DNA of 64,000 nt. It comes from Candidatus Eisenbacteria bacterium (GTDB taxonomy: Bacteria; Orphanbacterota; Orphanbacteria; Orphanbacterales; Orphanbacteraceae). Positions 1 to 64,000 of this stretch are shown here, piece after piece. The position numbers and the translations under genes were made by a program. Each line of letters opens with the position of its first letter. Positions within the stretch are counted from its first letter, which is position 1. The notes below the pieces were generated by a model. The model ran no database searches, was not told the DNA's origin, and was given only the letters and a program-made list of their open reading frames with translations. The stretch lies in assembly GCA_016930695.1 (NCBI GenBank), contig JAFGGD010000008.1, positions 62,001 through 126,000 of the forward strand, written 5' to 3'.

Positions 1-527
1 GCCTCGCCGAGATCGTCCGTTTGATGTATACGATCTACAAGCCGAGCGAGTCGACGATCCGTACATTTCGGATCGCGTCTCTCCTCGATGACGTGGTGAA
101 GCTCATCGCTCAAGGGGAAAAGGGGAGGGGGGGCGAGGTGGAGACGGCGATCGATCCCCCGAACCTCACCGTTCGTCTCGGCGAGGGGGCGCTCCGCACG
201 GCGATCTTCAACGTGATCCGTAATGCGTTGGAAGCCTCGCCCGACCGTTCCACGGTGAGCGTGAGGGTAAAGAAATCGGGAAGGGACCGGTTCGTTATCG
301 AGGTCGAGGACCGGGGCGAGGGAATCGCCGAAGAGATCGCGGATAAAGTGTTCGAACCATTTTTCACGACGAAAACGTCCGGGCCCACATCGGGCATGGG
401 GCTCGGCCTGTCCCTGACCCGGACCTTGGTGGAGAGCATCGGGGGCACCATCGACTTCACCGGCGGGGCCGGAGGGGGAACCGTTTTCCGGATTCGACTT
501 CCTATAGAGGATCAGGGGAGGAACTGA
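1..527 (+). CDS. Sensor histidine kinase, C-terminal part (5' end outside window)
   Basis: The reading frame is open from the first bases of the window, so the gene starts upstream and only about 175 C-terminal residues are visible. They form the HATPase_c catalytic domain: an N box (NVIRNALEAS), a G1 box (VEDRGEGI), an F box (FEPFFTTK) and a G2 box (GMGLGLSL). This arrangement, with a direct FFTTK-to-GMGLGL run, is typical of NtrB-like and other group 4 kinases that phosphorylate a partner response regulator. The dimerisation/His domain and any sensor lie outside the window. The gene ends 2 nt before the start of the response regulator at 530, so the two are very likely co-transcribed and form a cognate pair. 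The stimulus cannot be inferred. Confidence 0.9.
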   Translation, partial: LAEIVRLMYTIYKPSESTIRTFRIASLLDDVVKLIAQGEKGRGGEVETAIDPPNLTVRLGEGALRTAIFNVIRNALEASPDRSTVSVRVKKSGRDRFVIEVEDRGEGIAEEIADKVFEPFFTTKTSGPTSGMGLGLSLTRTLVESIGGTIDFTGGAGGGTVFRIRLPIEDQGRN

Positions 528-529
528 TC

Positions 530-1285
530 ATGGTCGCGGTGGCGCAGGGACGCGTGTTGATCGCGGACGACGACGCGAATTACTTGAAAACGATTTGCAG
601 GCTGCTCGAGCGCGCGGGGTACGAGTGCGACGGAGTTCCGGACGGGTCGGCCGCTCTCGCCCGCCTGGAGAAGGACGCCTACGACCTCTTGATCGCCGAC
701 ATCCGCATGCCCGGAAACGAACACCTGGAGTTGGTGGATCACACCCGCCGGGTCGTGGAGGGGCTGCCGATCATTCTGATCACCGGTTATCCGTCGGAGG
801 AGACCGCCCGGGACGCGATCGGAACTTCCGTCGTGAAGTATCTGGAGAAGCCCTACGACAACCAGGCGCTGATCGACGCGGTGGGGCGCTCCATCGCCCG
901 CTATCGCACCGCCCAAGCGATCCGCCGGTCGAGCGAAAGGATGCGGGAGTGGAGCGGTGAGATGGAACAGCTGATGCATCGGATCGCCGAGCCGGAACCG
1001 GACACCGCCCGTCCCCTCCCGCTCGTGGAGTTCATCGACCTCTGGCTCAGAAGCATCATGGCCGCCCTCGCCGATCTGCGGCACCTCACCGAGGGAATGC
1101 TCTACTCTCCCGACTCTTCCGACGTTTGCCGCCTGATGGAGTGTCCCCGGCTGGACAACCTGACACGGAAGATCCGCCGGACCATCGATGTACTCGAGGA
1201 GACCAAGGGTTCCTTCAAGTCGAAGGCGCTGGGCGATCTCCGAAGGGATCTCGAAACCACGCTGAAGGAGATGGGCGAACTATAA
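530..1285 (+). CDS. Response regulator with receiver domain and uncharacterised C-terminal region
   Basis: The protein has 251 residues. Residues about 7-125 are a CheY-like receiver: an acidic cluster (ADDD at 12-15), the phosphoacceptor D57 in LLIADIRMP, a Thr in the LITGYP segment and the conserved K107 in YLEKPYD. The remaining ~125 residues are mostly helical and charged, and I recognise no DNA-binding, GGDEF, HD or AAA output domain there. The region contains a Cys near VCRLMECPR and could bind a partner protein. The gene starts 2 nt after the histidine kinase stop codon, which implies translational coupling and a two-component pair. The start ATG at 530 follows a purine-rich GGGGAGGA sequence. 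Confidence 0.9.
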   Translation: MVAVAQGRVLIADDDANYLKTICRLLERAGYECDGVPDGSAALARLEKDAYDLLIADIRMPGNEHLELVDHTRRVVEGLPIILITGYPSEETARDAIGTSVVKYLEKPYDNQALIDAVGRSIARYRTAQAIRRSSERMREWSGEMEQLMHRIAEPEPDTARPLPLVEFIDLWLRSIMAALADLRHLTEGMLYSPDSSDVCRLMECPRLDNLTRKIRRTIDVLEETKGSFKSKALGDLRRDLETTLKEMGEL

Positions 1286-1476
1286 GTCCCGCCTGGAGTT
1301 CTCAAGTAGGGCCCGCTGTTTGCCGATTGTCCGGACGGAGGGATTCCGCGTCGTAGCGGAACGCCGCGTCGGAGGTCGCGTGAAACGGCTTGCGGGCGCG
1401 GCGCGCGGCCTCCGGTCGGTGGGGCGGCGGTCGCGCCCTTCGCCTGTAAGGCGGATTCCGGGAACGGCGCACACCC
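1286..1476. other. Intergenic gap between response regulator and GAF-array gene
   Basis: This stretch of about 190 nt is extremely GC-rich. It contains a small perfect hairpin, TTCCGC/GCGGAA, around 1341-1358. There is no T-tract that would make a classical intrinsic terminator, and I see no convincing promoter hexamer pair. The gap separates the two-component pair from the next transcription unit. Confidence 0.4.
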
Positions 1477-3918
1477 GTGCGCGGGAGAACGTCCATCGTG
1501 GAGCGGAACAAGAACGGCCCGAGCGGCGCGAATCGCGCCCCCTTCCCCGATCCCTTTTGGGAAGAACAGCTCCGTTATCTGCTCGCTTTCAGCGGCGGCC
1601 TGCTTGATCTGATCCCGGACGGCGTTGCCGTGTTGGACGACGGATTGCGGGTCCGTTCGGCGAACCGGTGTTTCCGCGAGGCGTTCGCCGCCGCCGCCGC
1701 CGAGGACGGCCCCCCCGCCCCCTTCGATCATCCTCTGCTCGATGCGCCCGTCCGCCCGACCGGCGGCGCACCCTCCCTCCGTGATGAGCTTCTGGGGTTG
1801 CTCCGCGACGGTGGCGGGGAGCGCCCCCGCCGATTCACCCTCTCCCTCCAGAGCCCGGAAGGGGAGCGCCGTTGGGTCGTGGAGGCACGCGCCTGGGATC
1901 GGGACGACCCGGAGGGGCGCCGGCTGCTCCTCTGGATCCGCGAAGAAGGCCGCGCGGAGGAACCCCACACCGCCGTCCTGGTCGGCGCCTCCGAAGAGGA
2001 CCTCGCGCTGATCGACCTTCTCCACCGATCCACCGGAGTCCGGCTGCTCCGCGTTTGGGATCCCGACCCGGATGCGCCCGGCCTTTCATTCGCCACGGAG
2101 CGGGGGATCGCCGCGTCCGGCGGCGGCGAACCGGCGCCCCAAGGGGCGAGAGCCCCGGAGGCATTCTTGATCGCGCGCGCCGAGTTGCGGGCCGGGCTGA
2201 GGGGGCGGCCGCCGGCGGGGGCCGTGATCGTCCAGCCGGAGGAGATCGACGCCTTCCTGCGTGATCCCGATCTCTATCTGCGGGGGAGACGGAAGAGGGG
2301 GAGAGCGGAGGCCGGCGGGGACGAGGCGGCGTTCGGAGAGAGGGCGGCGGGAGAAACCCGCCCGCAGGACGGAGAGAGGAACTCCGGGGAAGAGACCGTG
2401 AAAAATCCGGCCGCGTCGGGGATCGACGGCGAGGTGGATCGCATCCTGCAGGCGCTCGACCTCATTCTCGATTTCCAGAGCCTGAGCGACTGGGTTCTCG
2501 AAAGGGCGCTCGATCTCTCCGGGGGAGTGACCGGGAGCCTGATGATCCTCGAGGGGGAGAGGGAGCTTCGGATCGTCGCTTCCCGGGGAATTCCCGAGAA
2601 CGTGGCCCGGTCGACACGGCTGCGGGTCGGCGAGGGGATCGCGGGGAGCGTGGCCCAGAAGGGGGAACCGCTTCTCCTGGTGGGACGCGTGGGGGACGAG
2701 CGCTTTCAGGGAGTCGGAGGGCGGCCCAAGATCGGGTCGTCCATCAGCGTTCCGATCCGCGCCGGCGACATGCTTCTCGGAGTGCTGAATGTGAACGCCC
2801 CGCCGGAGGAGAGGACCTTCGGCGAGAGGGAGCTGGAGCAGGTGGGGAGGCTCGGCCTCCAGATCGGACGGGCGCTTCAGCGTTCCCTGGAGCTCCGGGA
2901 GATGCAGCGGCGATCTTACGAGCAGTCGATTCGGTCTCAAGTGGATTCCATCGCGGCCGGGGCCGCCGACCTTGGCACCAAGCTGCGGCGGATCGCGGCG
3001 CGACTCGCCGGCGTTCTGGAGGCGGATCTCTGCTCGATCTTCCTGCTCGATCCGGAGCAGGAGGAGCTGGAGTTGCGCGCTTCCGCGGGACCCGCCGCCG
3101 GCGCGATCGCGACGGCCCGAATCCGGGTGGGGAGAGGTCTCGTCGGGAGGGTCGCGCGAAACCGGTCGCCGATCCGGATGCGGAGCGAGCCGAACGGAGA
3201 GACCGCCGTTCTGCTCGAGATGGGGGTGCCGATTCTGCACCACACCGATCTGTTCGGCGTGCTCCTGCTGGAGACCGGCTTCCCCGCCGGCGCCGAGGAG
3301 GAGAGGAGCGAGTCGATCGCCTCCGCCCTCGCCGCCGGCGCGTCGCGGATCGGCGAGGTCTGCGGATACGATCGGTCGAACCGGCGGATGACGTTCCTCT
3401 CCGCGCTCAGCGAGATGGGGACCGCGTTCACCGCGGCGCGGGACCGGACGGGGCTCGCGAAGCTGATCGCTTTCACGGCGGCCACGGTGCTCGAATCCGA
3501 GGTGGCGATGGTCCGAATCCTGCGCGAGGGGGCGGATCCGGCCGCGGCCGGATCGGAGGAAATGGAGCTTCTCGCCGCGCACGGCGCCTCGCTGCCCGGC
3601 GAGGATCATCCACTCGCCCTTCTCGATGAACTCGTCTCCGCGAAGGCGACAACGTCCGGCCGGGCGACCCGGGAAACGGGAGGCGATCCGGGAGCGGAGG
3701 CGTCGCTCCGAAAAAGGGCGAACGTCTCGGCCTTTCTCGGGTTGCCGGTTCTTTCCGGCCGGGACCGCATCGGTACGATCACGGTTTACCGCGTGATCGG
3801 CCCGGAGGAACGGGAGACCCGTTACGGAGAACAGGAGATGGAGGCGGGGATGCGTCTCGCCGATTACGCGGCGGCGGCGGCGATCCGCTTCACCGGAACG
3901 GAAGATGAGGAGAAGTAA
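1477..3918 (+). CDS. PAS and multi-GAF sensor protein without a recognisable output domain
   Basis: The protein has up to 813 residues. An N-terminal PAS-like segment (about 25-160; DLIPDGVAVLDDG then a strand-rich region) is followed by a poorly conserved linker. Three consecutive GAF domains follow: about 325-475 (GEGIAGSVAQKG, SISVPIR, LLGVLNVN), about 500-640 (ADLCSIFLLD, GRGLVGRVA, ILHHTDLFGVLLLE) and about 655-810. No histidine kinase, GGDEF, EAL or DNA-binding domain follows; the protein stops after the third GAF. It may feed a signal to a partner such as the kinase upstream or the HD-GYP protein downstream (inference). Start choice is uncertain: GTG at 1477 is the longest in-frame start, but GTG at 1498 has a better placed GGGAG ribosome binding site. 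It lies in the same direction as, and 80 nt before, the HD-GYP gene. Confidence 0.8.
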   Translation: MRGRTSIVERNKNGPSGANRAPFPDPFWEEQLRYLLAFSGGLLDLIPDGVAVLDDGLRVRSANRCFREAFAAAAAEDGPPAPFDHPLLDAPVRPTGGAPSLRDELLGLLRDGGGERPRRFTLSLQSPEGERRWVVEARAWDRDDPEGRRLLLWIREEGRAEEPHTAVLVGASEEDLALIDLLHRSTGVRLLRVWDPDPDAPGLSFATERGIAASGGGEPAPQGARAPEAFLIARAELRAGLRGRPPAGAVIVQPEEIDAFLRDPDLYLRGRRKRGRAEAGGDEAAFGERAAGETRPQDGERNSGEETVKNPAASGIDGEVDRILQALDLILDFQSLSDWVLERALDLSGGVTGSLMILEGERELRIVASRGIPENVARSTRLRVGEGIAGSVAQKGEPLLLVGRVGDERFQGVGGRPKIGSSISVPIRAGDMLLGVLNVNAPPEERTFGERELEQVGRLGLQIGRALQRSLELREMQRRSYEQSIRSQVDSIAAGAADLGTKLRRIAARLAGVLEADLCSIFLLDPEQEELELRASAGPAAGAIATARIRVGRGLVGRVARNRSPIRMRSEPNGETAVLLEMGVPILHHTDLFGVLLLETGFPAGAEEERSESIASALAAGASRIGEVCGYDRSNRRMTFLSALSEMGTAFTAARDRTGLAKLIAFTAATVLESEVAMVRILREGADPAAAGSEEMELLAAHGASLPGEDHPLALLDELVSAKATTSGRATRETGGDPGAEASLRKRANVSAFLGLPVLSGRDRIGTITVYRVIGPEERETRYGEQEMEAGMRLADYAAAAAIRFTGTEDEEK

Positions 3919-3998
3919 ACCGTAAAAAATGGCCGCTCTCGGGGGTGGACGGCCGTCAACCATCATCCCGGAAAACACCGGGAGAAGGGGGACGGACC

Positions 3999-4937
3999 AT
4001 GGAACGAATCAAGGAATTCGTGTTCCGCCATTTCGAGGCTCTCGTGGTGCTTTCGGTCTTCGGCGGCGTGCTCACCATGCATCTCCTGGTCGTTCATCAA
4101 GCCTCGTTTCTGCATTTCTACTTTCTTCCCGCCCTGCTCGCCGGATACGTGCTCGGCCTCAGGGCGGCGCTGCTCACGTCGCTCCTCTCCATCGCTTTTC
4201 TGGTCTTTTTCATGCAGGCCGCTTCGGAGCCGATCCTCGGCTCGGACGGCGGGGAGGCGGCGTTCACCATCGGCGTGTGGGGAGGATTCCTGATTCTCAC
4301 GAGCGCCGTCACCGGCGTTCTCTACGAGAAGAAGGAGAAGAAGGTCCGAGAACTCCACTCCGCCTATGTGGGCGTCCTGGAGATCCTTTCCAAGTACATC
4401 GAGTCGAACGACCGGTACACGCTCGGCCATTCGATGCGGGTCTCCCAGATGGCGGCCGCCGTGGCGGAGCGGATGGGTCTCTCCCGGCGCATGGTGGAGA
4501 ACTGCAGGGTCGGCGGGTTGCTGCACGATATCGGGAAGGTGGAGATCTCTCTGGACCTGATCCGCAAGGCTTCCGCGTTGACCGAGGCGGAGCGGGCGGA
4601 GGTGGCGACCCACGCCGAACGCGGGGCGCGGATGATCGACTCTCTCGGCGGCATCCTGCAAGAGGTCGTTCCCGTAATCGAGATGCATCACCTTCACTAC
4701 AAGGAGGGGGGGATGGAGGGCACGGCTCTTCCCATCGAGTCGCAGATCATCTCCGTGGCGGACACCTACGACGCGATCGTCACCGACCGCCCCTACCGGG
4801 CGGGTAGACCCCCCGTCCAGGCTTTCGCCGAGTTGGAAAAGGGGTCGGGGACGCAGTTCTCGCCCAAGGTCCTACAGGTGTTCCGTGAGGTGATGGCCGA
4901 CAAACTCTATGAAGTGGAAGCGGTTACGGTCCCTTAA
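3999..4937 (+). CDS. Membrane-anchored HD-GYP-like phosphohydrolase with altered GYP motif
   Basis: The protein has 312 residues from ATG 3999, chosen because GGAGAAGGGG lies just upstream. Residues about 10-115 hold three to four hydrophobic helices. The cytoplasmic part carries an HD-GYP fold: HSMRVSQ, LLHDIGK, a later conserved His (THAERG), HH near VIEMHH, and VADTYDAI followed by DRPYR. HD-GYP proteins degrade cyclic di-GMP or related dinucleotides in two-component pathways. The segment where the family normally has HHExxDGxGYP reads HHLHYKEGGMEG here, so the signature GYP tripeptide is absent and activity or substrate may differ. The upstream GAF-array gene is the probable partner. Confidence 0.85.
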   Translation: MERIKEFVFRHFEALVVLSVFGGVLTMHLLVVHQASFLHFYFLPALLAGYVLGLRAALLTSLLSIAFLVFFMQAASEPILGSDGGEAAFTIGVWGGFLILTSAVTGVLYEKKEKKVRELHSAYVGVLEILSKYIESNDRYTLGHSMRVSQMAAAVAERMGLSRRMVENCRVGGLLHDIGKVEISLDLIRKASALTEAERAEVATHAERGARMIDSLGGILQEVVPVIEMHHLHYKEGGMEGTALPIESQIISVADTYDAIVTDRPYRAGRPPVQAFAELEKGSGTQFSPKVLQVFREVMADKLYEVEAVTVP

Positions 4938-5220
4938 AAAAAGCGTCTTTTTCGGTAAAGCCCGGCGGCGGGCCGCCGATAATCGGAAGGAAGCAACGCA
5001 GCGTACCTGATAGCTGCCTTGTCGTACAGAGAAACGGAGCTGTAAGACGAAGGCGTGGCCACCGGATCCCCGAGGGATGCTGGAGGCCGCGCCTTTTCGC
5101 ATGTCGGTGAAAAACGCGAATAAAGGCGTGTCGGCGGCGGTCCGGAGGCCGGAACCCCCCGTTGGGCCACAAACGGATCGTCGCCGCCTTTGATTTTCCG
5201 GTACGTGGAGGTGGTTTGGG
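4938..5220. other. Structured intergenic region, candidate cis-regulatory RNA
   Basis: This 283-nt gap before the receiver gene at 5221 has no ORF worth calling but holds a chain of hairpins on the + strand. They are CGGCGGC/GCCGCCG (4963-4969 with 4972-4978), CAA-GCAGC/GCTGC-TTG (4994-5002 with 5013-5021), GTC-TACA/TGTA-GAC (5021-5028 with 5041-5048) and a long terminator-like hairpin (5050-5095). Successive stems, AAGC and GAAAC-type loops and a final hairpin resemble a riboswitch or leader RNA with an expression platform. I compared it by eye with GEMM (cyclic di-GMP), TPP and cobalamin consensus sequences and none fits, so the identity is open. Confidence 0.45.
5050..5097 (+). terminator. 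Long hairpin followed by TTTT, terminator or attenuator
   Basis: AAGGCGTGGCC (5050-5060) pairs with GGCCGCGCCTT (5085-5095) over 11 bp with one G-U pair. A nested ATCCC/GGGAT hairpin (5066-5070 with 5074-5078) sits inside, and the structure runs into TTTT. It lies about 125 nt before the receiver gene start. It could end the HD-GYP transcript or act as an attenuator for 5221. The U-tract is short, so strength is uncertain. Confidence 0.5.
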
Positions 5221-5628
5221 ATGAAGACGCTCGTGGTGCAGGAAACACGAGGCGACGGTCGAAGGCTGGAAGCGCTCCTCGCGGTTTGCGGACCCTGCGT
5301 GGTCGTGCCGGACGGCGACGCGGCGATCCGGGAGTCCCGGAAAGCGTTGCAGGAGGGGGAGCCGTACGACTTCCTCTGCCTCGATCTGCTCCAGCCCGGC
5401 GCGAATTGGCGTGAGGTGGTCGCCGGGTTGCGGAGGGAGGAGGAACGATACCCTCTGCTCCAAGCGAACGCCCGGGTTCTGGTGACCACCGTTTTACGAG
5501 ACGATCACCGAACCGTGGATTGTCTCAGAAAGCAATGCGACGCCTGCCTGATCAAACCCGTGGAGCCTCGAGCGCTTTTCGCGTGCGTCGCCCGTTTGGG
5601 TCTTTTGGAAGAGGCGTGGCGGCACTGA
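5221..5628 (+). CDS. Stand-alone receiver-like domain with degenerate acidic pocket
   Basis: This 135-residue protein has the length and pattern of a single CheY-like receiver. The phosphoacceptor position is present in DFLCLDL, the Thr in VLVTTV and the Lys in CLIKPV. However, the usual N-terminal acidic pair reads VVQETRGD, so the first Asp is Gln, and Mg2+ binding may be impaired. It has no output domain and would act by protein-protein contact. ATG 5221 follows a good GGAGGTGG ribosome site. It stands after a structured leader and 45 nt before a small secreted protein gene, possibly in one transcript. Function is unknown beyond the fold. Confidence 0.75.
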   Translation: MKTLVVQETRGDGRRLEALLAVCGPCVVVPDGDAAIRESRKALQEGEPYDFLCLDLLQPGANWREVVAGLRREEERYPLLQANARVLVTTVLRDDHRTVDCLRKQCDACLIKPVEPRALFACVARLGLLEEAWRH

Positions 5629-5673
5629 CCCCGGGGACGGGTCGGGAAGGCCGCGTGTCGAGAGGAGAACAGG

Positions 5674-6222
5674 ATGAGAGGGAAGCTATGGATCGCCGCG
5701 TTGGCGCTCGCGCTGTTGGCGGGAGCGGTTCCCGCGGCGGACGAATCGGACGTGCAGAACTCCGTCGTCGGAGGGACCATTCCGGAGCTGTGCCAGCTCG
5801 CCCTCGCGGGTGACCTGTCGGCGCTGCTCACGCTCACCCAGGACGGCACCGGCGAGACCGCCTACGACGCCGGCTACATCGAGTCGGCGGCGGACGCGGT
5901 GACTCTTACGCTGGACGCGAACAAACAGTGGAAGCTGAGCGCCAAGTACGACGGCACCGGCTGGAGCTGTCCCGGTTCCTACAACAAGGCGGAAACCGAT
6001 CTTTGGATCAAGATCACCAACAGCCCGACCGGGACGATCCAGAACAGCGCCGACGCCTACCTGAATCTGGGTTCCTCGGACACGGAGGTTCTCTCCCACA
6101 CGGCGGGGGTCTCCGATAACAGCGTGGAGATCCAGACGAAGGTCGACCTGGACTGGACCGCGGACATCCCGGGCGCCTACAGCATCACGGTGGTCTACAC
6201 CTTGGAAACGACCACCGGTTAA
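5674..6222 (+). CDS. Small secreted beta-rich protein of unknown function
   Basis: The protein has 182 residues with a clear Sec signal peptide (MRGKLWIAALALALLAG...AVPAADES; cleavage probably after VPAAD or nearby). The mature part is rich in Thr, Ser, Asp and Asn with alternating strand patterns. It has two Cys (ELCQLAL, WSCPGSY) that could form a disulfide. The C-terminal segment GAYSITVVYTLE resembles the last strands of immunoglobulin-like or spore-coat-U/fimbrial-type domains, but I cannot assign a family. GAGAGGAGAACAGG precedes the ATG. The gene probably shares a transcript with the receiver at 5221 and ends before a strong terminator at 6284. A surface or appendage component is possible (inference). 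Confidence 0.7.
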   Translation: MRGKLWIAALALALLAGAVPAADESDVQNSVVGGTIPELCQLALAGDLSALLTLTQDGTGETAYDAGYIESAADAVTLTLDANKQWKLSAKYDGTGWSCPGSYNKAETDLWIKITNSPTGTIQNSADAYLNLGSSDTEVLSHTAGVSDNSVEIQTKVDLDWTADIPGAYSITVVYTLETTTG

Positions 6223-6283
6223 TCCGATCATTCTCCGGGCGGGGCGTCCCCCTTCGCCCCGTTCCGGATCCCCCCTTCCTCCG

Positions 6284-6314
6284 AGCCGCGGCGCCGCCCG
6301 CGGCTTTCTCTTTT
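6284..6314 (+). terminator. Intrinsic terminator
   Basis: A perfect 8-bp stem AGCCGCGG/CCGCGGCT (6284-6291 with 6298-6305) encloses a 6-nt loop and is followed by a T-rich run TTCTCTTTT. It lies 61 nt after the stop of the secreted protein gene and closes the + strand signalling unit. Confidence 0.8.
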
Positions 6315-6418
6315 CCCCCGGCCGCCGCGGATCTTCCGCCCCGTTCCTCGCCGAGCGATGGATTCGCTCCTCTTCTTTCGATCCATCAAACACCGGTCGT
6401 TCGGGTCGTCCATGGAAA

Positions 6419-6454
6419 GGGAATGGGAAAGGGAAAGGGGAGAGGGGAGAGGGG
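6419..6454 (+). other. Tandem G-run tract, potential G-quadruplex
   Basis: Six consecutive runs of three or four G separated by exactly three nucleotides (AAT, AAA, AAA, AGA, AGA) occupy this stretch. This satisfies the G3N3 quadruplex rule with spare runs. It lies just beyond the 3' end of the - strand hybrid kinase gene, in the template strand for that transcript, where it might pause RNA polymerase (inference). Confidence 0.6.
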
Positions 6455-6469
6455 AGGAGAATCGGAGGC

Positions 6470-8800
6470 TCAGCCGCGCGGCCCGACGGCGTGGCCGGCG
6501 ACGTGGTCGCGGAGGCGATCGATCTCTCGGCCGAGAGGGGCGAGCGCCCCCTCCGCGCCGGAGAGGTCGCCGGCGCGGCCGAGCCCCTCCAGGCGTTCCG
6601 CGCATTGCCGCAGGCGCTCGGCGCCGAGACCCGCGGCCGCTCCCTTGAGCGCGTGGGCTCGATCGGCGGCCGCGACGCCGTCTCCGCGCTCGATCGCCTC
6701 GCGGATCTCCTCCATTCTCTCCGGCGACCGTTCGAGAAGAAGGGTGAGAAGGCGGTCGAACATCTCGTGGTCCCCCTCCATGCGGCGGAGGGCGCCTTGT
6801 CTATCGAGAACCGCCGCCGCGTCCGGCTCGCCGGAGAACGGAGGCGCGCAGCCCGCGTCGGGGCCGCCCGCGTCGGGCGCGCCGCGCCGCGCGATCACCC
6901 GGCGCAGATCCTCCGGGCGTATCGGCTTGCTCAGGTAGTCGTCCATGCCGGCGGCGAGAAAGCGCTCCCTGTCGCCGGGGAGGGCGTGGGCGGTCATGGC
7001 GATCACCGGCAGGGAGGCGAAGCGCCTGTCGGCGCGGATGGCGGCGGTCGCGGCGAGGCCGTCCATCTCGGGCATCTGGACGTCCATCAGAACCAGATCG
7101 AATGTCTCCCGCTCGAGAAACTCCAGCGCTTCCCGCCCGTTGGAGGCGACCCGCACCGTGTGCCCCGCCCTCTCGATCAGCGTTCGCGCCAGTGTCTGGT
7201 TGATCTCGTGATCCTCGGCGAGAAGGACGCGCGCCGGCTCGACCGGTTCCCCCTCCGGATCCGGCGGCGGCTCGAGACGGGATCGCGTCAGCTCGCTCTC
7301 CTCCGCCGCCCGGCCCATCACCCGGAGGACCGTTTCCAGGAGATCTCTCTGCTTCACCGGTTTGGTTTGGTATCCCTGCCAGCCCAGGTCCTTCCGGTTC
7401 GCGAAGCGGCCGAGCCGCTCCATCGAGGAGAGGAGGATCACCGGCGTTTCCGGGAGTTCCGGGTCGCGGTGGATCGCGTGGAGAATGTCCAAACCGTCGG
7501 TCCCGCCCATCTCCACGTCCAGGAGGGCGAGATCGAAGGGATCGCCCGCGGCGTGCGCCTCCCGGAGGAGGGTGAGCGCCCCGAAAGCGTCCGCGGCCTC
7601 TTCGGGCCGGCATCCCCAGGAGCGGAAAATCTCGCGCAGCATCCGCCGCCCGGCGCCGTTGTCGTCCACAAGGAGGACCTTCATGTTGTGAACGCTGATG
7701 TCTCGGACCGTTTCCTCGGCCCGGTGGCCGACACCCAACTCCACGGTGAAACGGAAAACGCTCCCCCGGTCCGGTCCGCTCTCCACGCCGATCCCGCCGT
7801 CCATGAGCCCGACCAGCTCACGACAGATGGCGAGACCGAGCCCTGTTCCGCCGTAGCGGCGGGAGGTGCTCCCGTCGGCCTGGCGGAAGCTCTCGAAGAT
7901 CCGCTCCGTCTGCTCCGGCGGGATGCCGATGCCGGTGTCGCGCACCGTCGCCTCCAGCACGACGCGTCCCTCGTCGCGCGACGAGGCGCGCACCTCGACC
8001 ACGACCTCTCCCCGGTCGGTGAACTTGATCGCGTTCCCGACCAGGTTGACGAAGACCTGCTGCAGGCGGAGCGGATCGCCGCGTAGGACCGGCGGCACGT
8101 CGCCCGCGACGTGGAAGAGGAGTTCCAGCCCTTTCTCGGCGGCGCGCCCGGCGGTGATGTCGTTCACGCGGTCCAGCACGCGGCAGACGTCGAAGTCGAC
8201 CCTCTCCAGCTCCATCCGCCCCGCCTCGATCTTGGAGAAATCGAGCACGTCGTTCAGAAGGGCGAGCAGAGTCTCGGCCGAGCCGCGCACCGCGTTCAAG
8301 TACCCCTGCTGCTCGGCGCTGAGGTCCGTGCCGAGGGCCAGCTCGGTCATGCCGATGATCCCATTCATTGGGGTGCGGATCTCGTGGCTGATGTTGGCGA
8401 GAAACTCCCCTTTGGATCGGCTCGCGTCCTCCGCCTCCGAGGCCAGCTTCCGCGAACGGACCACCGATTGCTCGAGCCGTTCGTTCATGGAGGCGAGCAC
8501 CTCCTCGGCGCTGGACCTGTCGAGTTCCCTCCGGCGGAGGGCGCCGGCGGCCGTGAGAATCCCGGCGGAGACGGCGCCCCAAAGGAGGGCGTGGATGGCG
8601 AGAAGGGCGAGGTCGGCGCGGCGGTCCTCCGCCGCTTCCGCGGCGGGCGCGGCGGCGCGGAACGAGCCCCTGGAGAGGGCCAGGTTTCCCGCGAGGGCCA
8701 GGGCGACGAGGGCGGTCCATCCGAGCAGAAGTCCCCAGGCGGCACCCCCGAGCCTCTTTCCGAACCCGCGAGGCCCTCGGTTCGACATTTCCGGCTTCAT
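6470..8800 (-). CDS. Hybrid sensor histidine kinase with two receivers and an Hpt domain
   Basis: The protein has 776 residues. Two hydrophobic segments (about 20-42 and 65-88) flank a short, Ala-rich extracytoplasmic stretch, so there is little sensor domain. A coiled linker leads to HisKA with H139 (NISHEIRTP), then HATPase_c ([25 protein letters not shown]). Receiver 1 has its phosphoacceptor in LALLDVEM; its other residues are partly altered. Receiver 2 is canonical ([22 protein letters not shown]). A C-terminal Hpt domain has [10 protein letters not shown]. This is the BarA/EvgS-like tripartite phosphorelay layout. The gene stands alone on the - strand. The REC-Hpt protein at 51499-52302 shows strong local similarity (MDVQMPE..DGL) and may belong to the same phosphorelay. 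Confidence 0.93.
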
Positions 8801-8914
8801 GGCTCCTCTCCCGCGCGAAATCCGCCGCCGTTCCCGTCCGGGCGGCGCTCGGTTTCATCCCCCTTCGGAGGATCGGCACGGAAGGGGCGGCGCTTCAGCC
8901 GGCGCGGGGGGAAG

Positions 8915-9865
8915 TCAGCGGAGGAGAAGGAGCGCCGTGCCGGCGAGGGCGATGACGGCGCCCACCGCTTCACGGGGAGACGGCCTGTCCTTTTGGAACC
9001 AGGCGCCCAGGGGGAGGAGCCAGATCGGCGTGGTGCTGAGCAGTGTGAGGGCGATGCCGGTGGGAGCCCTCTTGATGGAGAGGACCATCAGGAATAGGCC
9101 GATAAAGGGCCCGAAGAAGCTGGCGAGGCAGAGCCGGGCGAGGATCCGGCCGCGCAGGATAAGCCGTGTCCAGTGGGCGAGATGCCCGCCGAGAAGGGCG
9201 AAGAGAAGGAGTCCGGCGGCCCCGGCGGTCGCCCGGATCTGGGTCGCGGCGAGGGTGTCCACCCTCGCGAGGGAAGGTTTCGCGAGGAGCGCGCCCACCG
9301 CCTGGCCCGCGGCGCCGCCTACGGAGAAGAGGACGCCGGCGAGGGTGACGTGGCGATGGAGGAACCCCCGATCAGGGCAGGGGACGGCGCCGCAGTCCGG
9401 GACGGGCGGGTGGGTGAGGCCGTCCGGCGCGGCGCGGCGTTTTTCGCCGACCACAAGGGCGATCCCGGCGAGGGCGATCACCATGCCGGCGATCCCGGCG
9501 CCGCCGAGCCGCTCGCCGAGGAAGAGGTAGCCGCCGAGGGCGCCGATCACCGGGTTCAGCGAGAAGACGAGCATCGCCCGGCGCGTGCCGAGCGTGACGA
9601 AGCCGCGGAAGAGGAGCGAGTCGCCGAGGCTGAGGCCGACCAGGCCGCTCAGGGCGAGAAGGGCGATGTCGGCGGGCGGGACGCCGCGCCCCCAGGGGAC
9701 GCCGTCGCGGATCAGAAAGACGGAACCGAAGAGGAAGACCGCCGCGACGGTCTTGAATGTGTTCGCCGCCGTCGGAGTGGAGATCCGGCCCGCGGAGGTG
9801 AACGCAATGGATGTGGACGCCCAGATGATCGCCGCTCCGAGTGCGGCCATTTCGCCGATCGGCAT
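8915..9865 (-). CDS. EamA/DMT-family transporter
   Basis: The 316-residue hydrophobic protein has about ten transmembrane helices in two homologous halves. Each half contains the EamA hallmark of a small-residue-rich helix followed by a conserved Pro-containing segment (LVFSLNPVIGALGGYLFLGE in the first half; STTPIWLLPLGAWF in the second). These are inner-membrane drug/metabolite-type permeases; substrate specificity cannot be deduced. The loop between the halves (about 150-172) contains two Cys-Pro pairs (PDCG and PCPD), which is unusual. It is convergent with nothing close by, and a repeat-rich intergenic region lies immediately upstream of its start. Confidence 0.88.
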   Translation of the reverse strand: MPIGEMAALGAAIIWASTSIAFTSAGRISTPTAANTFKTVAAVFLFGSVFLIRDGVPWGRGVPPADIALLALSGLVGLSLGDSLLFRGFVTLGTRRAMLVFSLNPVIGALGGYLFLGERLGGAGIAGMVIALAGIALVVGEKRRAAPDGLTHPPVPDCGAVPCPDRGFLHRHVTLAGVLFSVGGAAGQAVGALLAKPSLARVDTLAATQIRATAGAAGLLLFALLGGHLAHWTRLILRGRILARLCLASFFGPFIGLFLMVLSIKRAPTGIALTLLSTTPIWLLPLGAWFQKDRPSPREAVGAVIALAGTALLLLR

Positions 9866-9940
9866 TCACCCACTCCTTCCGAGTTGCCCTGTACCGCGGC
9901 AAAGAAGGGAAAATCTTACCATAAAGAGAAGAAAGACCGC

Positions 9941-10033
9941 GGACGGACGGGGTAATCCCTCTCGGAGTCCGGGGCGTTTGGTATCGGCATCGATTCTTTC
10001 TCTTCCCCCACCGGTCTCCCTTCGGGGCACGGT
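9941..10033 (-). repeat. Dispersed repeat, copy 1 (A type)
   Basis: A 93-nt unit starting GGACGGACGGGGTAATCC and ending TTCGGGGCACGGT on the + strand. It is nearly identical to copy 2, which begins 103 nt later. Between the conserved ends it carries a short ATCGNN hexamer run (ATCGGCATCGATT). Confidence 0.85.
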
Positions 10034-10043
10034 GTGGGAAGGA

Positions 10044-10135
10044 GGACGGACGGGTAATCCTTCTCGGAGTCCGGGGCGCTTGGAATCGGTATCGATTCTT
10101 TCTCTTCCCCCACCGGTCTCCCTTCGGGGCACGGT
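10044..10135 (-). repeat. Dispersed repeat, copy 2 (A type)
   Basis: Direct repeat of copy 1 with only a handful of substitutions (for example ATCGGT for ATCGGC). The unit is directly followed by a small perfect hairpin, GGATGC-TTCC-GCATCC (10138-10153), that marks the turning point before the copies in the other orientation. Confidence 0.85.
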
Positions 10136-10258
10136 CCGGATGCTTCCGCATCCTCCCTCTTCTCGCTCGCCGACCCACCTTTGCCCGCCCCGATAAGCTC
10201 GACAGATTCATTTACGCCTCGACGGAGGCGGGCTCCGGTGGGTGCCCGGCGAGTCGAG

Positions 10259-10353
10259 ACGGCCCCGAGAGGGAGACCGGCGGCGGAAGGGAGGTCGCCC
10301 GCCCCTTCTCCTCGAAGGATCACACCGCCCGTCCGGGGAGGAAGCGGAGGGGA
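10259..10353 (+). repeat. Dispersed repeat, copy 3 (B type, inverted)
   Basis: Starts ACGGCCCCGAGAGGGAGACCGG and contains GAAGGATCACACCGCCCGTCC. Its two end blocks match the reverse complement of copies 1 and 2 (GGGAGACCGG...GGAAG and GAAGGAT.AC..CCGTCC), with a different internal spacer. Confidence 0.75.
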
Positions 10354-10376
10354 TGGCGGGAGAGGGAGAAGCGCTG

Positions 10377-10476
10377 ACGGCTCCGAGAGGGAGACCGGCG
10401 GCGGAAGGGAGGTCGCCCGTACCGCCCCTTCTCCTCGAAGGATCACGCCGTCCGTCCGGGGAGGAGGCGGAAGGGA
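10377..10476 (+). repeat. Dispersed repeat, copy 4 (B type, inverted)
   Basis: Direct repeat of copy 3 at a period of 118 nt, with a 4-nt insertion (GTAC) in the spacer. It ends in the CCGTCCGTCCGGGGAGGAGGCGG block. Confidence 0.75.
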
Positions 10477-10507
10477 GAGTGGGAGAGGGCTAGGGTGAGG
10501 GCGTCTT

Positions 10508-10566
10508 TATCGGTATCGACATCGAAATCGGATTCCGCCGTCCGTCCGAGGAGGAGCGCAAAGGGG
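10508..10566 (+). repeat. Partial fifth repeat copy with (ATCGNN)4 microsatellite
   Basis: Four ATCGNN hexamers in tandem (10509-10532) run into CCGCCGTCCGTCCGAGGAGGAGCG, which matches the right end of copies 3 and 4. The hexamer run corresponds to the two-unit version inside copies 1 and 2, so the spacer appears to vary in repeat number. Confidence 0.65.
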
Positions 10567-10604
10567 TGATGTCTGTTCGGGATAGAGGTGAGAGTGCCAA
10601 CGCG

Positions 10605-10805
10605 TCAGCGGATCGGGGCCGGCGTCCTCTCTTCCGCCGTCTCCGTCCCGTTCGGCAGGACCGGACAGCGGTTGCGATCGCGGAGCGCCCGGATGAAAAG
10701 GGCGCGCGCGGTGGGCGAGGCGCCTCCGTTTTTCGATAGCGGGCCCGAATCGCGCAGAATCCTCTGGGAGAGGCGTCGCAGGGTTCGTTCGTCGGTTTGC
10801 ATCAT
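10605..10805 (-). CDS. Hypothetical small protein (66 aa), uncertain
   Basis: A 66-residue ORF rich in Arg and Thr starts with two Met codons (MMQTDERTLRRLSQ). GGAAAGGACGGAG stands just upstream as a plausible ribosome site. About 65-75 nt further upstream a TATAAC motif could serve as a -10 element. It is codirectional with and downstream of glycogen phosphorylase (148 nt gap). I recognise no domain. A helical, DNA- or RNA-binding small protein would fit the composition, but that is speculation, and the ORF may be spurious. Confidence 0.35.
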   Translation of the reverse strand: MMQTDERTLRRLSQRILRDSGPLSKNGGASPTARALFIRALRDRNRCPVLPNGTETAEERTPAPIR

Positions 10806-10952
10806 CTCCGTCCTTTCCGGCGGTGGGGGGATCGTCCGGAGTGGAGCGACCCTTTCTTTACCGGGTATCGGCGGAGAGCGTTATAACTTTAGGCGGATTT
10901 GGTGTTCTTGTCCGGTGGATAAGAAGTCGGTGGAAGCCAGACGGTCCCTTCC

Positions 10953-13427
10953 TCACCGTTGTGTTTCTATTCCCCAGATCTCCCGGGCGTAGGCGCTGAT
11001 CGTCCTGTCGCTGCTGAACTTGCCGATTCTGGCCACGTTATGGATCGCCTTGGCCGCCCATTCGTCGGGCCGGCGGTACAGACGGGTCACCTTCTCCTGC
11101 GTGTCGATGTAGGAGGGGAGATCGGCGAGGTGGAAATAGGGATCCTGCTGATTGACGAGGGACTCGAAGATCCACTTGTACAGGTCCGGTTCGCGGGTGG
11201 GGCAGAAGAGGTCGGAGTTGATGGCGTCCATCACGCGCCGGACGTAGTGGTTGTTGGAGTAGTAATTCCAGGTGTTGTAACCGCCGTTCCGGCGCATCTC
11301 CTCGATCTCTTCCGCGCGGAGCCCGAAGATGAAGATGTTCTCCGCGCCCACCTCCTGCATGATCTCGATGTTCGCCCCGTCCAGGGTTCCCACCGTGAGC
11401 GCGCCGTTCATCGAGAATTTCATGTTCCCCGTTCCCGAGGCTTCCATGCCGGCGGTGGAGATCTGTTCGCTCACGTCGGCGGCGGGGATGATCTTCTCGG
11501 CCAGGGAGACGCGGTAGTCGGGGATGAAAACGACCCGGAGACGCCCGCGGACCCTCTTGTCGTTGTTCACGACCGAGCCGACGCCGTGGATCAGGCGGAT
11601 CACCTGCTTGGCGGCCCAGTACCCGGGCGCGGCCTTGCCGGCGAAAACGTAGGTGCGGGGAACGCCGATGTCCCTGCCGTCCTCGATGATGGTGAAGTAC
11701 TGGTGGACGATCTGCATCACGTTGAGGAGCTGCCGCTTGTATTCGTGGATCCTCTTGACCTGGCAATCGAAGATCGAGTCCGGGTCGACCTCCTCCTGGG
11801 TCGTCTCCCGGATCAGCTTGCCGAGGCGGACCTTGTTTTCCCGTTTGATTCGGCGGAACTCCTCCTGGAAGGCGGTGTCCTCGGCGTGGGCGTCGAGGCC
11901 GCGGAGGCGGTCCAGGTCGGTGATCCAGCCGTCGCCGATGGTCCGGTTGATCAGGTCGCTCAGCTCCGGGTTCGCCTTCAGGAGCCAACGCCTCTGGGTG
12001 ACGCCGTTCGTCTTGTTGTTGAACTTCTCCGGCCACATCTCGAAAAAGTCGGGGACCAGATTCTTCTTGATCAGCTCGCTGTGCAGGTCCGCCACGCCGT
12101 TCACGGAGTGGCTGCCGACGATGGCCAGATGCGCCATCCGCACGCGCTTTTCGTCGTCTTCCTCGATGACCGCCATCCGCTGCCGCCTCTTCTCGTCTCC
12201 CGGCCAGATGCGCTCGATCCGCTTCAGGAAGCGATCGTTGATCTCTTCGATGATCTGGAGGTGTCGGGGGACGACCCGCCGGAGGAGGCAGACCGGCCAT
12301 TTCTCGAGCGCCTCCGGCAGCAGGGTGTGGTTGGTGTAGCCGAATGTTTTCACCGTCAGCGCCCAGGCTTTCTCCCACTCCAGGGCGCGCTCGTCCACCA
12401 GAATCCGCATCAACTCGGCGATGGCGAGAGCGGGGTGCGTGTCGTTGAGCTGGATCGCCGTGCGCTCCGGGAAGCGCTCGATTTCTTCGTTCTCCTGGAA
12501 GAACTTCTGGGTGATGTCCCAGAGGGCGCAGGCGATGAAGAAATACTCCTGCAGGAGGCGCAGTTCCCGGCCCGCCTCGACCGAGTCGGAGGGATAGAGC
12601 ACCTTGGAGATCGTCTCGCTCGCCACCTTTCGTTCAACGGCCCGGAGGTAGTCGCCGCCGTTGAAAATCCCCATGTCGAATTCGTGGGAGGAACGGGCGG
12701 AATACAGGCGGAGCGTGTTCACTGTCCGGCCGCCGTAACCGACGATCGGCATGTCGTAGGGGACGCCGATGAGGATGCTCCAGTCCATCCACATCGGGTT
12801 GTACCCGCCCTCGCGATCGCTGGTGTGCTCCAGGCGCCCGTAGGCGGGGACGATGCAGGCTTGGTCCGGCCGCTCGATCAGCCAGGGGGTGCCGAAGGAG
12901 CGCCACTGGTCCGGGCGCTCGCGCTGCTGGCCGTTGGCGATCTGCTGGCGGAAGAGGCCGTACTCGTAGTTGATGCCGTACCCGAAGCCGGGCATGTCGA
13001 GGGTGGCCAGGGAGTCGAGGAAGCAGGCGGCGAGCCGACCGAGGCCGCCGTTCCCGAGGGCGGCGTCGTTCTCTCCCTCCCGCACCTCCTCCAGATCGAC
13101 GCCCATCCGGTCCAGCGCCTCTCGGGCCGTTTCGAAGAGGCCGAGGTTGAGGAGGTTGTTCCCGAGGGACCGCCCGATCAGGAACTCCATGGAAAGATAA
13201 TGGAGACGTTTCGCCCCGTTCCGCCGGTAGCGCTCCTCCGTTTCGATCATTCCGTCCACGAGACGGTCGCGGATGGCGAGGGCGACGGCGGTGAACAGCT
13301 CCTGGCCGGAGAGGTTTTTCCAGTTCCTCCCCATGGAGTAACGCACGTGTCGCTGGATCGCCTGTTGCATCTCCGACACGGAATCGGCGGAGACGGAAAC
13401 GGTCGTGCTTCCGGGAACAGTAGCCAT
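10953..13427 (-). CDS. glgP: Glycogen/alpha-glucan phosphorylase
   Basis: The protein has 824 residues, the usual length for GT35 phosphorylases. The pyridoxal phosphate lysine is K670 in GTGNMKFSMNG, and the flanking LTVGTLDGANIEI is the family signature. Other conserved segments include LGNGGLGRLAACFLDS, NYEYGLFRQ, HTLLPEALE and CQVKRIHEYKRQLLN. It releases glucose-1-phosphate from glycogen or maltodextrin by phosphorolysis in the cytoplasm. It stands alone, with no glgC, glgA or glgB nearby. ATG 13427 follows GGGGATGGAGATAGGGATCC. The upstream leader contains an 18-nt inverted repeat at 13526-13543. Confidence 0.98.
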   Translation of the reverse strand: MATVPGSTTVSVSADSVSEMQQAIQRHVRYSMGRNWKNLSGQELFTAVALAIRDRLVDGMIETEERYRRNGAKRLHYLSMEFLIGRSLGNNLLNLGLFETAREALDRMGVDLEEVREGENDAALGNGGLGRLAACFLDSLATLDMPGFGYGINYEYGLFRQQIANGQQRERPDQWRSFGTPWLIERPDQACIVPAYGRLEHTSDREGGYNPMWMDWSILIGVPYDMPIVGYGGRTVNTLRLYSARSSHEFDMGIFNGGDYLRAVERKVASETISKVLYPSDSVEAGRELRLLQEYFFIACALWDITQKFFQENEEIERFPERTAIQLNDTHPALAIAELMRILVDERALEWEKAWALTVKTFGYTNHTLLPEALEKWPVCLLRRVVPRHLQIIEEINDRFLKRIERIWPGDEKRRQRMAVIEEDDEKRVRMAHLAIVGSHSVNGVADLHSELIKKNLVPDFFEMWPEKFNNKTNGVTQRRWLLKANPELSDLINRTIGDGWITDLDRLRGLDAHAEDTAFQEEFRRIKRENKVRLGKLIRETTQEEVDPDSIFDCQVKRIHEYKRQLLNVMQIVHQYFTIIEDGRDIGVPRTYVFAGKAAPGYWAAKQVIRLIHGVGSVVNNDKRVRGRLRVVFIPDYRVSLAEKIIPAADVSEQISTAGMEASGTGNMKFSMNGALTVGTLDGANIEIMQEVGAENIFIFGLRAEEIEEMRRNGGYNTWNYYSNNHYVRRVMDAINSDLFCPTREPDLYKWIFESLVNQQDPYFHLADLPSYIDTQEKVTRLYRRPDEWAAKAIHNVARIGKFSSDRTISAYAREIWGIETQR

Positions 13428-13732
13428 GGATCCCTATCTCCATCCCCGCGCCCGGTGCTCCGGCCGCCGGGGAAATGGTCCTCCCCCGCGCCGGACCTCG
13501 CGCAGGTCGTCGGTGCGCACCCATGCGCCGCTCCTGAGCGGCGGGGGCCGTTCGGATCTTACGGGGGGCCCGTCTATCCGCTTTTCGGACGTTCACCCGA
13601 TCCGGTTGAGGTGTTTCCGCGGGCGGTCATGAACGGCGGGGCGCTCCGCGATCGAAACGCCCCGCCCCCGCTTCTCGGGGGACCGTCCCCGCCGGGGAGA
13701 CGCCCCCCACCGTGTTATTCGCTCCGTTCCCT
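13428..13732. other. Intergenic region with inverted repeat between ferritin and glycogen phosphorylase
   Basis: About 305 nt, with both flanking genes on the - strand. An inverted repeat CGCCGCTC-CT-GAGCGGCG occupies 13526-13543, about 100 nt before glgP. A 6-7 bp GGGGCG/CGCCCC hairpin near 13655-13685 might end the ferritin transcript but lacks a T-tract. I see no ORF or clear promoter. Confidence 0.5.
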
Positions 13733-14227
13733 TTACGCCGCGCCGCGGGCGGCGAGTTGGCGGTCGATCATGAAGAGACCGTTGGTGTTGGCGCCGACCA
13801 TCTTGAGCATCTGCACCACCTCGTCCACCGACGCCTCCTCTTCCACCTGCTCCGTCACGAACCACTGGAGCATGGCCTGGGTGGCGTGGTCCTTCTCGAC
13901 GACGGCCAGGTTCACCAGCTTGTCGATCGAGGCGGTCACCTTCTGCTCGTGCAGATAGGCGTCCTGGAAGGCGGCGAGGGGGGTCTTCCACGTGGCCTGG
14001 GGCGCGGAGATGGCCTGCAGCGTCGCCGTTCCGCCCCGCTCCAGGATGTAGTTTTGGATCTTCAGCCCGTGCCCGACCTCTTCCTGAGCCTGCATGCGCA
14101 TCCAGGCCGCGGCCCCGTTCAGGTTCTTGGCCGCGAAATCGACGGACATGGAGAGGTAAAGATAGGCGCTTTCCAGCTCCATGTTCACTTGGTCGTTCAG
14201 GGCTTTCTCCATTTTCTTCTTCAGCAT
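13733..14227 (-). CDS. ftn: Ferritin (non-heme)
   Basis: The protein has 164 residues in a four-helix ferritin-like fold. The ferroxidase centre residues are visible: E17, E50 and H53 in the first helix pair, then the later E and Q residues in the YLHEQKVT and FVTEQVEEE segments. The second half matches bacterial FtnA (WFVTEQVEEEASVDEVVQ). It stores iron as ferric mineral in the cytoplasm and limits Fenton chemistry. The next gene upstream on the same strand is the selenoprotein-type ArsC/Spx gene (97 nt gap), so a shared redox or iron-stress role is possible but not shown. GGAGAAAGCC precedes the ATG. Confidence 0.95.
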   Translation of the reverse strand: MLKKKMEKALNDQVNMELESAYLYLSMSVDFAAKNLNGAAAWMRMQAQEEVGHGLKIQNYILERGGTATLQAISAPQATWKTPLAAFQDAYLHEQKVTASIDKLVNLAVVEKDHATQAMLQWFVTEQVEEEASVDEVVQMLKMVGANTNGLFMIDRQLAARGAA

Positions 14228-14324
14228 GGCTTTCTCCTCGCGCCTCCGGGGCGAGGCGCCTGGTCTTGGTTTCTATACGTTTCCGGACGGAGGCGAACCG
14301 CGTTCTCCGCGCGGCCCGGGCGGC

Positions 14325-14660
14325 TCAGAGCCGCCGGTACGCCTCTTCGTCCAGTCCGAATATGTATGTGTTCCCCTTCACCGCCAGGGGGCGGCGGAGA
14401 AGGTTCATGTCTTCTCTCATGAGGCGGATCGCCTCTCGTTTGCCGATCTTCTTCCCCTTCAAGCCGCGCTCACGGAAGGGGATGCTGCGGGGATTCAGAA
14501 AATCCTCCACCGGGCGGTCGCCGATGAGGCTTTCCAGCTCCTTCCGGGTGAGGGGGGCCTTGTCGAAGTCGCGCCACTCCGTCTCCACACCGAGTTCCCG
14601 CAAGAGACCTCTTGCCTTCCGACAGGTGCTTCAAGTGGATTTGCAGTAGACGCGGATCAA
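14325..14660 (-). CDS. ArsC/Spx-family thiol-redox protein with in-frame TGA (selenocysteine)
   Basis: A conventional call starts at TTG 14603 and gives a 92-aa protein that lacks the redox motif. Reading upstream in frame restores the missing N-terminus: TTG 14660, then I-R-V-Y-C-K-S-T, TGA (complement 14631-14633), then S-T-C-R-K-A-R. This aligns exactly with the ArsC/Spx start (Y-x-K/N-x-x-C-x-x-C-R-K-A), with TGA in place of the first, nucleophilic Cys (residue 10 of 111) and C13 as resolving Cys. The rest fits PF03960: PLTRKEL, PVEDFLN, and LLRRPL with the conserved Arg-Pro. GGGAGAGGGAGA stands before the TTG. A SECIS-like hairpin follows the TGA. Family members are arsenate reductases or Spx-like/YffB-like redox proteins; which one applies here is not decidable. 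A simple nonsense mutation is unlikely given the SECIS. Confidence 0.88.
14585..14633 (-). promoter_or_regulatory. Bacterial SECIS-like element directly after the TGA codon
   Basis: In the mRNA sense the TGA (14633-14631) is followed, 21 nt later, by a GGUC loop (14609-14606). A perfect 6-bp stem GCAAGA/TCTTGC (14615-14610 with 14605-14600) closes the loop. A lower CACC/GGTG stem (14628-14625 with 14591-14588) closes the base. Distance and loop match the requirement for SelB binding in bacteria; the E. coli fdhF SECIS has an 18-nt distance and a GGUCU loop. Confidence 0.82.
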
Positions 14661-14751
14661 TCTCCCTCTCCCATTCTCCCGGTCGAGCCTCGTGTCCGGT
14701 TCGAGATCTATAAGATAAAACGTTTCGCGTCTCCGAGCCAACCCCGGAAAA

Positions 14752-15417
14752 TCAGAAGCCCGCCAGGAAGGGGTTCCCGTTCCTTTCCTCTTGTATGGTG
14801 GTGTCCGGGCCGTGGCCGCAGTGGACCACCGTGTCGCCCGGGAGGATCAGAAGCCGCTCCCGGATCGATCGCAACAGCGCCTCCCCGTCGCCGCCGGGGA
14901 GGTCGGTCCGTCCGATGGAGCCCCGGAAGAGGGTGTCGCCGGCGAAGAGGTGTCCGCGGACGAGGAAGGCGGTTCCCCCCGGCGTGTGGCCGGGCAGGTG
15001 AATCACGGCGATCTCGACGCCGGCGATGTCGAGCCTCTCGCCGTGCCGGAGAGGCCGTCCTTCCGAGGGGACGCGGGGCGGCTCGATCCCGAACAGGGCG
15101 GCGTGCTCCGGCGCGGCCTCGGCGACGGGCCGGTCCGCGGGATGCAGGTAATAGGGGGCGTGAAAACGCTCCCGAAGCGCCTCCACGGCGCCGATGTGGT
15201 CGAGATGGCCGTGGGTGTTCAGGATCGCCGCCAATCGCCGACCCCCGGCTTCGATCCGCTCCGCGATCCGGTCCGGTTCGCCGCCCGGATCGATCAGGAT
15301 CGTGTCGGGTCGGTCCGTGCGGCCGAGGAGCCAGGCGTTCGCCTGGAAGGGACCGACCGTGATCCGGTCGATCCGCAAAATGTATTTACACTCATTTTGC
15401 ATGGCGATGTTTTTCAC
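14752..15417 (-). CDS. Metallo-beta-lactamase-fold hydrolase (glyoxalase II-like)
   Basis: The protein has up to 221 residues. The metal-binding signature THGHLDH (about 80-86) is followed by a later His (LPGHTPGGT), an Asp in LFAGDTLFRGSIGR and a His in VHCGHGPDT, as in the GloB-like/YcbL group. Likely role: hydrolysis of thioesters such as S-lactoylglutathione or a bacillithiol or other thiol equivalent. Start choice is uncertain. The annotated ATG gives an N-terminus, MKNIAMQNECKYI, that overlaps a perfect inverted repeat (15375-15400). TTG 15378 (LRIDRITVGPFQANAW) would match typical family starts better and leave the repeat as an operator. Confidence 0.85.
   Translation of the reverse strand: MKNIAMQNECKYILRIDRITVGPFQANAWLLGRTDRPDTILIDPGGEPDRIAERIEAGGRRLAAILNTHGHLDHIGAVEALRERFHAPYYLHPADRPVAEAAPEHAALFGIEPPRVPSEGRPLRHGERLDIAGVEIAVIHLPGHTPGGTAFLVRGHLFAGDTLFRGSIGRTDLPGGDGEALLRSIRERLLILPGDTVVHCGHGPDTTIQEERNGNPFLAGF
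15375..15400. promoter_or_regulatory. AT-rich inverted repeat at the start of the metallo-hydrolase gene, operator-like
   Basis: GCAAAATG (15375-15382) and CATTTTGC (15393-15400) form a perfect 8-bp inverted repeat with a 10-nt spacer, TATTTACACT. The AT-rich half-sites stand out against the GC-rich surroundings and have the size and symmetry of a dimeric repressor site. They cover the possible TTG start of the - strand gene. Confidence 0.5.
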
Positions 15418-15566
15418 GTTAACGGGAGAGAGATCCTCTCCACGCGGGCGGTCCGCCGATGGTCGATGCCCCCCGGTCTTCGGTTCGGGGAGTCTAGACG
15501 CCGGTGGGAGGGGGTGTCAAGCGGGGCGCCGCCGGCGCGCGTCGCGACGCGGGCGTGAGGAAGACG

Positions 15567-15596
15567 AAAAGGGCGGGGACGATGAAGCCCCCGCCC
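15567..15596 (-). terminator. Intrinsic terminator after the M24 peptidase gene
   Basis: In the - strand sense GGGCGGGG and CCCCGCCC form an 8-bp perfect stem with a 10-nt loop, followed by TTTT. It lies 26 nt beyond the stop of the peptidase gene and closes the unit that starts upstream with the Nudix and HAD genes. Confidence 0.75.
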
Positions 15597-15621
15597 CGCC
15601 GATTCTCCCGAATCCGGCCGG

Positions 15622-16746
15622 TCAGACCTCCAGGATTTTGGGCATCTTGGTGAGGTTCTTGGCGCCGGTCGCGGTGACCGCCACCATGTCCTCGATACGG
15701 ATGCCGCCGTGTCCCAGATAGTAGAGGCCCGGCTCGACGGTGACCACGTGGCCCGCCTTCAGCTTGAGGTTCACCTTGGAAACCCTCGGGGCCTCGTGAA
15801 TATCCAGCCCCACGCCGTGACCGGTCCCGTGGATGAACCCCTGGAATTTGCCGTTCAGTATTCCCGTTTCGAAACCCTGTTTTTGGAAGTACTCCACGAT
15901 GGCGCCGTGCACCTTGTCGCCGCGCACGCCCGGCTTGATCATGCCGATGCCGATCCGCTGGCCTTCACGGACGGTGTGAAACATCTTTCGCACGCGCTCG
16001 CTCGCCTTTCCCTTGACCACCGTGCGGGTGATATCCCCCCAGTAGTGAGTCGTCTGGGAGCGCGGGAAGACGTCGAGCACGATCGGCTTGTTCGCTTTCA
16101 ACGGGCCGTGTCCCTGGTTGTGCGGATCCACGGCTTGGTCGCCGCAGGCGACGATCGTTCCGGCGAGGGCGAGGCAGTCCGACTCCATCAGGTCGAGGTG
16201 AATCCTCTTCCGGACCATCTCCGCGGTGAGGGGGCGGCCGCCCACGTAGAGCGTTCCCCGGCGGACCGACGAGGACTGGATCCAACGGATCGCCGTTTCC
16301 AGCGCCTTTTCCGTTTTCCGAAGGGTCTGGGTGATCAGCTTGATCTCGTAGGAGTCCTTCTGTTCCCGTTCGTGGACGAAGGGGTCCTCCGCGATCTCGA
16401 GAACGAAGCCGTGCCCGCGGAGCTTTTCCGCCGCGCTGAAGGGAAAGCGCGCCGGCAAGGTGAGATGGGTGACGTTCTTTTCGTCCAGGAAAACGGCCAG
16501 CGCGTCGGCGAGATCGTTGCTTTCCGCCTTCTCCAGATAGGTCGAAATCGGAAGTACCTTGTCCACCGCGGACTCTTCCTGCGCCCGGCCCACCTCGAAA
16601 TCGGTGAGGAGGATCGTGCTCCGGCTTCCGATTTTGACGTAAAGGAACGGGTCGCCGCTCGCGAAGCGCGTGAGATAGAGAAGGTCGGAGTCGGACATGC
16701 TGTCGCCGAGAACGACGGTGGCCAGCTTCTTCTTCTTCCTTGTCAT
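15622..16746 (-). CDS. M24-family Xaa-Pro aminopeptidase/dipeptidase-like protein
   Basis: The protein has 374 residues from ATG 16746, which follows AAGAAGGATG; further upstream in-frame codons have no support. The N-terminal domain (about 1-130) is the non-catalytic creatinase-like lobe. The C-terminal pita-bread domain shows the metal-site motifs: an Asp in IVLDVFP, GDITRT, HGTGHGVGLDIHEAPR, VVTVEPGLY and GIRIEDM. Two divalent metals would hydrolyse peptide bonds before proline. It acts in the cytoplasm and has no signal peptide. A 98-nt gap separates it from the HAD gene; a terminator follows at 15567. Confidence 0.9.
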   Translation of the reverse strand: MTRKKKKLATVVLGDSMSDSDLLYLTRFASGDPFLYVKIGSRSTILLTDFEVGRAQEESAVDKVLPISTYLEKAESNDLADALAVFLDEKNVTHLTLPARFPFSAAEKLRGHGFVLEIAEDPFVHEREQKDSYEIKLITQTLRKTEKALETAIRWIQSSSVRRGTLYVGGRPLTAEMVRKRIHLDLMESDCLALAGTIVACGDQAVDPHNQGHGPLKANKPIVLDVFPRSQTTHYWGDITRTVVKGKASERVRKMFHTVREGQRIGIGMIKPGVRGDKVHGAIVEYFQKQGFETGILNGKFQGFIHGTGHGVGLDIHEAPRVSKVNLKLKAGHVVTVEPGLYYLGHGGIRIEDMVAVTATGAKNLTKMPKILEV

Positions 16747-16844
16747 AGCCGCATCCTTCTTCGGGAGGGTGAATCGCCGATATCCGAGCATAGCACGGGA
16801 GGCGGCGCGGGGACAAGGCGGCGTGTGCGGGGGGATATCCTTCG

Positions 16845-17513
16845 TCAGTGAAACAGCCCGGGAATGTCCGTGAGGCCTTCCAAGAGGAGGTCGGGCGCGC
16901 TCGCCTCCAGTTCCTCGCGTTCGGCGAATCCCCCGGTCACGGCGACGGTGTACACGCCGGCGGCGCGCCCGGTTTCCACGTCCACCGGCATGTCGCCCAC
17001 CAGGATGCCCCGGTCCGGCGCCGCGCCGAAGCGCTCCAGGGCGAGGAGGACCATGAGGGGGGAGGGCTTCTTCTCGGGCACCGAGTCGCCGCCGAAGACG
17101 GCGCTCATGCGCCTGTCCATGTCGAAAGCCTCCAGGAGTCGGTGGATGAAACGCTCCGGTTTGTTCGACACCACCGCCATGGGGCGGTCGGCGAATCGGT
17201 CGAGAAGCTCTCGGGCGCCGGGCCGAGGCCGGGAGAAGTCGAGGCAGTGATCGTCGTAATGGGCCCGGAAGATCCGGGCCGCCTCCTCGAGAAGCTCCGC
17301 GTCTCCGTCGCCGAGAGAGCGGACCAGAAGCACCTCGAGGCCTCGCCCCACGTAAGAGCGGATCATCGGCACGGAGAGGGTGGGGCGGCCGAGCCGCCGG
17401 AGGGTGTGGTTCACCGACCCGGCGATGTCCGGGAGGGTGTCGAGCAACGTGCCGTCCAGGTCGAAGAGGAGGAACTCCAAGGGGAATTCGGGGCGCCGCC
17501 GCGGACCGCTCAT
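16845..17513 (-). CDS. gph: HAD-family phosphatase, phosphoglycolate phosphatase-like
   Basis: The protein has 222 residues. The HAD motifs are complete: FDLDGTLLDT (nucleophile and acid/base Asp), VVSNKP (motif II), KKPSP (Lys of motif III) and LVGDMPVDV (motif IV). A helical cap follows motif I (TLPDIAGSVNHTLRRLG), as in Gph and PpaX. It dephosphorylates 2-phosphoglycolate or another small phosphoester; substrate is not provable from sequence. Its start overlaps the stop of the Nudix gene by 4 nt, so the two are translationally coupled, and it may share a housekeeping or repair role with that gene. Confidence 0.88.
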   Translation of the reverse strand: MSGPRRRPEFPLEFLLFDLDGTLLDTLPDIAGSVNHTLRRLGRPTLSVPMIRSYVGRGLEVLLVRSLGDGDAELLEEAARIFRAHYDDHCLDFSRPRPGARELLDRFADRPMAVVSNKPERFIHRLLEAFDMDRRMSAVFGGDSVPEKKPSPLMVLLALERFGAAPDRGILVGDMPVDVETGRAAGVYTVAVTGGFAEREELEASAPDLLLEGLTDIPGLFH

Positions 17514-17929
17514 CGGAAAGCCCTCTCCCGCCAGTCGGGTTCACGGAGCCGGTCCAACAGTTCCCGGTCGCCGGCCAGGAAATCCAAATTCCCCGGGCGC
17601 TCCGGGTCGATCCATCGGATCTCCGCCACCCCCGTCGGCCGCGGATCGCCGGAGAGCGCGTCGACACGGTAGAAGTGAAGCTCCACGGTCTTCTCCGGAT
17701 ACTCGTGGCGGCCCGTCGCGATCTCTTCCCCGACCCGCGGCTCTATCTCCAGCTCTTCCCGGAACTCCCGGACGAGCGCCTCCCGGTCGGATTCGCCCGG
17801 TTCTACTTTTCCGCCCGGGAACTCCCACAGGCCGGCGTAGGGGGCGCCCGGCGGGCGCCGGGTGACCAAGATCCTTCCGCCGCGGAACGCGACGCCGGCG
17901 ACCACCCGCAGAAAAGGCTTTTCCGTCAA
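17510..17929 (-). CDS. mutT: Nudix hydrolase, MutT-like
   Basis: The protein has 139 residues and a full Nudix box spanning GGKVEPGES through REFREELEIE (about 40-62). Residues after the box (ELHFYRVDAL, the GVAEIRWID segment and a Leu-rich end) match 8-oxo-dGTP diphosphatases of the MutT group. It would cleanse oxidised nucleotides from the pool. It is transcribed with the HAD phosphatase gene (4-nt overlap). It lies 67 nt from the trxB stop upstream, so all of these may be in one transcript with trxB. Confidence 0.9.
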   Translation of the reverse strand: MTEKPFLRVVAGVAFRGGRILVTRRPPGAPYAGLWEFPGGKVEPGESDREALVREFREELEIEPRVGEEIATGRHEYPEKTVELHFYRVDALSGDPRPTGVAEIRWIDPERPGNLDFLAGDRELLDRLREPDWRERAFR

Positions 17930-17996
17930 AACGGTTCTCCCGAGAAAGCCCGGCGCGGGGGGAAATCCGCCGTGGGGACTTCGGGTGGAATGCGGG

Positions 17997-18926
17997 CTAC
18001 TGTTCTTCCGCGGCGAGGAAACGCTCCGCGTCGATGGCGGCCATGCACCCGGATCCGGCGGCGGTGATCGCCTGACGGTAGATCGGGTCCTGGACGTCGC
18101 CGGCGGCGAACACGCCGGGCACGTTCGTCTTCATGCCGTTTCGAGTGACGATGTATTTCTGCCCGTCCAGCTCGAGAAACTTCTCGAAGAGTTTCGTGTT
18201 CGGCGCGTGCCCGATGCCGAGGAAGAATCCCTCCAGGGGCACATCGCCGACCTCCCCCGTCTTCACGTTCTTCAGACGGACTCCCTCGACTCCGTCTTCG
18301 CCCAGGACTTCTTCCACCACGGAGTTCCAAAGAACCTCGATCTTTTGGTTTTTAACGACCCGGTCCTGCATGATCTTGGAGGCGCGTAGCTCCTCCCGGC
18401 GGTGGATGAGGTAAACCTTCCGGGCGAAGCGCGTGAGAAAGATCGCCTCTTCCGCCGCCGAGTCGCCGCCGCCGATCACGCAGATCGTCTTGTCTCGGAA
18501 AAAGAACCCGTCGCAGGTGGCGCAGGCGGACACGCCCCGCCCCCGGAGGCGCGTTTCCGATTCCAAACCCAGATAGCGCGCCCGCGCGCCGGTGGAGATG
18601 ATCACCGTGTCGGCGAGGAGGCGGTGCTCCTCTTCCACGACAACGAGGAAGGGGCGCTTCGAGAAGTCCACTTCCGTCACGTCCTTGGCTACGATCTCGG
18701 CGCCGAACCGCCGCGCCTGGTTCCGGAAGATGTTCATCAGCTCCGGTCCCTGAACCCCTCCCTCGAAACCCGGATAGTTCTCCACCTCGGTGGTGATCGT
18801 CAGCTGTCCTCCGGGCTGATGCCCCTCGAGAACGATCGGTTCCAGGTTCGCCCGGGCCGTGTAGATCGCCGCGGTAAGCCCCGCCGGGCCCGATCCGATG
18901 ATGACCACGCGGTATCGTTCCTTCAT
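17997..18926 (-). CDS. trxB: Thioredoxin reductase
   Basis: The protein has 309 residues. The N-terminal FAD motif is IIGSGPAGL and the active-site disulfide is CATC in SACATCDGFFF. The NADPH-binding motif is GGGDSAAEEA with HRREELRAS, and the second FAD motif is GVFAAGDVQD. It reduces thioredoxin-type proteins with NADPH in the cytoplasm. The leucyl aminopeptidase gene lies 48 nt upstream and a Nudix gene 67 nt downstream on the same strand. It is a candidate electron source for the selenocysteine ArsC/Spx-like protein encoded 3.3 kb away (inference). Confidence 0.97.
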   Translation of the reverse strand: MKERYRVVIIGSGPAGLTAAIYTARANLEPIVLEGHQPGGQLTITTEVENYPGFEGGVQGPELMNIFRNQARRFGAEIVAKDVTEVDFSKRPFLVVVEEEHRLLADTVIISTGARARYLGLESETRLRGRGVSACATCDGFFFRDKTICVIGGGDSAAEEAIFLTRFARKVYLIHRREELRASKIMQDRVVKNQKIEVLWNSVVEEVLGEDGVEGVRLKNVKTGEVGDVPLEGFFLGIGHAPNTKLFEKFLELDGQKYIVTRNGMKTNVPGVFAAGDVQDPIYRQAITAAGSGCMAAIDAERFLAAEEQ

Positions 18927-18974
18927 CTGTTCCTCACTCTCTCCGCTTCCCCGCGGCAGTCCCCGCGGCCGGGA

Positions 18975-20477
18975 TCAACGCAACGCCCTTTTCCGAAGAT
19001 AGGAAAGAAGAAGCGCGGCGCCGAATCCGGTCGGACCCTTGGGACCGACGTCATAGTCACCGTCCGCCCAGGCCACTCCGGCGATGTCGATGTGCGCCCA
19101 CTGCGTTTTTTCGATGAAGTGGCTGAGGAAAGAGGCCGCCACGACGGCTCCGCCCCCCACGTTGGCGTTCCCCACGTTTTTCAGGTCCGCCGCGTCGCTC
19201 TCGATTTCTTTCCGGTAGTGCTCCCAAAGCGGCATGAGCCAAACCCTCTCGCCGCAATCCTCCGCCGCGCGGATCACCCGTTCGGCGATCAGATCGTCGC
19301 TTCCGAAGAGGCCCGCGGCGTGGCGGCCCAGCGCCACCTTACAGGCGCCGGTCAGCGTGGCGATGTCGATGATCTCGTCCGGCTTGAACTGTTTTTCCGC
19401 CCAGGCGAGCGCGTCCGCCAGGACGAGACGACCCTCCGCGTCGGTGTTGTCCACCTCCACGGTAAGGCCGCGGAAGGTGTCGATCACGTCGCCGGGGCGA
19501 TAGGAGTGCGGGCCGGGCAGGTTCTCCGCCGCGGGGATCACGGCGATCACGCGCAGGGGGAGCCGCAGGCGCGCCGCCCCGCGGATCGCCGACAACACCG
19601 CCGCCGCGCCGCTCATATCGTACTTCATGTGGACCATCCGTTCCGCAGACTTGAGCGAGAGTCCGCCGGAATCGAAGGTGATCCCCTTGCCGACCAACAC
19701 GACGGAGGGACCGCCCACGCCGGACCCCTCGTATTCGAGGAAGATCAGGCGCGGGGGATTGTCACTCCCGCGGCCGACGGCGGCGAGGGCGTGGAGCCCT
19801 TCGGCGGTGATCTTCTTCTCGTCCAGCACGCCGACGGCGATGTCCTCCTCGTTGGCGATTCGCTTGGCCGTCTCCGCGAGATCCGCCGGCGTGAGCCGGT
19901 TCGCCGGCTCCATGATCAGGCTGCGCCCGAAAAGGGTCGCCTCCGCCAGACGGAGACCCGCCTCGACCGCCTCGGCCCCTTTCTCGGTCGGAGCCGATCC
20001 GTGGAGAATCACCTCCTCGACCCGCTTCCTCGTGGGCGCCTTCCAGCCGTGACAGACGCCGAGGACCGTTCCCTGGGCGGCGGCGATCATCCGGCTCGTC
20101 ATGTTCTTGTCGTTGTTCGGAAGGACCAGGGCGTAACGGTTCACGCCGATCCGCCTCGCCTCGCGGCCGATGCGCGTCGCCCATCGTCGGATCAACGTGT
20201 TCTCCTCGAAATCCTTGCCCGAGCCGAGGCCGCCGGCGATGAGCCTCTCCGGCCCGTCTCCGGCCGGATAGAACAGGGCCGTCTCGAGCGTGCGGCCCGC
20301 GAAGTCGCCCGCGGCGATGGGGCGCCGCGCCGCTTCCGCCCATCTCGGGAGTTTGTCGGGGTTCGCATGCAGAGGCACGCCGAAGGCGATCAGCGGCAGC
20401 CCTTTCGGATCCGGATCGCCTTGGACGTACCGAATGGTGGGAATGGAATAGGAAACGATCACCGAATCACCTCTCAT
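18975..20477 (-). CDS. pepA: Leucyl aminopeptidase (M17 family)
   Basis: The protein has 500 residues. The metal and catalytic segments of the C-terminal domain are present: VGKGITFDSGGLSLK, YDMSGAAAV, the NTDAEGRLVLADAL signature, and DIATLTGAC. The N-terminal alpha/beta domain is divergent, as usual in M17. The enzyme is a hexameric, two-metal aminopeptidase acting on N-terminal Leu and other residues; no signal peptide is seen. It ends 48 nt before trxB, probably in the same transcription unit. The start ATG 20477 lies within MRGDSVIVSYSIP; a start a few codons later is possible. Confidence 0.94.
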   Translation of the reverse strand: MRGDSVIVSYSIPTIRYVQGDPDPKGLPLIAFGVPLHANPDKLPRWAEAARRPIAAGDFAGRTLETALFYPAGDGPERLIAGGLGSGKDFEENTLIRRWATRIGREARRIGVNRYALVLPNNDKNMTSRMIAAAQGTVLGVCHGWKAPTRKRVEEVILHGSAPTEKGAEAVEAGLRLAEATLFGRSLIMEPANRLTPADLAETAKRIANEEDIAVGVLDEKKITAEGLHALAAVGRGSDNPPRLIFLEYEGSGVGGPSVVLVGKGITFDSGGLSLKSAERMVHMKYDMSGAAAVLSAIRGAARLRLPLRVIAVIPAAENLPGPHSYRPGDVIDTFRGLTVEVDNTDAEGRLVLADALAWAEKQFKPDEIIDIATLTGACKVALGRHAAGLFGSDDLIAERVIRAAEDCGERVWLMPLWEHYRKEIESDAADLKNVGNANVGGGAVVAASFLSHFIEKTQWAHIDIAGVAWADGDYDVGPKGPTGFGAALLLSYLRKRALR

Positions 20478-20579
20478 TCAAGGAGCCGCGGCCACGCGAC
20501 AACGCTCGATCGGCTGACCAGTTTAACAAATCCGATCCGCGAGGTGTATCGAAGAACCGCGCTCTCGGACCGGGCGGCC

Positions 20580-20608
20580 TGGACTGGCGGGCGCGATCGA
20601 TCTACACT
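20580..20608 (+). promoter_or_regulatory. Putative sigma70-type promoter for trkH
   Basis: TGGACT (20580-20585), a 17-nt spacer and TACACT (20603-20608) end 30 nt before the trkH ATG, in the divergent gap with pepA. Confidence 0.5.
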
Positions 20609-20638
20609 GGGCGAAACCCGCGACGGAGGGCGCGAAGG

Positions 20639-21991
20639 ATGCGCGTGAGTCCCGCGTTGACCTTGGTCATCACTTTCTTACTGCTGATTCTGGCCGGAAC
20701 GGCCGCCTTCCTGCTGTTCGGTTTCGACCGGGACGGCGGCGCGCCGCGGGCGATGGCGGCCCTCTTCACCTCCACCAGCGCGGTCTGCGTGACAGGCCTC
20801 ACCGTCGTCGACCTCTCCTCGGAGATGGGTTTCCGGGGCCAGCTCCTGACGCTCCTCCTCATCCAGATCGGCGGGCTCGGCCTCCTGACCCTCTCGAACT
20901 GGATCCTCCTCTCGGTGCGGGGACGGATCGGGCCGCGCGGGACGGTCCTGACCAACCGAATCGTGGGTGGGCTGATGAACCTCTCTCCCTCCCGCTTTCT
21001 GCACCGGGTGATGCTTTACACTTTCGCGTGCGAGGCCGCCGGCACGGCGCTTCTCTTTCTCCGGTTCCTCTCCGATGCTCCGCCGCGCCGCGCCCTCTGG
21101 CTCGCCCTCTTCCACTCCGTCTCCGCCTTCTGCAACGCCGGGTTCACCCTCTTTCCGGACAGCCTCGCCGCCTACCGCGCCGACCCGGCGGTGAACGGCG
21201 TCGTGATCCTCCTGATTCTCGCGGGGGGAATCGGCTTCGTGGCGGCGGTGGACGCCGCGGGGGCCATGCTCTCGCTCCTCCGCCGGCGGCCGAGGCGGCT
21301 CTCCTTCCACACGCGGACCGTGTTGGTGGTCACCGCGATCCTGGTCGTGGTGGGGTTCTTCGCCTTTCTACTCTTCGAGCGGGGGAACACCTTCCGGGGC
21401 GTTCCGGCGAAAGGGGTGTTGCTCCAATCCCTCTTTCTGTCCGTCACCGCCCGCACCGCCGGTTTCAACACCGTACCGACCGGCCATCTCACCAACATGA
21501 CGCTGGTGGTTCTCGGCCTGCTGATGGTGGTGGGCGCCTCCCCCGGTTCCACCGGAGGCGGCGTGAAAACCACGGCGGCGGCGATCGTCTGGGCCATGGT
21601 CCGTGGGCAGCTCACCAACCGCCCCCGCACGGAGCTTTTCGGGCGCACCATCCCCTTCCAGATCGTGGCCAAGGCTTTGGCGGTCATTATTCTTTATGTC
21701 ATCATGGTCGTCGGCGCCATGGTCGCTATCCAAGCCTTCGAGTACGGCGGCCAGCCCCACACCGAAACACGCGGGGCGTTTCTGGAGCATCTCTTCGAGG
21801 TGATCAGCGCCCTCAGCACGGTGGGCCTCTCGACGGGCGCCACCAATCGTTTTACCGACGGCGGCTTAGGGGTGCTGATCCTTTGCATGTTCGCAGGCAG
21901 GGTGGGGCCTCTGGTTCTCGCCTCTTCGCTGATCGGCGAAAGAAAGGGTTTGTCCTATTCCTATCCGGAAGCGGATATCATGGTGGGGTGA
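20639..21991 (+). CDS. trkH: Trk/Ktr-type potassium uptake channel subunit
   Basis: The 450-residue integral membrane protein carries the four pore-loop motifs of the SKT family: TSAVCVTGL (P1), SVSAFCNAGFT (P2), SVTARTAGFNT (P3) and SALSTVGLSTG (P4). The Gly residues that line the K+ filter are visible in each. A short helix rich in GGGVKT between P3 and the last segment resembles the gating loop seen in KtrB. The length suits KtrB-like proteins more than E. coli TrkH. It works with the cytoplasmic RCK protein encoded 34 nt downstream. A -10/-35 pair lies immediately upstream. Confidence 0.95.
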   Translation: MRVSPALTLVITFLLLILAGTAAFLLFGFDRDGGAPRAMAALFTSTSAVCVTGLTVVDLSSEMGFRGQLLTLLLIQIGGLGLLTLSNWILLSVRGRIGPRGTVLTNRIVGGLMNLSPSRFLHRVMLYTFACEAAGTALLFLRFLSDAPPRRALWLALFHSVSAFCNAGFTLFPDSLAAYRADPAVNGVVILLILAGGIGFVAAVDAAGAMLSLLRRRPRRLSFHTRTVLVVTAILVVVGFFAFLLFERGNTFRGVPAKGVLLQSLFLSVTARTAGFNTVPTGHLTNMTLVVLGLLMVVGASPGSTGGGVKTTAAAIVWAMVRGQLTNRPRTELFGRTIPFQIVAKALAVIILYVIMVVGAMVAIQAFEYGGQPHTETRGAFLEHLFEVISALSTVGLSTGATNRFTDGGLGVLILCMFAGRVGPLVLASSLIGERKGLSYSYPEADIMVG

Positions 21992-22025
21992 GTCCGGGCT
22001 CGGCGCCCCGGGGAAGGGAAGGGTC

Positions 22026-22706
22026 ATGAAAGGGAAGGAAACTTTCGCGGTGCTCGGCCTCTCTCTGTTCGGCCGGCGGACCGCCGTGGGGCTCTACGGG
22101 GCGGGGGCGAGCGTCATCGCCGTGGACGTGAACGGCGGCTTGGTGCAGAAGATCGCCCAGCAGGTCACTTCCGCGGTTCGCGCGGACGTTATGGATTGGG
22201 AGGCGCTGGAGCACGTGGGCGTCTTCGACGTGGACACCGTGGTGATCGGCCTTCGAAGCTCCTTCGAGGCGGCGGTGCTGCTCATCAATCACCTTCACAA
22301 GGAGACCAAGGTCAAAAGGATCATCGCCCAGGTGGACAGCGAGGAGAAGGCGGAGGTGCTCCGACTGGTCGGCGCCGACCAGGTGGTTTTTCCCGCGCTG
22401 GACACGGCGGACCGCCTGGTCCGGCGGCTCGTCATGCCCGGCCTGGTCGAGCACGTCAGTCTCTCGCCGGACGCCGCGATCATCGAAGTCGTCGTTCCTC
22501 CCAGCTTCGTCGGGAAGACAATGGTGGAACTGATGATCCGGGCCAAGTACAAGGTGAACGTGATCGGTATCAAACGGGGCGGCGCCGACGAAGGGCCGGG
22601 CCGGATGATCGTCGCCCCGCCCGCCCACACCCGCTTCCTGGAGGGGGATTCGCTCCTTCTCCTCGGCAAGACCGGCGACCTCGATCGGATCGCCTCTGTG
22701 GTATAA
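22026..22706 (+). CDS. trkA: TrkA/KtrA-type RCK gating subunit
   Basis: The protein has 226 residues with an N-terminal Rossmann (TrkA_N) domain, VLGLSLFGRRTAVGL then VIAVDVN, binding NAD(H) or ATP/ADP. A TrkA_C domain follows (about 135-220: VVVPPSFVGKTMVEL, FLEGDSLLLLGK). Single-RCK length matches KtrA, which forms an octameric ring gating KtrB. It lies in an operon with the channel gene, and AGGGAAGGGTC precedes the ATG. The usual GxGxxG reads GLSLFG here, a small departure from consensus. Confidence 0.93.
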   Translation: MKGKETFAVLGLSLFGRRTAVGLYGAGASVIAVDVNGGLVQKIAQQVTSAVRADVMDWEALEHVGVFDVDTVVIGLRSSFEAAVLLINHLHKETKVKRIIAQVDSEEKAEVLRLVGADQVVFPALDTADRLVRRLVMPGLVEHVSLSPDAAIIEVVVPPSFVGKTMVELMIRAKYKVNVIGIKRGGADEGPGRMIVAPPAHTRFLEGDSLLLLGKTGDLDRIASVV

Positions 22707-22776
22707 CCATATTGATACTGGTGAGTTACGAAAGCGGAGTGCTTCGCGGTCTCCGCCCGCCCCTTTCGTCCGCGCA

Positions 22777-22806
22777 TTGACTTTGCTCCCATACCGGTGC
22801 TAACTT
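22777..22806 (+). promoter_or_regulatory. Putative sigma70-type promoter for nrnA
   Basis: TTGACT (22777-22782), an 18-nt spacer and TAACTT (22801-22806) lie 44 nt before ATG 22851. This placement also argues against the upstream GTG at 22797, which sits inside the spacer. Confidence 0.6.
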
Positions 22807-22850
22807 GTACGGTTCACCCGCGCTGGGACCAACCGGGGAGGTACGGACCG

Positions 22851-23846
22851 ATGGGCGGATCGATTGATTGGTCGCCGGTCGCCGCGGCCATGGAAGAAGG
22901 ACGGAGCTTTCTCGTCACGAGCCACGTCAACCCCGAGGGGGACGCCATCGGCTCGGAGATGGCGCTCGTCCGTTTTCTGCGCCAGCGGGGGAAGACGGTC
23001 CGCATCGTCAACCCGAGTCCCACGCCGGAAAACTGCCGTTTCCTCGACCCGGAGGGAGAGATCATCGTCTACGATCCCTCCCGTGAAGAGGCGGTGTTGC
23101 GCGGCGTGGACACCGTTTTCGTGCTCGATCTCTCCAGCTGGGACCAACTCGGCGATTTCGCGGAGCCGCTTCGCCTCCGAGGTCCGAGACGGGTCTGTAT
23201 CGACCACCACCGGGGTCCGGACGAGGACATCGCCGAGGTTCTGATCCGGGACACGAGCGCGGCGGCGGCGGGCCTTCTGGTCTACGAAATGATCCGGGAG
23301 CTGGGGGGTGATTTCGACGCCGCCATGGTGGAGGCGCTCTACGCCACCATCATCATCGACACCGGCTCTTTTCACTTCTCCAACACCGACGCGCGGGCGC
23401 TCAGGGCGGCGGCGGACCTGGTCGAGCGGGGCGCCCGCCCGGACCGGATCTACAGATACGCCTTCGAGGATCGTCGCTGGGCTTCGGCGAAGCTGCTCGC
23501 TCCGGTTCTCTCCACGCTGGACCGGACCGGCGACGGCCGGATCGCGTGGATCCACGTGACCCGCGAGATGATCAAGAAGGCGAACGGCCGTTACGAGGAC
23601 GTGGAAGGCTTCATCGAAATCCCACGGGGGGTCCGCGGCGTGGAGGTGTGCGCCTTTTTCAAAGAGCACGACCCGGAGACGATCCGGATCAGCCTCCGCT
23701 CCAACGGGGATGTGGACCTTCACCGTTTCGCCCAGTCCCACGGCGGCGGCGGCCACTCCAAGGCGGCCGGTATCACCTTCCAGGGGAGTCTCGAAGAGGC
23801 GATCCGCGGGATCGTCTCCGGCCTGGAGGCGCTGGTGGGGGGCTGA
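22851..23846 (+). CDS. nrnA: DHH/DHHA1 phosphoesterase, NrnA-like
   Basis: The protein has 331 residues from ATG 22851, preceded by GGGGAGGTACGG. DHH motifs: TSHVNPEGDAIGSE (motif I), a DLSSWDQLG segment (motif II), CIDHHRGPD (motif III) and TIIIDTGSFHF (motif IV). The C-terminal DHHA1 domain ends in the GGGGHSKAAG signature. NrnA enzymes degrade nano-RNA and dephosphorylate pAp to AMP, protecting sulfate metabolism; in organisms with cyclic dinucleotides they can also clear pApA or pGpG. The gene has its own promoter and no operon partner within 140 nt. Confidence 0.93.
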   Translation: MGGSIDWSPVAAAMEEGRSFLVTSHVNPEGDAIGSEMALVRFLRQRGKTVRIVNPSPTPENCRFLDPEGEIIVYDPSREEAVLRGVDTVFVLDLSSWDQLGDFAEPLRLRGPRRVCIDHHRGPDEDIAEVLIRDTSAAAAGLLVYEMIRELGGDFDAAMVEALYATIIIDTGSFHFSNTDARALRAAADLVERGARPDRIYRYAFEDRRWASAKLLAPVLSTLDRTGDGRIAWIHVTREMIKKANGRYEDVEGFIEIPRGVRGVEVCAFFKEHDPETIRISLRSNGDVDLHRFAQSHGGGGHSKAAGITFQGSLEEAIRGIVSGLEALVGG

Positions 23847-23934
23847 CGCCCTTCCCGGAGAGCGCGGGTTTCCTTCCCCCCCGACGCAATTCCCGCCCGG
23901 TTTTCCACCGCGAGACGCGCGCGCGGCGGAAGGT

Positions 23935-23964
23935 TTGTGCCCGATCCGCCCGAAATGCTATGTT
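23935..23964 (+). promoter_or_regulatory. Putative sigma70-type promoter for the ccm operon
   Basis: TTGTGC (23935-23940), an 18-nt spacer and TATGTT (23959-23964) lie 24 nt before the ccmE ATG, ahead of nine tightly packed genes. Confidence 0.55.
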
Positions 23965-23988
23965 CCGGGAAACCCGGAGGGATCGACG

Positions 23989-24408
23989 ATGGCCGTGGGC
24001 AAAGGGGTCCGGCTGGGCGTCGGGATCGCCGTCATTCTCGCCGCTTCGCTTTATCTCGGGATCACCGGTTTCCGTGAGGGGAAGGCGTACTACCACACCG
24101 TCGAGGAGATGGAGCGGGAGGGGAACGCGCTCGCCGGAACGAGGATCAAGGTGGGAGGGCGCGTCGAGCCGGGGAGCCTCGGCTGGGCCGGCTCGGGGCT
24201 CCGTTTTCGCCTCGCCCAGGACGGGCGGGCGATCCCGGTTCTCTACACGGGCGACGCTCCCGTGCCGGACACCTTCGGCGAGGGTTCCGAGGCGGTGATC
24301 GAGGGGACGCTCCGAGAAGACGGCCTTTTCGAAGCGCGCCGGATCCAAACCAAGTGCGCCTCCAAGTATGAAGCGGCTTACGGCCGGAGCGGGACGGGCG
24401 GGTCGTGA
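23989..24408 (+). CDS. ccmE: Cytochrome c maturation protein CcmE, Cys-type variant
   Basis: The protein has 139 residues with an N-terminal membrane anchor (about 8-25) and an OB-fold domain (IKVGGRVEPGSL, FRLAQDGRAIPVLYTGDAPVPDTF, GSEAVIEG). Standard CcmE carries HxxxY, with the His covalently binding heme. Here the motif is C123-A-S-K-Y127, the CxxxY form known from archaea and some Deltaproteobacteria, where it is linked with absence of CcmH. The protein chaperones heme from CcmC to CcmF outside the cytoplasmic membrane. The stop overlaps the ccmF GTG start. ATG 23989 follows CCGGAGGGATCG. Confidence 0.93.
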   Translation: MAVGKGVRLGVGIAVILAASLYLGITGFREGKAYYHTVEEMEREGNALAGTRIKVGGRVEPGSLGWAGSGLRFRLAQDGRAIPVLYTGDAPVPDTFGEGSEAVIEGTLREDGLFEARRIQTKCASKYEAAYGRSGTGGS

Positions 24409-26378
24409 ACGAACTGGGAAGCATCGCCGTCGTCGCCCTCTGGCCGGTGACGCTCTTCGGCGCCGCCGCCTCCTGGATCGGCGCGTTCCGCCGGAACGGC
24501 CCGACGAACGCCGCCGGCGCCCGGAGCCTGCCCGTCGCCGCGGCGCTCGCCACCCTCGCCGTCGCCGCGCTGGCGGCGCTCTTTCTGACCGATGATTTCC
24601 GCAACGGCTACGTGGCGGGCCATTCCAACGCCGCCCTTCCTCTTCCGTACAAGGCCGCCGCCCTTTGGGCCGGCCAGGAGGGATCGCTCCTCTTTTGGAA
24701 CTGGCTGCTCCTCCTCTTCGGCGCGGCTGCGGCGCGAAGCGCCCGAAAACGCCACCCCGACCTCGCCCCCTGGACGACGGCGATCCTGCTCACCGGTTGC
24801 TTTTTCTTTTCGCATCTGAATCTCTTCGCCGTGAACCCATTCCGGACGCTCGTCGCCGCCGGCCCGGCGGGTCCCGTCCCCTTCACGCCTCCCGACGGAA
24901 TGGGGCTGAACCCGCTCCTGCAGCACCCGGTGATGGTGATTCATCCGCCCCTTCTCTACATCGGTTACGTGGGGTTCTCGGTCCCGTTCGCCCTCGCCCT
25001 GGCGGCGCTGATCGCCCGTCCCGCCGGCTCGGCCTGGCTCCGGACGGTCCGCCTCTGGACCCTCTTCTCCTGGACGGCGCTCACCGCCGGTATTTTGCTC
25101 GGCATGCGCTGGGCCTACGTCGAACTCGGCTGGGGGGGATACTGGTCCTGGGATCCGGTGGAGAACGCCTCCCTGCTCCCCTGGTTCACCGCCACGGCAT
25201 TCCTCCACTCCGTGGTCGTCCAGGAGAGGCGGGCGATGTTCAAGACATGGAACGCGGCTCTCCTCGCGCTCACCTATTTTCTCTGCGTCTTCGGAACCTT
25301 CCTCACACGGAGCGGGATCGTCAGTTCGGTGCACGCCTTCGCGCGGAGCCCGGTGGGGGGACCCTTCGCGGTTTATTTGATCGCGGGCGCGGCGCTCACG
25401 CTGCTCTTGATCGTCGCGAGGCGGCGCTATCTGGCGGGCGAGGCTCCGATCGACGGGCTCCTCTCCCGCGAGTCCGCCTTCCTTCTGAACAACATCGTCC
25501 TTCTGGTCGCCTGTTTCGCCGTGCTCTGGGGCACCTTCTATCCGGTTCTCTCCGAGGCGATGGGGGGAGGGGAGGTGAGCGTGGGGGCGGAATACTACAA
25601 CCGGGTGAACGTTCCGCTCGGCCTCTTTTTACTCGCCCTCGCCGGCGCTGCGCCGGCCTTCGTCTGGCGGCGGAGCGATCCCCGCCGCGCCGGGCGCGTT
25701 CTCGCGGCGCCCGCGGCGGCGGCGATCCTGTCGATCGTGGCGCTACGCGTCTCCGGCGTGATCGACCCGCGGGCGCTCGTCGCCGTGGCGATCGTCCTCT
25801 TCGCCCTCCTTTCGGCGGCGCTCGACATCGGCCGCGGGGCGGCGGCGCGGGCGCGCCGGCTCGGCGTCCCGCTCTTCCGCGCTCTCCCCGGGCTGGTCCC
25901 CGCGCGGCCGAGACGGTACGGCGGTATCCTGGCGCACCTCGGCGTGGCGCTCCTCTTCCTCGGTCTCGCGGGCGCCGCATTCAACAGGAGCGCCCAGGCG
26001 GAGCTGGCGATCGGCGACGCGCTCTCCCTCGGCGGCACGCGATTCCGCCTGGAGCGGATGGAGGAGGGGGAGACGGAGAACTTCGATCTATTCCGGTGTG
26101 AAATATCATCCTGGGAAGGAGGGAAGAGGACCGGTTTCTTCCGGCCCGAGATCCGTCGCTACCGAGCCGGCGGGCAGACCACGTCGGAGATCGAAATCCG
26201 CTCGGATTTTCGGCGCGATCTTTACGTGGTGTTCGCCTCGGTCGGTCCGAATGACGGCGCGGTCGTTCAGGTGTACGAGAATCCACTGGTCCGTTGGATC
26301 TGGATCGGTGGCGTGCTGATCGTCGCGGGCGCGCTCCTCGCCCTCGCGCCGCCCGCCGGACGGAGGACGAAACGATGA
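24405..26378 (+). CDS. ccmF: Cytochrome c heme lyase subunit CcmF
   Basis: The 657-residue multi-spanning membrane protein carries the WWD-type heme-handling motif (GWGGYWSWDPVENASLLPW, about 243-261). Flanking conserved His are present (HPVMVIHPPLLYIGYVG; later HSVVVQERR). The C-terminal part has a large periplasmic segment and ends with a final helix (WIWIGGVLIVAGALLAL). With CcmE it ligates heme to apocytochrome CxxCH motifs on the outer face of the membrane. GTG start overlaps the ccmE stop, and the next gene overlaps its stop by 4 nt. Confidence 0.95.
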   Translation: MNELGSIAVVALWPVTLFGAAASWIGAFRRNGPTNAAGARSLPVAAALATLAVAALAALFLTDDFRNGYVAGHSNAALPLPYKAAALWAGQEGSLLFWNWLLLLFGAAAARSARKRHPDLAPWTTAILLTGCFFFSHLNLFAVNPFRTLVAAGPAGPVPFTPPDGMGLNPLLQHPVMVIHPPLLYIGYVGFSVPFALALAALIARPAGSAWLRTVRLWTLFSWTALTAGILLGMRWAYVELGWGGYWSWDPVENASLLPWFTATAFLHSVVVQERRAMFKTWNAALLALTYFLCVFGTFLTRSGIVSSVHAFARSPVGGPFAVYLIAGAALTLLLIVARRRYLAGEAPIDGLLSRESAFLLNNIVLLVACFAVLWGTFYPVLSEAMGGGEVSVGAEYYNRVNVPLGLFLLALAGAAPAFVWRRSDPRRAGRVLAAPAAAAILSIVALRVSGVIDPRALVAVAIVLFALLSAALDIGRGAAARARRLGVPLFRALPGLVPARPRRYGGILAHLGVALLFLGLAGAAFNRSAQAELAIGDALSLGGTRFRLERMEEGETENFDLFRCEISSWEGGKRTGFFRPEIRRYRAGGQTTSEIEIRSDFRRDLYVVFASVGPNDGAVVQVYENPLVRWIWIGGVLIVAGALLALAPPAGRRTKR

Positions 26379-26608
26379 GTCTCCTCTATCTCCTGGTGCC
26401 CGCCGCGGCGGTCCTCGCGTTGGTCCTTCCCCTTCTCCGCGCGGCGCTCCCGGCCGGGGAGGCGGGCGGGTCGCGGGAGGAACGGGAGCGGGCGTTTCTG
26501 GAGATCCTCGGCGAGATCGACGACGATCGGGATCTGGGACTTCTGGAGGAGGAGGACCGGGAGGAGTTCCTCCGGCACGCGGAAGAGGAGGAGGACCGGA
26601 ATGTGTAG
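26375..26608 (+). CDS. Small membrane-anchored acidic protein, resembles the CcmI N-terminus
   Basis: The protein has 77 residues: one N-terminal helix (LLYLLVPAAAVLALVLPLLRAAL) and then a very acidic, helical tail (EERERAFLEILGEIDDDRDLGLLEEEDREEFLRHAEEEE). The pattern Arg/Glu-rich helix, L-x-E-I/L-E-x-D-x-x-x-G-L resembles the first module of CcmI/CycH, which binds the apocytochrome or CcmFH, but the TPR part is missing. It starts inside the ccmF stop codon and overlaps the next gene by 8 nt, so co-translation is certain in outline. Role in cytochrome c maturation is inferred from context. Confidence 0.7.
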   Translation: MSLLYLLVPAAAVLALVLPLLRAALPAGEAGGSREERERAFLEILGEIDDDRDLGLLEEEDREEFLRHAEEEEDRNV

Positions 26609-27590
26609 GCGGTCGCTTCTTCTTCTCGCCGCGTTTCTCGCCGCGTTTCTCGCCGCCTCGGGCGCCGCGTCCGGCGCGACCCTCCGGGGCGCGGTGGAGG
26701 ACGGCACCGGCTTCGGGATCCGGGGGGAAGCGCCGGTCCGGCTCGTCTGCATGAGCGGCGGGGAATGGGTCGCGGGCGACGGGCGGTCCGGGTTCCGTTT
26801 CGACGGTCTTCCCGAAGGCGCGGAGAATCCCTTCATCCTTCACGCCGAGTACCTGGGCGTTCTTTACAGGCTCCCCTTGGTTCTCGGCGCGGGGGCGGAC
26901 ACGACCGCGGCGATCGCCGTTTACGACACGACCCGCTCCGGTGAGGCGCTCGTCGTGGCGGAGTTGGAGATCCGTCTCGTTCGGGAAGAGGGACGTCTCC
27001 GAATCGATCAGATCTATCGGGTGGAGAACCGATCCGATCCGCCGCGCACCGCAATCGATCCCGGCCGGGGGGTCTTCGCCGCTCGGCTTCCCCTCCCCGC
27101 CGCCGAGGCGAATGATCTTTCCGTCGCCGCGTCGGACGGCGTGGTCCCCGAGCGCCTCGACCCCCTGCCCGGCGCGGAGGCGGACGAGGTGCGCGTCGAT
27201 CACGCCTTCCGTCCCGGATTCAACGCGGTGGCGGTGACTTACGACGCCTTGTACCCGGGCTCCTTCGACTTCCGCATCTTCGTCCCTTACCCGATCGGCC
27301 GGCTATTGCTGGTCGCGCCGGCGGGGGCGGAGGTGGAGGGCGCCGGGCTGGAGCGGGCCCACATGGGCGGCCGCGGTCCGGCGGTTTGGTTTCGCGAGGA
27401 GCTGGCGCCGGGCGGCGAGATTCGCTTTACGATTCAAGGAGGCGAGGCGGCGCCGGAGGAGGCGGGCGGCGACGTCGGCCTCGGACCCTTCCCCTTCGAG
27501 GAGCGCGCCCCGCTGATCGTCGTCCTCGCGGCGGCGGTTCTCCTGGGGACGCTCGCCGCGGCGCTTCTTCGCCCGGGGAGAGGACGATGA
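26601..27590 (+). CDS. Exported, C-terminally membrane-anchored protein of unknown function in the ccm operon
   Basis: The protein has 329 residues. A signal peptide (MCRRSLLLLAAFLAAFLAASGAASG) leads to a beta-rich extracytoplasmic region, and a C-terminal helix (LIVVLAAAVLLGTLAAALL) with Arg-rich end anchors it. Residues about 30-110 resemble a carboxypeptidase-regulatory-type beta-sandwich; about 110-290 contain a second beta domain (LRIDQIYRVENRS, FDFRIFVPYPIGRLLLV). No CxxC, no heme motif. It is embedded between the CcmI-like gene and ccmA by short overlaps, so a role in heme or apocytochrome handling outside the membrane is plausible. I do not recognise a named family. Confidence 0.75.
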   Translation: MCRRSLLLLAAFLAAFLAASGAASGATLRGAVEDGTGFGIRGEAPVRLVCMSGGEWVAGDGRSGFRFDGLPEGAENPFILHAEYLGVLYRLPLVLGAGADTTAAIAVYDTTRSGEALVVAELEIRLVREEGRLRIDQIYRVENRSDPPRTAIDPGRGVFAARLPLPAAEANDLSVAASDGVVPERLDPLPGAEADEVRVDHAFRPGFNAVAVTYDALYPGSFDFRIFVPYPIGRLLLVAPAGAEVEGAGLERAHMGGRGPAVWFREELAPGGEIRFTIQGGEAAPEEAGGDVGLGPFPFEERAPLIVVLAAAVLLGTLAAALLRPGRGR

Positions 27591-28306
27591 ACGGCGCGCC
27601 GGTGCTGGAGGTGCTCGGTCTCGGCCGCCGTTTCGGCGCGGTTCGTGCGCCGGAGCGAGTCGACCTGGAGTTGGGGGCGGGGGAGACGGCGCTTCTCCTC
27701 GGCGCGAACGGGACGGGAAAGACCACGCTTCTCCGAATGATCGCCGGTCTTCTCCCGCCGAGCGAGGGGGAGGTGCGCGTCGGCGGATTGTCCCCCCGCC
27801 GAGACGGGGCGGAGGCGCGGCGGCGGATCGGTTTCCTCTCCCACGCCCCGGGTCTTTATCCGGAGCTGACCGCCGCCGAGAACCTGCGTTTCTTCGCCCG
27901 CCTTTACGGCGCGCGGGAGCACGGCGCGCGGGTCGCCGGACTCCTCGAGGAGTCGGGGCTCGCCGGTTGGGAGGAAGAGCCCGTGCGTTCCTTTTCACGG
28001 GGAATGATCCAGCGGCTCGCCCTCGCCCGCGTTTTTCTTCACGACCCGGATCTGCTCCTTCTGGACGAGCCTTTCACCGGGCTGGATCGACGGGGGACGG
28101 AGGCGCTCGCGGACCGTCTCGCGCGGCGCGCCGCGGCGGGAGGGACGGCGCTGCTCGCCACACATAGAATCGACGCGGCGGCCCGTCTCGGCGACAGGGC
28201 GGTGATTCTGCGCAAGAGGCGTCCCGCCCGCATCGTCGATCTCTCCGGCGCCGGGGAGGAAGGGCGCGTCTCGGCGCTCCGGTCCGCCCTGGAAGAGGAT
28301 GCGTGA
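27587..28306 (+). CDS. ccmA: ABC transporter ATP-binding protein CcmA
   Basis: The protein has 239 residues from ATG 27587. It has a Walker A motif GANGTGKTTLL, a Q-loop region in FLSHAPGLYPELTAAENL, a signature FSRGMIQRLALARV, a Walker B motif LLLLDEPFTGLD and an H-loop ATHR. Best fit is CcmA, the ATPase that with CcmB and CcmC releases holo-CcmE. The signature Gly-Gly is replaced by Arg-Gly (SRG), which is common in CcmA-like and ABC-2 ATPases. It overlaps the exported protein gene upstream and ccmB downstream by 4 nt each. Confidence 0.93.
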   Translation: MNGAPVLEVLGLGRRFGAVRAPERVDLELGAGETALLLGANGTGKTTLLRMIAGLLPPSEGEVRVGGLSPRRDGAEARRRIGFLSHAPGLYPELTAAENLRFFARLYGAREHGARVAGLLEESGLAGWEEEPVRSFSRGMIQRLALARVFLHDPDLLLLDEPFTGLDRRGTEALADRLARRAAAGGTALLATHRIDAAARLGDRAVILRKRRPARIVDLSGAGEEGRVSALRSALEEDA

Positions 28307-28980
28307 TGGGCGCGGCGGCTCAGGCGGCGGCGATCCTCCGCAAGGATCTCCTCGTGGAGTTCAGGAACCGGCAGGCGCTCGGCACGATGATCCTTTTCGC
28401 GCTCCTCGTGGTGCTGGTCCTCGCCTTCGCCTTCGAGCCGACCGCCGAGGAGAGCCGCCGGATCGGTCCCGGCATTCTCTGGATCGCCTTCGCCTTCGCG
28501 GGGACGATCGGCCTGGAGCACACGTCCTCGTCGGAGAGAACCCTCGGCGGGATGGAGGCGCTCCTCGCCTCTCCCCTCGATCGCGGGACGCTCTATCTCG
28601 CCAAGCTGCTCGCGAACACGATCTTTCTCTTCCTCGCCGAGTGCGCCGTGCTCCCCTTCTTCGTCGTCTTTTTTGATGTGAACCTATTACCCTTTTTGTG
28701 GAAATTGCTCGCCCTCGCCCTCGCCGGCACGGTCGGGTTCTGCGCCGCCGGCACGCTTCTCTCGGCGGTTACGGCGGGTACCCGTCTCCGGGGGGTGCTC
28801 CTGCCGGTGCTTCTCTTCCCGGTGGTCGTGCCGGTGTTGGTCGCGGCGGTGGAGGGGACCGCGGCCCTTTTCGACGGGCGTTCGGCGGCGGGCTCCTTCC
28901 GGATCCTGATCGCCTTCGACGCGATCTTCACGGCCGCCGCGGCGCTCCTCTTCGGCGCGGCGTTGGAGGAAGGCGGATGA
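28303..28980 (+). CDS. ccmB: Heme exporter subunit CcmB
   Basis: The protein has 225 residues with six predicted helices. The start AILRKDLLVEFRNRQALGTM and the family segments GILWIAFAFAGTIGLEHTSSSE..LGGMEALLASPLDRGTLYLAKLL and LLPVLLFPVVVPVLVAA are diagnostic for CcmB. It is the permease partner of CcmA in the CcmABCD complex in the inner membrane. It lies in the operon between ccmA and ccmC with 4-nt overlaps on both sides. Confidence 0.94.
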   Translation: MMGAAAQAAAILRKDLLVEFRNRQALGTMILFALLVVLVLAFAFEPTAEESRRIGPGILWIAFAFAGTIGLEHTSSSERTLGGMEALLASPLDRGTLYLAKLLANTIFLFLAECAVLPFFVVFFDVNLLPFLWKLLALALAGTVGFCAAGTLLSAVTAGTRLRGVLLPVLLFPVVVPVLVAAVEGTAALFDGRSAAGSFRILIAFDAIFTAAAALLFGAALEEGG

Positions 28981-29672
28981 GCGGACGCTCCGATCGCCGA
29001 GTGGGGATTCTCCTCGGGGCGGCGGTGCTCTTCCTCGCGGCCGCCCTGGCGCTCGTCTTCGGTTGGGCGCCGGAGGAGAGGACCATGGGTCCGATCCAGA
29101 AGATCTTCTACATCCACGTCCCGAGCGCCTGGGTGGCGTTTCTCGCCTTCTTCGTCGTTTTCGCGGCCTCCATCGCCTACCTGGCGGCGCGGCGGGAGCG
29201 CTACGACCGGATCGCCGCATCCTCCGCCGAGGTGGGCCTTCTCTTCTGCACCCTCGTACTGATCACAGGGCCGATCTGGGCCAAGCCGGTTTGGGGAGTC
29301 TGGTGGACCTGGGACCCGCGGCTCACGTCGACACTGGTCCTCTGGTTCCTTTACCTCGGATATTTCGCGCTCCGCTCCTATCTGCCGCCGGGGTCGAGGC
29401 GATCCGCGCTGTCGGCGGTGCTCGGCGTGATCGGTTTCCTCGACGTGCCGGTGATCTACTTCTCCATTCGTTGGTGGCGGAACCAGCACCCTTCGCCGGT
29501 GCTCGCCGGCGGGGAGGGATCGGGGCTCGATCCGCGCATGCGCCTCGCCTTCTTCTTCTCCCTCGCCGCCTTCACCGTTCTCTACGCCGCCCTCCTCGCG
29601 GCGCGTTTGGGGCTCGCGGAGAGGCGCGCGCGCGCGGAGCGTCTTCTCGATGAGTGGAGGGAGAGGACATGA
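28977..29672 (+). CDS. ccmC: Heme-handling protein CcmC
   Basis: The protein has 231 residues, six membrane helices. It carries the tryptophan-rich heme motif VWWTWDPRLTSTLVLWFLY (about 100-118) with flanking His residues (FYIHVPSAWVAF; NQHPSPVL). It delivers heme to CcmE. ATG 28977 overlaps the ccmB stop; upstream in-frame sequence inside ccmB is not part of the gene. It ends overlapping the CcmD-like gene. Confidence 0.95.
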   Translation: MSGRSDRRVGILLGAAVLFLAAALALVFGWAPEERTMGPIQKIFYIHVPSAWVAFLAFFVVFAASIAYLAARRERYDRIAASSAEVGLLFCTLVLITGPIWAKPVWGVWWTWDPRLTSTLVLWFLYLGYFALRSYLPPGSRRSALSAVLGVIGFLDVPVIYFSIRWWRNQHPSPVLAGGEGSGLDPRMRLAFFFSLAAFTVLYAALLAARLGLAERRARAERLLDEWRERT

Positions 29673-29959
29673 GGGGGGCGAGGCGAGCGGCGGCCGGTCT
29701 GTTCCTGGCGTTCTTCTTCCTTCTGTGCGCGGCGGCGCGCGCGGGCGAGCCGGCGGTCGAAAAGGAAGCGATCCGCGGCGGAGCGACTCCCCGCCGCGCC
29801 GGAACGGTCGCCGCCGCCTATCTGCTGACCGGTGGGGCGGTCGCTGCTTATCTTCTCGCGGTGTTCGCCGGGCGCCGCCGATGGGACCGGCGGATCGCCC
29901 GGCTGGAGGAGAGGCGCGGGCGGGAGGATCGGAAACCGGGCTCGGGGGATGCGGAATGA
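29669..29959 (+). CDS. CcmD-like small membrane protein with an extra N-terminal signal segment
   Basis: The protein has 96 residues. The C-terminal half, a single helix (AAYLLTGGAVAAYLLAVFAG) followed by RRRWDRRIARLEERR, matches the size and topology of CcmD, which stabilises the CcmABC-CcmE complex. Unlike ordinary CcmD (about 50-70 aa) it has a signal-peptide-like N-terminus (LFLAFFFLLCAAARAGEP) and a short extracytoplasmic loop. It starts inside the ccmC stop and overlaps endonuclease IV by 4 nt. Identification rests on position and topology, not on sequence identity. Confidence 0.65.
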   Translation: MRGARRAAAGLFLAFFFLLCAAARAGEPAVEKEAIRGGATPRRAGTVAAAYLLTGGAVAAYLLAVFAGRRRWDRRIARLEERRGREDRKPGSGDAE

Positions 29960-30807
29960 ACCTCGGCGCGCACATGTCGATCGCCGGCGGGGTGGAACTC
30001 GCGCTGGAGAGGGGATTGTCGATCGGCTGCCGCGCGGTGCAGCTCTTCACCAAGAACAACAACCGGTGGAGCGGCCCGCCGATCGCGCCGGAGGAGGCGG
30101 AGCGTTTCCGCGTCCTCGCCCGCGAATTCCCCCCCGGATTCCTCGTTTCCCACACCGCCTATCTGATCAACCTCGGCTCGCCGAAAGAGGAAGTCCTCGA
30201 GAAATCCCTCGCGGCGATGCGGGACGAGCTGGAAAGGGCGGAGACGCTCGGCCTCGCCGGCGTGGTGCTCCATCCGGGGAGCCATCTGGGCGAGGGGGAG
30301 GAGTGGGGTTTGAAACGAATCGCCGCGTCCCTCGACCTCGTGCACGGGGAGACCGCCGGTTTCCGGACCCTGACGCTCCTGGAGAACACCGCCGGCCAGG
30401 GGAGCAACCTCGGATACCGCTTCGAGCAGCTCGCCGCGATTATGGGGCGGGTTCGCCGGCCGGAGAGGATCGGCGTCTGCTTCGACACCTGCCACGCCTT
30501 CGCCGCCGGCTATCCGATCCGTGAAAGGAAAGGTTACCTGCAAACCTTTCGCGACTTCGACCGAATCGTCGGTCTCGACCGTTTGCGTGCGATTCACCTC
30601 AACGATTCCGTCGGGCCCCTCGGCGGGCGGAAGGACCGGCACGCTCCGATCGGCGAGGGGGAGATCGGCCGGGAGGGATTCGCCCATTTCGTGAACGAGC
30701 GCCGCTTCCGCAAGATACCGATGATCCTGGAGACCCCCAAATCGGAAGACCTCCACGAGGACGTCGAGAACCTGCGTGTGCTCCGCTCTCTCCGGAAGAA
30801 GAAGTAG
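29956..30807 (+). CDS. nfo: Endonuclease IV (AP endonuclease)
   Basis: The protein has 283 residues from ATG 29956, an AP2Ec TIM barrel. The zinc ligands are in the characteristic segments NLGAHMSIAGG, SHTAYLINL, VLHPGSHLG, LLENTAGQG, GVCFDTCHAFAAGY, HLNDS, KDRHAPIGEGEIG and PMILETP. It cleaves DNA at abasic sites in base excision repair. It is the last gene of the ccm transcript by overlap but functionally unrelated; this may simply reflect operon packing. It converges with queF, 13 nt away. Confidence 0.96.
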   Translation: MNLGAHMSIAGGVELALERGLSIGCRAVQLFTKNNNRWSGPPIAPEEAERFRVLAREFPPGFLVSHTAYLINLGSPKEEVLEKSLAAMRDELERAETLGLAGVVLHPGSHLGEGEEWGLKRIAASLDLVHGETAGFRTLTLLENTAGQGSNLGYRFEQLAAIMGRVRRPERIGVCFDTCHAFAAGYPIRERKGYLQTFRDFDRIVGLDRLRAIHLNDSVGPLGGRKDRHAPIGEGEIGREGFAHFVNERRFRKIPMILETPKSEDLHEDVENLRVLRSLRKKK

Positions 30808-30820
30808 GCGGCGGGTTCTC

Positions 30821-31180
30821 CTACGGTTCCTCGCCGTGTTCGGCGGTCACGTCGGTGGAGATTCCCCCCCGCACGAAGAAGTGTCCCTCCACGCGCATCC
30901 AGCGGGGCCGGATCGCCGCGACCAGGTCGTCCAGAATCCGGTTGGTCACCGCCTCGTGGAACGCCCCCTCGTTCCGGAAGGACCACAGGTAGAGCTTCAG
31001 CGATTTCAGCTCCACGCAGAGACGGTCCGGCGTGTAGTCGATCTCGACGTGGGCGAAGTCCGGCTGCCCCGTCATCGGGCAGAGGCAGGTGAATTCGGGG
31101 CAGTCGAAATGAATCCGGTAATCCCTCTCCGGGTTCGGGTTCTCGAATGTCTCCAGTTCGCGGGTCGGTTCGGTCGGCAT
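30821..31180 (-). CDS. queF: NADPH-dependent 7-cyano-7-deazaguanine reductase
   Basis: The protein has 119 residues, the unimodular (B. subtilis-type) form. The active-site Cys lies in [14 protein letters not shown], the catalytic Asp in the same segment, and the QueF signature [20 protein letters not shown] is complete. It reduces preQ0 to preQ1 for queuosine tRNA modification. No other que gene or preQ1 riboswitch is seen around it. The 123-nt gap to the next gene upstream holds no evident feature. Confidence 0.96.
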
Positions 31181-31303
31181 CGCGCGCCCTCCTCGATGGG
31201 GATTGTAGCGCCAAGGGGCTGCGGCGCCAAGGGGGCGGCCGAGGCGCAGGAACGTTTCACGGACCGATCGCGCCCGGCGATACCGGTTTTCCGGATAGCG
31301 CCG

Positions 31304-31945
31304 TCAGGCGATCCCGTGATCCCTCTTGTACTCCGCCCAATTCTTTTTGAGGTGAAGAAAGGACTCGAAGTCCGTCTGGAGGAGGAAGGGATTGCTCCGC
31401 CGTTCCTCGCCGATGGTGGAGGAGGGGCGGACGCCGTAGTCGTGCCCCGGCCACACCTCGGTCTCGTCGGGGAGGACCAGCAGCTTCTCGTGTAAACCGT
31501 CGTACTGCTCGCGGGCGTCCTCGCCGAAGCCGGTCCCCCCGACCTTGCCGACGAAGAGGGTGTCGCCGGTGAGGAGCTTCCCGCCGACGAGGTAGCAGAC
31601 CGCGTCCGGCGTGTGTCCCGGCGTGTGGATCACGCGGATCCGGAGTTCGCCGACGAGGATCGTCTCCCCGTCCACGAGTCCCCTCTCGCCCGGCCCGGCG
31701 CCCGTACCGAAGAGCCACACCTCCGCCCCCGTGGCGGCGCGGACCGCGTCGTTCCCGTTGGTGTGGTCGTAGTGGGAGTGGGTGCAGGCGATCGCTTCCA
31801 CCGTCAGATCGTGCGCGGCGGCGCGCCCGAGCACCATCTCCGGATCGAAGGAAGGATCGACCGCGATCGCGCGCCCCCCTTTCCGGTCGCCGACGAGATA
31901 GGCGAAGTTCCGGTCGCCGCCGACGCGCAGCTGCTCGAAGATCAT
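31304..31945 (-). CDS. Metallo-beta-lactamase-fold hydrolase, GloB-like
   Basis: The protein has 213 residues. The motif THSHYDHTNGN (about 55-65) gives the dinuclear metal site, followed by HTPGHTPDAV, LLTGDTLFVGKVGG and VWPGHDYG, then a C-terminal segment ending SNPFLL and a helical tail. It fits the glyoxalase II/hydroxyacylglutathione hydrolase group acting on thioesters. It overlaps the upstream radical SAM gene by 4 nt. It is the second GloB-like gene in this window; the two share the same fold but are not close copies. Confidence 0.87.
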   Translation of the reverse strand: MIFEQLRVGGDRNFAYLVGDRKGGRAIAVDPSFDPEMVLGRAAAHDLTVEAIACTHSHYDHTNGNDAVRAATGAEVWLFGTGAGPGERGLVDGETILVGELRIRVIHTPGHTPDAVCYLVGGKLLTGDTLFVGKVGGTGFGEDAREQYDGLHEKLLVLPDETEVWPGHDYGVRPSSTIGEERRSNPFLLQTDFESFLHLKKNWAEYKRDHGIA

Positions 31946-32961
31946 CCTTTCTCCCCTTCCGGCAGCCGGAGGTGGAAGCGCCCGGCGTGGGCGGCCGCCT
32001 TGTTCCGGGCGATCCAGGAGAGCACGCGGGGCGCGTTCCGCTTCATATCCGCCCGGGCGGTGCAGATCATCCAGCAGCGGAGGTCGCAGGCGCGCACCTT
32101 TCGCCGGATCGTCTCGGCCCTTTCGGAGTTCCAGATCTCGTCGAAGGAGGACTCGCGCACGTTCCCCATCACGTCGTCCAGAATATTACAGGGATAAATG
32201 TTCCCGTTGGGTCCGACGAAGAAGAAGTCCGATCCGGCGTTGCAGACGAATGGGCGGCCGGCGCCGGCGGCGTAGCGGAAGAGGCCGTGCGCGAAGAAGG
32301 CGCGAAGCCAGTTCTTGGGGCCGGCCGATCGGAGCAGGTCCTCCGCGAGGGGGCCGAGGTGCTCCCGCAGCTTGTCGGCGTGGACGCTGTGGTCCTCGTC
32401 GGCGCGGAAGTAGTGGGGCGAGTCCTGCGCCACCGCGAGCGTGAACTGGATCCCCAGCTTCTTCGTCAGGGCGTACACCGCGCCCAGCTCCTCCACGTTC
32501 TCCCGCACCACCGTGAAGGCGAGGCGGAGGTTGGTCATGCCGAGGGACTTCAGCGTTTCCAACGTATTCATGCACTTGTCGAAACCGCCCGGGATGCCGC
32601 GCACCCGATCGTGGGTCGCGCCCATCCCGTCGATGGAAATCCCCACGCCGATGGACGGGTCGGCCTTCAGGATCTCCGGCATCCTCTCCGCGATCCGGCC
32701 GGTGAGGAACCCGTTGGTGGAGATGATCGTTTTGGCGCGCGGCACCCTCTCCTTCACGACGCGAACGATCTCCGGGAGGTCGTCGCGCAGGAAGGGCTCG
32801 CCGCCGGAGAGGTTCACGTAACGAAGTGAATCCGGGAGAAAACGGTACTCCTCCGGGCGGAGGTCGTCGGTGGATGGGTGCTTCCAGATGCTGCACATGA
32901 TGCAGCGGGCGTTGCAGCGGTAGGTGACCGCCAGCACCACGTCGATCGGGCCGTTCCGCAT
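31942..32961 (-). CDS. Radical SAM/SPASM domain protein
   Basis: The protein has 339 residues. The SAM-cluster motif is CNARCIMC (about 16-23), followed by the GGEP segment (NLSGGEPFLRDD). The C-terminal SPASM region contains CNAGSDFFFVGPNGNIYPCNILDD and CDLRCWMICTARAD. Such enzymes modify peptides, lipids or small molecules using a 5'-deoxyadenosyl radical. MoaA/PqqE-like in layout, but there is no precursor peptide gene visible near it. Its start is 214 nt from the divergent radical SAM gene at 33175. It is coupled to the downstream metallo-hydrolase gene, which may process the same compound. Confidence 0.88.
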   Translation of the reverse strand: MRNGPIDVVLAVTYRCNARCIMCSIWKHPSTDDLRPEEYRFLPDSLRYVNLSGGEPFLRDDLPEIVRVVKERVPRAKTIISTNGFLTGRIAERMPEILKADPSIGVGISIDGMGATHDRVRGIPGGFDKCMNTLETLKSLGMTNLRLAFTVVRENVEELGAVYALTKKLGIQFTLAVAQDSPHYFRADEDHSVHADKLREHLGPLAEDLLRSAGPKNWLRAFFAHGLFRYAAGAGRPFVCNAGSDFFFVGPNGNIYPCNILDDVMGNVRESSFDEIWNSERAETIRRKVRACDLRCWMICTARADMKRNAPRVLSWIARNKAAAHAGRFHLRLPEGEKG

Positions 32962-33098
32962 TTTTCTCCCTCCGCGGTTGGGCGGTGTTCGGAGCCGACA
33001 CCGCGCCCCGCTTACAGACTAGGCCAGCCGGCGCGCGGACGCAACCGTGGAGAAGGGCGCAACCGAAGGATTTTCAGGCGATTCCGCGCCCCCCTTCA

Positions 33099-33127
33099 TT
33101 GCATCCCCGGCGGTCTCGACTTAGAAT
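33099..33127 (+). promoter_or_regulatory. Putative sigma70-type promoter for the tandem radical SAM genes
   Basis: TTGCAT (33099-33104), a 17-nt spacer and TAGAAT (33122-33127) lie 47 nt before ATG 33175 in the divergent intergenic gap. Confidence 0.55.
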
Positions 33128-33174
33128 CAGGAGGCGGCCGGCGGAGGGCGCGGGCCGCGCAAAACGGGGGGATC

Positions 33175-34806
33175 ATGGCGAAGGAGCGGCGCGGGAGGGG
33201 AGACGCGGACCGGCGGGCGATCCTGAATGACGAAAGGATCTACGGCGGCGCGGAATACCGGAGCGGCGATCTGCGGGTCGTCTTCGCCTATCCGAATCGT
33301 TACGGCGTGGGGATGTCGAACCTGGGGTACCAGTCGATCCTCGCCCGTGCGCGGGCGTCGGAACTGGTCGAGGCGGATCGTCTCTTCGCGCCCGAAGGAG
33401 AGGGCGCGCCGCTTCGCACGCTGGACGGCGACCGCCCCGCCGCGGACGCCCACCTTCTCGCCTTCTCGGTCAGCTTCGAGAACGACTACGTTCATCTTCT
33501 TCGCACGCTTCGCGCCGCGGGTCTCCCCCTCCGCCGGGAGGAGAGGGACGAGCGCGCCCCGCTCGTCGCCGTGGGGGGCGCGATCACCTTCCTCAACCCG
33601 GAGCCCCTCCGTCCCTTCGTCGATCTTTTTTTTCTCGGCGAGGGAGAGGAGCTTTTTCCGGAGTACCTCGATCTTCTGCGGGAGGACCGCGCCGCGCCGC
33701 GCCGGGACCATCTGGAGAGGGCGGCGCGCGTCCCCGGCGTTTACGCGCCGGCGATCCTTCCCGGTGGCGGGGGCGCGCCGCGCCGCGCCTACGGCCGCTT
33801 CACCGAGGACCCGCCGGCGACGTCGATCCTGACTCCTCGCGCCGAGTTTCGCGACACCCTTCTCGTGGAGATCAGCCGCGGTTGTCCGCGGGGCTGCCGT
33901 TACTGTTCCATGCGCGCCCTCTCGCCGGAGTACCGCACCGTGCCCGCGGAGCGTGTCGTCGCCCTCGCCGATCGCTACGCCGCCGAGGATCGGAAACGGG
34001 GGAGGGCGCCGCTCCGCCGGATCGGTTTGGTGAGCGCCGCTTTTTTCGACCACCCCGGCGCGGATCGGATGATCGATGCATTGGCGGACCGGGGCTTCCT
34101 GGTCACCGTCTCGTCGCTGCGTGTGGAGAGAACAGGCGAGGGGGCGCTCCGCCGGCTTCGGGAGAGCGGGCTCCGCACCCTGACCGTCGCGCCGGAGGCG
34201 GCGACGGACCGTCTCCGGCGCGTCATCGGCCGCCCCCCCTCGGAGGAGGAGATCCTCGCCGGCGTCGATCGCGCGGCCCGCGCCGGGTTTCGTTCCCTCC
34301 GTCTCTATTTCATGGTCGGGTTGCCGACCGAGACCGAGGAGGACCGCGAGGCGATCGCTCCCCTGGTTCGGATCATCGCGAGCCGTTTCCGAGCCGCCGG
34401 CGGCGGGGAGATCGCGGTCTCGCTTCATCCTTTCGTCCCCAAGCCGCGCACCCCTTTCCAGTGGAGCGCCATGACGCGGCCCGAGTCGATGCGGGCGATT
34501 CTCGCCCGGCTCCGCTCCCGGCTCGCCGGTTTCCCGGTCAAGGCGCCTGCGCCGAAGGAAGTCTATATGGAAGGCTTGCTCGCCCGGACGGGTGAGGAGG
34601 CGGGGCTTTTCCTGGAGCGCCTCGCCGAAGGGCTTCCCTGGCGGCGCGCCGCCGCCGAGGCGGGGATCGACTTGGAGGAGACCCTCTTCACCGACCGGCC
34701 GGCGGGCGCGGGCTTCCCCTGGGAAGGGGCGGAGCGGGACCCCGCCGCGGAGAGGCGCCTTCGGGAGTGGACGCGCGCCGTCGGCGCGAAGGGAACAGGG
34801 GAATGA
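33175..34806 (+). CDS. B12-binding-type radical SAM protein
   Basis: The protein has 543 residues. The N-terminal Rossmann-like region (about 20-200; RYGVGMSNLGYQSI, LLAFSVSFENDY, PLVAVGGAITFLNPEPL, FFLGEGEEL) resembles the cobalamin-binding fold but lacks the DxHxxG of true B12 domains. The radical SAM motif is CPRGCRYC (about 240). The C-terminal half has ATD..LRRVIGRPPSEEEIL and FMVGLPTETEEDRE. It belongs to the same superfamily as the next gene and is probably its paralogue. Its stop overlaps the next start (ATGA). Biochemical function is unknown; tRNA or lipid modification has been suggested for relatives. Confidence 0.8.
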   Translation: MAKERRGRGDADRRAILNDERIYGGAEYRSGDLRVVFAYPNRYGVGMSNLGYQSILARARASELVEADRLFAPEGEGAPLRTLDGDRPAADAHLLAFSVSFENDYVHLLRTLRAAGLPLRREERDERAPLVAVGGAITFLNPEPLRPFVDLFFLGEGEELFPEYLDLLREDRAAPRRDHLERAARVPGVYAPAILPGGGGAPRRAYGRFTEDPPATSILTPRAEFRDTLLVEISRGCPRGCRYCSMRALSPEYRTVPAERVVALADRYAAEDRKRGRAPLRRIGLVSAAFFDHPGADRMIDALADRGFLVTVSSLRVERTGEGALRRLRESGLRTLTVAPEAATDRLRRVIGRPPSEEEILAGVDRAARAGFRSLRLYFMVGLPTETEEDREAIAPLVRIIASRFRAAGGGEIAVSLHPFVPKPRTPFQWSAMTRPESMRAILARLRSRLAGFPVKAPAPKEVYMEGLLARTGEEAGLFLERLAEGLPWRRAAAEAGIDLEETLFTDRPAGAGFPWEGAERDPAAERRLREWTRAVGAKGTGE

Positions 34807-37364
34807 GAACATTGAAACACGAAGTGTTCCGGCTCCTCTCCGGGGTCTCCCGGCCGAGTCGCTATCTCCCGCCCCTCCTCGGCGGCGCCTTCCGGGACCC
34901 GGGAAAAGCGGAGGTGTTCTGGACGCTTCTCTTCCCGGACGTCGCCGAGTCCGGCTGGTCCCACTACGGAACGGAGCTGCTTCACAGCGCCCTGAACGGA
35001 CCGGAGTGGTGCGCCGCGGAGCGCGCCTTCTCCCCCTGGCCGGACATGGAGAGGGCGATGCGCGCCGCCGGTGTGCCCCTCTTCACCCTCCCCTCCTACC
35101 GACCCGTTCGTGAGGGGGATCTGCTCGGGATTACCCTTCAGTTCGAACTCTCCTACGTCACCGCCGTCGCCGCGATCGATCTCGCGGGGTTGCCGATCCG
35201 CGCCGCCGATCGGACCGATCCGCTCCCCCTCGTCGTCGGGGGAGGGCCCTGCGCGATGAATCCGGAGCCCCTCGCCCCTTTCTTCGATCTTTTCGTTCTC
35301 GGCGACGGCGAGGAGGCGGCGCCGCGAATCTCCGAGGCGGTGCGGGAGTGGAAGCGCGCCGGAGGGGGAACGAAGGGGGAACTGATCGACCGGCTCGATC
35401 GAATCGAGGGGGTCTACGCCCCGGAGCGGCACCCGGTCCGCTTCGATTCGCGCGGGCGCGTCGAGGCGGTGGAGGGACGGACGGTGCGCCGCGCCGTCGT
35501 CGCGGACCTGGAAGAGCACCCGCCGCCGGAGCGGCCGGCGGTTCCGGCGCTCCAACCGGTGCACGACCGCGTCTACGCCGAAATCGCCCGGGGATGCGGC
35601 GTCGGTTGCCGTTTCTGCCAGGCCGGGATGATCTACCGTCCCCTCAGGGAGAGGCCGGCGGCGTCGATCGCCGAGTGGGCGCTCCGCGCGCTGCGCGCGA
35701 CGGGACACGAGGACATCAGTCTCGCCTCTCTCTCCACGGGCGATCACGGGGAGATCGTCGAACTGGTGCGCGATCTGGATCGGCGGCTCGCCGGTTGTCA
35801 CACGGGGATCCAGCTCCCCTCGCTTCGCGTCGCGACGCTCACGGGCGAACTGATCGCCGAGGCTGCGCGGCTCGGCAAGACCGGTTTCACGCTCGCCCCC
35901 GAGGCGGGAACGGAGAGAATGCTCCGCCTGATCAACAAGGGGATCGAGCGGGGGGACGTGGTGGAGGCGGCGCGTCTCGCCGTGCGCGGCGGCTGGGACC
36001 TGCTCAAGCTCTATTTCCTGATCGGCCTCCCCACCGAGACCGAGGAGGACCTGGACGGGATCGTATCCTTAATTCATGAAGTTTGGAATGTGGGCCGCGA
36101 GGGGGCGGGACGGCGCTTCCGGCTGAACGTGAGCGTCTCCACGCTCGTCCCCAAGCCCCACACGCCGTTCCAATGGGAGCGGCAGGACCGTCCCGAGGAG
36201 ACGGCGCGCAAACAGGAGCGCATCCGCCGCGCCCTCCCTCGGAACCGCAACCTGACGGTCCGCTTCCACGACGCGCCGCAGACCCGCGTCGAGGGCATTC
36301 TGGCGCGCGGGGACCGCCGTCTCGCGCCGGTGATCGAGCGGCTGTTTCGAGAGGGAGTACGGTTCGACGAGTGGAGCGAGTGCTTCGACCCCCGGGCTTG
36401 GGAAGGCGCGTTCCTCGCCTGTGGTGTCGACGCCGACGACTACCTGAGGGAGAGGGACGAGGCGGAACCGCTCCCCTGGGACCGGATCGACGCGGGACCG
36501 GGCCGGGAGTTCCTCCTGCGCGAAAGGCGGCGCTCGCTGGAGGGGAAGACCACGCCGGTTTGCGACGAGGGGTGCCGGAACTGCTCTCTCTGCGGCGACG
36601 AACTCCGCGTGATCCGGCGGAGGCCGGAGAGTCCCGCCGCCGCGCCGCCGCCGCCGGACGAGGGCGCGTCTCCGGAAACGCGCGAGGCGAAGCATCGCCT
36701 TCGCTTCCGTTTCACCAAGCTGGCCGAATGGCGCTTTCTCTCTCACCTCGAAACGGGGCGCGCGATACGGCTCGCCCTTCGGAGAACCGACCTCCCCATC
36801 GCCTACTCCCTCGGTTTCCATCCCCACGCGCGAATCGCCTTCGGCCCCGCCCTGCCGGTGGGCGTGGGCGGCCGCGCCGAATTGATGGACGTGTTCCTCC
36901 ACGAGCCGTTCGTCCCGGCCGATGCGGAGCGTCTCCTGAACGCCCAGTTGCCGCACGGCCTCCGCTTCTTTCACGGACGCGAGGCGCCCCTACGGAGCCG
37001 CGCCCTCGATTCCATCGCCTACCGGATGGAGTACGAGGCGCGCCCGCCCGACGGCGAAGACCTCGATCGCCTGGAGCGCCGCGTCGCCGATTTTCTGTCG
37101 CGTTCCGAGGTCCCGGTGGAACGCACGACGAAGGGGAAGACGCGCGTGGTGGACCTCCGGCCGGGCGTGCTCGAAGCGCGGTTGGACCGCGACGAGCGGG
37201 CGCTCCTCTTCGCCGTCGCATCGGGCTTGCCGACGGCGGAGCTCCTCCTCTGGTGGGCGGAAGGGGATCGCGACAGGGTGCTCCGATGGACGCTCACCCG
37301 CACGGGTCTTGATCCGCTGGAGGAAGGGGAAAAGGAGATTGATCCGGCGCCGGGCATCGGTTAG
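34803..37364 (+). CDS. Radical SAM protein fused to a DUF2344 domain (TIGR03960/TIGR03936 type)
   Basis: The protein has 853 residues. Residues about 150-190 match the B12-binding-like region (GGGPCAMNPEPLAPFFDLFVLGDGEE). The SAM-cluster motif is CGVGCRFCQAG (about 265). A further segment, FTLAPEAGTERMLRLINKG, is a family signature. A Cys-rich linker (CDEGCRNCSLCGDE, about 590-605) precedes the DUF2344 domain (LRFRFTKLAEWRFLSHLE...SLGFHPHARIAFGPALPVG), which in other genomes is often next to ribonuclease G and ribosomal protein genes; those are not present here. An RNA or ribosome modification is a common guess, not established. Translationally coupled to the upstream paralogue. Confidence 0.88.
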   Translation: MRTLKHEVFRLLSGVSRPSRYLPPLLGGAFRDPGKAEVFWTLLFPDVAESGWSHYGTELLHSALNGPEWCAAERAFSPWPDMERAMRAAGVPLFTLPSYRPVREGDLLGITLQFELSYVTAVAAIDLAGLPIRAADRTDPLPLVVGGGPCAMNPEPLAPFFDLFVLGDGEEAAPRISEAVREWKRAGGGTKGELIDRLDRIEGVYAPERHPVRFDSRGRVEAVEGRTVRRAVVADLEEHPPPERPAVPALQPVHDRVYAEIARGCGVGCRFCQAGMIYRPLRERPAASIAEWALRALRATGHEDISLASLSTGDHGEIVELVRDLDRRLAGCHTGIQLPSLRVATLTGELIAEAARLGKTGFTLAPEAGTERMLRLINKGIERGDVVEAARLAVRGGWDLLKLYFLIGLPTETEEDLDGIVSLIHEVWNVGREGAGRRFRLNVSVSTLVPKPHTPFQWERQDRPEETARKQERIRRALPRNRNLTVRFHDAPQTRVEGILARGDRRLAPVIERLFREGVRFDEWSECFDPRAWEGAFLACGVDADDYLRERDEAEPLPWDRIDAGPGREFLLRERRRSLEGKTTPVCDEGCRNCSLCGDELRVIRRRPESPAAAPPPPDEGASPETREAKHRLRFRFTKLAEWRFLSHLETGRAIRLALRRTDLPIAYSLGFHPHARIAFGPALPVGVGGRAELMDVFLHEPFVPADAERLLNAQLPHGLRFFHGREAPLRSRALDSIAYRMEYEARPPDGEDLDRLERRVADFLSRSEVPVERTTKGKTRVVDLRPGVLEARLDRDERALLFAVASGLPTAELLLWWAEGDRDRVLRWTLTRTGLDPLEEGEKEIDPAPGIG

Positions 37365-37367
37365 CCT
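37339..37367 (+). promoter_or_regulatory. Possible promoter for the phosphoesterase gene
   Basis: TTGATC (37339-37344), a 17-nt spacer and TAGCCT (37362-37367) overlap the end of the radical SAM gene and lie 22 nt before the next ATG. The -10 is weak, so this is tentative. Confidence 0.35.
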
Positions 37368-37388
37368 GAAGACATCAATCGTTGGAGA

Positions 37389-38126
37389 ATGGGTGGTCGG
37401 ATGCGCATCGCTTTTTTGAGTGACATACACGGCAACCTGGAGGCGCTTGAAGCGGCCTTCGAGGCGATCGGCCGCGAGAAGGTCGATCAGGTGGTCTGCC
37501 TCGGCGACATCGTCGGCTACGGCGCGGATCCGGACGGGTGCGTGAATCGGATACGGGAGCGCGCGAATCACGCCGTGCTTGGCAACCACGACGCCGCGGT
37601 GATCGGGACCACATCCATCGAGCGGTTCAACGCCCACGCCCGGGCCGCCGTGCATTGGACCCGCCGCCACCTGAGCGATGAAAACGCCGAGTGGCTCCGT
37701 GCTTTACCCCTCAAGTTTCACGGCGAGGAGTTCCTGGCCGTGCACGCCTCTCCCTTCCAGGCGGCGAGCTGGATCTACGTGGTCGATCAGGAGCTGGCGG
37801 AAGAGGCGTTCCACGCCTTCGAGGAGCCTGTTTGCTTTCTCGGCCATTCCCACGTGCCGGCCGTTTTCCGCGAGGGGGACGGGGGACCGGTCGAGATCGT
37901 CGACGGCGCCGTCACCCTCCCCGAGGGAGGGCGCTTCATCATCAACGTCGGATCGGTGGGGCAACCGCGCGACCGGGATCCCCGTTTCTCCTTCGGGATC
38001 TACGACAACGCCACGCTGGAGCTGAGGATCGTCCGCGGCGATTACGACCGGGAGACCGCCTCGCGCAAGATTCTCGACGCGGGGTTGCCGGAGATGCTCG
38101 CCAAGAGGATCCACCTCGGCATCTGA
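37389..38126 (+). CDS. Metallophosphoesterase (YfcE/calcineurin-like)
   Basis: The protein has 245 residues (241 if ATG 37401 is used). Metal-binding motifs: SDIHGNLEAL (about 11-20), LGDIVGYGADP, GNHDAAV, VHASPF and GHSHVP, the full set for a dinuclear phosphoesterase. This subgroup includes phosphodiesterases and nucleotide pyrophosphatases of the MJ0936/ApaH-like type. Cytoplasmic; no signal peptide. The gene is followed by a T-rich tract (TTTTTTTGTTTTATT at about 38145-38160) and converges with the transglycosylase gene 51 nt away. The exact substrate is not predictable. Confidence 0.88.
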   Translation: MGGRMRIAFLSDIHGNLEALEAAFEAIGREKVDQVVCLGDIVGYGADPDGCVNRIRERANHAVLGNHDAAVIGTTSIERFNAHARAAVHWTRRHLSDENAEWLRALPLKFHGEEFLAVHASPFQAASWIYVVDQELAEEAFHAFEEPVCFLGHSHVPAVFREGDGGPVEIVDGAVTLPEGGRFIINVGSVGQPRDRDPRFSFGIYDNATLELRIVRGDYDRETASRKILDAGLPEMLAKRIHLGI

Positions 38127-38176
38127 CCCGTTCCGGCCCTCTCCGTTTTTTTGTTTTATTCTCGAAAGTCGCGATT

Positions 38177-38968
38177 TCAATCGTTCGCGCCGGCCCAGCG
38201 CGCGTAGGTTTCCTCGTTGATCATCCCGCGGGCGCGCATCCTCTCCAGGGTGATCGTCGCCTGCTTGCGGAGGTAGGGACCGGGCCGGGCCGGGTCGAGC
38301 CTGCGCGGCGAGGGGATGGCGGAAGCGAGGAGCGCCGCCTGCCGTGGATTCAACCCGGCGGCGCTCACGTCGAAGTACCGGCGCGCCGCCGCCTCGGCGC
38401 CGAAGACGCCGTCCCCCCACTCGATCACGTTCAGGTAGATCTCGAGGATGCGGTCCTTTTCCAGGGCGCGTTCCAGCCGCCACGTGGTGAAGGCTTCCAC
38501 CGTCTTTCGCCGGAGACTCTTTTCGGTGCCGAGGTAGAGGTTCTTCACGAGCTGTTGGGAGATGGTGCTCGCCCCGCGCGCGAAGCGCCGCTCCTTCCAG
38601 TTCTTGCGGATCGATTCGCGGATCTCGTGCGCGTCGAAGCCGGAGTGTTCGTAGAAGGTGGCGTCTTCGTTGACGATCACCGCGTTCCGGAGATGGACGC
38701 TGATCCGGTCCAGGGGAACCCAGTGCCGTTCCTGGCGGAAGGGATGGCCCTCATCGAGGGCCTCTTCGGCGCGGAGCCGCATGAGCGCGGTCGTCTCCGG
38801 ATTTCGGTCCCGCAAGGAGTCCACGTCGTAGAGGGGGAGGGTGAGGTAGGCGACGGGCGAGAAGAGAATCGCCGCGAGGGCGAAGACGAGTGCGATCCGC
38901 GCGACCCTCCGCCGGGAGCGGCGTTCCTCGCTCCGCGAGGCGACGGAGGAGCGGCGCCGGGCGCTCAA
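38177..38968 (-). CDS. mtgA: Monofunctional peptidoglycan glycosyltransferase (GT51)
   Basis: The protein has 263 residues from TTG 38968, which overlaps the thiE stop (TTGA). An Arg-rich cytoplasmic N-terminus is followed by one transmembrane helix (IALVFALAAILFSPVAYL). The GT51 motifs are present: VNEDATFYEHSGFD (catalytic Glu), RGASTISQQLVKNLYL, RRKTVEAF and EIYLNVIEWGDGVFG. It polymerises lipid II into glycan strands on the outer face of the membrane. No transpeptidase domain is present. The coupling to thiE is probably incidental. Confidence 0.93.
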   Translation of the reverse strand: MSARRRSSVASRSEERRSRRRVARIALVFALAAILFSPVAYLTLPLYDVDSLRDRNPETTALMRLRAEEALDEGHPFRQERHWVPLDRISVHLRNAVIVNEDATFYEHSGFDAHEIRESIRKNWKERRFARGASTISQQLVKNLYLGTEKSLRRKTVEAFTTWRLERALEKDRILEIYLNVIEWGDGVFGAEAAARRYFDVSAAGLNPRQAALLASAIPSPRRLDPARPGPYLRKQATITLERMRARGMINEETYARWAGAND

Positions 38969-39615
38969 GCCCGTCCCTCGACGAAGGCGCGCAGCGTCTC
39001 CGCGGCGGCGCGCTCGGGGTCGGCCGCCGAGGCGACGGCGCGGATCACCGCGATCGCTTCGAATCCGGCGGCGCGGACTCGGCCCGCGCATTGCGGATCG
39101 ATCCCCCCGACCGCCGCCGCGGGGATCCGGACGGCGCGGCGGATCGCGGCCGCGCGTTCCGGCCCGAGGGCGAAGCGTTCCTTTCCCGGCGTGGGGAAGA
39201 CGGGGCCGACGAGGAGGAAATCGGCGCCCGCCCTCTCCGCCTCCCGCGCGCCCGCCTCGTCGTGAACGCTTCGCCCGATCAGACGGTCCGGGCCGACGAG
39301 GGAGCGTGCTTCCCCCGGCGTGAATCCGTTCTCCGGGAGCTGCACCCCGTCCGCTCCCGCGGCGATCGCCACGTCGATCCTGTCGGAGAGGAGAAAGAGG
39401 GCGCCGGCCGCGCGGACCGCCGGGGCGGAGGCGAGGGCGAGCCTGAGGAGCGGGCCGCCGGCCATCCTTTTCTCGCGGAGAAGAAAGGCGTCGGCGCCTC
39501 CACGGAGCGCCCCTTCCAGCGCCGCCGCGAAGCGCCCTTCGCCGCTCGTCTCCCGGCTTCCGATGAAGAGGAAGCGGAAAGGGTGCTCCGCGCCGGCACG
39601 TCTCTTTCGATCCAT
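38965..39615 (-). CDS. thiE: Thiamine phosphate synthase (ThiE/TenI family)
   Basis: The protein has 216 residues from ATG 39615. It is a TIM barrel with the pyrophosphate-binding segments LLREKRMAGG (about 44-53), GADGVQLPENG, GRSVHD, GADFLLVGPVFPTPGK and AVGGID. ThiE joins HMP pyrophosphate with thiazole phosphate to form thiamine phosphate. TenI paralogues share the fold but aromatise the thiazole, so the assignment to ThiE is supported mainly by context (thiGHS lie 0.5 kb away on the other strand). It has no TPP riboswitch upstream. The downstream stop overlaps mtgA. Confidence 0.85.
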   Translation of the reverse strand: MDRKRRAGAEHPFRFLFIGSRETSGEGRFAAALEGALRGGADAFLLREKRMAGGPLLRLALASAPAVRAAGALFLLSDRIDVAIAAGADGVQLPENGFTPGEARSLVGPDRLIGRSVHDEAGAREAERAGADFLLVGPVFPTPGKERFALGPERAAAIRRAVRIPAAAVGGIDPQCAGRVRAAGFEAIAVIRAVASAADPERAAAETLRAFVEGRA

Positions 39616-39711
39616 CAATGCCCCCGATTCCCCCCGCGCCACTCCGGCGCGGAATCGCTCTCTATCATAAGGATGTCGCATTCGGTTGCCAACGACGGGC
39701 GGCGGCGTAGA

Positions 39712-40038
39712 ATGAAAAATATGAACGAGAAGAGAGAGGAGAAGGAGGACCGTTCCTGGTCCGTGTACATCGTGGAGTGCGCGGACGGGACTCTGTATAC
39801 GGGTATCGCGCGTTCGGTTCGCGCCCGGGTGATCGCCCACAACCGGGGGAAGGGGGCGCGCTACACCCGGGGGCGACTGCCGGTGCGGCTCCTCTGGCGC
39901 GAGGGGGGGCTGGGCCGGCGGGCCGCGCTCCGGCGGGAGGCGGAGATCAAGAAGCTACGCCGCGGGGAGAAACTCCTCCTCGTCGCCGCGGGGGGAAAGA
40001 GCCGTCTCGCCGCGCTGGAACCGCCCCCTCCGGCCTGA
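39712..40038 (+). CDS. GIY-YIG domain protein (UPF0213/YhbQ-like)
   Basis: The protein has 108 residues. The GIY-YIG core reads VYIVECADGTLYTGIA (YIV and YTG in place of GIY and YIG), followed by the conserved Arg (ARSVRARVIAHN) and Lys/Glu segments (EAEIKKLRRGEK). This subfamily (YhbQ, YazA) has a single domain and is thought to cut structured or damaged DNA. ATG 39712 and ATG 39721 are both possible; neither has a strong ribosome site. It is divergent from thiE (96-nt gap). Confidence 0.9.
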   Translation: MKNMNEKREEKEDRSWSVYIVECADGTLYTGIARSVRARVIAHNRGKGARYTRGRLPVRLLWREGGLGRRAALRREAEIKKLRRGEKLLLVAAGGKSRLAALEPPPPA

Positions 40039-40065
40039 TCCGGCCGTGCCGGAATCAGCCCCGGT

Positions 40066-40095
40066 TTGACACGCTCTCCGGCCGCTTCCTATACT
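40066..40095 (+). promoter_or_regulatory. Strong sigma70-type promoter for thiGHS
   Basis: TTGACA (40066-40071), an 18-nt spacer and TATACT (40090-40095): a near-consensus pair 43 nt before the thiG TTG start. No TPP riboswitch consensus follows, so the operon seems not to be controlled by thiamine diphosphate at this site. Confidence 0.8.
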
Positions 40096-40137
40096 CCTAG
40101 TCGGGGGAGGCTGCACGCACAAAGGGGGAAACCCGTC

Positions 40138-40923
40138 TTGTCCCATACGAAGGATCCTCTGGTCATCGCCGGAAGGAGCTTCGGTTCCCGGCTTCTGCTC
40201 GGGACCGGCAAGTTCCCGTCCCTCGAAATCATGGCCCGCGCCGTCGAGGCGAGCGGCTCCGAGATCGTCACGGTCGCCCTCCGGCGGGTGGAGAAGGGGG
40301 CGCCGGCGGGAAACCTGCTCGACCATCTCGATCCCGACCGCGCGCTGATCCTCCCGAACACATCCGGTGCCCGGGACGCGGAGGAGGCGGTCCGTCTCGC
40401 CCGTCTCGCGCGGGCGGGGGGGATCTCGGATTGGATCAAGCTGGAGGTCACTCCCCACCCGATGCACCTCCTGCCGGACCCCATAGAAACCCTGCGGGCG
40501 GCGGAGATCCTGGTGAAGGAGGGCTTCACCGTTCTCCCCTACATCCACGCCGACCCGGTGCTGGCGCGGCGGCTGATCGAGGCGGGGACGGCGACGGTGA
40601 TGCCCCTCGGCTCGGCCATCGGCACCAACCGGGGGTTGAGGACCCGGGAATCGATCGAGATCATCATCGCGGAATCCACCGTCCCGGTGGTGGTGGACGC
40701 CGGCCTGGGCGCTCCCTCTCACGCCGCCGAGTGTCTGGAGATGGGCGCCGACGCGGTGCTCGTGAACACCGCCATCGCCACCGCCGAGGACCCGGTCGCC
40801 ATGGCCGCCGCCTTCCGGCTCGGCGTCGAGGCGGGGCGGATCGCCTTCCGCGCCGGCGCGCCGCCGGAGCGACGCGACGCCGAAGCCTCCTCGCCCCTCA
40901 CCGGTTTTCTAGGAGAGTCATGA
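40138..40923 (+). CDS. thiG: Thiazole synthase
   Basis: The protein has 261 residues from TTG 40138 (preceded by AAAGGGGGAAA). ThiG motifs: GTGKFPS, VTVALRR, the Schiff-base Lys K101 in [19 protein letters not shown], and [30 protein letters not shown]. It builds the thiazole phosphate ring of thiamine from DXP, dehydroglycine and ThiS thiocarboxylate. Overlaps thiH by 4 nt (ATGA). Confidence 0.97.
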
Positions 40924-42035
40924 CCGAGCTCGCCGGGGCGCTCCGCGCCCTTCCCCTACGCGATCTCCTCGCCCGTTCCGAGGGGGCGACCGCCGCGGAG
41001 GTGCGCGCCGCGCTCCGACGGGAGCGGCGGGACCTGCGCGACTTGGCGGCGCTCCTCTCTCCCGCGGCGGCGGAGCTTCTGGAGGAGACGGCGCGCGCCT
41101 CGGCGGCGCTCACGGCGCGCCGCTTCGGCCGGACCATTCTTCTCTACGCGCCCCTCTATCTCTCCAATGAATGCGTGAACGTCTGCACCTACTGCGGATT
41201 CCGCGCCGATTTGGACGTGAAGCGTTCCACTCTCTCCCCTGGGGAGATCGACGAGGGGCTCGGCTTTCTCGCCCGCCTCGGATTCCGTCACGTGCTGCTC
41301 GTCACCGGCGAACACCCCAAGAAGATCCCTCTCGATTATCTGGAGGACGGGGTGCGCCGCGCCCGCCGCCGTTTCCCCTCGGTGTCGATCGAGGTGGAGC
41401 CTCTCGACTCGGCCGGATACGGGCGCATCGTGGCCGCCGGCGCCGACGGAGTGACCCTTTATCAGGAAACCTACGACCGGGATCGTTACGGGGAGTATCA
41501 CCCCCGCGGCCCGAAATCGGACTACGACAACCGGCTGGAGGCGCTCTCCCGCGCCGCCGAGGCGGGGATCCGCCGGGTGAATCTGGGCGCCCTTCTCGGC
41601 CTCGCCCCCTGGCGGGAAGAGATGTTCCGGCTCGCCCTCCACGCCTCCTATCTGACCCGGCGCTACTGGAAAACACACGTCAGCATCAGCTTTCCCCGGA
41701 TCCGCGAGGCGGCGGGACATTTCGTTCCCCCCTTCCCGGTCGGTGATCGGGAGCTGACCCAGATGCTTGCCGCGCTCCGTCTTTTTCTTCCGGACGCCGG
41801 CCTGGTGGTTTCCACGCGGGAGCGCCCGCGCCTTCGGGACGGGCTCGCCCGGATCGGCGCCACGCAGATGAGCGCCGGCTCCCGCACCGAGCCGGGCGGG
41901 TACCTCCACCCGGACGAGGCGGAGGGGCAGTTCGAGGTGGACGACTCCCGGTCCCCCGCCGAGGTGGCGGACCGGTTGCGCGAGCTGGGGCTCGACCCGG
42001 TTTGGAAGGATTGGGAGGAGGCGCTCCATGGCTGA
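40920..42035 (+). CDS. thiH: Tyrosine lyase ThiH (radical SAM)
   Basis: The protein has 371 residues. The radical SAM motif is [10 protein letters not shown] (about 84-93). Family segments: [56 protein letters not shown] and [11 protein letters not shown]. It cleaves tyrosine to dehydroglycine for thiazole synthesis, the anaerobic-type alternative to ThiO. Coupled to thiG upstream; overlaps thiS by 8 nt. Use of ThiH rather than glycine oxidase ThiO fits an anaerobic or microaerobic lifestyle. Confidence 0.96.
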
Positions 42036-42231
42036 GATCACGGTGAACGGCGAGAGGCGACCCGTCGGCGGGCCTCTCCCTCTTCTCCGCCTTCTCGCCG
42101 AGATGGAGATCGGGCCACGCTGGGTCTTGGTGGAGAGGAACGGCGAGCCGGTGCCCCGGGATCGTTATGAAGTCACCGTCGTCGAACCGGGGGACCGTTT
42201 GGAAATCGCCACGCCGATGGGCGGTGGTTGA
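42028..42231 (+). CDS. thiS: Sulfur carrier protein ThiS
   Basis: The protein has 67 residues with a ubiquitin-like beta-grasp fold (ITVNGERRPV, WVLVERNGEPVPRD, VEPGDRLEIATPMGGG). The C-terminal diglycine is extended by one more Gly (GGG); ThiS normally ends in GG, so the last Gly may be trimmed or tolerated. It carries the thiocarboxylate for ThiG. No thiF is present in the window. Confidence 0.93.
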   Translation: MAEITVNGERRPVGGPLPLLRLLAEMEIGPRWVLVERNGEPVPRDRYEVTVVEPGDRLEIATPMGGG

Positions 42232-42233
42232 CC

Positions 42234-42253
42234 GGCCGGAGAAAAGACCGGCC
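42234..42253 (+). terminator. Hairpin after thiS, weak terminator
   Basis: GGCCGG/CCGGCC (42234-42239 with 42248-42253) with an 8-nt A/G loop starts 3 nt after the thiS stop. There is no following T-tract, so it may only stabilise the 3' end. Confidence 0.35.
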
Positions 42254-42330
42254 CGGCGCGGCGCCGAAACGTCCGCAATTTTACTTGGTATAGGAAGGAT
42301 CCGCCGTCGGGCGGAGGGAGGTCCCGGATC

Positions 42331-43623
42331 ATGGCGACTCGACGAATCCTTATCGCGGCGGGCGCGGCGGCGGCGCTCGCGTTCTCCGCGGCGATGCTCG
42401 CCGGCTGCGGCGGCGGAGGGGGCGAGGGAGAGGGGAAGAAGATCGAGGCGGCCGCGCCCACGGCGGCGGCCCTTCCCGGCGCGACCGTCTATCTGGCCCA
42501 GGCGCAGTTCATTCAGGAGCGCGGGAAGGACGGCAAAAACCACGCCGTTCCCGGCCCGGCCCGCATGGTGATCCTCACGCGCGGCGCGAACGGCTGGGAC
42601 GAAGAGGTGGTCGAGGACCCGGAGAGCAACGTCTTCCACAAAGCGATGTGGTATGCGCCGCCCGAGGGGGAACCGGGAATACTCACCATCGGCGCCGTCG
42701 GCGCGCATCTGAAGATCTGGCGGCGCGGCGCGGACGGTTGGACCGGGGAGTCGCTCTGGAATCCCACCTTCGGAGGCGAATACGATCGTCTCCGCGACTT
42801 CGAGGTCGCCGACGTCGACGGCGACGGCGCGGATGAGATCGCGATCGCCACGCACGACCAGGGCGTGGTCGCCGTGATGCGCCGCGTGGGCGGCGGGTGG
42901 GTCGCCGAGGAGCTGTACCGAGAGGGGAATACTTTCGTCCACGAGATCGAAACGGGGGACGTGGACGGCGACGGCCGCGCCGAGGTTTTTTCCACCCCCA
43001 GCCTGCCGAACAAGCTGGACGGATCGGAACAGCCGGGGCGGATCGACCGCTACGACTACGAGAAGGGGGGATGGGTGCGGAGCGTGGTCGCCGAACTCCC
43101 GACGCGGCACGTGAAGGAGATCCTCTGCGTCACGCCGGACGGCGAGGAGCGCCCGGTTCTCTTCGCGGCGCTGGAAGGGGAGAAGATCGGAGGCGCCGAG
43201 CAGGGAGACTCCACGCGGATCCGCCTCTACCGCTTCGCCCGCGGCGCGGTCCGTTTCACCGACATCGCCGGCCTCCCCGGCAACCTCTGCCGTTTCCTCG
43301 TTTGGGCGGACACCGACGGCGACGGCGCGCGCGAGCTGATCGCCTCCACCAAAAGCGAAGGGATCTGGCGGCTCGATCCTCCCGCCCCGGACGGCGGTGA
43401 CGAGTGGAGCCGCCGCCTCGTGGCGCGCGGGACCTCCGGCTTCGAGCACGCCACCTTCGCCTCCGATCTGGACGGCGACGGCCGCGACGATCTGGTGGTC
43501 GCCTCGGACGATCAGAAAGAGCTCCGCGTCTATCGGTGGGACGGGAGCGCCTATAAGAAGGGAGTGATCGGCCCGCTCAAGGGGGACACCATCACCTTCA
43601 ACGTCACCACGCGCGTTCCCTAG
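42331..43623 (+). CDS. FG-GAP/VCBS-repeat lipoprotein
   Basis: The protein has 430 residues. A lipobox (ALAFSAAMLAGC) predicts lipidation at Cys26, followed by a Gly/Glu-rich linker. The rest is a series of FG-GAP-type blades each with the calcium-loop pattern DVDGDGADEI, DVDGDGRAEV, DTDGDGAREL and DLDGDGRDDL, probably folding into a beta propeller at the cell surface or periplasm. Such proteins bind ligands or polysaccharides; no enzymatic motif is visible. The gene stands alone between thiS and a strong terminator. ATG follows GGAGGGAGG. Confidence 0.85.
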   Translation: MATRRILIAAGAAAALAFSAAMLAGCGGGGGEGEGKKIEAAAPTAAALPGATVYLAQAQFIQERGKDGKNHAVPGPARMVILTRGANGWDEEVVEDPESNVFHKAMWYAPPEGEPGILTIGAVGAHLKIWRRGADGWTGESLWNPTFGGEYDRLRDFEVADVDGDGADEIAIATHDQGVVAVMRRVGGGWVAEELYREGNTFVHEIETGDVDGDGRAEVFSTPSLPNKLDGSEQPGRIDRYDYEKGGWVRSVVAELPTRHVKEILCVTPDGEERPVLFAALEGEKIGGAEQGDSTRIRLYRFARGAVRFTDIAGLPGNLCRFLVWADTDGDGARELIASTKSEGIWRLDPPAPDGGDEWSRRLVARGTSGFEHATFASDLDGDGRDDLVVASDDQKELRVYRWDGSAYKKGVIGPLKGDTITFNVTTRVP

Positions 43624-43652
43624 CGGGGCGCGGCGACGCGAGATCGATCCCG

Positions 43653-43687
43653 CGGCCCCGGCCTCCCCGCCGGGGCCGTTCTCTTTC
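43653..43687 (+). terminator. Intrinsic terminator of the FG-GAP gene
   Basis: CGGCCCCGGC/GCCGGGGCCG form a perfect 10-bp stem (43653-43662 with 43669-43678) around a 6-nt loop, followed by TTCTCTTTC. It lies 30 nt after the stop codon. Confidence 0.8.
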
Positions 43688-43984
43688 GAATGGGAGTCGG
43701 CTTTTATTGTTTTTACGGAGAGGCGGGCCGTTTCTCTCGGCCGGGAGGCGATCGGGGGCTTCCAAACAGAGGCTGCCTATACGGAACGGTTCGTAGTTGC
43801 TCTTCGAGCCGAACGTGATCCGGGAAATCCCGTTTAGGGACAGGAAGCCCGGATACTTTACATCGCAGAGTATGTATTCTCCCCGCATCCGGAGAACAGG
43901 AACAGGGCCGATCCGATCAGAAGCGCGGTCCATTTTCCGCTCGTGAGCTTTTCTCTTCCTTTTCCCTGTCCCCGAAGTATTTTT
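43688..43984. other. Intergenic, AT-richer stretch without a supported gene
   Basis: About 300 nt between convergent genes. It is noticeably less GC-rich than its surroundings and includes GGGAAATCCCG near 43820 (a short palindrome-like element). A 109-codon ORF on the - strand spans it but runs across the terminator and has no recognisable domain, so I do not call it. Confidence 0.5.
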
Positions 43985-46237
43985 TCACTCCCCCGCCGTT
44001 TCCCCCATCGCCTCGACCACCGCGAGCGTGGTCAGGTTGACCACGTCCTCCACCGTCGGTCGTTCCGGGAGGATGTGCGCGGGGAGGCGCGTGCCGAGAA
44101 GGAGCGGCCCGATGGAGACCGCGTCGCCGAGGTGTTGCAGCAAGTGGAGGGCGAGGCGCCCCGACTGCAGATCCGGAAAGACGAGCACGTTCGCGTCCCC
44201 CTCCAACGTGGAGAAGGGGAACTGCTCCCGGCGGAGGCGGCCGTCCACGGCGACGGCGAGCTGCATCTCCCCGTCCAGCGCGAGCCCGGGCGCGCGCTCC
44301 TTGGCGATCTCCGCCGCCCGCCGCGCCCGCCGCGCCGACTCGTGATCGACCGCGCCGAAGTTGGAGAGGGAGAGGAGCGCCACCGCCGGCTCCACGCCGA
44401 GGGAGCGGGCGGTTCGCGCCGCGAGGAGCGCCGTCTCCGCCAGATCCTCGGCGGTCGGATCCGGGTTCACCGCGCAATCGGCGAGGAACCAGATCCTCTT
44501 CGGCAGAAGAACCACGTGCAGGCCGGAGATCTTGCGGATCGCCTCGGCGGGACCGATCACCTCCCGGATCGCCTGGAGAGGATCCGCGCCGGGGGGCGAG
44601 CCGACCATCATCAGGTCCGCGTCGCCGCCGTGCAGCATCATCGCCGCGAAGATCTCCTCTCGGGCGACGCGCCTCTCCGCGACGGCGCGCACCACGCCGC
44701 GCCTCCCGCGCATCGCGAAGTAAGCCTCCGCGTAGGCGTCGGCGCGCCCGCTCTTCGCGGGGTCGATCACGCGGGCGCCTCCCAGGTCGACGCGGACCCG
44801 TTCCGCGGCGGCGCGCACCTCCTCCTCGCGGCCGAGCAGGATCGGCCGGACGATCCCCTCGTCGGTGAGGATGGCGCAGGCGCGGAGCACCGCCTCGTCG
44901 GCGCCGTCGGTGAAGACCACCCGGCGGCCGCTCCGGCGCGCCCGCATCATGAGCCCCCGGAGCGTCTCCCGCCCCGTGCCGAAGCGAACGGTCAGGCTCT
45001 CCTGATACGCCTCCATCTCCACCGGAAGGCGGGCCACTCCCTCCTCGACGGCGCACCGCGCCACCGCGGCGGACTCGCGCACCAGCACGCGCGGGTCGAT
45101 CAGTTTAGGCAAAAGATATTCCGGCCCGAAGCTGAACCGCTCGCGGCCGTAGGCCCGCTCCACCTCTTCCACCACGTCCTCCCGGGCCAGGTCGGCGAGG
45201 GCGCCGGCGGCGGCGAGCATCATCCCCTCGGTGATCCGCGTCGCCTGCACGTCCAGCGCCCCCCGGAAGATGTAGGGGAAGCTGAGCAGGTCCACCACCG
45301 CGTTGGGGTGGCTGTCGAGCGCGGTGGCGAAGATCAGGTCCCGGCGGCTCGCGCGCGCCTCCTCGTAACCGATCTCCGGCTCCGGCGTGGCGAGGGCGAA
45401 AACGACGGGGAAGCGGTTCATGCTCCGGATCATGTCCTGGTCGAGCACGCCCGCCGCCGAGGCGCCGACGAACACGTCCGCCCCGTCCAGTCCCGCGGCG
45501 AGATCCCGCGCGGTGTCCTCCCGGGCGTAGGCGCGCTGGTAATCGTGCAGGTCCTTCCGGTCCGGCCGGATCAGCCCCCGCTCGTCGTAGACGAGCAGGT
45601 TCTCGGGGAGCACGCCGAGTCGAAGGAGAAGCCGGGCGCATCCGGTCCCCACCGTGCCGGCGCCGCAGATCACCACCCGCACCCCGTCGACCCTTTTCTC
45701 CACCAGGTCGAGGGCGTTTCGGAGCGCGGCGACGGCGACCACCGCGTTGCTGTACAGGTTCTCGTGGAAGACGGGAATGTCCAGGCTCTCGCTCAGCTTG
45801 TCGTAAATATAAAGCCCCTCCGGCGCGCGGATGTCCTTCAGGTTGATGCCGCCGAATGTGGGCGCGCAGAGGCGCACCGTCTCGATGAAACGGTCCGGGT
45901 CGCTCGTATCCAGCTCGAGATCGAACACGTCGATGTCGGCGAGCCGTTTGAAGAGGACCGCCATCCCTTCCAGCATCGGCTTCGCCGCCTCGGGGCCCAC
46001 GTCCCCCAGCCCGGGGACCGCCGATCCGTTGGAGATCACGCCGACCAGGTTCCCGCGCGAGGTGTAGCGGAAGGCCAGCCCCCTCTCCCGGGCGATCTCC
46101 TCGGAGGGGAAGGAGGCGCCGGGAAGATAGGCGAGCCTCAACTCACGCGGCGAAAGGCACGGCTTGGTGGGGCGCAGCTCGATTTTGCCCGGTCTCCCCT
46201 GGGCGTGATAGGCGAGGGAGTCCTCTCTTTCGATCAT
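43985..46237 (-). CDS. MaeB-like malic enzyme/phosphotransacetylase fusion with degenerate malic-enzyme site
   Basis: The protein has 750 residues with the two-domain layout of MaeB: malic-enzyme fold (1-430; NLVGVISNGSAVPGLGDVG, FDLELD, CGAGTVG, FPYIFRGALDVQATRI) and a C-terminal PTA-like domain (about 430-750; LHGGDADLMMVGSPPGA, SNFGAVDHESA). However, every malic-enzyme catalytic residue I can align is changed. The Lys of EGK(A/G)VLFK is M92. The metal pair of INLEDI reads LKD (K134). HDDQHGT reads HENLYSN (158-164). ANPEPE reads ATPEPE. A functional malate decarboxylase is therefore unlikely. The start overlaps the stop of the 1694-aa dikinase-like gene by 4 nt, which suggests a complex or shared pathway. 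RBS GAAGGAGAAG. Confidence 0.85.
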   Translation of the reverse strand: MIEREDSLAYHAQGRPGKIELRPTKPCLSPRELRLAYLPGASFPSEEIARERGLAFRYTSRGNLVGVISNGSAVPGLGDVGPEAAKPMLEGMAVLFKRLADIDVFDLELDTSDPDRFIETVRLCAPTFGGINLKDIRAPEGLYIYDKLSESLDIPVFHENLYSNAVVAVAALRNALDLVEKRVDGVRVVICGAGTVGTGCARLLLRLGVLPENLLVYDERGLIRPDRKDLHDYQRAYAREDTARDLAAGLDGADVFVGASAAGVLDQDMIRSMNRFPVVFALATPEPEIGYEEARASRRDLIFATALDSHPNAVVDLLSFPYIFRGALDVQATRITEGMMLAAAGALADLAREDVVEEVERAYGRERFSFGPEYLLPKLIDPRVLVRESAAVARCAVEEGVARLPVEMEAYQESLTVRFGTGRETLRGLMMRARRSGRRVVFTDGADEAVLRACAILTDEGIVRPILLGREEEVRAAAERVRVDLGGARVIDPAKSGRADAYAEAYFAMRGRRGVVRAVAERRVAREEIFAAMMLHGGDADLMMVGSPPGADPLQAIREVIGPAEAIRKISGLHVVLLPKRIWFLADCAVNPDPTAEDLAETALLAARTARSLGVEPAVALLSLSNFGAVDHESARRARRAAEIAKERAPGLALDGEMQLAVAVDGRLRREQFPFSTLEGDANVLVFPDLQSGRLALHLLQHLGDAVSIGPLLLGTRLPAHILPERPTVEDVVNLTTLAVVEAMGETAGE

Positions 46238-49200
46238 GGCGACTTCTCCTTCCGGTCCGAGGGGGGCGGAGGGGCGAGCGGGCGGCCTAGCAGCGTTCCC
46301 CGCAACGTTTCGAGGAAGGTGACCACCGGACGGGCCTGCAGGATCCAGAGCCGCGTCTCCTCGATGCCGAACTCGATGTCGAGGGGATAACCGTAGGCCG
46401 ATTCGAGCCGGTCCGCGGTGCGCACCAGCTCGCACAGCTCCACGTACTCCAGCGCCGGGCGGAAACGCTGGTGGTAGAGCGTCTCGGTGCGGACGGTCCC
46501 CTCTCCGGCGGCGCGGTCGAAGACGATTTGTTCCCGCTTGTCTCCGGTGCGATAGCGGAAACGGAGCGTTCCGGTTTGGAGGTCCTCTTCCTTGGCGACG
46601 GTGATCCGGTCCGCGCCGACCGTGCCGGAGACGATCCCTTCGCCGAGACCGAGCCCGGCGTCGATCACCATCTCGCCCATCTTTCTCTCCGCCGCGTTCA
46701 CCGTCTGCAGCACGCCGGATACCCGGGAGCGGACGATCCTTTGCACGATCACGCCGCCGCCGATCCGGTCCAACCCGATTTCGAGCACCGACCGGTTGTG
46801 GATCGCCCTCTCCGTCCAGAGCCCGCTCCAAGCTCGTTTGAGATGTAAAAGGAGAGGGCGCCCGCCGCGCACGAAGAGGAAGGTCTCGAACTCGCCCGCG
46901 CGGGCGGCCGTCTCGGCGTCCTCCTCGAGGGCGGAGGAACGGATCGCGACGTACGGGAGGGATCCCTCGCCGGACGCCTCATCCGCGAAGAGCGAACGGT
47001 ACGCCTCCGTCACCTCTCGCGCGAGATCGCGCGGGAGCTCCACCTCCTCCCAGAGGGAGCGGATCAGCCGGGACCGATCGGTTCGGTCCAAATCCTCCCG
47101 CTCCGACACCGATTCGATCGCCTCGCGAAGCGTGGAGGGCCTGCCGGTGATCCCCCTCACCCGGTCCGCCGCCGGGCCGAGAGGGGACTCGAGGGCTTCG
47201 CGGAAGGCGCTGTCCGTCACGGCGAACCAGGGGGGGACGACGGCGGCGCCGAGAAGCAGCTCCATCTCCGCCAGGTTCGCCGCCTTCCATCCGAAGAGGG
47301 GAGAGAGGGGGAAACCGCCGTCGGCGGGGCGGAGCACGTGCCTCTCCCGGAGTCGGTCCCTCGTTCGCCGGTCTTCCTCGTCGACCCGCGCGGCGATCCT
47401 TTCGAATCGCTCGCTCTCCTCCGGCGGGACGCCGAGCACGCGGTCGATCCGGGCGAGCTTGCGCAGCGCGTGGCGGAGCCCTACGCGGTGGTCCGGCGCG
47501 CGCTCCATCTCGTCGACGCGTCCGATCCAATCGCGGCGCAGCTCGGCCAGCCGGTTCCGCACGGCGCGGTCCACCGGTTCGGGGTCGATTCTCTCCGGCG
47601 GGAGTTCGGCGCCGAGAAGTCGGTGCGCGCCGCCGGTGTCCTCCAGGGTCGCGCGGAGGGCGAGCAGGTCGAGGCGGAGGCCGAGCGCCTCGAAGGCGGA
47701 GCGCGCCGCGGGGATCCGGTGGAGCGCGTAGTCCTGGAAGGCGTCGTGTCTTTCCCGGATCTCCCGCGCGATCCGTTCCAACTCCTCCCGCGCCACGGCG
47801 CCCGCCTTCCGGTTCTCCAGGATCGTTTCGAGAAGGGCGGCCCTCTCCGATCCTTCCCCCTCGCCTCGGAAGGCGCGGTTCAGGAAGAGTTCCTGCACGG
47901 CGTGCCGCGCGAGCGCGGGATCCTCCAGGCGGACGAGGATCTTCTCGATGCCGTGGCGCGCCCGGAGGCGATCGCCGCGGAGCCGGAGGATCTCCTCCTC
48001 GTCGGTCGCGCCGGAGAGCAGGCGGCACGCCTCGCCGAAGCGGAGGAAGCTCTCGTGCAGCGCCGTCACGTCGCTCCCCCGGCCGAGCACGCGCAACGTC
48101 CCCTCCTCGGCGTCGACCACGACCAGATCCCCCTCGCGGAGGAGATGGCTTCTCTCACGGACACGCCGCCGGATCGCCGCGCGGTATCCCTCCACGTCGC
48201 GGAACTCGTCTTCGAACTCCAACGTTCGATAGCGGAGCGCCGCGGCGCCTTCTTCGGAGTCCCGTTCCCACTCGCCGGAGATGATGAGCGCGGGTTTGCG
48301 GAACTGGATCGCGATCAGGCCGGCGTGGCTGAGAGCGCCGCCGCCGGTGGAGACGATCGCCGCGGCGTGGTAGAGGTAGGTGTTGTCCTCGGGCCGCACC
48401 GTCGGGGCGACCAGAACCGCGCCGTCCAGATCGCGCGGATCCCGCCCCTCCACGCCGAAAAGGGCGAACCCGGCGGCGCGTCCCGGCGACGCTCTCAGCC
48501 CCGCGAGAACCCTCTCCCCCGGCGCCGGCCGCGGCCGCCTCGCCGGGTTCGGCGCGCGGAATCGTTCCCGCTTGCGCGCCGCCGTTTCCCGGTCGTCCTT
48601 TCCGGCGGCTTCTTCGTCGATCACCGGATAATCGTTGGAGCGCAGCACGCGGTGAAGCTCGGCGCGGTCGGTGCTCGCGTTGGATCGCCACTGCCCGCGC
48701 CCCTTTTCGCGATGGAGGAAGAGGCACGGTCCGCGGGTGAAGAAAGCGAGACGAGAAACGCCGCCGCCGTCGCGGAGCACGTAGATCTCGAGTGAGGGGC
48801 CGCGGAGGGCGAGGCGGGCGCGCTGCACCTCATAGCCGTTCAGGCTGCCGGTGGTCCGGAAGCGAAGGGTCCGCCCCAGGTCCGCCACGAGCCGCGCCAG
48901 GTCCGCCGCTTCCGCCACCACGCGGTCCTTGTCCGCCAGGATCCGGGCGAAGCGCTCCGTTTCGTGTTCGCGGCGGAAATGCGTTTCGGGGCGACGGCGG
49001 AACGCCTCGAGGCGCTCCTCGATCTCGCCGCAGGCGACGGCCCGCCGGAGCGGTTCCAGGAGCGCGCTCTCCAGGCCGATCTGTCCGACCGGCCGCTCCG
49101 CCTCCTCCTCCGGGATCGGCGTCGCCTCCAGGCCGAGGGATTCGAGCGCCCGCGGGATGCCGGAGAGGACGCACCCCGGCGGCGGCTCCCGGAAGCGGTC

Positions 49201-51318
49201 CCGGTAAGGGCCGCGCCCGTCCCATAGGATCTCCCGCTCCCCCTCCGGACCGGATTCGACGCCGACCAGGATGCCCGTCCGATCCCGGCTCAGCAGCTCC
49301 CGCAGGGGGAGCACGCCCCAGATCGCGAAGGAATCCGCCCACGACACGGCCACGCGCCGCCGCGCTTCTTCGGGGAGGTCGAGAGAGCCGATCACCCAAT
49401 CCAGCTCCATCAGATAGGGGACGAGACGGAAGAGCGCCTCCGCCTTCCCGCACAGGTCCCCCAGGTCCACCGCCCGTTCCTTGTCGTAGCGGGCGTGGAT
49501 CCGCGTCTCCTCGATCCGCACGTCGTATTCGAGCCGCCGGAAGAAGAGGCGGAGCGCGCCGAGCGACGGGTTCGGGTGCTGGGCGATTTCGTTTTTACTT
49601 ACGCCGTAAAACTCCAGGTCGATCATCCCGCCGCGGTGGGGGGGCGCGTAGTCGATCCGGAGGAAGGCGGGATGGGTGCCGTAGGCGATGTAGTACTGCA
49701 CCTCGTTGCCGTAGAGAAAAACCTTTACGTCAGGAAGATTCTCCTGTCCGTGAAGCGCCTGGCGGCCGAACCCCTCCGCCACGAGACGGACCGGATAGGG
49801 AATCCGCTCCGGCCCTTGCTCGTCCCTCTCCTCGGGATCGAAGTCGGCGTAGCGGATGACGCGGAAGACGCGGGAGACGCGCCGGGGCGACGCGAGCACC
49901 AGGTCCACCGTGCGGTGCGTGGCGCGCCCCTTCTCGACGAGGCGGAAGCCGAAGCGTAGGCCGCGTTGGTGGAGGTAGCGTTTCAGGCCGTGGAGCGTTC
50001 GGACCTCGCCGGCGGAGCGGGGCTCTTCGAAGCTCTGCACGAGCCGGGTCGTCTCCGCCGACAGGGAGGGCCCGTCCGGTTCGCGGCCCGTCTCCGCGAG
50101 CACCGCGGCGTGGAGGGCGGCGTAGATCTCCGGGAGCCGCTCGCACTCCTCGTCGTGGCCGGAGAAGAGGTAGACGTAGTCCTCGACGATCCGGTCCATT
50201 CTCTCGAGGATCCGGAGCACCTTCTCCCGCGTGAGGGGAGCTACGTCGAGGATGTCGGCGAGGACCTCGGCGTGGGCCAGGTTTACGGAGCGGAAGCGCT
50301 CCACAGGGTCCGCTTCCTCTCGGGCGGGCCGGCGCCCGTCCCGGCGGCCGCCGTGAGCCAGAATCAGGATCAACCCGGAGATGCGCCGCGCGCCCTCGCA
50401 ACCGTCGAAGAGGTTCGCTTCCGCCGGCGACACCATCAGCGGAAAGGAACCTCCCACGCTCACGCCGATCACCGGCCGCGCCTCCAGGCCGAGGTTGACC
50501 CGGCTCCAACCGAGTTCGGCGATCACCTCCCGGAGGAGCGGGCGGCGGCACGCCTCCTCGGCGCCGCGAAGGGATTCCAGAATGGGGGGCGGCCCTTTCC
50601 CCTCGGGCGCGATATGAAGCAGGTCCCGGTGGGAGGCGCGTGTGAAGGCGAGATAGGGCTGCAGAAACGCGGCCGCCTCCGCCCCCAGGAGCGTCCGGGC
50701 GGTCTCCTCGTCCGCCGGTTTCCCCTCACGGTCGAGGACGCGGGCGGCGAGACGGCGGATTTTCCGGCTCGGTCCGCGGAGGAAGAGGGCGAGCGCGGCC
50801 TTGTCGGGATCGCCGCCGCCGGCGACGGGGAGGCGCGCCAGTATGCGGCCGATTCGCTCCAGCGATTCGCCGTCGGCGAAGGGGGAATCGGCCTCCTCCA
50901 CCCGGTCGGCCAGGCCGTCCAGCAGTTCCGGTGCCGGCGGAGCGGCGCCTTCGCTTATCCGCTCCACGGTCCGCTCGAGAGCTCGACGGGCGAGGGCGCC
51001 CTCCCGCGCGTCGATCATGCCGCGGAGGAAGGGGAGCGGATCGGCGGCGTGGAAGACCGCGCCGTCGAGAAGTTCGAAGAGATGCCAGGCGATCTCGCCG
51101 CTCCGGCGATGGAGGAAGGGGACGAGGGGGAGGAGCCAGCCGAGCCGACGGGGAGGGGGCGGATTCGGAAGCAGGGCCGCGATGGCGGCGCACGCCTCGG
51201 CCACACGGTCCGGCCGGCCGAGGGCGACGTCGAACTGCTCCGAGACTTCCCGCACACGCTCGCGAAACAGGGCGTCGTCGGCCGGGTCGTCCCTTTGTGG
51301 ATCGGTCTTTTGGGTCAT
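46234..51318 (-). CDS. Giant dikinase-like protein: unknown N-terminus, phosphohistidine domain, C-terminal PPDK-type ATP-binding domain
   Basis: The protein has 1694 residues. Residues 1 to about 880 match no family I know. They seem to be a helical part followed by a beta-rich region around 420-700. A PEP-utilisers mobile domain is centred on H998 in STGGGALSHAGL. A helical stretch (about 1080-1330) follows. The C-terminus from about 1335 is a PPDK/PEP-synthase ATP-binding domain: LFGWKAANLAEM, VAIRSSALEED, GEFETF, LWTERAI, VIVQRIV, GLGLGEGIVSG, DIEFGIE and ILQARPV, with all nucleotide residues intact. The PEP/pyruvate TIM barrel is absent. The His-domain-before-ATP-domain order is that of plant glucan or phosphoglucan, water dikinases, not PpsA or PPDK. 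It likely phosphorylates an unknown acceptor via H998. Overlaps the MaeB-like gene. Confidence 0.85.
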   Translation of the reverse strand: MTQKTDPQRDDPADDALFRERVREVSEQFDVALGRPDRVAEACAAIAALLPNPPPPRRLGWLLPLVPFLHRRSGEIAWHLFELLDGAVFHAADPLPFLRGMIDAREGALARRALERTVERISEGAAPPAPELLDGLADRVEEADSPFADGESLERIGRILARLPVAGGGDPDKAALALFLRGPSRKIRRLAARVLDREGKPADEETARTLLGAEAAAFLQPYLAFTRASHRDLLHIAPEGKGPPPILESLRGAEEACRRPLLREVIAELGWSRVNLGLEARPVIGVSVGGSFPLMVSPAEANLFDGCEGARRISGLILILAHGGRRDGRRPAREEADPVERFRSVNLAHAEVLADILDVAPLTREKVLRILERMDRIVEDYVYLFSGHDEECERLPEIYAALHAAVLAETGREPDGPSLSAETTRLVQSFEEPRSAGEVRTLHGLKRYLHQRGLRFGFRLVEKGRATHRTVDLVLASPRRVSRVFRVIRYADFDPEERDEQGPERIPYPVRLVAEGFGRQALHGQENLPDVKVFLYGNEVQYYIAYGTHPAFLRIDYAPPHRGGMIDLEFYGVSKNEIAQHPNPSLGALRLFFRRLEYDVRIEETRIHARYDKERAVDLGDLCGKAEALFRLVPYLMELDWVIGSLDLPEEARRRVAVSWADSFAIWGVLPLRELLSRDRTGILVGVESGPEGEREILWDGRGPYRDRFREPPPGCVLSGIPRALESLGLEATPIPEEEAERPVGQIGLESALLEPLRRAVACGEIEERLEAFRRRPETHFRREHETERFARILADKDRVVAEAADLARLVADLGRTLRFRTTGSLNGYEVQRARLALRGPSLEIYVLRDGGGVSRLAFFTRGPCLFLHREKGRGQWRSNASTDRAELHRVLRSNDYPVIDEEAAGKDDRETAARKRERFRAPNPARRPRPAPGERVLAGLRASPGRAAGFALFGVEGRDPRDLDGAVLVAPTVRPEDNTYLYHAAAIVSTGGGALSHAGLIAIQFRKPALIISGEWERDSEEGAAALRYRTLEFEDEFRDVEGYRAAIRRRVRERSHLLREGDLVVVDAEEGTLRVLGRGSDVTALHESFLRFGEACRLLSGATDEEEILRLRGDRLRARHGIEKILVRLEDPALARHAVQELFLNRAFRGEGEGSERAALLETILENRKAGAVAREELERIAREIRERHDAFQDYALHRIPAARSAFEALGLRLDLLALRATLEDTGGAHRLLGAELPPERIDPEPVDRAVRNRLAELRRDWIGRVDEMERAPDHRVGLRHALRKLARIDRVLGVPPEESERFERIAARVDEEDRRTRDRLRERHVLRPADGGFPLSPLFGWKAANLAEMELLLGAAVVPPWFAVTDSAFREALESPLGPAADRVRGITGRPSTLREAIESVSEREDLDRTDRSRLIRSLWEEVELPRDLAREVTEAYRSLFADEASGEGSLPYVAIRSSALEEDAETAARAGEFETFLFVRGGRPLLLHLKRAWSGLWTERAIHNRSVLEIGLDRIGGGVIVQRIVRSRVSGVLQTVNAAERKMGEMVIDAGLGLGEGIVSGTVGADRITVAKEEDLQTGTLRFRYRTGDKREQIVFDRAAGEGTVRTETLYHQRFRPALEYVELCELVRTADRLESAYGYPLDIEFGIEETRLWILQARPVVTFLETLRGTLLGRPLAPPPPSDRKEKSP

Positions 51319-51498
51319 GGCGCGAAGGAACCCGGTCCGGATCGCTCTCCCGGACCCGTCGGAGGACCGCCGGACGCCGCCCCGTGCACCGGCGCGGCCC
51401 GTGCGGGTCCGGCCGGGAGCGGCTCGTCCGTTCGGATTCTATCGCCGTGACGCGGGGGATTCCAGGACGAAGGGGAACGCGGCGGAGAGGAGCGACCC

Positions 51499-52302
51499 TT
51501 ACTCGCCGCCCGTGGCGGGGGAGGGAACCATGCCCGCCGCGTGGAGGGCGGCGTTCAGGTCGCGCAGTTCGTTCTCCAGGCGGTCGACCATGTCGGCGAC
51601 ATTTTCCACGTCGCCGCTGCTTCCCGCTTTCTCGATCCGGAAAGCGATGTCGGAGACTCGCTCGGCGCCGATGTTCCCCGCCGCTCCCTTGATCGAGTGG
51701 GCCAGGTATTCCACCGTGGCGGCGTCGGCGTCCCGGGCGGCCCGAATGAGCGACTCCAGGCGCTCGGGGGTGTCCTGAAGAAAGACGTCGACGATTTCCA
51801 GGCAAAGCTCTTCATCGCCGTCGAGCCGATCCATCATCCCCTCCCGGTCGAACACCGGGATTCCGGCCGTCGCGCCGGCCGGATTCTCCCCTTCGGCTCC
51901 CGCGCCGGTTCTCTCCGCCGCGGCGGAGACGTTCCGGGCGATCACCTCGCGGAGCAAGCGCGGCTGGATCGGCTTGGAGGCGTAGTCGTTCATGCCGGAG
52001 GCGAGACACGCCTCCCGGTCCTTCTGCATGGCGTGGGCCGTCACGGCGATGATCGGGATGTGGTGGTCGCGGACGCGCGAATCGGGCGAACGGATCCGGC
52101 GGGTCGCCTCCAATCCGTCTATCTCCGGCATCTGAACGTCCATGAGGACGAGGTCGAAATCGTTCTCTTCGAGGGCGACGAGCGCTTCCGCGCCGTTGGC
52201 GACGGCCGACACGGAGTGGCCGTCCTTTTCCAGAATCCGGAGGGCGACTTTCTGGTTGATCGGGTTGTCGTCCGCCACGAGGATACGCAGTCCGCTCACC
52301 AT
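51499..52302 (-). CDS. Receiver-Hpt protein (phosphorelay intermediate)
   Basis: The protein has 267 residues. Residues 5-120 are a canonical receiver (VADDNPINQ, D55 in [20 protein letters not shown]). After an Ala/Gly-rich linker, residues about 150-255 form an Hpt domain with the phosphorylatable H202 in LAHSIKGAAGN. No kinase or output domain. Such proteins shuttle phosphate between a hybrid kinase and a final regulator. Similarity of both domains to the end of the hybrid kinase at 6470-8800 suggests a derived module, though the genes are 43 kb apart. It is 180 nt from the dikinase gene on the same strand; co-transcription is possible. Confidence 0.93.
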   Translation of the reverse strand: MVSGLRILVADDNPINQKVALRILEKDGHSVSAVANGAEALVALEENDFDLVLMDVQMPEIDGLEATRRIRSPDSRVRDHHIPIIAVTAHAMQKDREACLASGMNDYASKPIQPRLLREVIARNVSAAAERTGAGAEGENPAGATAGIPVFDREGMMDRLDGDEELCLEIVDVFLQDTPERLESLIRAARDADAATVEYLAHSIKGAAGNIGAERVSDIAFRIEKAGSSGDVENVADMVDRLENELRDLNAALHAAGMVPSPATGGE

Positions 52303-52629
52303 GTGATTCCTTCCGGTCCGCGCCGGTTATTTTCATGGGCCGTCTTACTCCGCGTATCGGCTCGGCCCGAGCCCCGGTTTAGCCGTCCGTCCGCCTCCGG
52401 CGCCTTGACCGCCGCGATCCCCGGTACTATGCTGGAAAGAGCGGACGGGCTTCTTGCCCTGCGGCATATAACCGATTGAGATCGAGTGAGATAGATCGGG
52501 TTCCATGCTCCCTTCGCCCACCGGCGGGACAGGAGAACCGATCGGGCGCGACCACGCCGGCTCCTTCCGGCCGCGGATGCCCACCGGCGCCCTCTTTGTT
52601 CCAATCCGAAACGAGAAGAAAGGACGACC
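52303..52629. other. Intergenic region with promoter and long 5' leader before the oligopeptidase gene
   Basis: About 327 nt. It contains the promoter at 52405-52433 and then about 190 nt of putative leader, with short near-palindromes such as CGATCGGG/CCGATTG but no riboswitch consensus I recognise. No ORF is supported. The divergent REC-Hpt gene starts at its left edge. Confidence 0.5.
52405..52433 (+). promoter_or_regulatory. Putative sigma70-type promoter for the prolyl oligopeptidase gene
   Basis: TTGACC (52405-52410), a 17-nt spacer and TATGCT (52428-52433), about 197 nt before the ATG, implying a long untranslated leader. Confidence 0.6.
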
Positions 52630-54753
52630 ATGAAAGGACGAAAGATCGCTCTTTTCCTCGCGACGCCGCTCCTCCTCCTCCCTCTCCGTGGAGAAGCCGT
52701 CGACTATCCCGAGACGCGCCGGACGGACTTGGTGGAGGAGATCCACGGAACGAAGGTGGCCGATCCCTATCGTTGGATGGAGGACCTGGACTCCGAGGAG
52801 ATCCACCGGTGGGTGGGGGAACAGAACGGGCTCACCTTCGGTTTTCTCGAGGGGATTCCGGGGCGGAAGCGGATCACCGACCGGATGACCGAGCTATGGA
52901 ACTACGAACGTTTCGGCATGCCCACCCGCCGGGGGAACCGCTATTTCTTCAGTAAAAACGACGGGCTCCAAAATCAGTCGGTGTATTACGTCCGCGAAGC
53001 GCTCCGGGGCGAGCCGCGGGTGCTCATCGATCCCAACGGTTTCTCCGAGGACGGCACCGTCGCGCTCTCCCAAATCTCCATCAGCCCCCGCGGCCGCTAC
53101 GTGATGTACGGCACGAGCGAAAGCGGATCGGACTGGATGACCTTCCACGTCCGCGACGTCGCCGGCGGGAAGGACATGCCGGACATTCTTAAGTGGATCA
53201 AGTTTTCCGACGCCGCCTGGACCGCCGACGAAAAGGGTTTCTACTACGCCCGCTTCGCCCCTCCCAAGGAGGGGGACGCCTACGAGGACGTGAACAAGAA
53301 CCAGAAGCTGTACTATCACCGTCTCGGGGATCCGCAGACCCGGGACCGGCTGGTCTACGAACGGCCGGACGACCCGGAGATCGGTTTCGATCCTTACGTG
53401 ACGCCGGACGGACGGTTTCTTCTGATCAATCTCTCCCGAGGGTCGGACCGCCGGAACGACGTCCACCTGCTCGATCTGCGCCGCCCGAACCGCGGGATGA
53501 TCCGCCTCTTCGATCGCTTCGACGGCGTGTACGACTACGTGGGGAACCGCGGCGACGTTTTCTACTTTCGCACCAACAAGGACGCGCCCAACTACCGTCT
53601 GATCGCCGTCGACCTGAACCGGCCCGAGCAGAAGGAGTGGACCACGCTGATCCCCGAGAGCGACGCCGTCATCGACGGAATCGGCATGGCGCACGGTCAC
53701 TTCGTGGTTTCGGCCATGGTGGACGTGAAGGCCCGCCTCACCCTCCACGACGGGAAAGGGAATCTCGTCCGCCGGATCGACCTCCCCGATATCGGCGCGG
53801 TGAACGGCGTTCGCTGCCGCCCGGACTGGGATGAGTTCTTCTACGATTTCGAGTCCTTCAACGTTCCGAGGACGATCTACCGCTACGACTTCACGCGGGG
53901 CGAGTCGGAAGTCTTCTTCGCGCCCGGCATCGACTACGACGTCTCCTCCTTCGTCACGGAGCAGGTTTTTTACAAGAGCAAGGACGGCACGCGGGTCCCC
54001 ATGTTCCTGGTCCACAAAAAGGGGATCCCGATGGACGGTTCGAATCCGACCTTCGTCTACGCCTACGGCGGGTTCAACATCTCCATGACCCCCTATTTCC
54101 GGGCGTACTGGCTCGTCTGGCTCGAGATGGGCGGTATGCTCGCCGTGCCCAATCTCCGCGGCGGCGGCGAGTACGGGAATCGCTGGCACGAGGCGGGCAT
54201 CCTGGACAAGAAGCAGAACGGGATCGACGATTTCATCTCCGCGGTGGAGTACCTGATCGAGAAGGGTTATACGTCGACGCCCAAAGTGGCGATCGGCGGG
54301 GGGAGCAACGGCGGGATGATGGTCGCCGCCGTCGCGAACCAGCGACCGGATCTTCTCGGCGCGGTGATCGCCGACGTGGGCGTGATGGACATGCTTCGAT
54401 TCCACAAGTTCACCATCGGTTGGGCGTGGACCTCCGACTACGGCTCGCCCGACGACCCGGAGCAATTCCGCACGCTCCGCGCCTACTCTCCCTATCACAA
54501 CATCCGCCCCGGCGTCCGATACCCGGCCGTTCTCGTTCTCACTTCCGATCACGACGACCGCGTGGTGCCGAGTCACTCCTTCAAGTACGCCGCCGCGCTG
54601 CAGGCGGCGCAGGAGGGAGACGCGCCGATCCTGATCCGCATCGAGGAGAAGGCGGGGCACGGCGCCGGGCTGCCGACGGACAAGCAGATCCAGGAGCGAG
54701 CCGACAAATGGGCTTTTCTCGAGGAAGTCCTCGGCATGGATGTAATGCCCTAA
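52630..54753 (+). CDS. Prolyl oligopeptidase family serine peptidase (S9A), exported
   Basis: The protein has 707 residues with a signal peptide (MKGRKIALFLATPLLLLPLRGEA). The N-terminal region (about 25-90, DPYRWMEDLDSEE) and seven-bladed propeller (about 90-430) precede the alpha/beta-hydrolase domain. The catalytic triad is S559 in GGGSNGGMM, an Asp in SDHDDRVVP (640-643) and H677 in KAGHGAG. It cleaves short proline-containing peptides, here in the periplasm or outside the cell. AGAAAGGACGACC precedes the ATG. A GC-rich hairpin (GGGGCCCGG with CCGGGTCCC) follows the stop. Confidence 0.97.
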   Translation: MKGRKIALFLATPLLLLPLRGEAVDYPETRRTDLVEEIHGTKVADPYRWMEDLDSEEIHRWVGEQNGLTFGFLEGIPGRKRITDRMTELWNYERFGMPTRRGNRYFFSKNDGLQNQSVYYVREALRGEPRVLIDPNGFSEDGTVALSQISISPRGRYVMYGTSESGSDWMTFHVRDVAGGKDMPDILKWIKFSDAAWTADEKGFYYARFAPPKEGDAYEDVNKNQKLYYHRLGDPQTRDRLVYERPDDPEIGFDPYVTPDGRFLLINLSRGSDRRNDVHLLDLRRPNRGMIRLFDRFDGVYDYVGNRGDVFYFRTNKDAPNYRLIAVDLNRPEQKEWTTLIPESDAVIDGIGMAHGHFVVSAMVDVKARLTLHDGKGNLVRRIDLPDIGAVNGVRCRPDWDEFFYDFESFNVPRTIYRYDFTRGESEVFFAPGIDYDVSSFVTEQVFYKSKDGTRVPMFLVHKKGIPMDGSNPTFVYAYGGFNISMTPYFRAYWLVWLEMGGMLAVPNLRGGGEYGNRWHEAGILDKKQNGIDDFISAVEYLIEKGYTSTPKVAIGGGSNGGMMVAAVANQRPDLLGAVIADVGVMDMLRFHKFTIGWAWTSDYGSPDDPEQFRTLRAYSPYHNIRPGVRYPAVLVLTSDHDDRVVPSHSFKYAAALQAAQEGDAPILIRIEEKAGHGAGLPTDKQIQERADKWAFLEEVLGMDVMP

Positions 54754-54820
54754 AGGATTCTCGGACGAACCGTGCGCGGGGCCCGGCGGCCGGACCGGGT
54801 CCCGCGGCGGGGAGAAAGCG

Positions 54821-55411
54821 ATGAAGAGGATCTGCGTGTACGCTGCATCCAACCCTGGGCGGGACCGTCGTTTCGGGGAGGCCGCGGCGCGTCTCGGCCG
54901 GGTCGTCGCCTCGCGCGGCCTGGAAATGGTCTACGGCGGCGGACGGCTCGGCGTAATGGGCCGCGCGGCGGACGGAGCGATCGCGGCGGGCGGCCGAGTG
55001 ACCGGAGTGATTCCGCGATTCATGGAGGCGCGGGTTCACCCCGGCCTCACCCGCGTCGAGTACGTGGAGACGATGCACGAGCGAAAGGCGCGCATGGCCG
55101 CGCTGGCCGACGGCTTCGTCACGCTCCCCGGCGGTCTCGGCACGCTGGAGGAGACCGTGGAGATCCTCACGTGGACCCAGCTCGGCCTGCACCGGAAGCC
55201 GCTCGGTCTCCTGAACGCCGCCGGGTACTACGACCCCTTGCTCGCCTGGATGGACCGCGCCGCACGTGAGGGCTTTCTCCGACCCGAGCATCGCGCCATG
55301 GTCCTGGTCGCCGGAGAGCCGGAGGATCTGCTCGGCCTCATGGCGGACTATCGGGCGCCGGCGTCGATCCTGGACGACGGCGCGGCCGGCGGCCCCCCCG
55401 GCGCCGCCTAG
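54821..55411 (+). CDS. LOG-family protein (cytokinin riboside 5'-monophosphate phosphoribohydrolase-like, TIGR00730)
   Basis: The protein has 196 residues, a Rossmann-like lysine-decarboxylase-annotated fold. Signatures: VYGGGRLGVMGRAADGA and PGGLGTLEETVEILTW (the PGGxGTxxE motif). Members hydrolyse nucleoside 5'-monophosphates to base and ribose 5-phosphate; they do not decarboxylate lysine despite the old annotation. Cytoplasmic. Isolated by 67 nt from the oligopeptidase gene and 211 nt from the next operon. Confidence 0.92.
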   Translation: MKRICVYAASNPGRDRRFGEAAARLGRVVASRGLEMVYGGGRLGVMGRAADGAIAAGGRVTGVIPRFMEARVHPGLTRVEYVETMHERKARMAALADGFVTLPGGLGTLEETVEILTWTQLGLHRKPLGLLNAAGYYDPLLAWMDRAAREGFLRPEHRAMVLVAGEPEDLLGLMADYRAPASILDDGAAGGPPGAA

Positions 55412-55538
55412 CCGGAGTCTGCTCTCCCCCGCTATCCGCCCCAAACGATTGAGGGGCGAACGGTATTTCCCCTTTCCCCGACCCTCCCCCGAGGCCGGAC
55501 GGAACGCGCAAAGAGGTGAGTTTGCGGCCCGTTCCCCC

Positions 55539-55544
55539 TATAAT
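55539..55544 (+). promoter_or_regulatory. Consensus -10 box (TATAAT) upstream of the catabolic operon
   Basis: A perfect TATAAT lies 79 nt before the first gene of the operon at 55623. No recognisable -35 hexamer sits 16-18 nt upstream (the sequence there is GTGAGTTTG), which would fit a promoter needing an activator. Confidence 0.55.
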
Positions 55545-55622
55545 AGGAGCAATCGAATCACACGGCCTCGGTCTGGCGGACCGGCGGCCCGAAAGGAACG
55601 AACGCAGAAAGGGGACGACGGC

Positions 55623-56372
55623 ATGTCGGTCGATCTGGAGAAGATTCTGAGGCCGGTGGATAATCCCATACCACCCTTCCCGCCCAAGCAGATGACCATC
55701 GCGAGCGGGGAGGAGATGGTGATCCGCCAGGTGGAACGGGACGAGATTCCGGACGTGCTCGCCTATGTGGCGCCGCTGGTGCACGTGGAGCGCGACTTCT
55801 ACGACGTGGTCGCCGCGCGCGTCTACTCGGAGCTGCTCGCCTACTACCGCCACCGCATGCAGGACGAGTACGTGCTGGTCGCCCAGATCGACGGGGAGAT
55901 CGCCGCCGTCGTGAACGGCCGCCAGGTGAACGCCAAGACGGGGATGTCGCTCCACACGCTCGCACTCCGGCGCGGTCTCCGGATCGGCGCCCACGCCTTC
56001 GCCGCCAAAATGGAGTACCACATGGACGTGCTCGGCCACGACGAGGTGTTGATCGTCGCCGAATCGCCCATCGGTTTCCGGCGGTGGATGATCGAGTACA
56101 AACTGGAGAAGCGGTTCGACGTTCCTCACGAGCTGGGCGGCGTCCCCTCCTGGGCGCTCACCCGCGAGCTTTTCGAGCGCGCCCGAAGCACCCTCGTGGT
56201 GGGGCGGCGCCCCGTGCCGGAGAAGCTGCTCGCCAAGGCGACCGCGGGAATCCTTCCCCCCTCCGATCCGCCCACGCCGCCGCAGGATCTTCTCGCCGCG
56301 ACCCGTTCCCTCTATGACCCCACCGGAACGGCGCTCATGCTCCAGCGGTGGAAGCAGGAAGGGAAGGTGTAG
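55623..56372 (+). CDS. Uncharacterised protein, possibly GNAT-fold acyltransferase
   Basis: The protein has 249 residues from ATG 55623 (GAAAGGGGACGACGGC upstream). Residues about 28-190 have an alternating strand/helix pattern (MVIRQVERDEIPDVL, DEYVLVAQIDGEIAAVVNGRQ, SLHTLALRRGLRIGAHAFAAKMEYHMDVLGHDEVLIVAES, GFRRWMIEYKLEKRF) that resembles GNAT N-acyltransferases. There is a beta-bulge-like stretch and an RRGLRIGAHAF segment in place of the usual acetyl-CoA loop. I am not certain of the family. It is the first gene of a packed operon and lies 2 nt before the thiolase-like gene, so it probably acts on the same pathway. Confidence 0.6.
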   Translation: MSVDLEKILRPVDNPIPPFPPKQMTIASGEEMVIRQVERDEIPDVLAYVAPLVHVERDFYDVVAARVYSELLAYYRHRMQDEYVLVAQIDGEIAAVVNGRQVNAKTGMSLHTLALRRGLRIGAHAFAAKMEYHMDVLGHDEVLIVAESPIGFRRWMIEYKLEKRFDVPHELGGVPSWALTRELFERARSTLVVGRRPVPEKLLAKATAGILPPSDPPTPPQDLLAATRSLYDPTGTALMLQRWKQEGKV

Positions 56373-56374
56373 CC

Positions 56375-57550
56375 ATGCGCGACGTCTACATCGCCGGAAT
56401 CGGCATCACCACCTTTACACGGCTCGAGTATCCTCTCTCGGAGATCGCCTGCTATCCCTCCATGATGGCGATGAAGGACGCGGGCCTGAAAAAAGTGGAT
56501 CACCTCTACGTGGCCAACATGGGCTCCGGGCGGGTGAACCACCAGAGCGGGCTCGCGAGCGCCGTCATCGACTCGCTCAGCCTCACGCCGGCCGGCGCGG
56601 AGGCGATCGAGAACGGCCCCGCCTCGGGCGCGTCGGCGGTGCGCGCCGGTTTCCTCGCGATCGCCTCGGGCATGCACGACGCGGTTCTCGTGACCGGCGC
56701 GGAGCGGATGCGTGAGGTGAACAACCTGGAGGCGACCGACTTCGTGGCCACCCTGACCCACCCGCTGGCGGAGTACATTTACGGCGTGACCCTTCCGTCG
56801 CTGGCGGCGATGTTCACGCGCCTCTACATGGAGAAGTACGGCGTCACGGCGCGGCACCTCGCCATGGTGGCGGTGAAGAACCAGAACAACGCGCTCCGGA
56901 ACGAGTTCGCCCACCTGCACCAGAAGATCTCCGTCGAGGGGATTCTCGACTCGCCGGAAGCGATGACCAACAACCCCTACGTGTCGGAGCCGCTCCGCTT
57001 CTTCGACTGTTGCCCCGTCTCGGACGGCGGCGCGAGCGTGCTCTTGGTTTCCAAGGAGACGGCGAAGAAGCTCGGCCGGCCGATGATCCGGATCGCCGGC
57101 GTCGGCCAGGCGACGGACAGCCACGCCGTGCACGAACGCCCCGAGCCGACGGACCTGCCGGCGGTGCGGCTCGCCGCGAAGTCCGCCTTCGACATGGCCG
57201 GCCTCGCGCCGTCGGACGTACGGGTGGCGGAGCTGCACGACGCGTTCACCATCCTGGAGATCGCCGAGAGCGAGGAGGCGGGTTTCTTCCCGAAGGGGAA
57301 GGGGCACATCGCCCTCGAGAAGGGGGAGACGGCGCTGGGCGGCCGGCTGCCGATCAATCCCTCCGGCGGCCTGAAGGGGAAGGGACACCCGGTGGGCGCC
57401 ACCGGCGTGGCCCAGGTCCACGAGATCGTCACGCAGCTCCGCGGCGACGCCGGAGAGCGTCAGGTCGAGGGGGCCCGCGTCGGATTCACCTGTAACTTCG
57501 GCGGCTTCGGCAACAACGTGGTCTGCCTCGTGCTGACGAGGGAGGATTAG
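56375..57550 (+). CDS. Thiolase-superfamily protein lacking the nucleophilic cysteine
   Basis: The protein has 391 residues and the SCP2/archaeal-type thiolase fold (VYIAGIGITTF, ELHDAFTILE, NPSGGLKGKGHPVGATG, CNFGGFGNN). In thiolases the first active Cys sits in NxCASG; here the segment reads IENGPASGA, so position 82 is Pro. The downstream His of ELHD and GHPVGATG are kept. Homologues without this Cys that pair with a DUF35 protein include the aldolase Ltp2 of bacterial steroid side-chain degradation. The next gene is DUF35 (2 nt later), supporting a retro-aldol-type or other non-Claisen role. A functional thiolase is unlikely. Confidence 0.82.
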   Translation: MRDVYIAGIGITTFTRLEYPLSEIACYPSMMAMKDAGLKKVDHLYVANMGSGRVNHQSGLASAVIDSLSLTPAGAEAIENGPASGASAVRAGFLAIASGMHDAVLVTGAERMREVNNLEATDFVATLTHPLAEYIYGVTLPSLAAMFTRLYMEKYGVTARHLAMVAVKNQNNALRNEFAHLHQKISVEGILDSPEAMTNNPYVSEPLRFFDCCPVSDGGASVLLVSKETAKKLGRPMIRIAGVGQATDSHAVHERPEPTDLPAVRLAAKSAFDMAGLAPSDVRVAELHDAFTILEIAESEEAGFFPKGKGHIALEKGETALGGRLPINPSGGLKGKGHPVGATGVAQVHEIVTQLRGDAGERQVEGARVGFTCNFGGFGNNVVCLVLTRED

Positions 57551-57552
57551 GG

Positions 57553-57900
57553 ATGGGCCGGGAACTATACGCGTACAAGTGCCGGAAGTGCGGCGAGATG
57601 CATTACCCCTTCCGCATGGTTTGCAAGGGGTGCGGCGACAACGACTTCTTCGAGTTCGACACCGTGGCGCTTCCGAAGAAGGGAAAGATTCTGACCTATA
57701 CCTTCGTCCATACTCTCCCCGCCGATTTCGAGGTGGCCAAGCTGGGCTTGGCGATCGTGGAGTTGGAGAACGGGATCCGGGTAACCGGGCAGATCGAAAT
57801 CACGGATCCCCGGATCGGCATGGCGGTGGTGGGAAGGGTGGAGGAGGTCCGGCGCGAGGCGTACGACTCGCGCTTCGGCCTGGTGTTCCGGAAGGCGTGA
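57553..57900 (+). CDS. Zn-ribbon/OB-fold (DUF35) acyl-CoA-associated protein
   Basis: The protein has 115 residues. Four zinc-ribbon cysteines, C10, C13, C24 and C27 (KCRKCG and CKGCG), lead into an OB-fold domain (VALPKKGKILTYTFVHT, GLAIVELENGIRVTGQI). DUF35 proteins form stable complexes with thiolase-like enzymes and can lock acyl-CoA substrates, as in the archaeal thiolase/HMG-CoA synthase complex and the Ltp2/ChsH2 aldolase. It lies directly after the thiolase-like gene and ends overlapping the next GTG start by 4 nt. Confidence 0.92.
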   Translation: MGRELYAYKCRKCGEMHYPFRMVCKGCGDNDFFEFDTVALPKKGKILTYTFVHTLPADFEVAKLGLAIVELENGIRVTGQIEITDPRIGMAVVGRVEEVRREAYDSRFGLVFRKA

Positions 57901-58751
57901 TCGTTCTGGTCGCCGTGGGGGACCGTGTGCGGCCGGGGCGCTACGGCCTCCGGGCGCGCTTCCGCCGGGCGGCCGATTTTCACGGGCCCGGCGGCTGGCT
58001 GGCGGTGGCCGAAGAGTCCCTCGGCCGGGGTCCCATTCGTGTGACCTTGCGGGGCGGCCTACCCGCACGCCTCCTTTCCGTGACGGTGGAGCGGAGCGCG
58101 GTTCGTCTGGACGAGGCCGTTCTCCGGTTCGATGAAGACGCGGTCTATCGATCCACTCTCGACGCCGTGGGATGGGACGCGAAGCGGCTGAGGGAGAACG
58201 CGTGGGTTCTGGAGAAAACGCTTCTCCGTCTCGCCCACCCGAAGAGCCTCGCCTTTCTGATCGATCGGCGGCGGGAGGAGGCGCTGCGCGCCGGGTTCGA
58301 GAGGACCTACGCGGAGAGAATGCGGGGCGGTTGGGAGAAAATCCGGACCGGACGGACCGGGGAAGGGACGGCGCGAATCCGCGGCTCCGGTTTCGGGCTG
58401 ACGCCGAGCGGCGACGATTTTCTCACCGGACTTCTCGCGACGCTTCGCCTGCGGGAGGCGCTCGGCGATCCTGCGGCGGGGGAGCGCCGGGCGGAGATCC
58501 GCGCCGCTCTCGATCCTCCCGGCGAAACGCTCTCCGAAGCCTACCTCGCCCTCGCCGGGGAGGGGGCTTTCCCGGAGCGATTGAAGAATCTCGCCGAGGC
58601 GCTCCTCTCGGGCGGGAGCGAAGAGACGGCGATGCGGAGCGAAGAATTGATCGACTCGGGCGCCACCTCCGGCGCCGACACGGCCACCGGTGTTTTTCTC
58701 GGCCTGCGGCTCGGATTCGAACGCGTCGGGAGAGAGGACGGAGAAGCATGA
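57897..58751 (+). CDS. DUF2877 protein (YlbF/AllH-like), oxamate carbamoyltransferase-type subunit
   Basis: The protein has 284 residues from GTG 57897, overlapping the DUF35 stop. The conserved DUF2877 core is GLTPSGDDFLTGLLATLRL (about 168-186). A further segment, SGATSGADTATGVFLGL, is near the C-terminus. In E. coli the homologue YlbF (AllH) belongs, with FdrA and YlbE, to the complex assigned as oxamate carbamoyltransferase in anaerobic allantoin breakdown. Overlaps fdrA by 4 nt; co-translation is expected. The substrate here need not be oxalurate. Confidence 0.85.
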   Translation: MIVLVAVGDRVRPGRYGLRARFRRAADFHGPGGWLAVAEESLGRGPIRVTLRGGLPARLLSVTVERSAVRLDEAVLRFDEDAVYRSTLDAVGWDAKRLRENAWVLEKTLLRLAHPKSLAFLIDRRREEALRAGFERTYAERMRGGWEKIRTGRTGEGTARIRGSGFGLTPSGDDFLTGLLATLRLREALGDPAAGERRAEIRAALDPPGETLSEAYLALAGEGAFPERLKNLAEALLSGGSEETAMRSEELIDSGATSGADTATGVFLGLRLGFERVGREDGEA

Positions 58752-60289
58752 TCGTGACCGGCCGCGTACGGAAGGGCGCCTACCACGATTCGGTGGCCCT
58801 GATGACGGTGGGAAAAGCGGTCGCCGCGCGCGAGGGGGTGACGGACGCGGCGCTCGTCATGGGGACCGAGGAGAACAAGACGATCCTGCGCGCCTCCGGT
58901 CTCTGGATCGAGGCGTTCGAATCCGCCGCGGCGACGGACCTGTTGATCGGCGTGGGGGCGGAGGACGGAGAGCGCGCGGAGGCGGCGCTCGACGCGGCGG
59001 AGGAGGCGTTGCGGGGGGCGGGGGCGCGATCGGGCCGCGAGGATGAGGAGGTCCGTCCGTCGAGCCTCGAGGGAGCGCTTCGCGTTCTTCCCGGCGCGGA
59101 CCTGGCGCTCGTCTCCGTGGCGGGGAGGTGGGCCGGCGCGGAGGCGCGAAAGGCGCTCGAGGCGGGCCTTCACGTGATGCTCTTCTCCGACAACGTGCCG
59201 CTCGAAACGGAGGTGGAGCTGAAACGCTTCGCCCGTGAGCGGGGTCTTCTGGTGATGGGACCGGACTGCGGCACGGCGATCTGGAACGGCGTGCCGCTCG
59301 CCTTCGCGAACGTGGTGCGGCGCGGATCGGTGGGGATCGTGGCCGCCTCGGGGACGGGCCTCCAGGAGGTGAGCTGTCTTCTGGATGCCGAGGGGGCGGG
59401 CGTTTCGCAGGCGATCGGGACCGGCGGACGGGACGTGAGCCGCGAGGTGGGGGGGATCACCTTCCTGCAAGGGATCGAGGCGCTCGCCGCGGACGAAGCG
59501 ACCCGCGTGATTCTGCTGATCGCCAAGCCGCCCCATCCGGAGGTGCTCGCTCGGATCCGGGATGCGGCGCGCGCCGCGGGAAAGCCGGTGGTGGAGTTCT
59601 TCCTCGGCTCGGCTGTGGAGGGCGGCCCTTCGTCGCTCGAGGAAGCGGCCCTCCTGGCCGCCCTCCTCGCACGGGGGGGCGACACGGCGGAGGTGAAGCG
59701 CCGCATCGCCGCGCGGGGGGAGGAGATCGCGCGGATCGCCGCCGACGAGGCCGCGCTGCGAAAACCCCCTCGACGCTGGCTCCGGGGGCTTTTCAGCGGC
59801 GGGACCTTCTGCTCCGAGGCCCAGATCCTTCTCGCGCCGATCCTCGCGCCGATCCGCTCCAACCATCCGGTGGGGGGCGCGGAGAAACTCGCCGATTCAT
59901 TGAAGAGTGAAGGGCACACTCTGGTCGATCTCGGGGAGGACGAGTTCACCCGGGGCCGGCCCCACCCGATGATCGATTACACGCTCCGAAACGAGAGGAT
60001 CGAGGCGGAGGCGGCGGACCCGGAGACGGCGGTGATCCTCCTCGACGTGGTGCTCGGTTACGGCGCCCACCCGGATCCGGTCGCCGCGTGGGACGGCGCG
60101 ATCGACGCCGCGGCGAGCCGCGTTTCTGTGGTCGCTTCCGTCACGGGCACCGAAGGAGACCCGCAGGGGAAGGGGCGGGTTATCGAGGCGCTCACCGCCG
60201 CCGGCGCCCGGGTGATGCCGAGCAACGCGGCCGCCGCGTTGTTGGCGGGGCGAATCGCCGCGGCGGCGGAGAGGGAGGCGGAGCGATGA
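58748..60289 (+). CDS. fdrA: FdrA family protein (succinyl-CoA synthetase alpha-like; AllF-type)
   Basis: The protein has 513 residues from ATG 58748. The N-terminal ACT-like segment (VRKGAYHDSVALMTVGKAVA) is followed by a CoA-binding/ligase-CoA-type fold: GPDCGTAIWNGVPLAFANVVRRG, GIVAASGTGLQEVSCLLD and GTGGRDVSREVGG. A ligase-like C-terminal domain ends with DPETAVILLDVVLGYGAHPDP. In E. coli FdrA (AllF) forms the catalytic core of oxamate carbamoyltransferase with YlbE and YlbF. All three homologues are contiguous here. Coupled to both neighbours by 4-nt overlaps. Confidence 0.9.
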   Translation: MIVTGRVRKGAYHDSVALMTVGKAVAAREGVTDAALVMGTEENKTILRASGLWIEAFESAAATDLLIGVGAEDGERAEAALDAAEEALRGAGARSGREDEEVRPSSLEGALRVLPGADLALVSVAGRWAGAEARKALEAGLHVMLFSDNVPLETEVELKRFARERGLLVMGPDCGTAIWNGVPLAFANVVRRGSVGIVAASGTGLQEVSCLLDAEGAGVSQAIGTGGRDVSREVGGITFLQGIEALAADEATRVILLIAKPPHPEVLARIRDAARAAGKPVVEFFLGSAVEGGPSSLEEAALLAALLARGGDTAEVKRRIAARGEEIARIAADEAALRKPPRRWLRGLFSGGTFCSEAQILLAPILAPIRSNHPVGGAEKLADSLKSEGHTLVDLGEDEFTRGRPHPMIDYTLRNERIEAEAADPETAVILLDVVLGYGAHPDPVAAWDGAIDAAASRVSVVASVTGTEGDPQGKGRVIEALTAAGARVMPSNAAAALLAGRIAAAAEREAER

Positions 60290-61698
60290 GGACGCGATCT
60301 CCGTTCGGAAAGAACCTGAAGGTGATCAACATCGGCCTCGCCTCCTTCAAGGAGAGCCTGGACGCCGCGGGCGCCGAGGCGGTGCAGGTCGACTGGCGGC
60401 CGCCGCTGGAGACGGACGAGGGCGCGGCGCAAACGATCCGCGCCCACGCCGATCGGATCGAGACGGCGAACGCCCAAGCGATGGAAACGGTCCTCGCCGG
60501 CGCGCCCAAGCTGGTCGGTCTGGAGCGCGCCGCCGACGTCATTCCCGGCATGGAGCCGAATCTCTTTCTTCACGCGGGACCGCCGGTCGCCTGGGATCGG
60601 ATGTGCGGTCCCATGCGGGGCGCCGTGATGGGCGGCCTCCTCTACGAGGGGCTCGCCGCGACGCCGGAGGAGGCGGAGCGTCTCGCCGCGTCCGGCGCGA
60701 TCCGCTTCGCCCCTTGCCACGAACACGACGCCGTCGGTCCCATGGCCGGACTGATCACTTCCTCCATGCCGGTGTTCGTCGTCCGGAACGAAACCTTCGG
60801 CAACGCCGCCTACTGCACGTTGAACGAGGGGCTCGGCAAGGTGCTCCGCTACGGCGCCTACGGTCCGGAGGTGATCGAGAAACTCCGCTGGATGGAGCGG
60901 ATCCTCTATCCCGCCCTCCGCCGCGCCGTCGAGGCGACGGGTCCCTTGGATCTCAAAGGAATCATCGCCCAGGCGCTCCACATGGGGGACGAGGTGCACA
61001 ACAGAAACCGGGCCGCCACCTCCCTTCTCTACCGGGCGCTCGCGCCGGCGTTGGTCCGTACCGGGCGCGACGCGGCCGAAGCCGCCTCGGTGCTCGAGTT
61101 CATCGACGGGAACGACCACTTCTTCCTCAACCTGTCCATGCCCGCCTGCAAGGCCGTTCTCGACGCGGCGCGCGACACGGAGGGGAGTTCGGTGGTGGTC
61201 GCCCTGTCGCGCAACGGAACGGATTTCGGCGTGCGGCTCGCCGGGACCGGCGATCAATGGTTCACCGGGCCGGCGGAGGTTCCGGACGCCCTCTTCTTTC
61301 CCGGTTTCCGCCGGGAGGACGCCAACCCGGACATCGGCGACAGCGCCATCACCGAGACGGCGGGCCTGGGCGGCTTCGCCATCGCCGCTTCGCCGGCCAT
61401 CGTCCGTTTCGTGGGAGGCGTCGCCGCGGACGCGATCCGCTACACCCGGCAAATGTACGAGATCACCGTTGCGGAGAACGGCGCCTACCAGATTCCCGTT
61501 CTCGACTTTCGGGGCACGCCGACCGGGATCGACGTGGTCCGGGTCGTCGAGAAGAACGTGCTCCCCTTCATCGACACCGGCGTGGCCCACCGGGAGCCGG
61601 GGATCGGCCAGGTGGGCGCCGGCGTGCTCCGCGCCCCCTCGGAGCCCTTCCGGCGGGCCTACGAGGGGCTCGCGAAAAAACTGGAGGAATCAACCTAA
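60286..61698 (+). CDS. DUF1116 protein (YlbE/AllG-like)
   Basis: The protein has 470 residues from ATG 60286 overlapping the fdrA stop. DUF1116 segments: KNLKVINIGLASF, EAVQVDWRPP, IRFAPCHEHDAVGPMAGLITSSMPVFVV, QALHMGDEVHNRNRAATS and NFGV-like FGVRLAGTGDQWFTGPAEVP. It completes the FdrA-YlbE-YlbF set. Of the three it best matches the carbamoyl-transferring partner, but direct evidence for the division of labour is limited. It ends 24 nt before the cyclase-family gene. Confidence 0.9.
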   Translation: MRTRSPFGKNLKVINIGLASFKESLDAAGAEAVQVDWRPPLETDEGAAQTIRAHADRIETANAQAMETVLAGAPKLVGLERAADVIPGMEPNLFLHAGPPVAWDRMCGPMRGAVMGGLLYEGLAATPEEAERLAASGAIRFAPCHEHDAVGPMAGLITSSMPVFVVRNETFGNAAYCTLNEGLGKVLRYGAYGPEVIEKLRWMERILYPALRRAVEATGPLDLKGIIAQALHMGDEVHNRNRAATSLLYRALAPALVRTGRDAAEAASVLEFIDGNDHFFLNLSMPACKAVLDAARDTEGSSVVVALSRNGTDFGVRLAGTGDQWFTGPAEVPDALFFPGFRREDANPDIGDSAITETAGLGGFAIAASPAIVRFVGGVAADAIRYTRQMYEITVAENGAYQIPVLDFRGTPTGIDVVRVVEKNVLPFIDTGVAHREPGIGQVGAGVLRAPSEPFRRAYEGLAKKLEEST

Positions 61699-61722
61699 TT
61701 TCCCGCCCCCGGGAGGAACGAC

Positions 61723-62541
61723 ATGCGAACGGAAGAGTTTCTGGGATTCATGAACCGGGTCCGCGTCTACGATCTCACCCAACGGCTCAGCATCCACACG
61801 CCCCCCTGGCCCAGTTATATGCCGCTCGGGCTGCAATATTTCAAACGCCTCGCCGGCGCCCACATCGGACAGGGAGCGAACGGGCAGATCGTCACCACCA
61901 GCAACCACGTGGGCACCCACATGGACGGCGAGATCCACTTCCACGCCAGCGGTCGTGCGATCGGCCAGGTGCCGCTCGAGGAGTGGATCGGCCCGGGCGT
62001 GGTGGCGGACATCTCCGATTCCGTCGAGGACTACGGCCTGTACACGCCGGAGATGATCACTTCCCGGGTGGAGGTGAAGAAGGGGGACATCCTGATCATC
62101 GACACCGGTTACCACCGGTACTCCTGGGATCAGCCCGGCTCCGACGAGATTCGTTATTTCGTCAAGCATCCCGGTCCCGGCCCCGGCTTTCACGAATGGG
62201 CGCTGGAGATGGGGATCAAATGGATCGGCGTCGACTGCGGAAGCGCCGACCATCCGATGAACACCATCATCCGGAACTGGCACCCCGCCCTCTTCCGCGA
62301 GGCGGAGGAGAAACTGAAGAGGGACCACGGCAAGGGGTGGGACGAGATGTTCCCGCAGGACGAGTATTACCAGGTGATGCACCTCAAGCTCTTCCCCAAG
62401 AAACTCGTTCACGCCGAGAACCTGGGAGGCGAAATCGAAGAGGTGGGGAACCGCCGGATGTGGATCGGCTGCTTCCCGCTCCGTGGAATCGAGCTGGAAT
62501 CCTCCATGTGCCGGATCGTGGCGTTCCTGCCGCCGGAGTAG
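61723..62541 (+). CDS. Cyclase-family metal-dependent hydrolase (PF04199)
   Basis: The protein has 272 residues. The family metal motif HxGTHxDxxxH is NHVGTHMDGEIHFH (about 65-78), with a further Asp and His in DCGSADHPMN. This family includes kynurenine formamidase, isatin hydrolase and enzymes opening amide-type rings. It probably hydrolyses a cyclic or linear amide intermediate of the pathway. RBS GGGAGGAACG. It lies between the DUF1116 gene and the molybdenum hydroxylase genes, all on one strand. Confidence 0.92.
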   Translation: MRTEEFLGFMNRVRVYDLTQRLSIHTPPWPSYMPLGLQYFKRLAGAHIGQGANGQIVTTSNHVGTHMDGEIHFHASGRAIGQVPLEEWIGPGVVADISDSVEDYGLYTPEMITSRVEVKKGDILIIDTGYHRYSWDQPGSDEIRYFVKHPGPGPGFHEWALEMGIKWIGVDCGSADHPMNTIIRNWHPALFREAEEKLKRDHGKGWDEMFPQDEYYQVMHLKLFPKKLVHAENLGGEIEEVGNRRMWIGCFPLRGIELESSMCRIVAFLPPE

Positions 62542-62555
62542 GAGGGAGGGGGACG

Positions 62556-63452
62556 ATGACCCTGGCCCACGCGTTCGAGTATCGGAAACCGAAAACGCTC
62601 GCCGAGGCGGCGTCGATCCTGCGCGATGCCGGCGACGGGGCGCGGGTTCTGGCGGGGGGGACCGACCTGATCGGATGGATCCGGGACGGGTTCGCCCAGC
62701 CGAGCCTGCTGATCGACCTGAAGGGAATCGAGGGGCTCGATCGGATCGGCGCCTTCGAGAAGGCGGGGCGAATCCGGATCGGCGCGCTCGCCGCCTTCAC
62801 CGACCTGATCGAATCGCGGGAGGTCCGGGAAGAGCTGCCGCTCCTGTGGGAGGCGGCCCGTTCCGTCGCTTCGCGAGGGATTCGGAACCGGGCGACGCCG
62901 GTGGGGAACATCTGTTCCGCCGTTCCCTGTTGCGACATGGGACCGCCGCTCCTCGTGCTCGAGGCGGAGGTGGTCGTCGAGGGACCGGAGGGGGAGCGTG
63001 CCGTTCCGATCGGGGACTGGTTCGTCGGTCCGCGCCGGACGTCGCTCCGCCGCGGCGAGATCGTGAAGGCGATCGACGTTCCCCTCCCCGGGAATCCCCA
63101 CGGCGGTTGCTACGTGAAGCTCGGCCGCTATGACGGCGAGGACCTCGCCCAGGCGAGCGTGGCGTTGCTCGTCCTCCCCGGAGGCGAGACGCGGGTCGCC
63201 TTCGGCGCCGTCGCCCCCACGCCGGTTCGGGGAGAGCGGATCGAGAAATTGCTCCGCGGCAAGGAGCCGGACGAGGCGCTTCTCGCGGAGGCGATCGCGA
63301 TCCTCCCCCGTGAGATCGCCCCCATCGACGACGTGCGCGCCTGCAAGGAGTACCGGGGGCGGATGACGGAAGTGATGTTCGAGCGCGGGCTCGCCGCCGC
63401 CCGCGCCCGGCTTCGGGGCGAAGGTCCCCCTTACGGAACGAGGTTGCTATGA
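62556..63452 (+). CDS. Molybdenum hydroxylase FAD-binding subunit (CoxM/XdhB-like)
   Basis: The protein has 298 residues from ATG 62556, which follows AGGAGGGAGGGGG. FAD-binding signatures are LAGGTDLIGWIRDG and TPVGNICSAVPCCDMGPPLLVL (TxGN plus Asp). A C-terminal CODH_FAD_C-like domain follows (GGCYVKLGRYDGEDLAQASVAL). It passes electrons from the iron-sulfur subunit to FAD and an acceptor. Overlaps the 2Fe-2S subunit gene by 4 nt. Confidence 0.94.
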   Translation: MTLAHAFEYRKPKTLAEAASILRDAGDGARVLAGGTDLIGWIRDGFAQPSLLIDLKGIEGLDRIGAFEKAGRIRIGALAAFTDLIESREVREELPLLWEAARSVASRGIRNRATPVGNICSAVPCCDMGPPLLVLEAEVVVEGPEGERAVPIGDWFVGPRRTSLRRGEIVKAIDVPLPGNPHGGCYVKLGRYDGEDLAQASVALLVLPGGETRVAFGAVAPTPVRGERIEKLLRGKEPDEALLAEAIAILPREIAPIDDVRACKEYRGRMTEVMFERGLAAARARLRGEGPPYGTRLL

Positions 63453-63919
63453 AAAGGACCATCACCCTCGTCGTGAACGGCGAAGAGTGGCGCATCGACG
63501 TGGAGCCGAACGACACCCTTCTGGAGACGCTCCGCGACCGGATCGGCGTGAAGAGCCCCAAGGTGGGGTGCGAGAGGGGAGACTGCGGGAGTTGCACCGT
63601 CCTTCTGAACGGACGGACCGCGCGGAGCTGTCTCGTCCTCGCCGTCGAGGCGGACGGGATGGAGGTGACCACCGTGGAGGGGCTCGGCCGGGACGGCCTC
63701 ACGCCGCTCCAGAACGCCTTCCTCGAGGAGAACTCCTTCCAGTGCGGCTTCTGCGCGCCGGGCGTGATCCTCGCCGCGACGGAACTGCTGCGGGAGAACC
63801 CGAATCCGACCGAGGACGAGGTGAAGGAGGCGATCTCCGGAAATCTCTGCCGTTGCACCGGATACGAACCGATCGTCCGGGCCGTGCTCCGCGCGGCGGG
63901 CGCGGAGGAGAAGCGGTGA
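63449..63919 (+). CDS. Molybdenum hydroxylase 2Fe-2S subunit (CoxS/XdhC-type)
   Basis: The protein has 156 residues. The plant-type cluster is bound by C41, C46, C49 and C61 (CERGDCGSC...SC), and the second cluster by C99, C102, C134 and C136 (CGFC...CRC). This is the standard small subunit of xanthine dehydrogenase, CO dehydrogenase and related heterocycle hydroxylases. It overlaps the start of the large subunit at 63916. Confidence 0.97.
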   Translation: MKRTITLVVNGEEWRIDVEPNDTLLETLRDRIGVKSPKVGCERGDCGSCTVLLNGRTARSCLVLAVEADGMEVTTVEGLGRDGLTPLQNAFLEENSFQCGFCAPGVILAATELLRENPNPTEDEVKEAISGNLCRCTGYEPIVRAVLRAAGAEEKR

Positions 63920-64000
63920 AGGCGAAACCGACCGCCGGGGGAATGAACCCCCCGTACGCCCAAGTGGGTCGTTCTCCCGTCCGGATCGACGGCCTGGAGA
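63916..64000 (+). CDS. Molybdenum hydroxylase large (molybdopterin) subunit, 5' end only
   Basis: GTG 63916 overlaps the small-subunit stop and stays open to the window end. The visible residues (YAQVGRSPVRIDGLE) match the N-terminal signature VGxxxxRxDGxxK of xanthine dehydrogenase/CO dehydrogenase large subunits. The catalytic part, needed to judge the substrate, is outside the window. Confidence 0.8.
   Translation, partial: MKAKPTAGGMNPPYAQVGRSPVRIDGLE

What the first reader, a model, noticed from the sequence alone, without database searches (positions are those of the whole stretch)
14325..14660. Hidden selenoprotein: ArsC/Spx-family gene with TGA at the nucleophilic Cys
Seen: the recognisable ORF starts too late and lacks the redox site. 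Continuing upstream in frame across a TGA (complement 14631-14633) restores a textbook ArsC/Spx start, ending at TTG 14660 with a ribosome site. The TGA lies exactly where the first Cys of CxxC should be, giving a U-x-x-C motif. Known: selenocysteine typically replaces redox Cys, and ArsC-like selenoproteins have been described from bacterial selenoproteome surveys (from memory). Inference: this is a 111-aa selenoprotein, and the host must encode SelA, SelB, SelC and SelD.
Basis: partly seen in the sequence, partly recalled or inferred. Interest (0 to 1): 0.92.

Follow-up and report, generated by a model that had tools for sequence, protein, structure and literature searches.

The report
ArsC/Spx-like selenoprotein with U-x-x-C
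A small redox protein whose gene looks broken by a stop codon is almost certainly read through with selenocysteine at its active site, in a bacterium that carries the full selenocysteine machinery; this is a sound example of a kind of selenoprotein already on record.

Summary
On the minus strand, 14660-14325 reads as a 111-aa ArsC/Spx-like protein if the in-frame TGA at 14631-14633 (codon 10) is selenocysteine; TGA falls on the nucleophilic Cys of the C-x-x-C motif (Cys10 of Bacillus Spx). A 75%-identical gene in a MAG labelled Binatota has TGA at the same codon. A search of 395 genomes of that MAG's phylum gave nine more Sec forms (eleven in all) and five Cys forms. All ten Sec-form genomes tested besides the window's own have SelA. 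Fifteen nt after the UGA lies a hairpin, GCAAGA-GGUC-UCUUGC, with the guanine-led loop and spacing of the bacterial SECIS model. It uses codons rare in neighbouring genes, is identical in the nearest relative, and covaries across the Sec forms. A sequencing error, a pseudogene or a TGA-reassigned code do not fit. The kind is known: ArsC-like selenoproteins, U-x-x-C and U-x-x-S, were reported in 2006-2008 surveys. This gene misses the curated model NF041106, so it is a divergent member. Substrate and partners are inferred, not shown.

The parts
14325..14660 (-). ArsC/Spx-like selenoprotein gene, 111 aa, TTG start at 14660-14658, TGA stop at 14327-14325
   Evidence: Translation with TGA=U; PF03960 51.1 bits; AlphaFold2 model mean pLDDT 95, best PDB matches Spx and YffB with TM about 0.85
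14631..14633 (-). in-frame TGA read as selenocysteine, residue 10 of the UxxC motif
   Evidence: Aligned to Cys10 of Spx and to TGA in ten relatives, TGC in five
14600..14615 (-). proposed bacterial SECIS hairpin GCAAGA-GGUC-UCUUGC, 15 nt after the UGA, apical loop 21 nt after it
   Evidence: 6 bp stem, loop begins GGU; identical 16 nt in L022; 63 of 66 stem cells paired across 11 Sec forms; two pairs with compensatory changes in the group of seven
14661..14680 (-). purine-rich ribosome-binding region GGGAGAATGGGAGAGGGAGA
   Evidence: Sequence; consensus only

Best explanation
This is a functional selenoprotein gene of the ArsC/Spx (thioredoxin-fold) superfamily. The UGA at codon 10 is decoded as selenocysteine by SelB with tRNA-Sec, directed by a hairpin 15 nt downstream. 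The protein is most likely a small reductase of the ArsC/YffB kind: Sec10 attacks an oxidised substrate (a disulfide, glutathione adduct or oxyanion) and Cys13 resolves the selenium intermediate as a Se-S bond, which thiols or thioredoxin reduce. Shown by sequence: frame, UGA position, conservation, Cys counterparts, sel genes, hairpin covariation and (by prediction) fold. Inferred: actual Sec insertion, catalytic steps and substrate.
For: selC: 71.6 bits over the Rfam cut-off, ARAGORN tRNA-SeC with anticodon tca; selB 368 bits; selA 448 bits; selD 397 bits, all above cut-off in the window's genome. TGA at the same codon in L022, 75% identical, whose genome also has tRNA-Sec. Eleven Sec and five Cys forms; SelA in all ten further Sec-form genomes tested. 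The hairpin meets the published bSECIS limits on stem, loop and spacing (PMC13188914). Its codons GCA AGA GGT CTC TTG have joint probability 9e-8 given the amino acids and local usage, yet are identical in L022, where only 36 of 75 other identical residues share a codon. Covariation. Fold.
Against: No protein or selenium data. In the window sequence a competing fold is slightly more stable than the SECIS hairpin (its pair probability about 0.1-0.3) and the folding z-scores of the region are near zero. The bare hairpin is -5.8 kcal/mol, -7.4 with dangling ends, just short of the published -7.5 limit. A hairpin of that energy arises in 58% of synonymous recodings in this GC-rich background, so the structure persuades only through conservation and covariation. 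Six other genomes of the phylum lack the gene although four have SelA.
Confidence: 0.95

Rival explanations
1. The gene is a pseudogene or the TGA is a sequencing error for a Cys codon; the real or decaying product is the 92-aa ORF from TTG 14603.
For: The shorter ORF exists, with AGAGG close upstream of its TTG.
Against: The same TGA is conserved in ten relatives from independent assemblies, down to 29% identity; both sides of the TGA are conserved; the short ORF lacks strand 1 and the redox site.
Confidence: 0.02
2. The organism reads TGA as an ordinary sense codon (for example Trp or Gly).
For: None found.
Against: This gene and five of seven clear neighbouring genes end in TGA, and none of those seven has an internal TGA; the residue replaced is the catalytic Cys; tRNA-Sec, SelA and SelB are present.
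Confidence: 0.01
3. It is a selenoprotein version of the Spx transcriptional regulator: Sec10-Cys13 is a redox switch and the protein binds the RNA polymerase alpha subunit.
For: Best structural matches are Spx bound to alphaCTD; the best NCBIfam model is TIGR01617 Spx/MgsR-like, below cut-off at 65 of 75 bits; the UxxC spacing equals that of Spx CxxC.
Against: Spx Gly52, needed for the alpha contact (my own knowledge), aligns with Pro50; the protein ends at 111 aa, without the Spx C-terminal tail; YffB matches as well by fold.
Confidence: 0.12
4. It is a true arsenate reductase.
For: PF03960 member; the Arg90-Pro91 pair is invariant in the subfamily.
Against: TIGR00014 arsenate reductase 36 bits against a cut-off of 106; the adjacent genes are an MBL-fold hydrolase and a ferritin, not ars genes.
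Confidence: 0.15

Closest known systems
'Arsenate reductase 2' selenoproteins of the Global Ocean Sampling survey (cd03032, UxxC; PMC2398784)
   Same: Same superfamily (cd03032 is the ArsC/Spx domain, from my own knowledge), U-x-x-C motif, Cys homologues exist
NF041106 ArsC family (seleno)protein, UxxC (listed in PMC13188914)
   Same: UxxC ArsC-like, similar length
   Different: This protein scores 26.5 bits against a cut-off of 85, so it is outside that curated subfamily
ArsC-like selenoproteins of Desulfotalea and Desulfuromonas (PMC1794560) and 'ArsC 1' UxxS (PMC2398784)
   Same: Selenoproteins of the ArsC family; in the UxxS type U stands at the nucleophile
   Different: The UxxS type lacks the resolving Cys; relatives of that type were also met here (L051, L054)
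Spx (B. subtilis) and YffB/PA3664
   Same: Fold, TM about 0.85; for Spx also the redox position 10
   Different: Cys rather than Sec; Spx has a longer tail and Gly52

Membership tests
Bacterial selenoprotein | in-frame UGA at a position held by catalytic Cys in homologues | tested here: met
   TGA in 11 and TGC in 5 members at the same codon
Bacterial selenoprotein | host encodes SelA, SelB, SelC, SelD | tested here: met
[quoted passage not shown]
   stem 6, loop GGUC, spacing 21; model from PMC13188914
Bacterial selenoprotein | bSECIS energy at or below -7.5 kcal/mol | tested here: inconclusive
   -5.8 for the bare hairpin, -7.4 in context, and a competing fold in the window sequence; -8.1 in L022
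Bacterial selenoprotein | selenium incorporated in the protein | not testable with these tools
   needs 75Se labelling or mass spectrometry
ArsC family PF03960 | match above curated cut-off | tested here: met
   51.1 bits against 24
NF041106 ArsC_rel_Se_1 | match above curated cut-off | tested here: not met
   26.5 bits against 85
Spx regulator | match above the Spx models; Gly52 equivalent | tested here: not met
   TIGR01617 64.7 of 75.05, NF002459 43.1 of 123 bits; Pro at the Gly52 position
Arsenate reductase TIGR00014 | match above curated cut-off | tested here: not met
   36.1 of 106.05 bits

The most novel reading that the evidence does not exclude
The eleven Sec forms found here, with their Cys sisters, are a selenoprotein subfamily not covered by the curated model NF041106, with its own covarying SECIS hairpin; two Cys forms in genomes without detectable SelA still carry a SECIS-like hairpin, caught after loss of Sec.
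Probability: 0.35. Interest if true: 0.45.

Novelty: new member of a known kind. Interest (0 to 1): 0.36.

Why it matters
A standard-code ORF call gives only a 92-aa fragment here, so the redox site of the protein is lost to annotation. The Sec and Cys sister forms, in related genomes with or without SelA, give a small system in which to ask what Sec adds to an ArsC-like enzyme and how a SECIS decays after Sec is lost.

Tried and rejected
Single-sequence folding of the UGA region gave no excess stability, and a loose hairpin scan is not discriminating at 68% GC, so energy alone was not used as evidence. Rfam has no match in the window and no tRNA lies in it. No relative in viral contigs; plasmid hits are ArsC/Spx homologues at 38% identity or less. 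No conserved gene neighbourhood was seen around the relatives. PF00384 hits in the genome hold no in-frame TGA, so they gave no second selenoprotein. A tree of the family leaves the direction of Sec/Cys change open: two changes, weak inner branches.

Full report
Observation. The minus strand from 14660 to 14325 is one frame interrupted only by TGA at 14631-14633. The mechanical ORF list gives a 92-aa ORF starting at TTG 14603. With TGA as U the product is 111 aa, LIRVYCKSTUSTCRKARGLLRELG..., and ends at a second TGA, 14327-14325. PF03960 matches residues 5-110 (51.1 bits, cut-off 24). In the alignment to solved Spx chains residue 10 sits on Cys10 of the CxxC site.

Machinery. The window lies in a 3.78-Mb, 96% complete assembly of 60 contigs. 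It holds tRNA-Sec (71.6 bits; ARAGORN tRNA-SeC, anticodon tca), SelB (368 bits), SelA (448 bits) and SelD (397 bits), all above curated cut-offs. TGA is still an ordinary stop: five of seven clear neighbouring genes end in it and none of them has an internal TGA.

Relatives. One contig of a MAG titled Candidatus Binatota (L022) encodes a 75%-identical protein with TGA at the same codon, starting at ATG behind AAAGGAG; its genome also has tRNA-Sec. Searching 395 genomes of that MAG's phylum gave nine further Sec forms and five Cys forms of the same subfamily. In the alignment residue 10 (Sec or Cys, written C there), T12, C13, R14, R30, E41, S59, R90 and P91 are invariant. All ten Sec-form genomes tested besides the window's own have SelA; of five Cys-form genomes three have it and two do not, with the caveat that such genomes may be incomplete. 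Six other genomes of the window's phylum have no match, although four of them carry SelA. Patchy presence and 75% identity to a MAG from another phylum suggest horizontal transfer; this was not tested further.

SECIS. Fifteen nt after the UGA is GCAAGA-GGUC-UCUUGC, its loop 21 nt from the UGA. [quoted passage not shown] The energy is borderline in the window sequence and a competing fold is slightly better there, whereas in L022 the hairpin dominates. Energy alone is not evidence: 58% of synonymous recodings do as well. The evidence is comparative. The codons GCA AGA GGT CTC TTG are rare in neighbouring genes (joint probability 9e-8), yet identical over 16 nt in L022, while elsewhere only 36 of 75 identical residues share a codon; at that rate five in a row has a probability of about 0.025, so the identity alone is modest. 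Across the eleven Sec forms the six basal stem pairs form in 63 of 66 cells, which none of 5000 shuffles reached (shuffles ignore relatedness, and the register of the two groups was set by hand with a 3-nt difference in the loop region). In the seven-member group two pairs change on both sides, and sliding the partners destroys the pairing.

Function. The AlphaFold2 model is confident (pLDDT 95) and nearest to Spx and YffB (TM about 0.85), then E. coli ArsC (0.75). Scores lie below the curated cut-offs of the Spx, arsenate reductase and NF041106 models. The Spx residue Gly52 aligns with Pro50, and the Spx tail is absent. I therefore favour a reductase in which Sec10 is the nucleophile and Cys13 resolves; this is inference. 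Upstream is an MBL-fold, glyoxalase II-like hydrolase and downstream a ferritin; relatives do not obviously share these neighbours.

Known or new. ArsC-like selenoproteins were reported in 2006 (PMC1794560) and, as UxxS and UxxC groups, in 2008 (PMC2398784). The curated UxxC subfamily NF041106 does not include this gene. It is a new member of a known kind, possibly an uncurated subfamily.

Noticed in passing
L018 1396-3618 (-) (G000:C58): selD is the C-terminal half of a 740-aa ORF whose N-terminal half looks like a NifS/IscS-type cysteine desulfurase; the SelD motif is GLGCACK, a Cys form.
   Followed up: no
L032 and L034, about 15 nt after the TGC codon: Cys forms in two genomes without detectable SelA carry a SECIS-like hairpin (GCGCGA-AGUUUC-UUGCGC in L032), possibly a remnant of a Sec ancestor; the tree does not settle the direction.
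   Followed up: partly
L051 and L054: ArsC-type genes with in-frame TGA at the nucleophile in a UxxS context (YHNPSUGKSR, YHNPGUGQSR), the known 'ArsC 1' type.
   Followed up: no
window 13733-14227 (-) and 14752-15417 (-): Same-strand neighbours: a non-heme ferritin 97 nt downstream and an MBL-fold glyoxalase II-like hydrolase 91 nt upstream; not seen around the relatives.
   Followed up: partly
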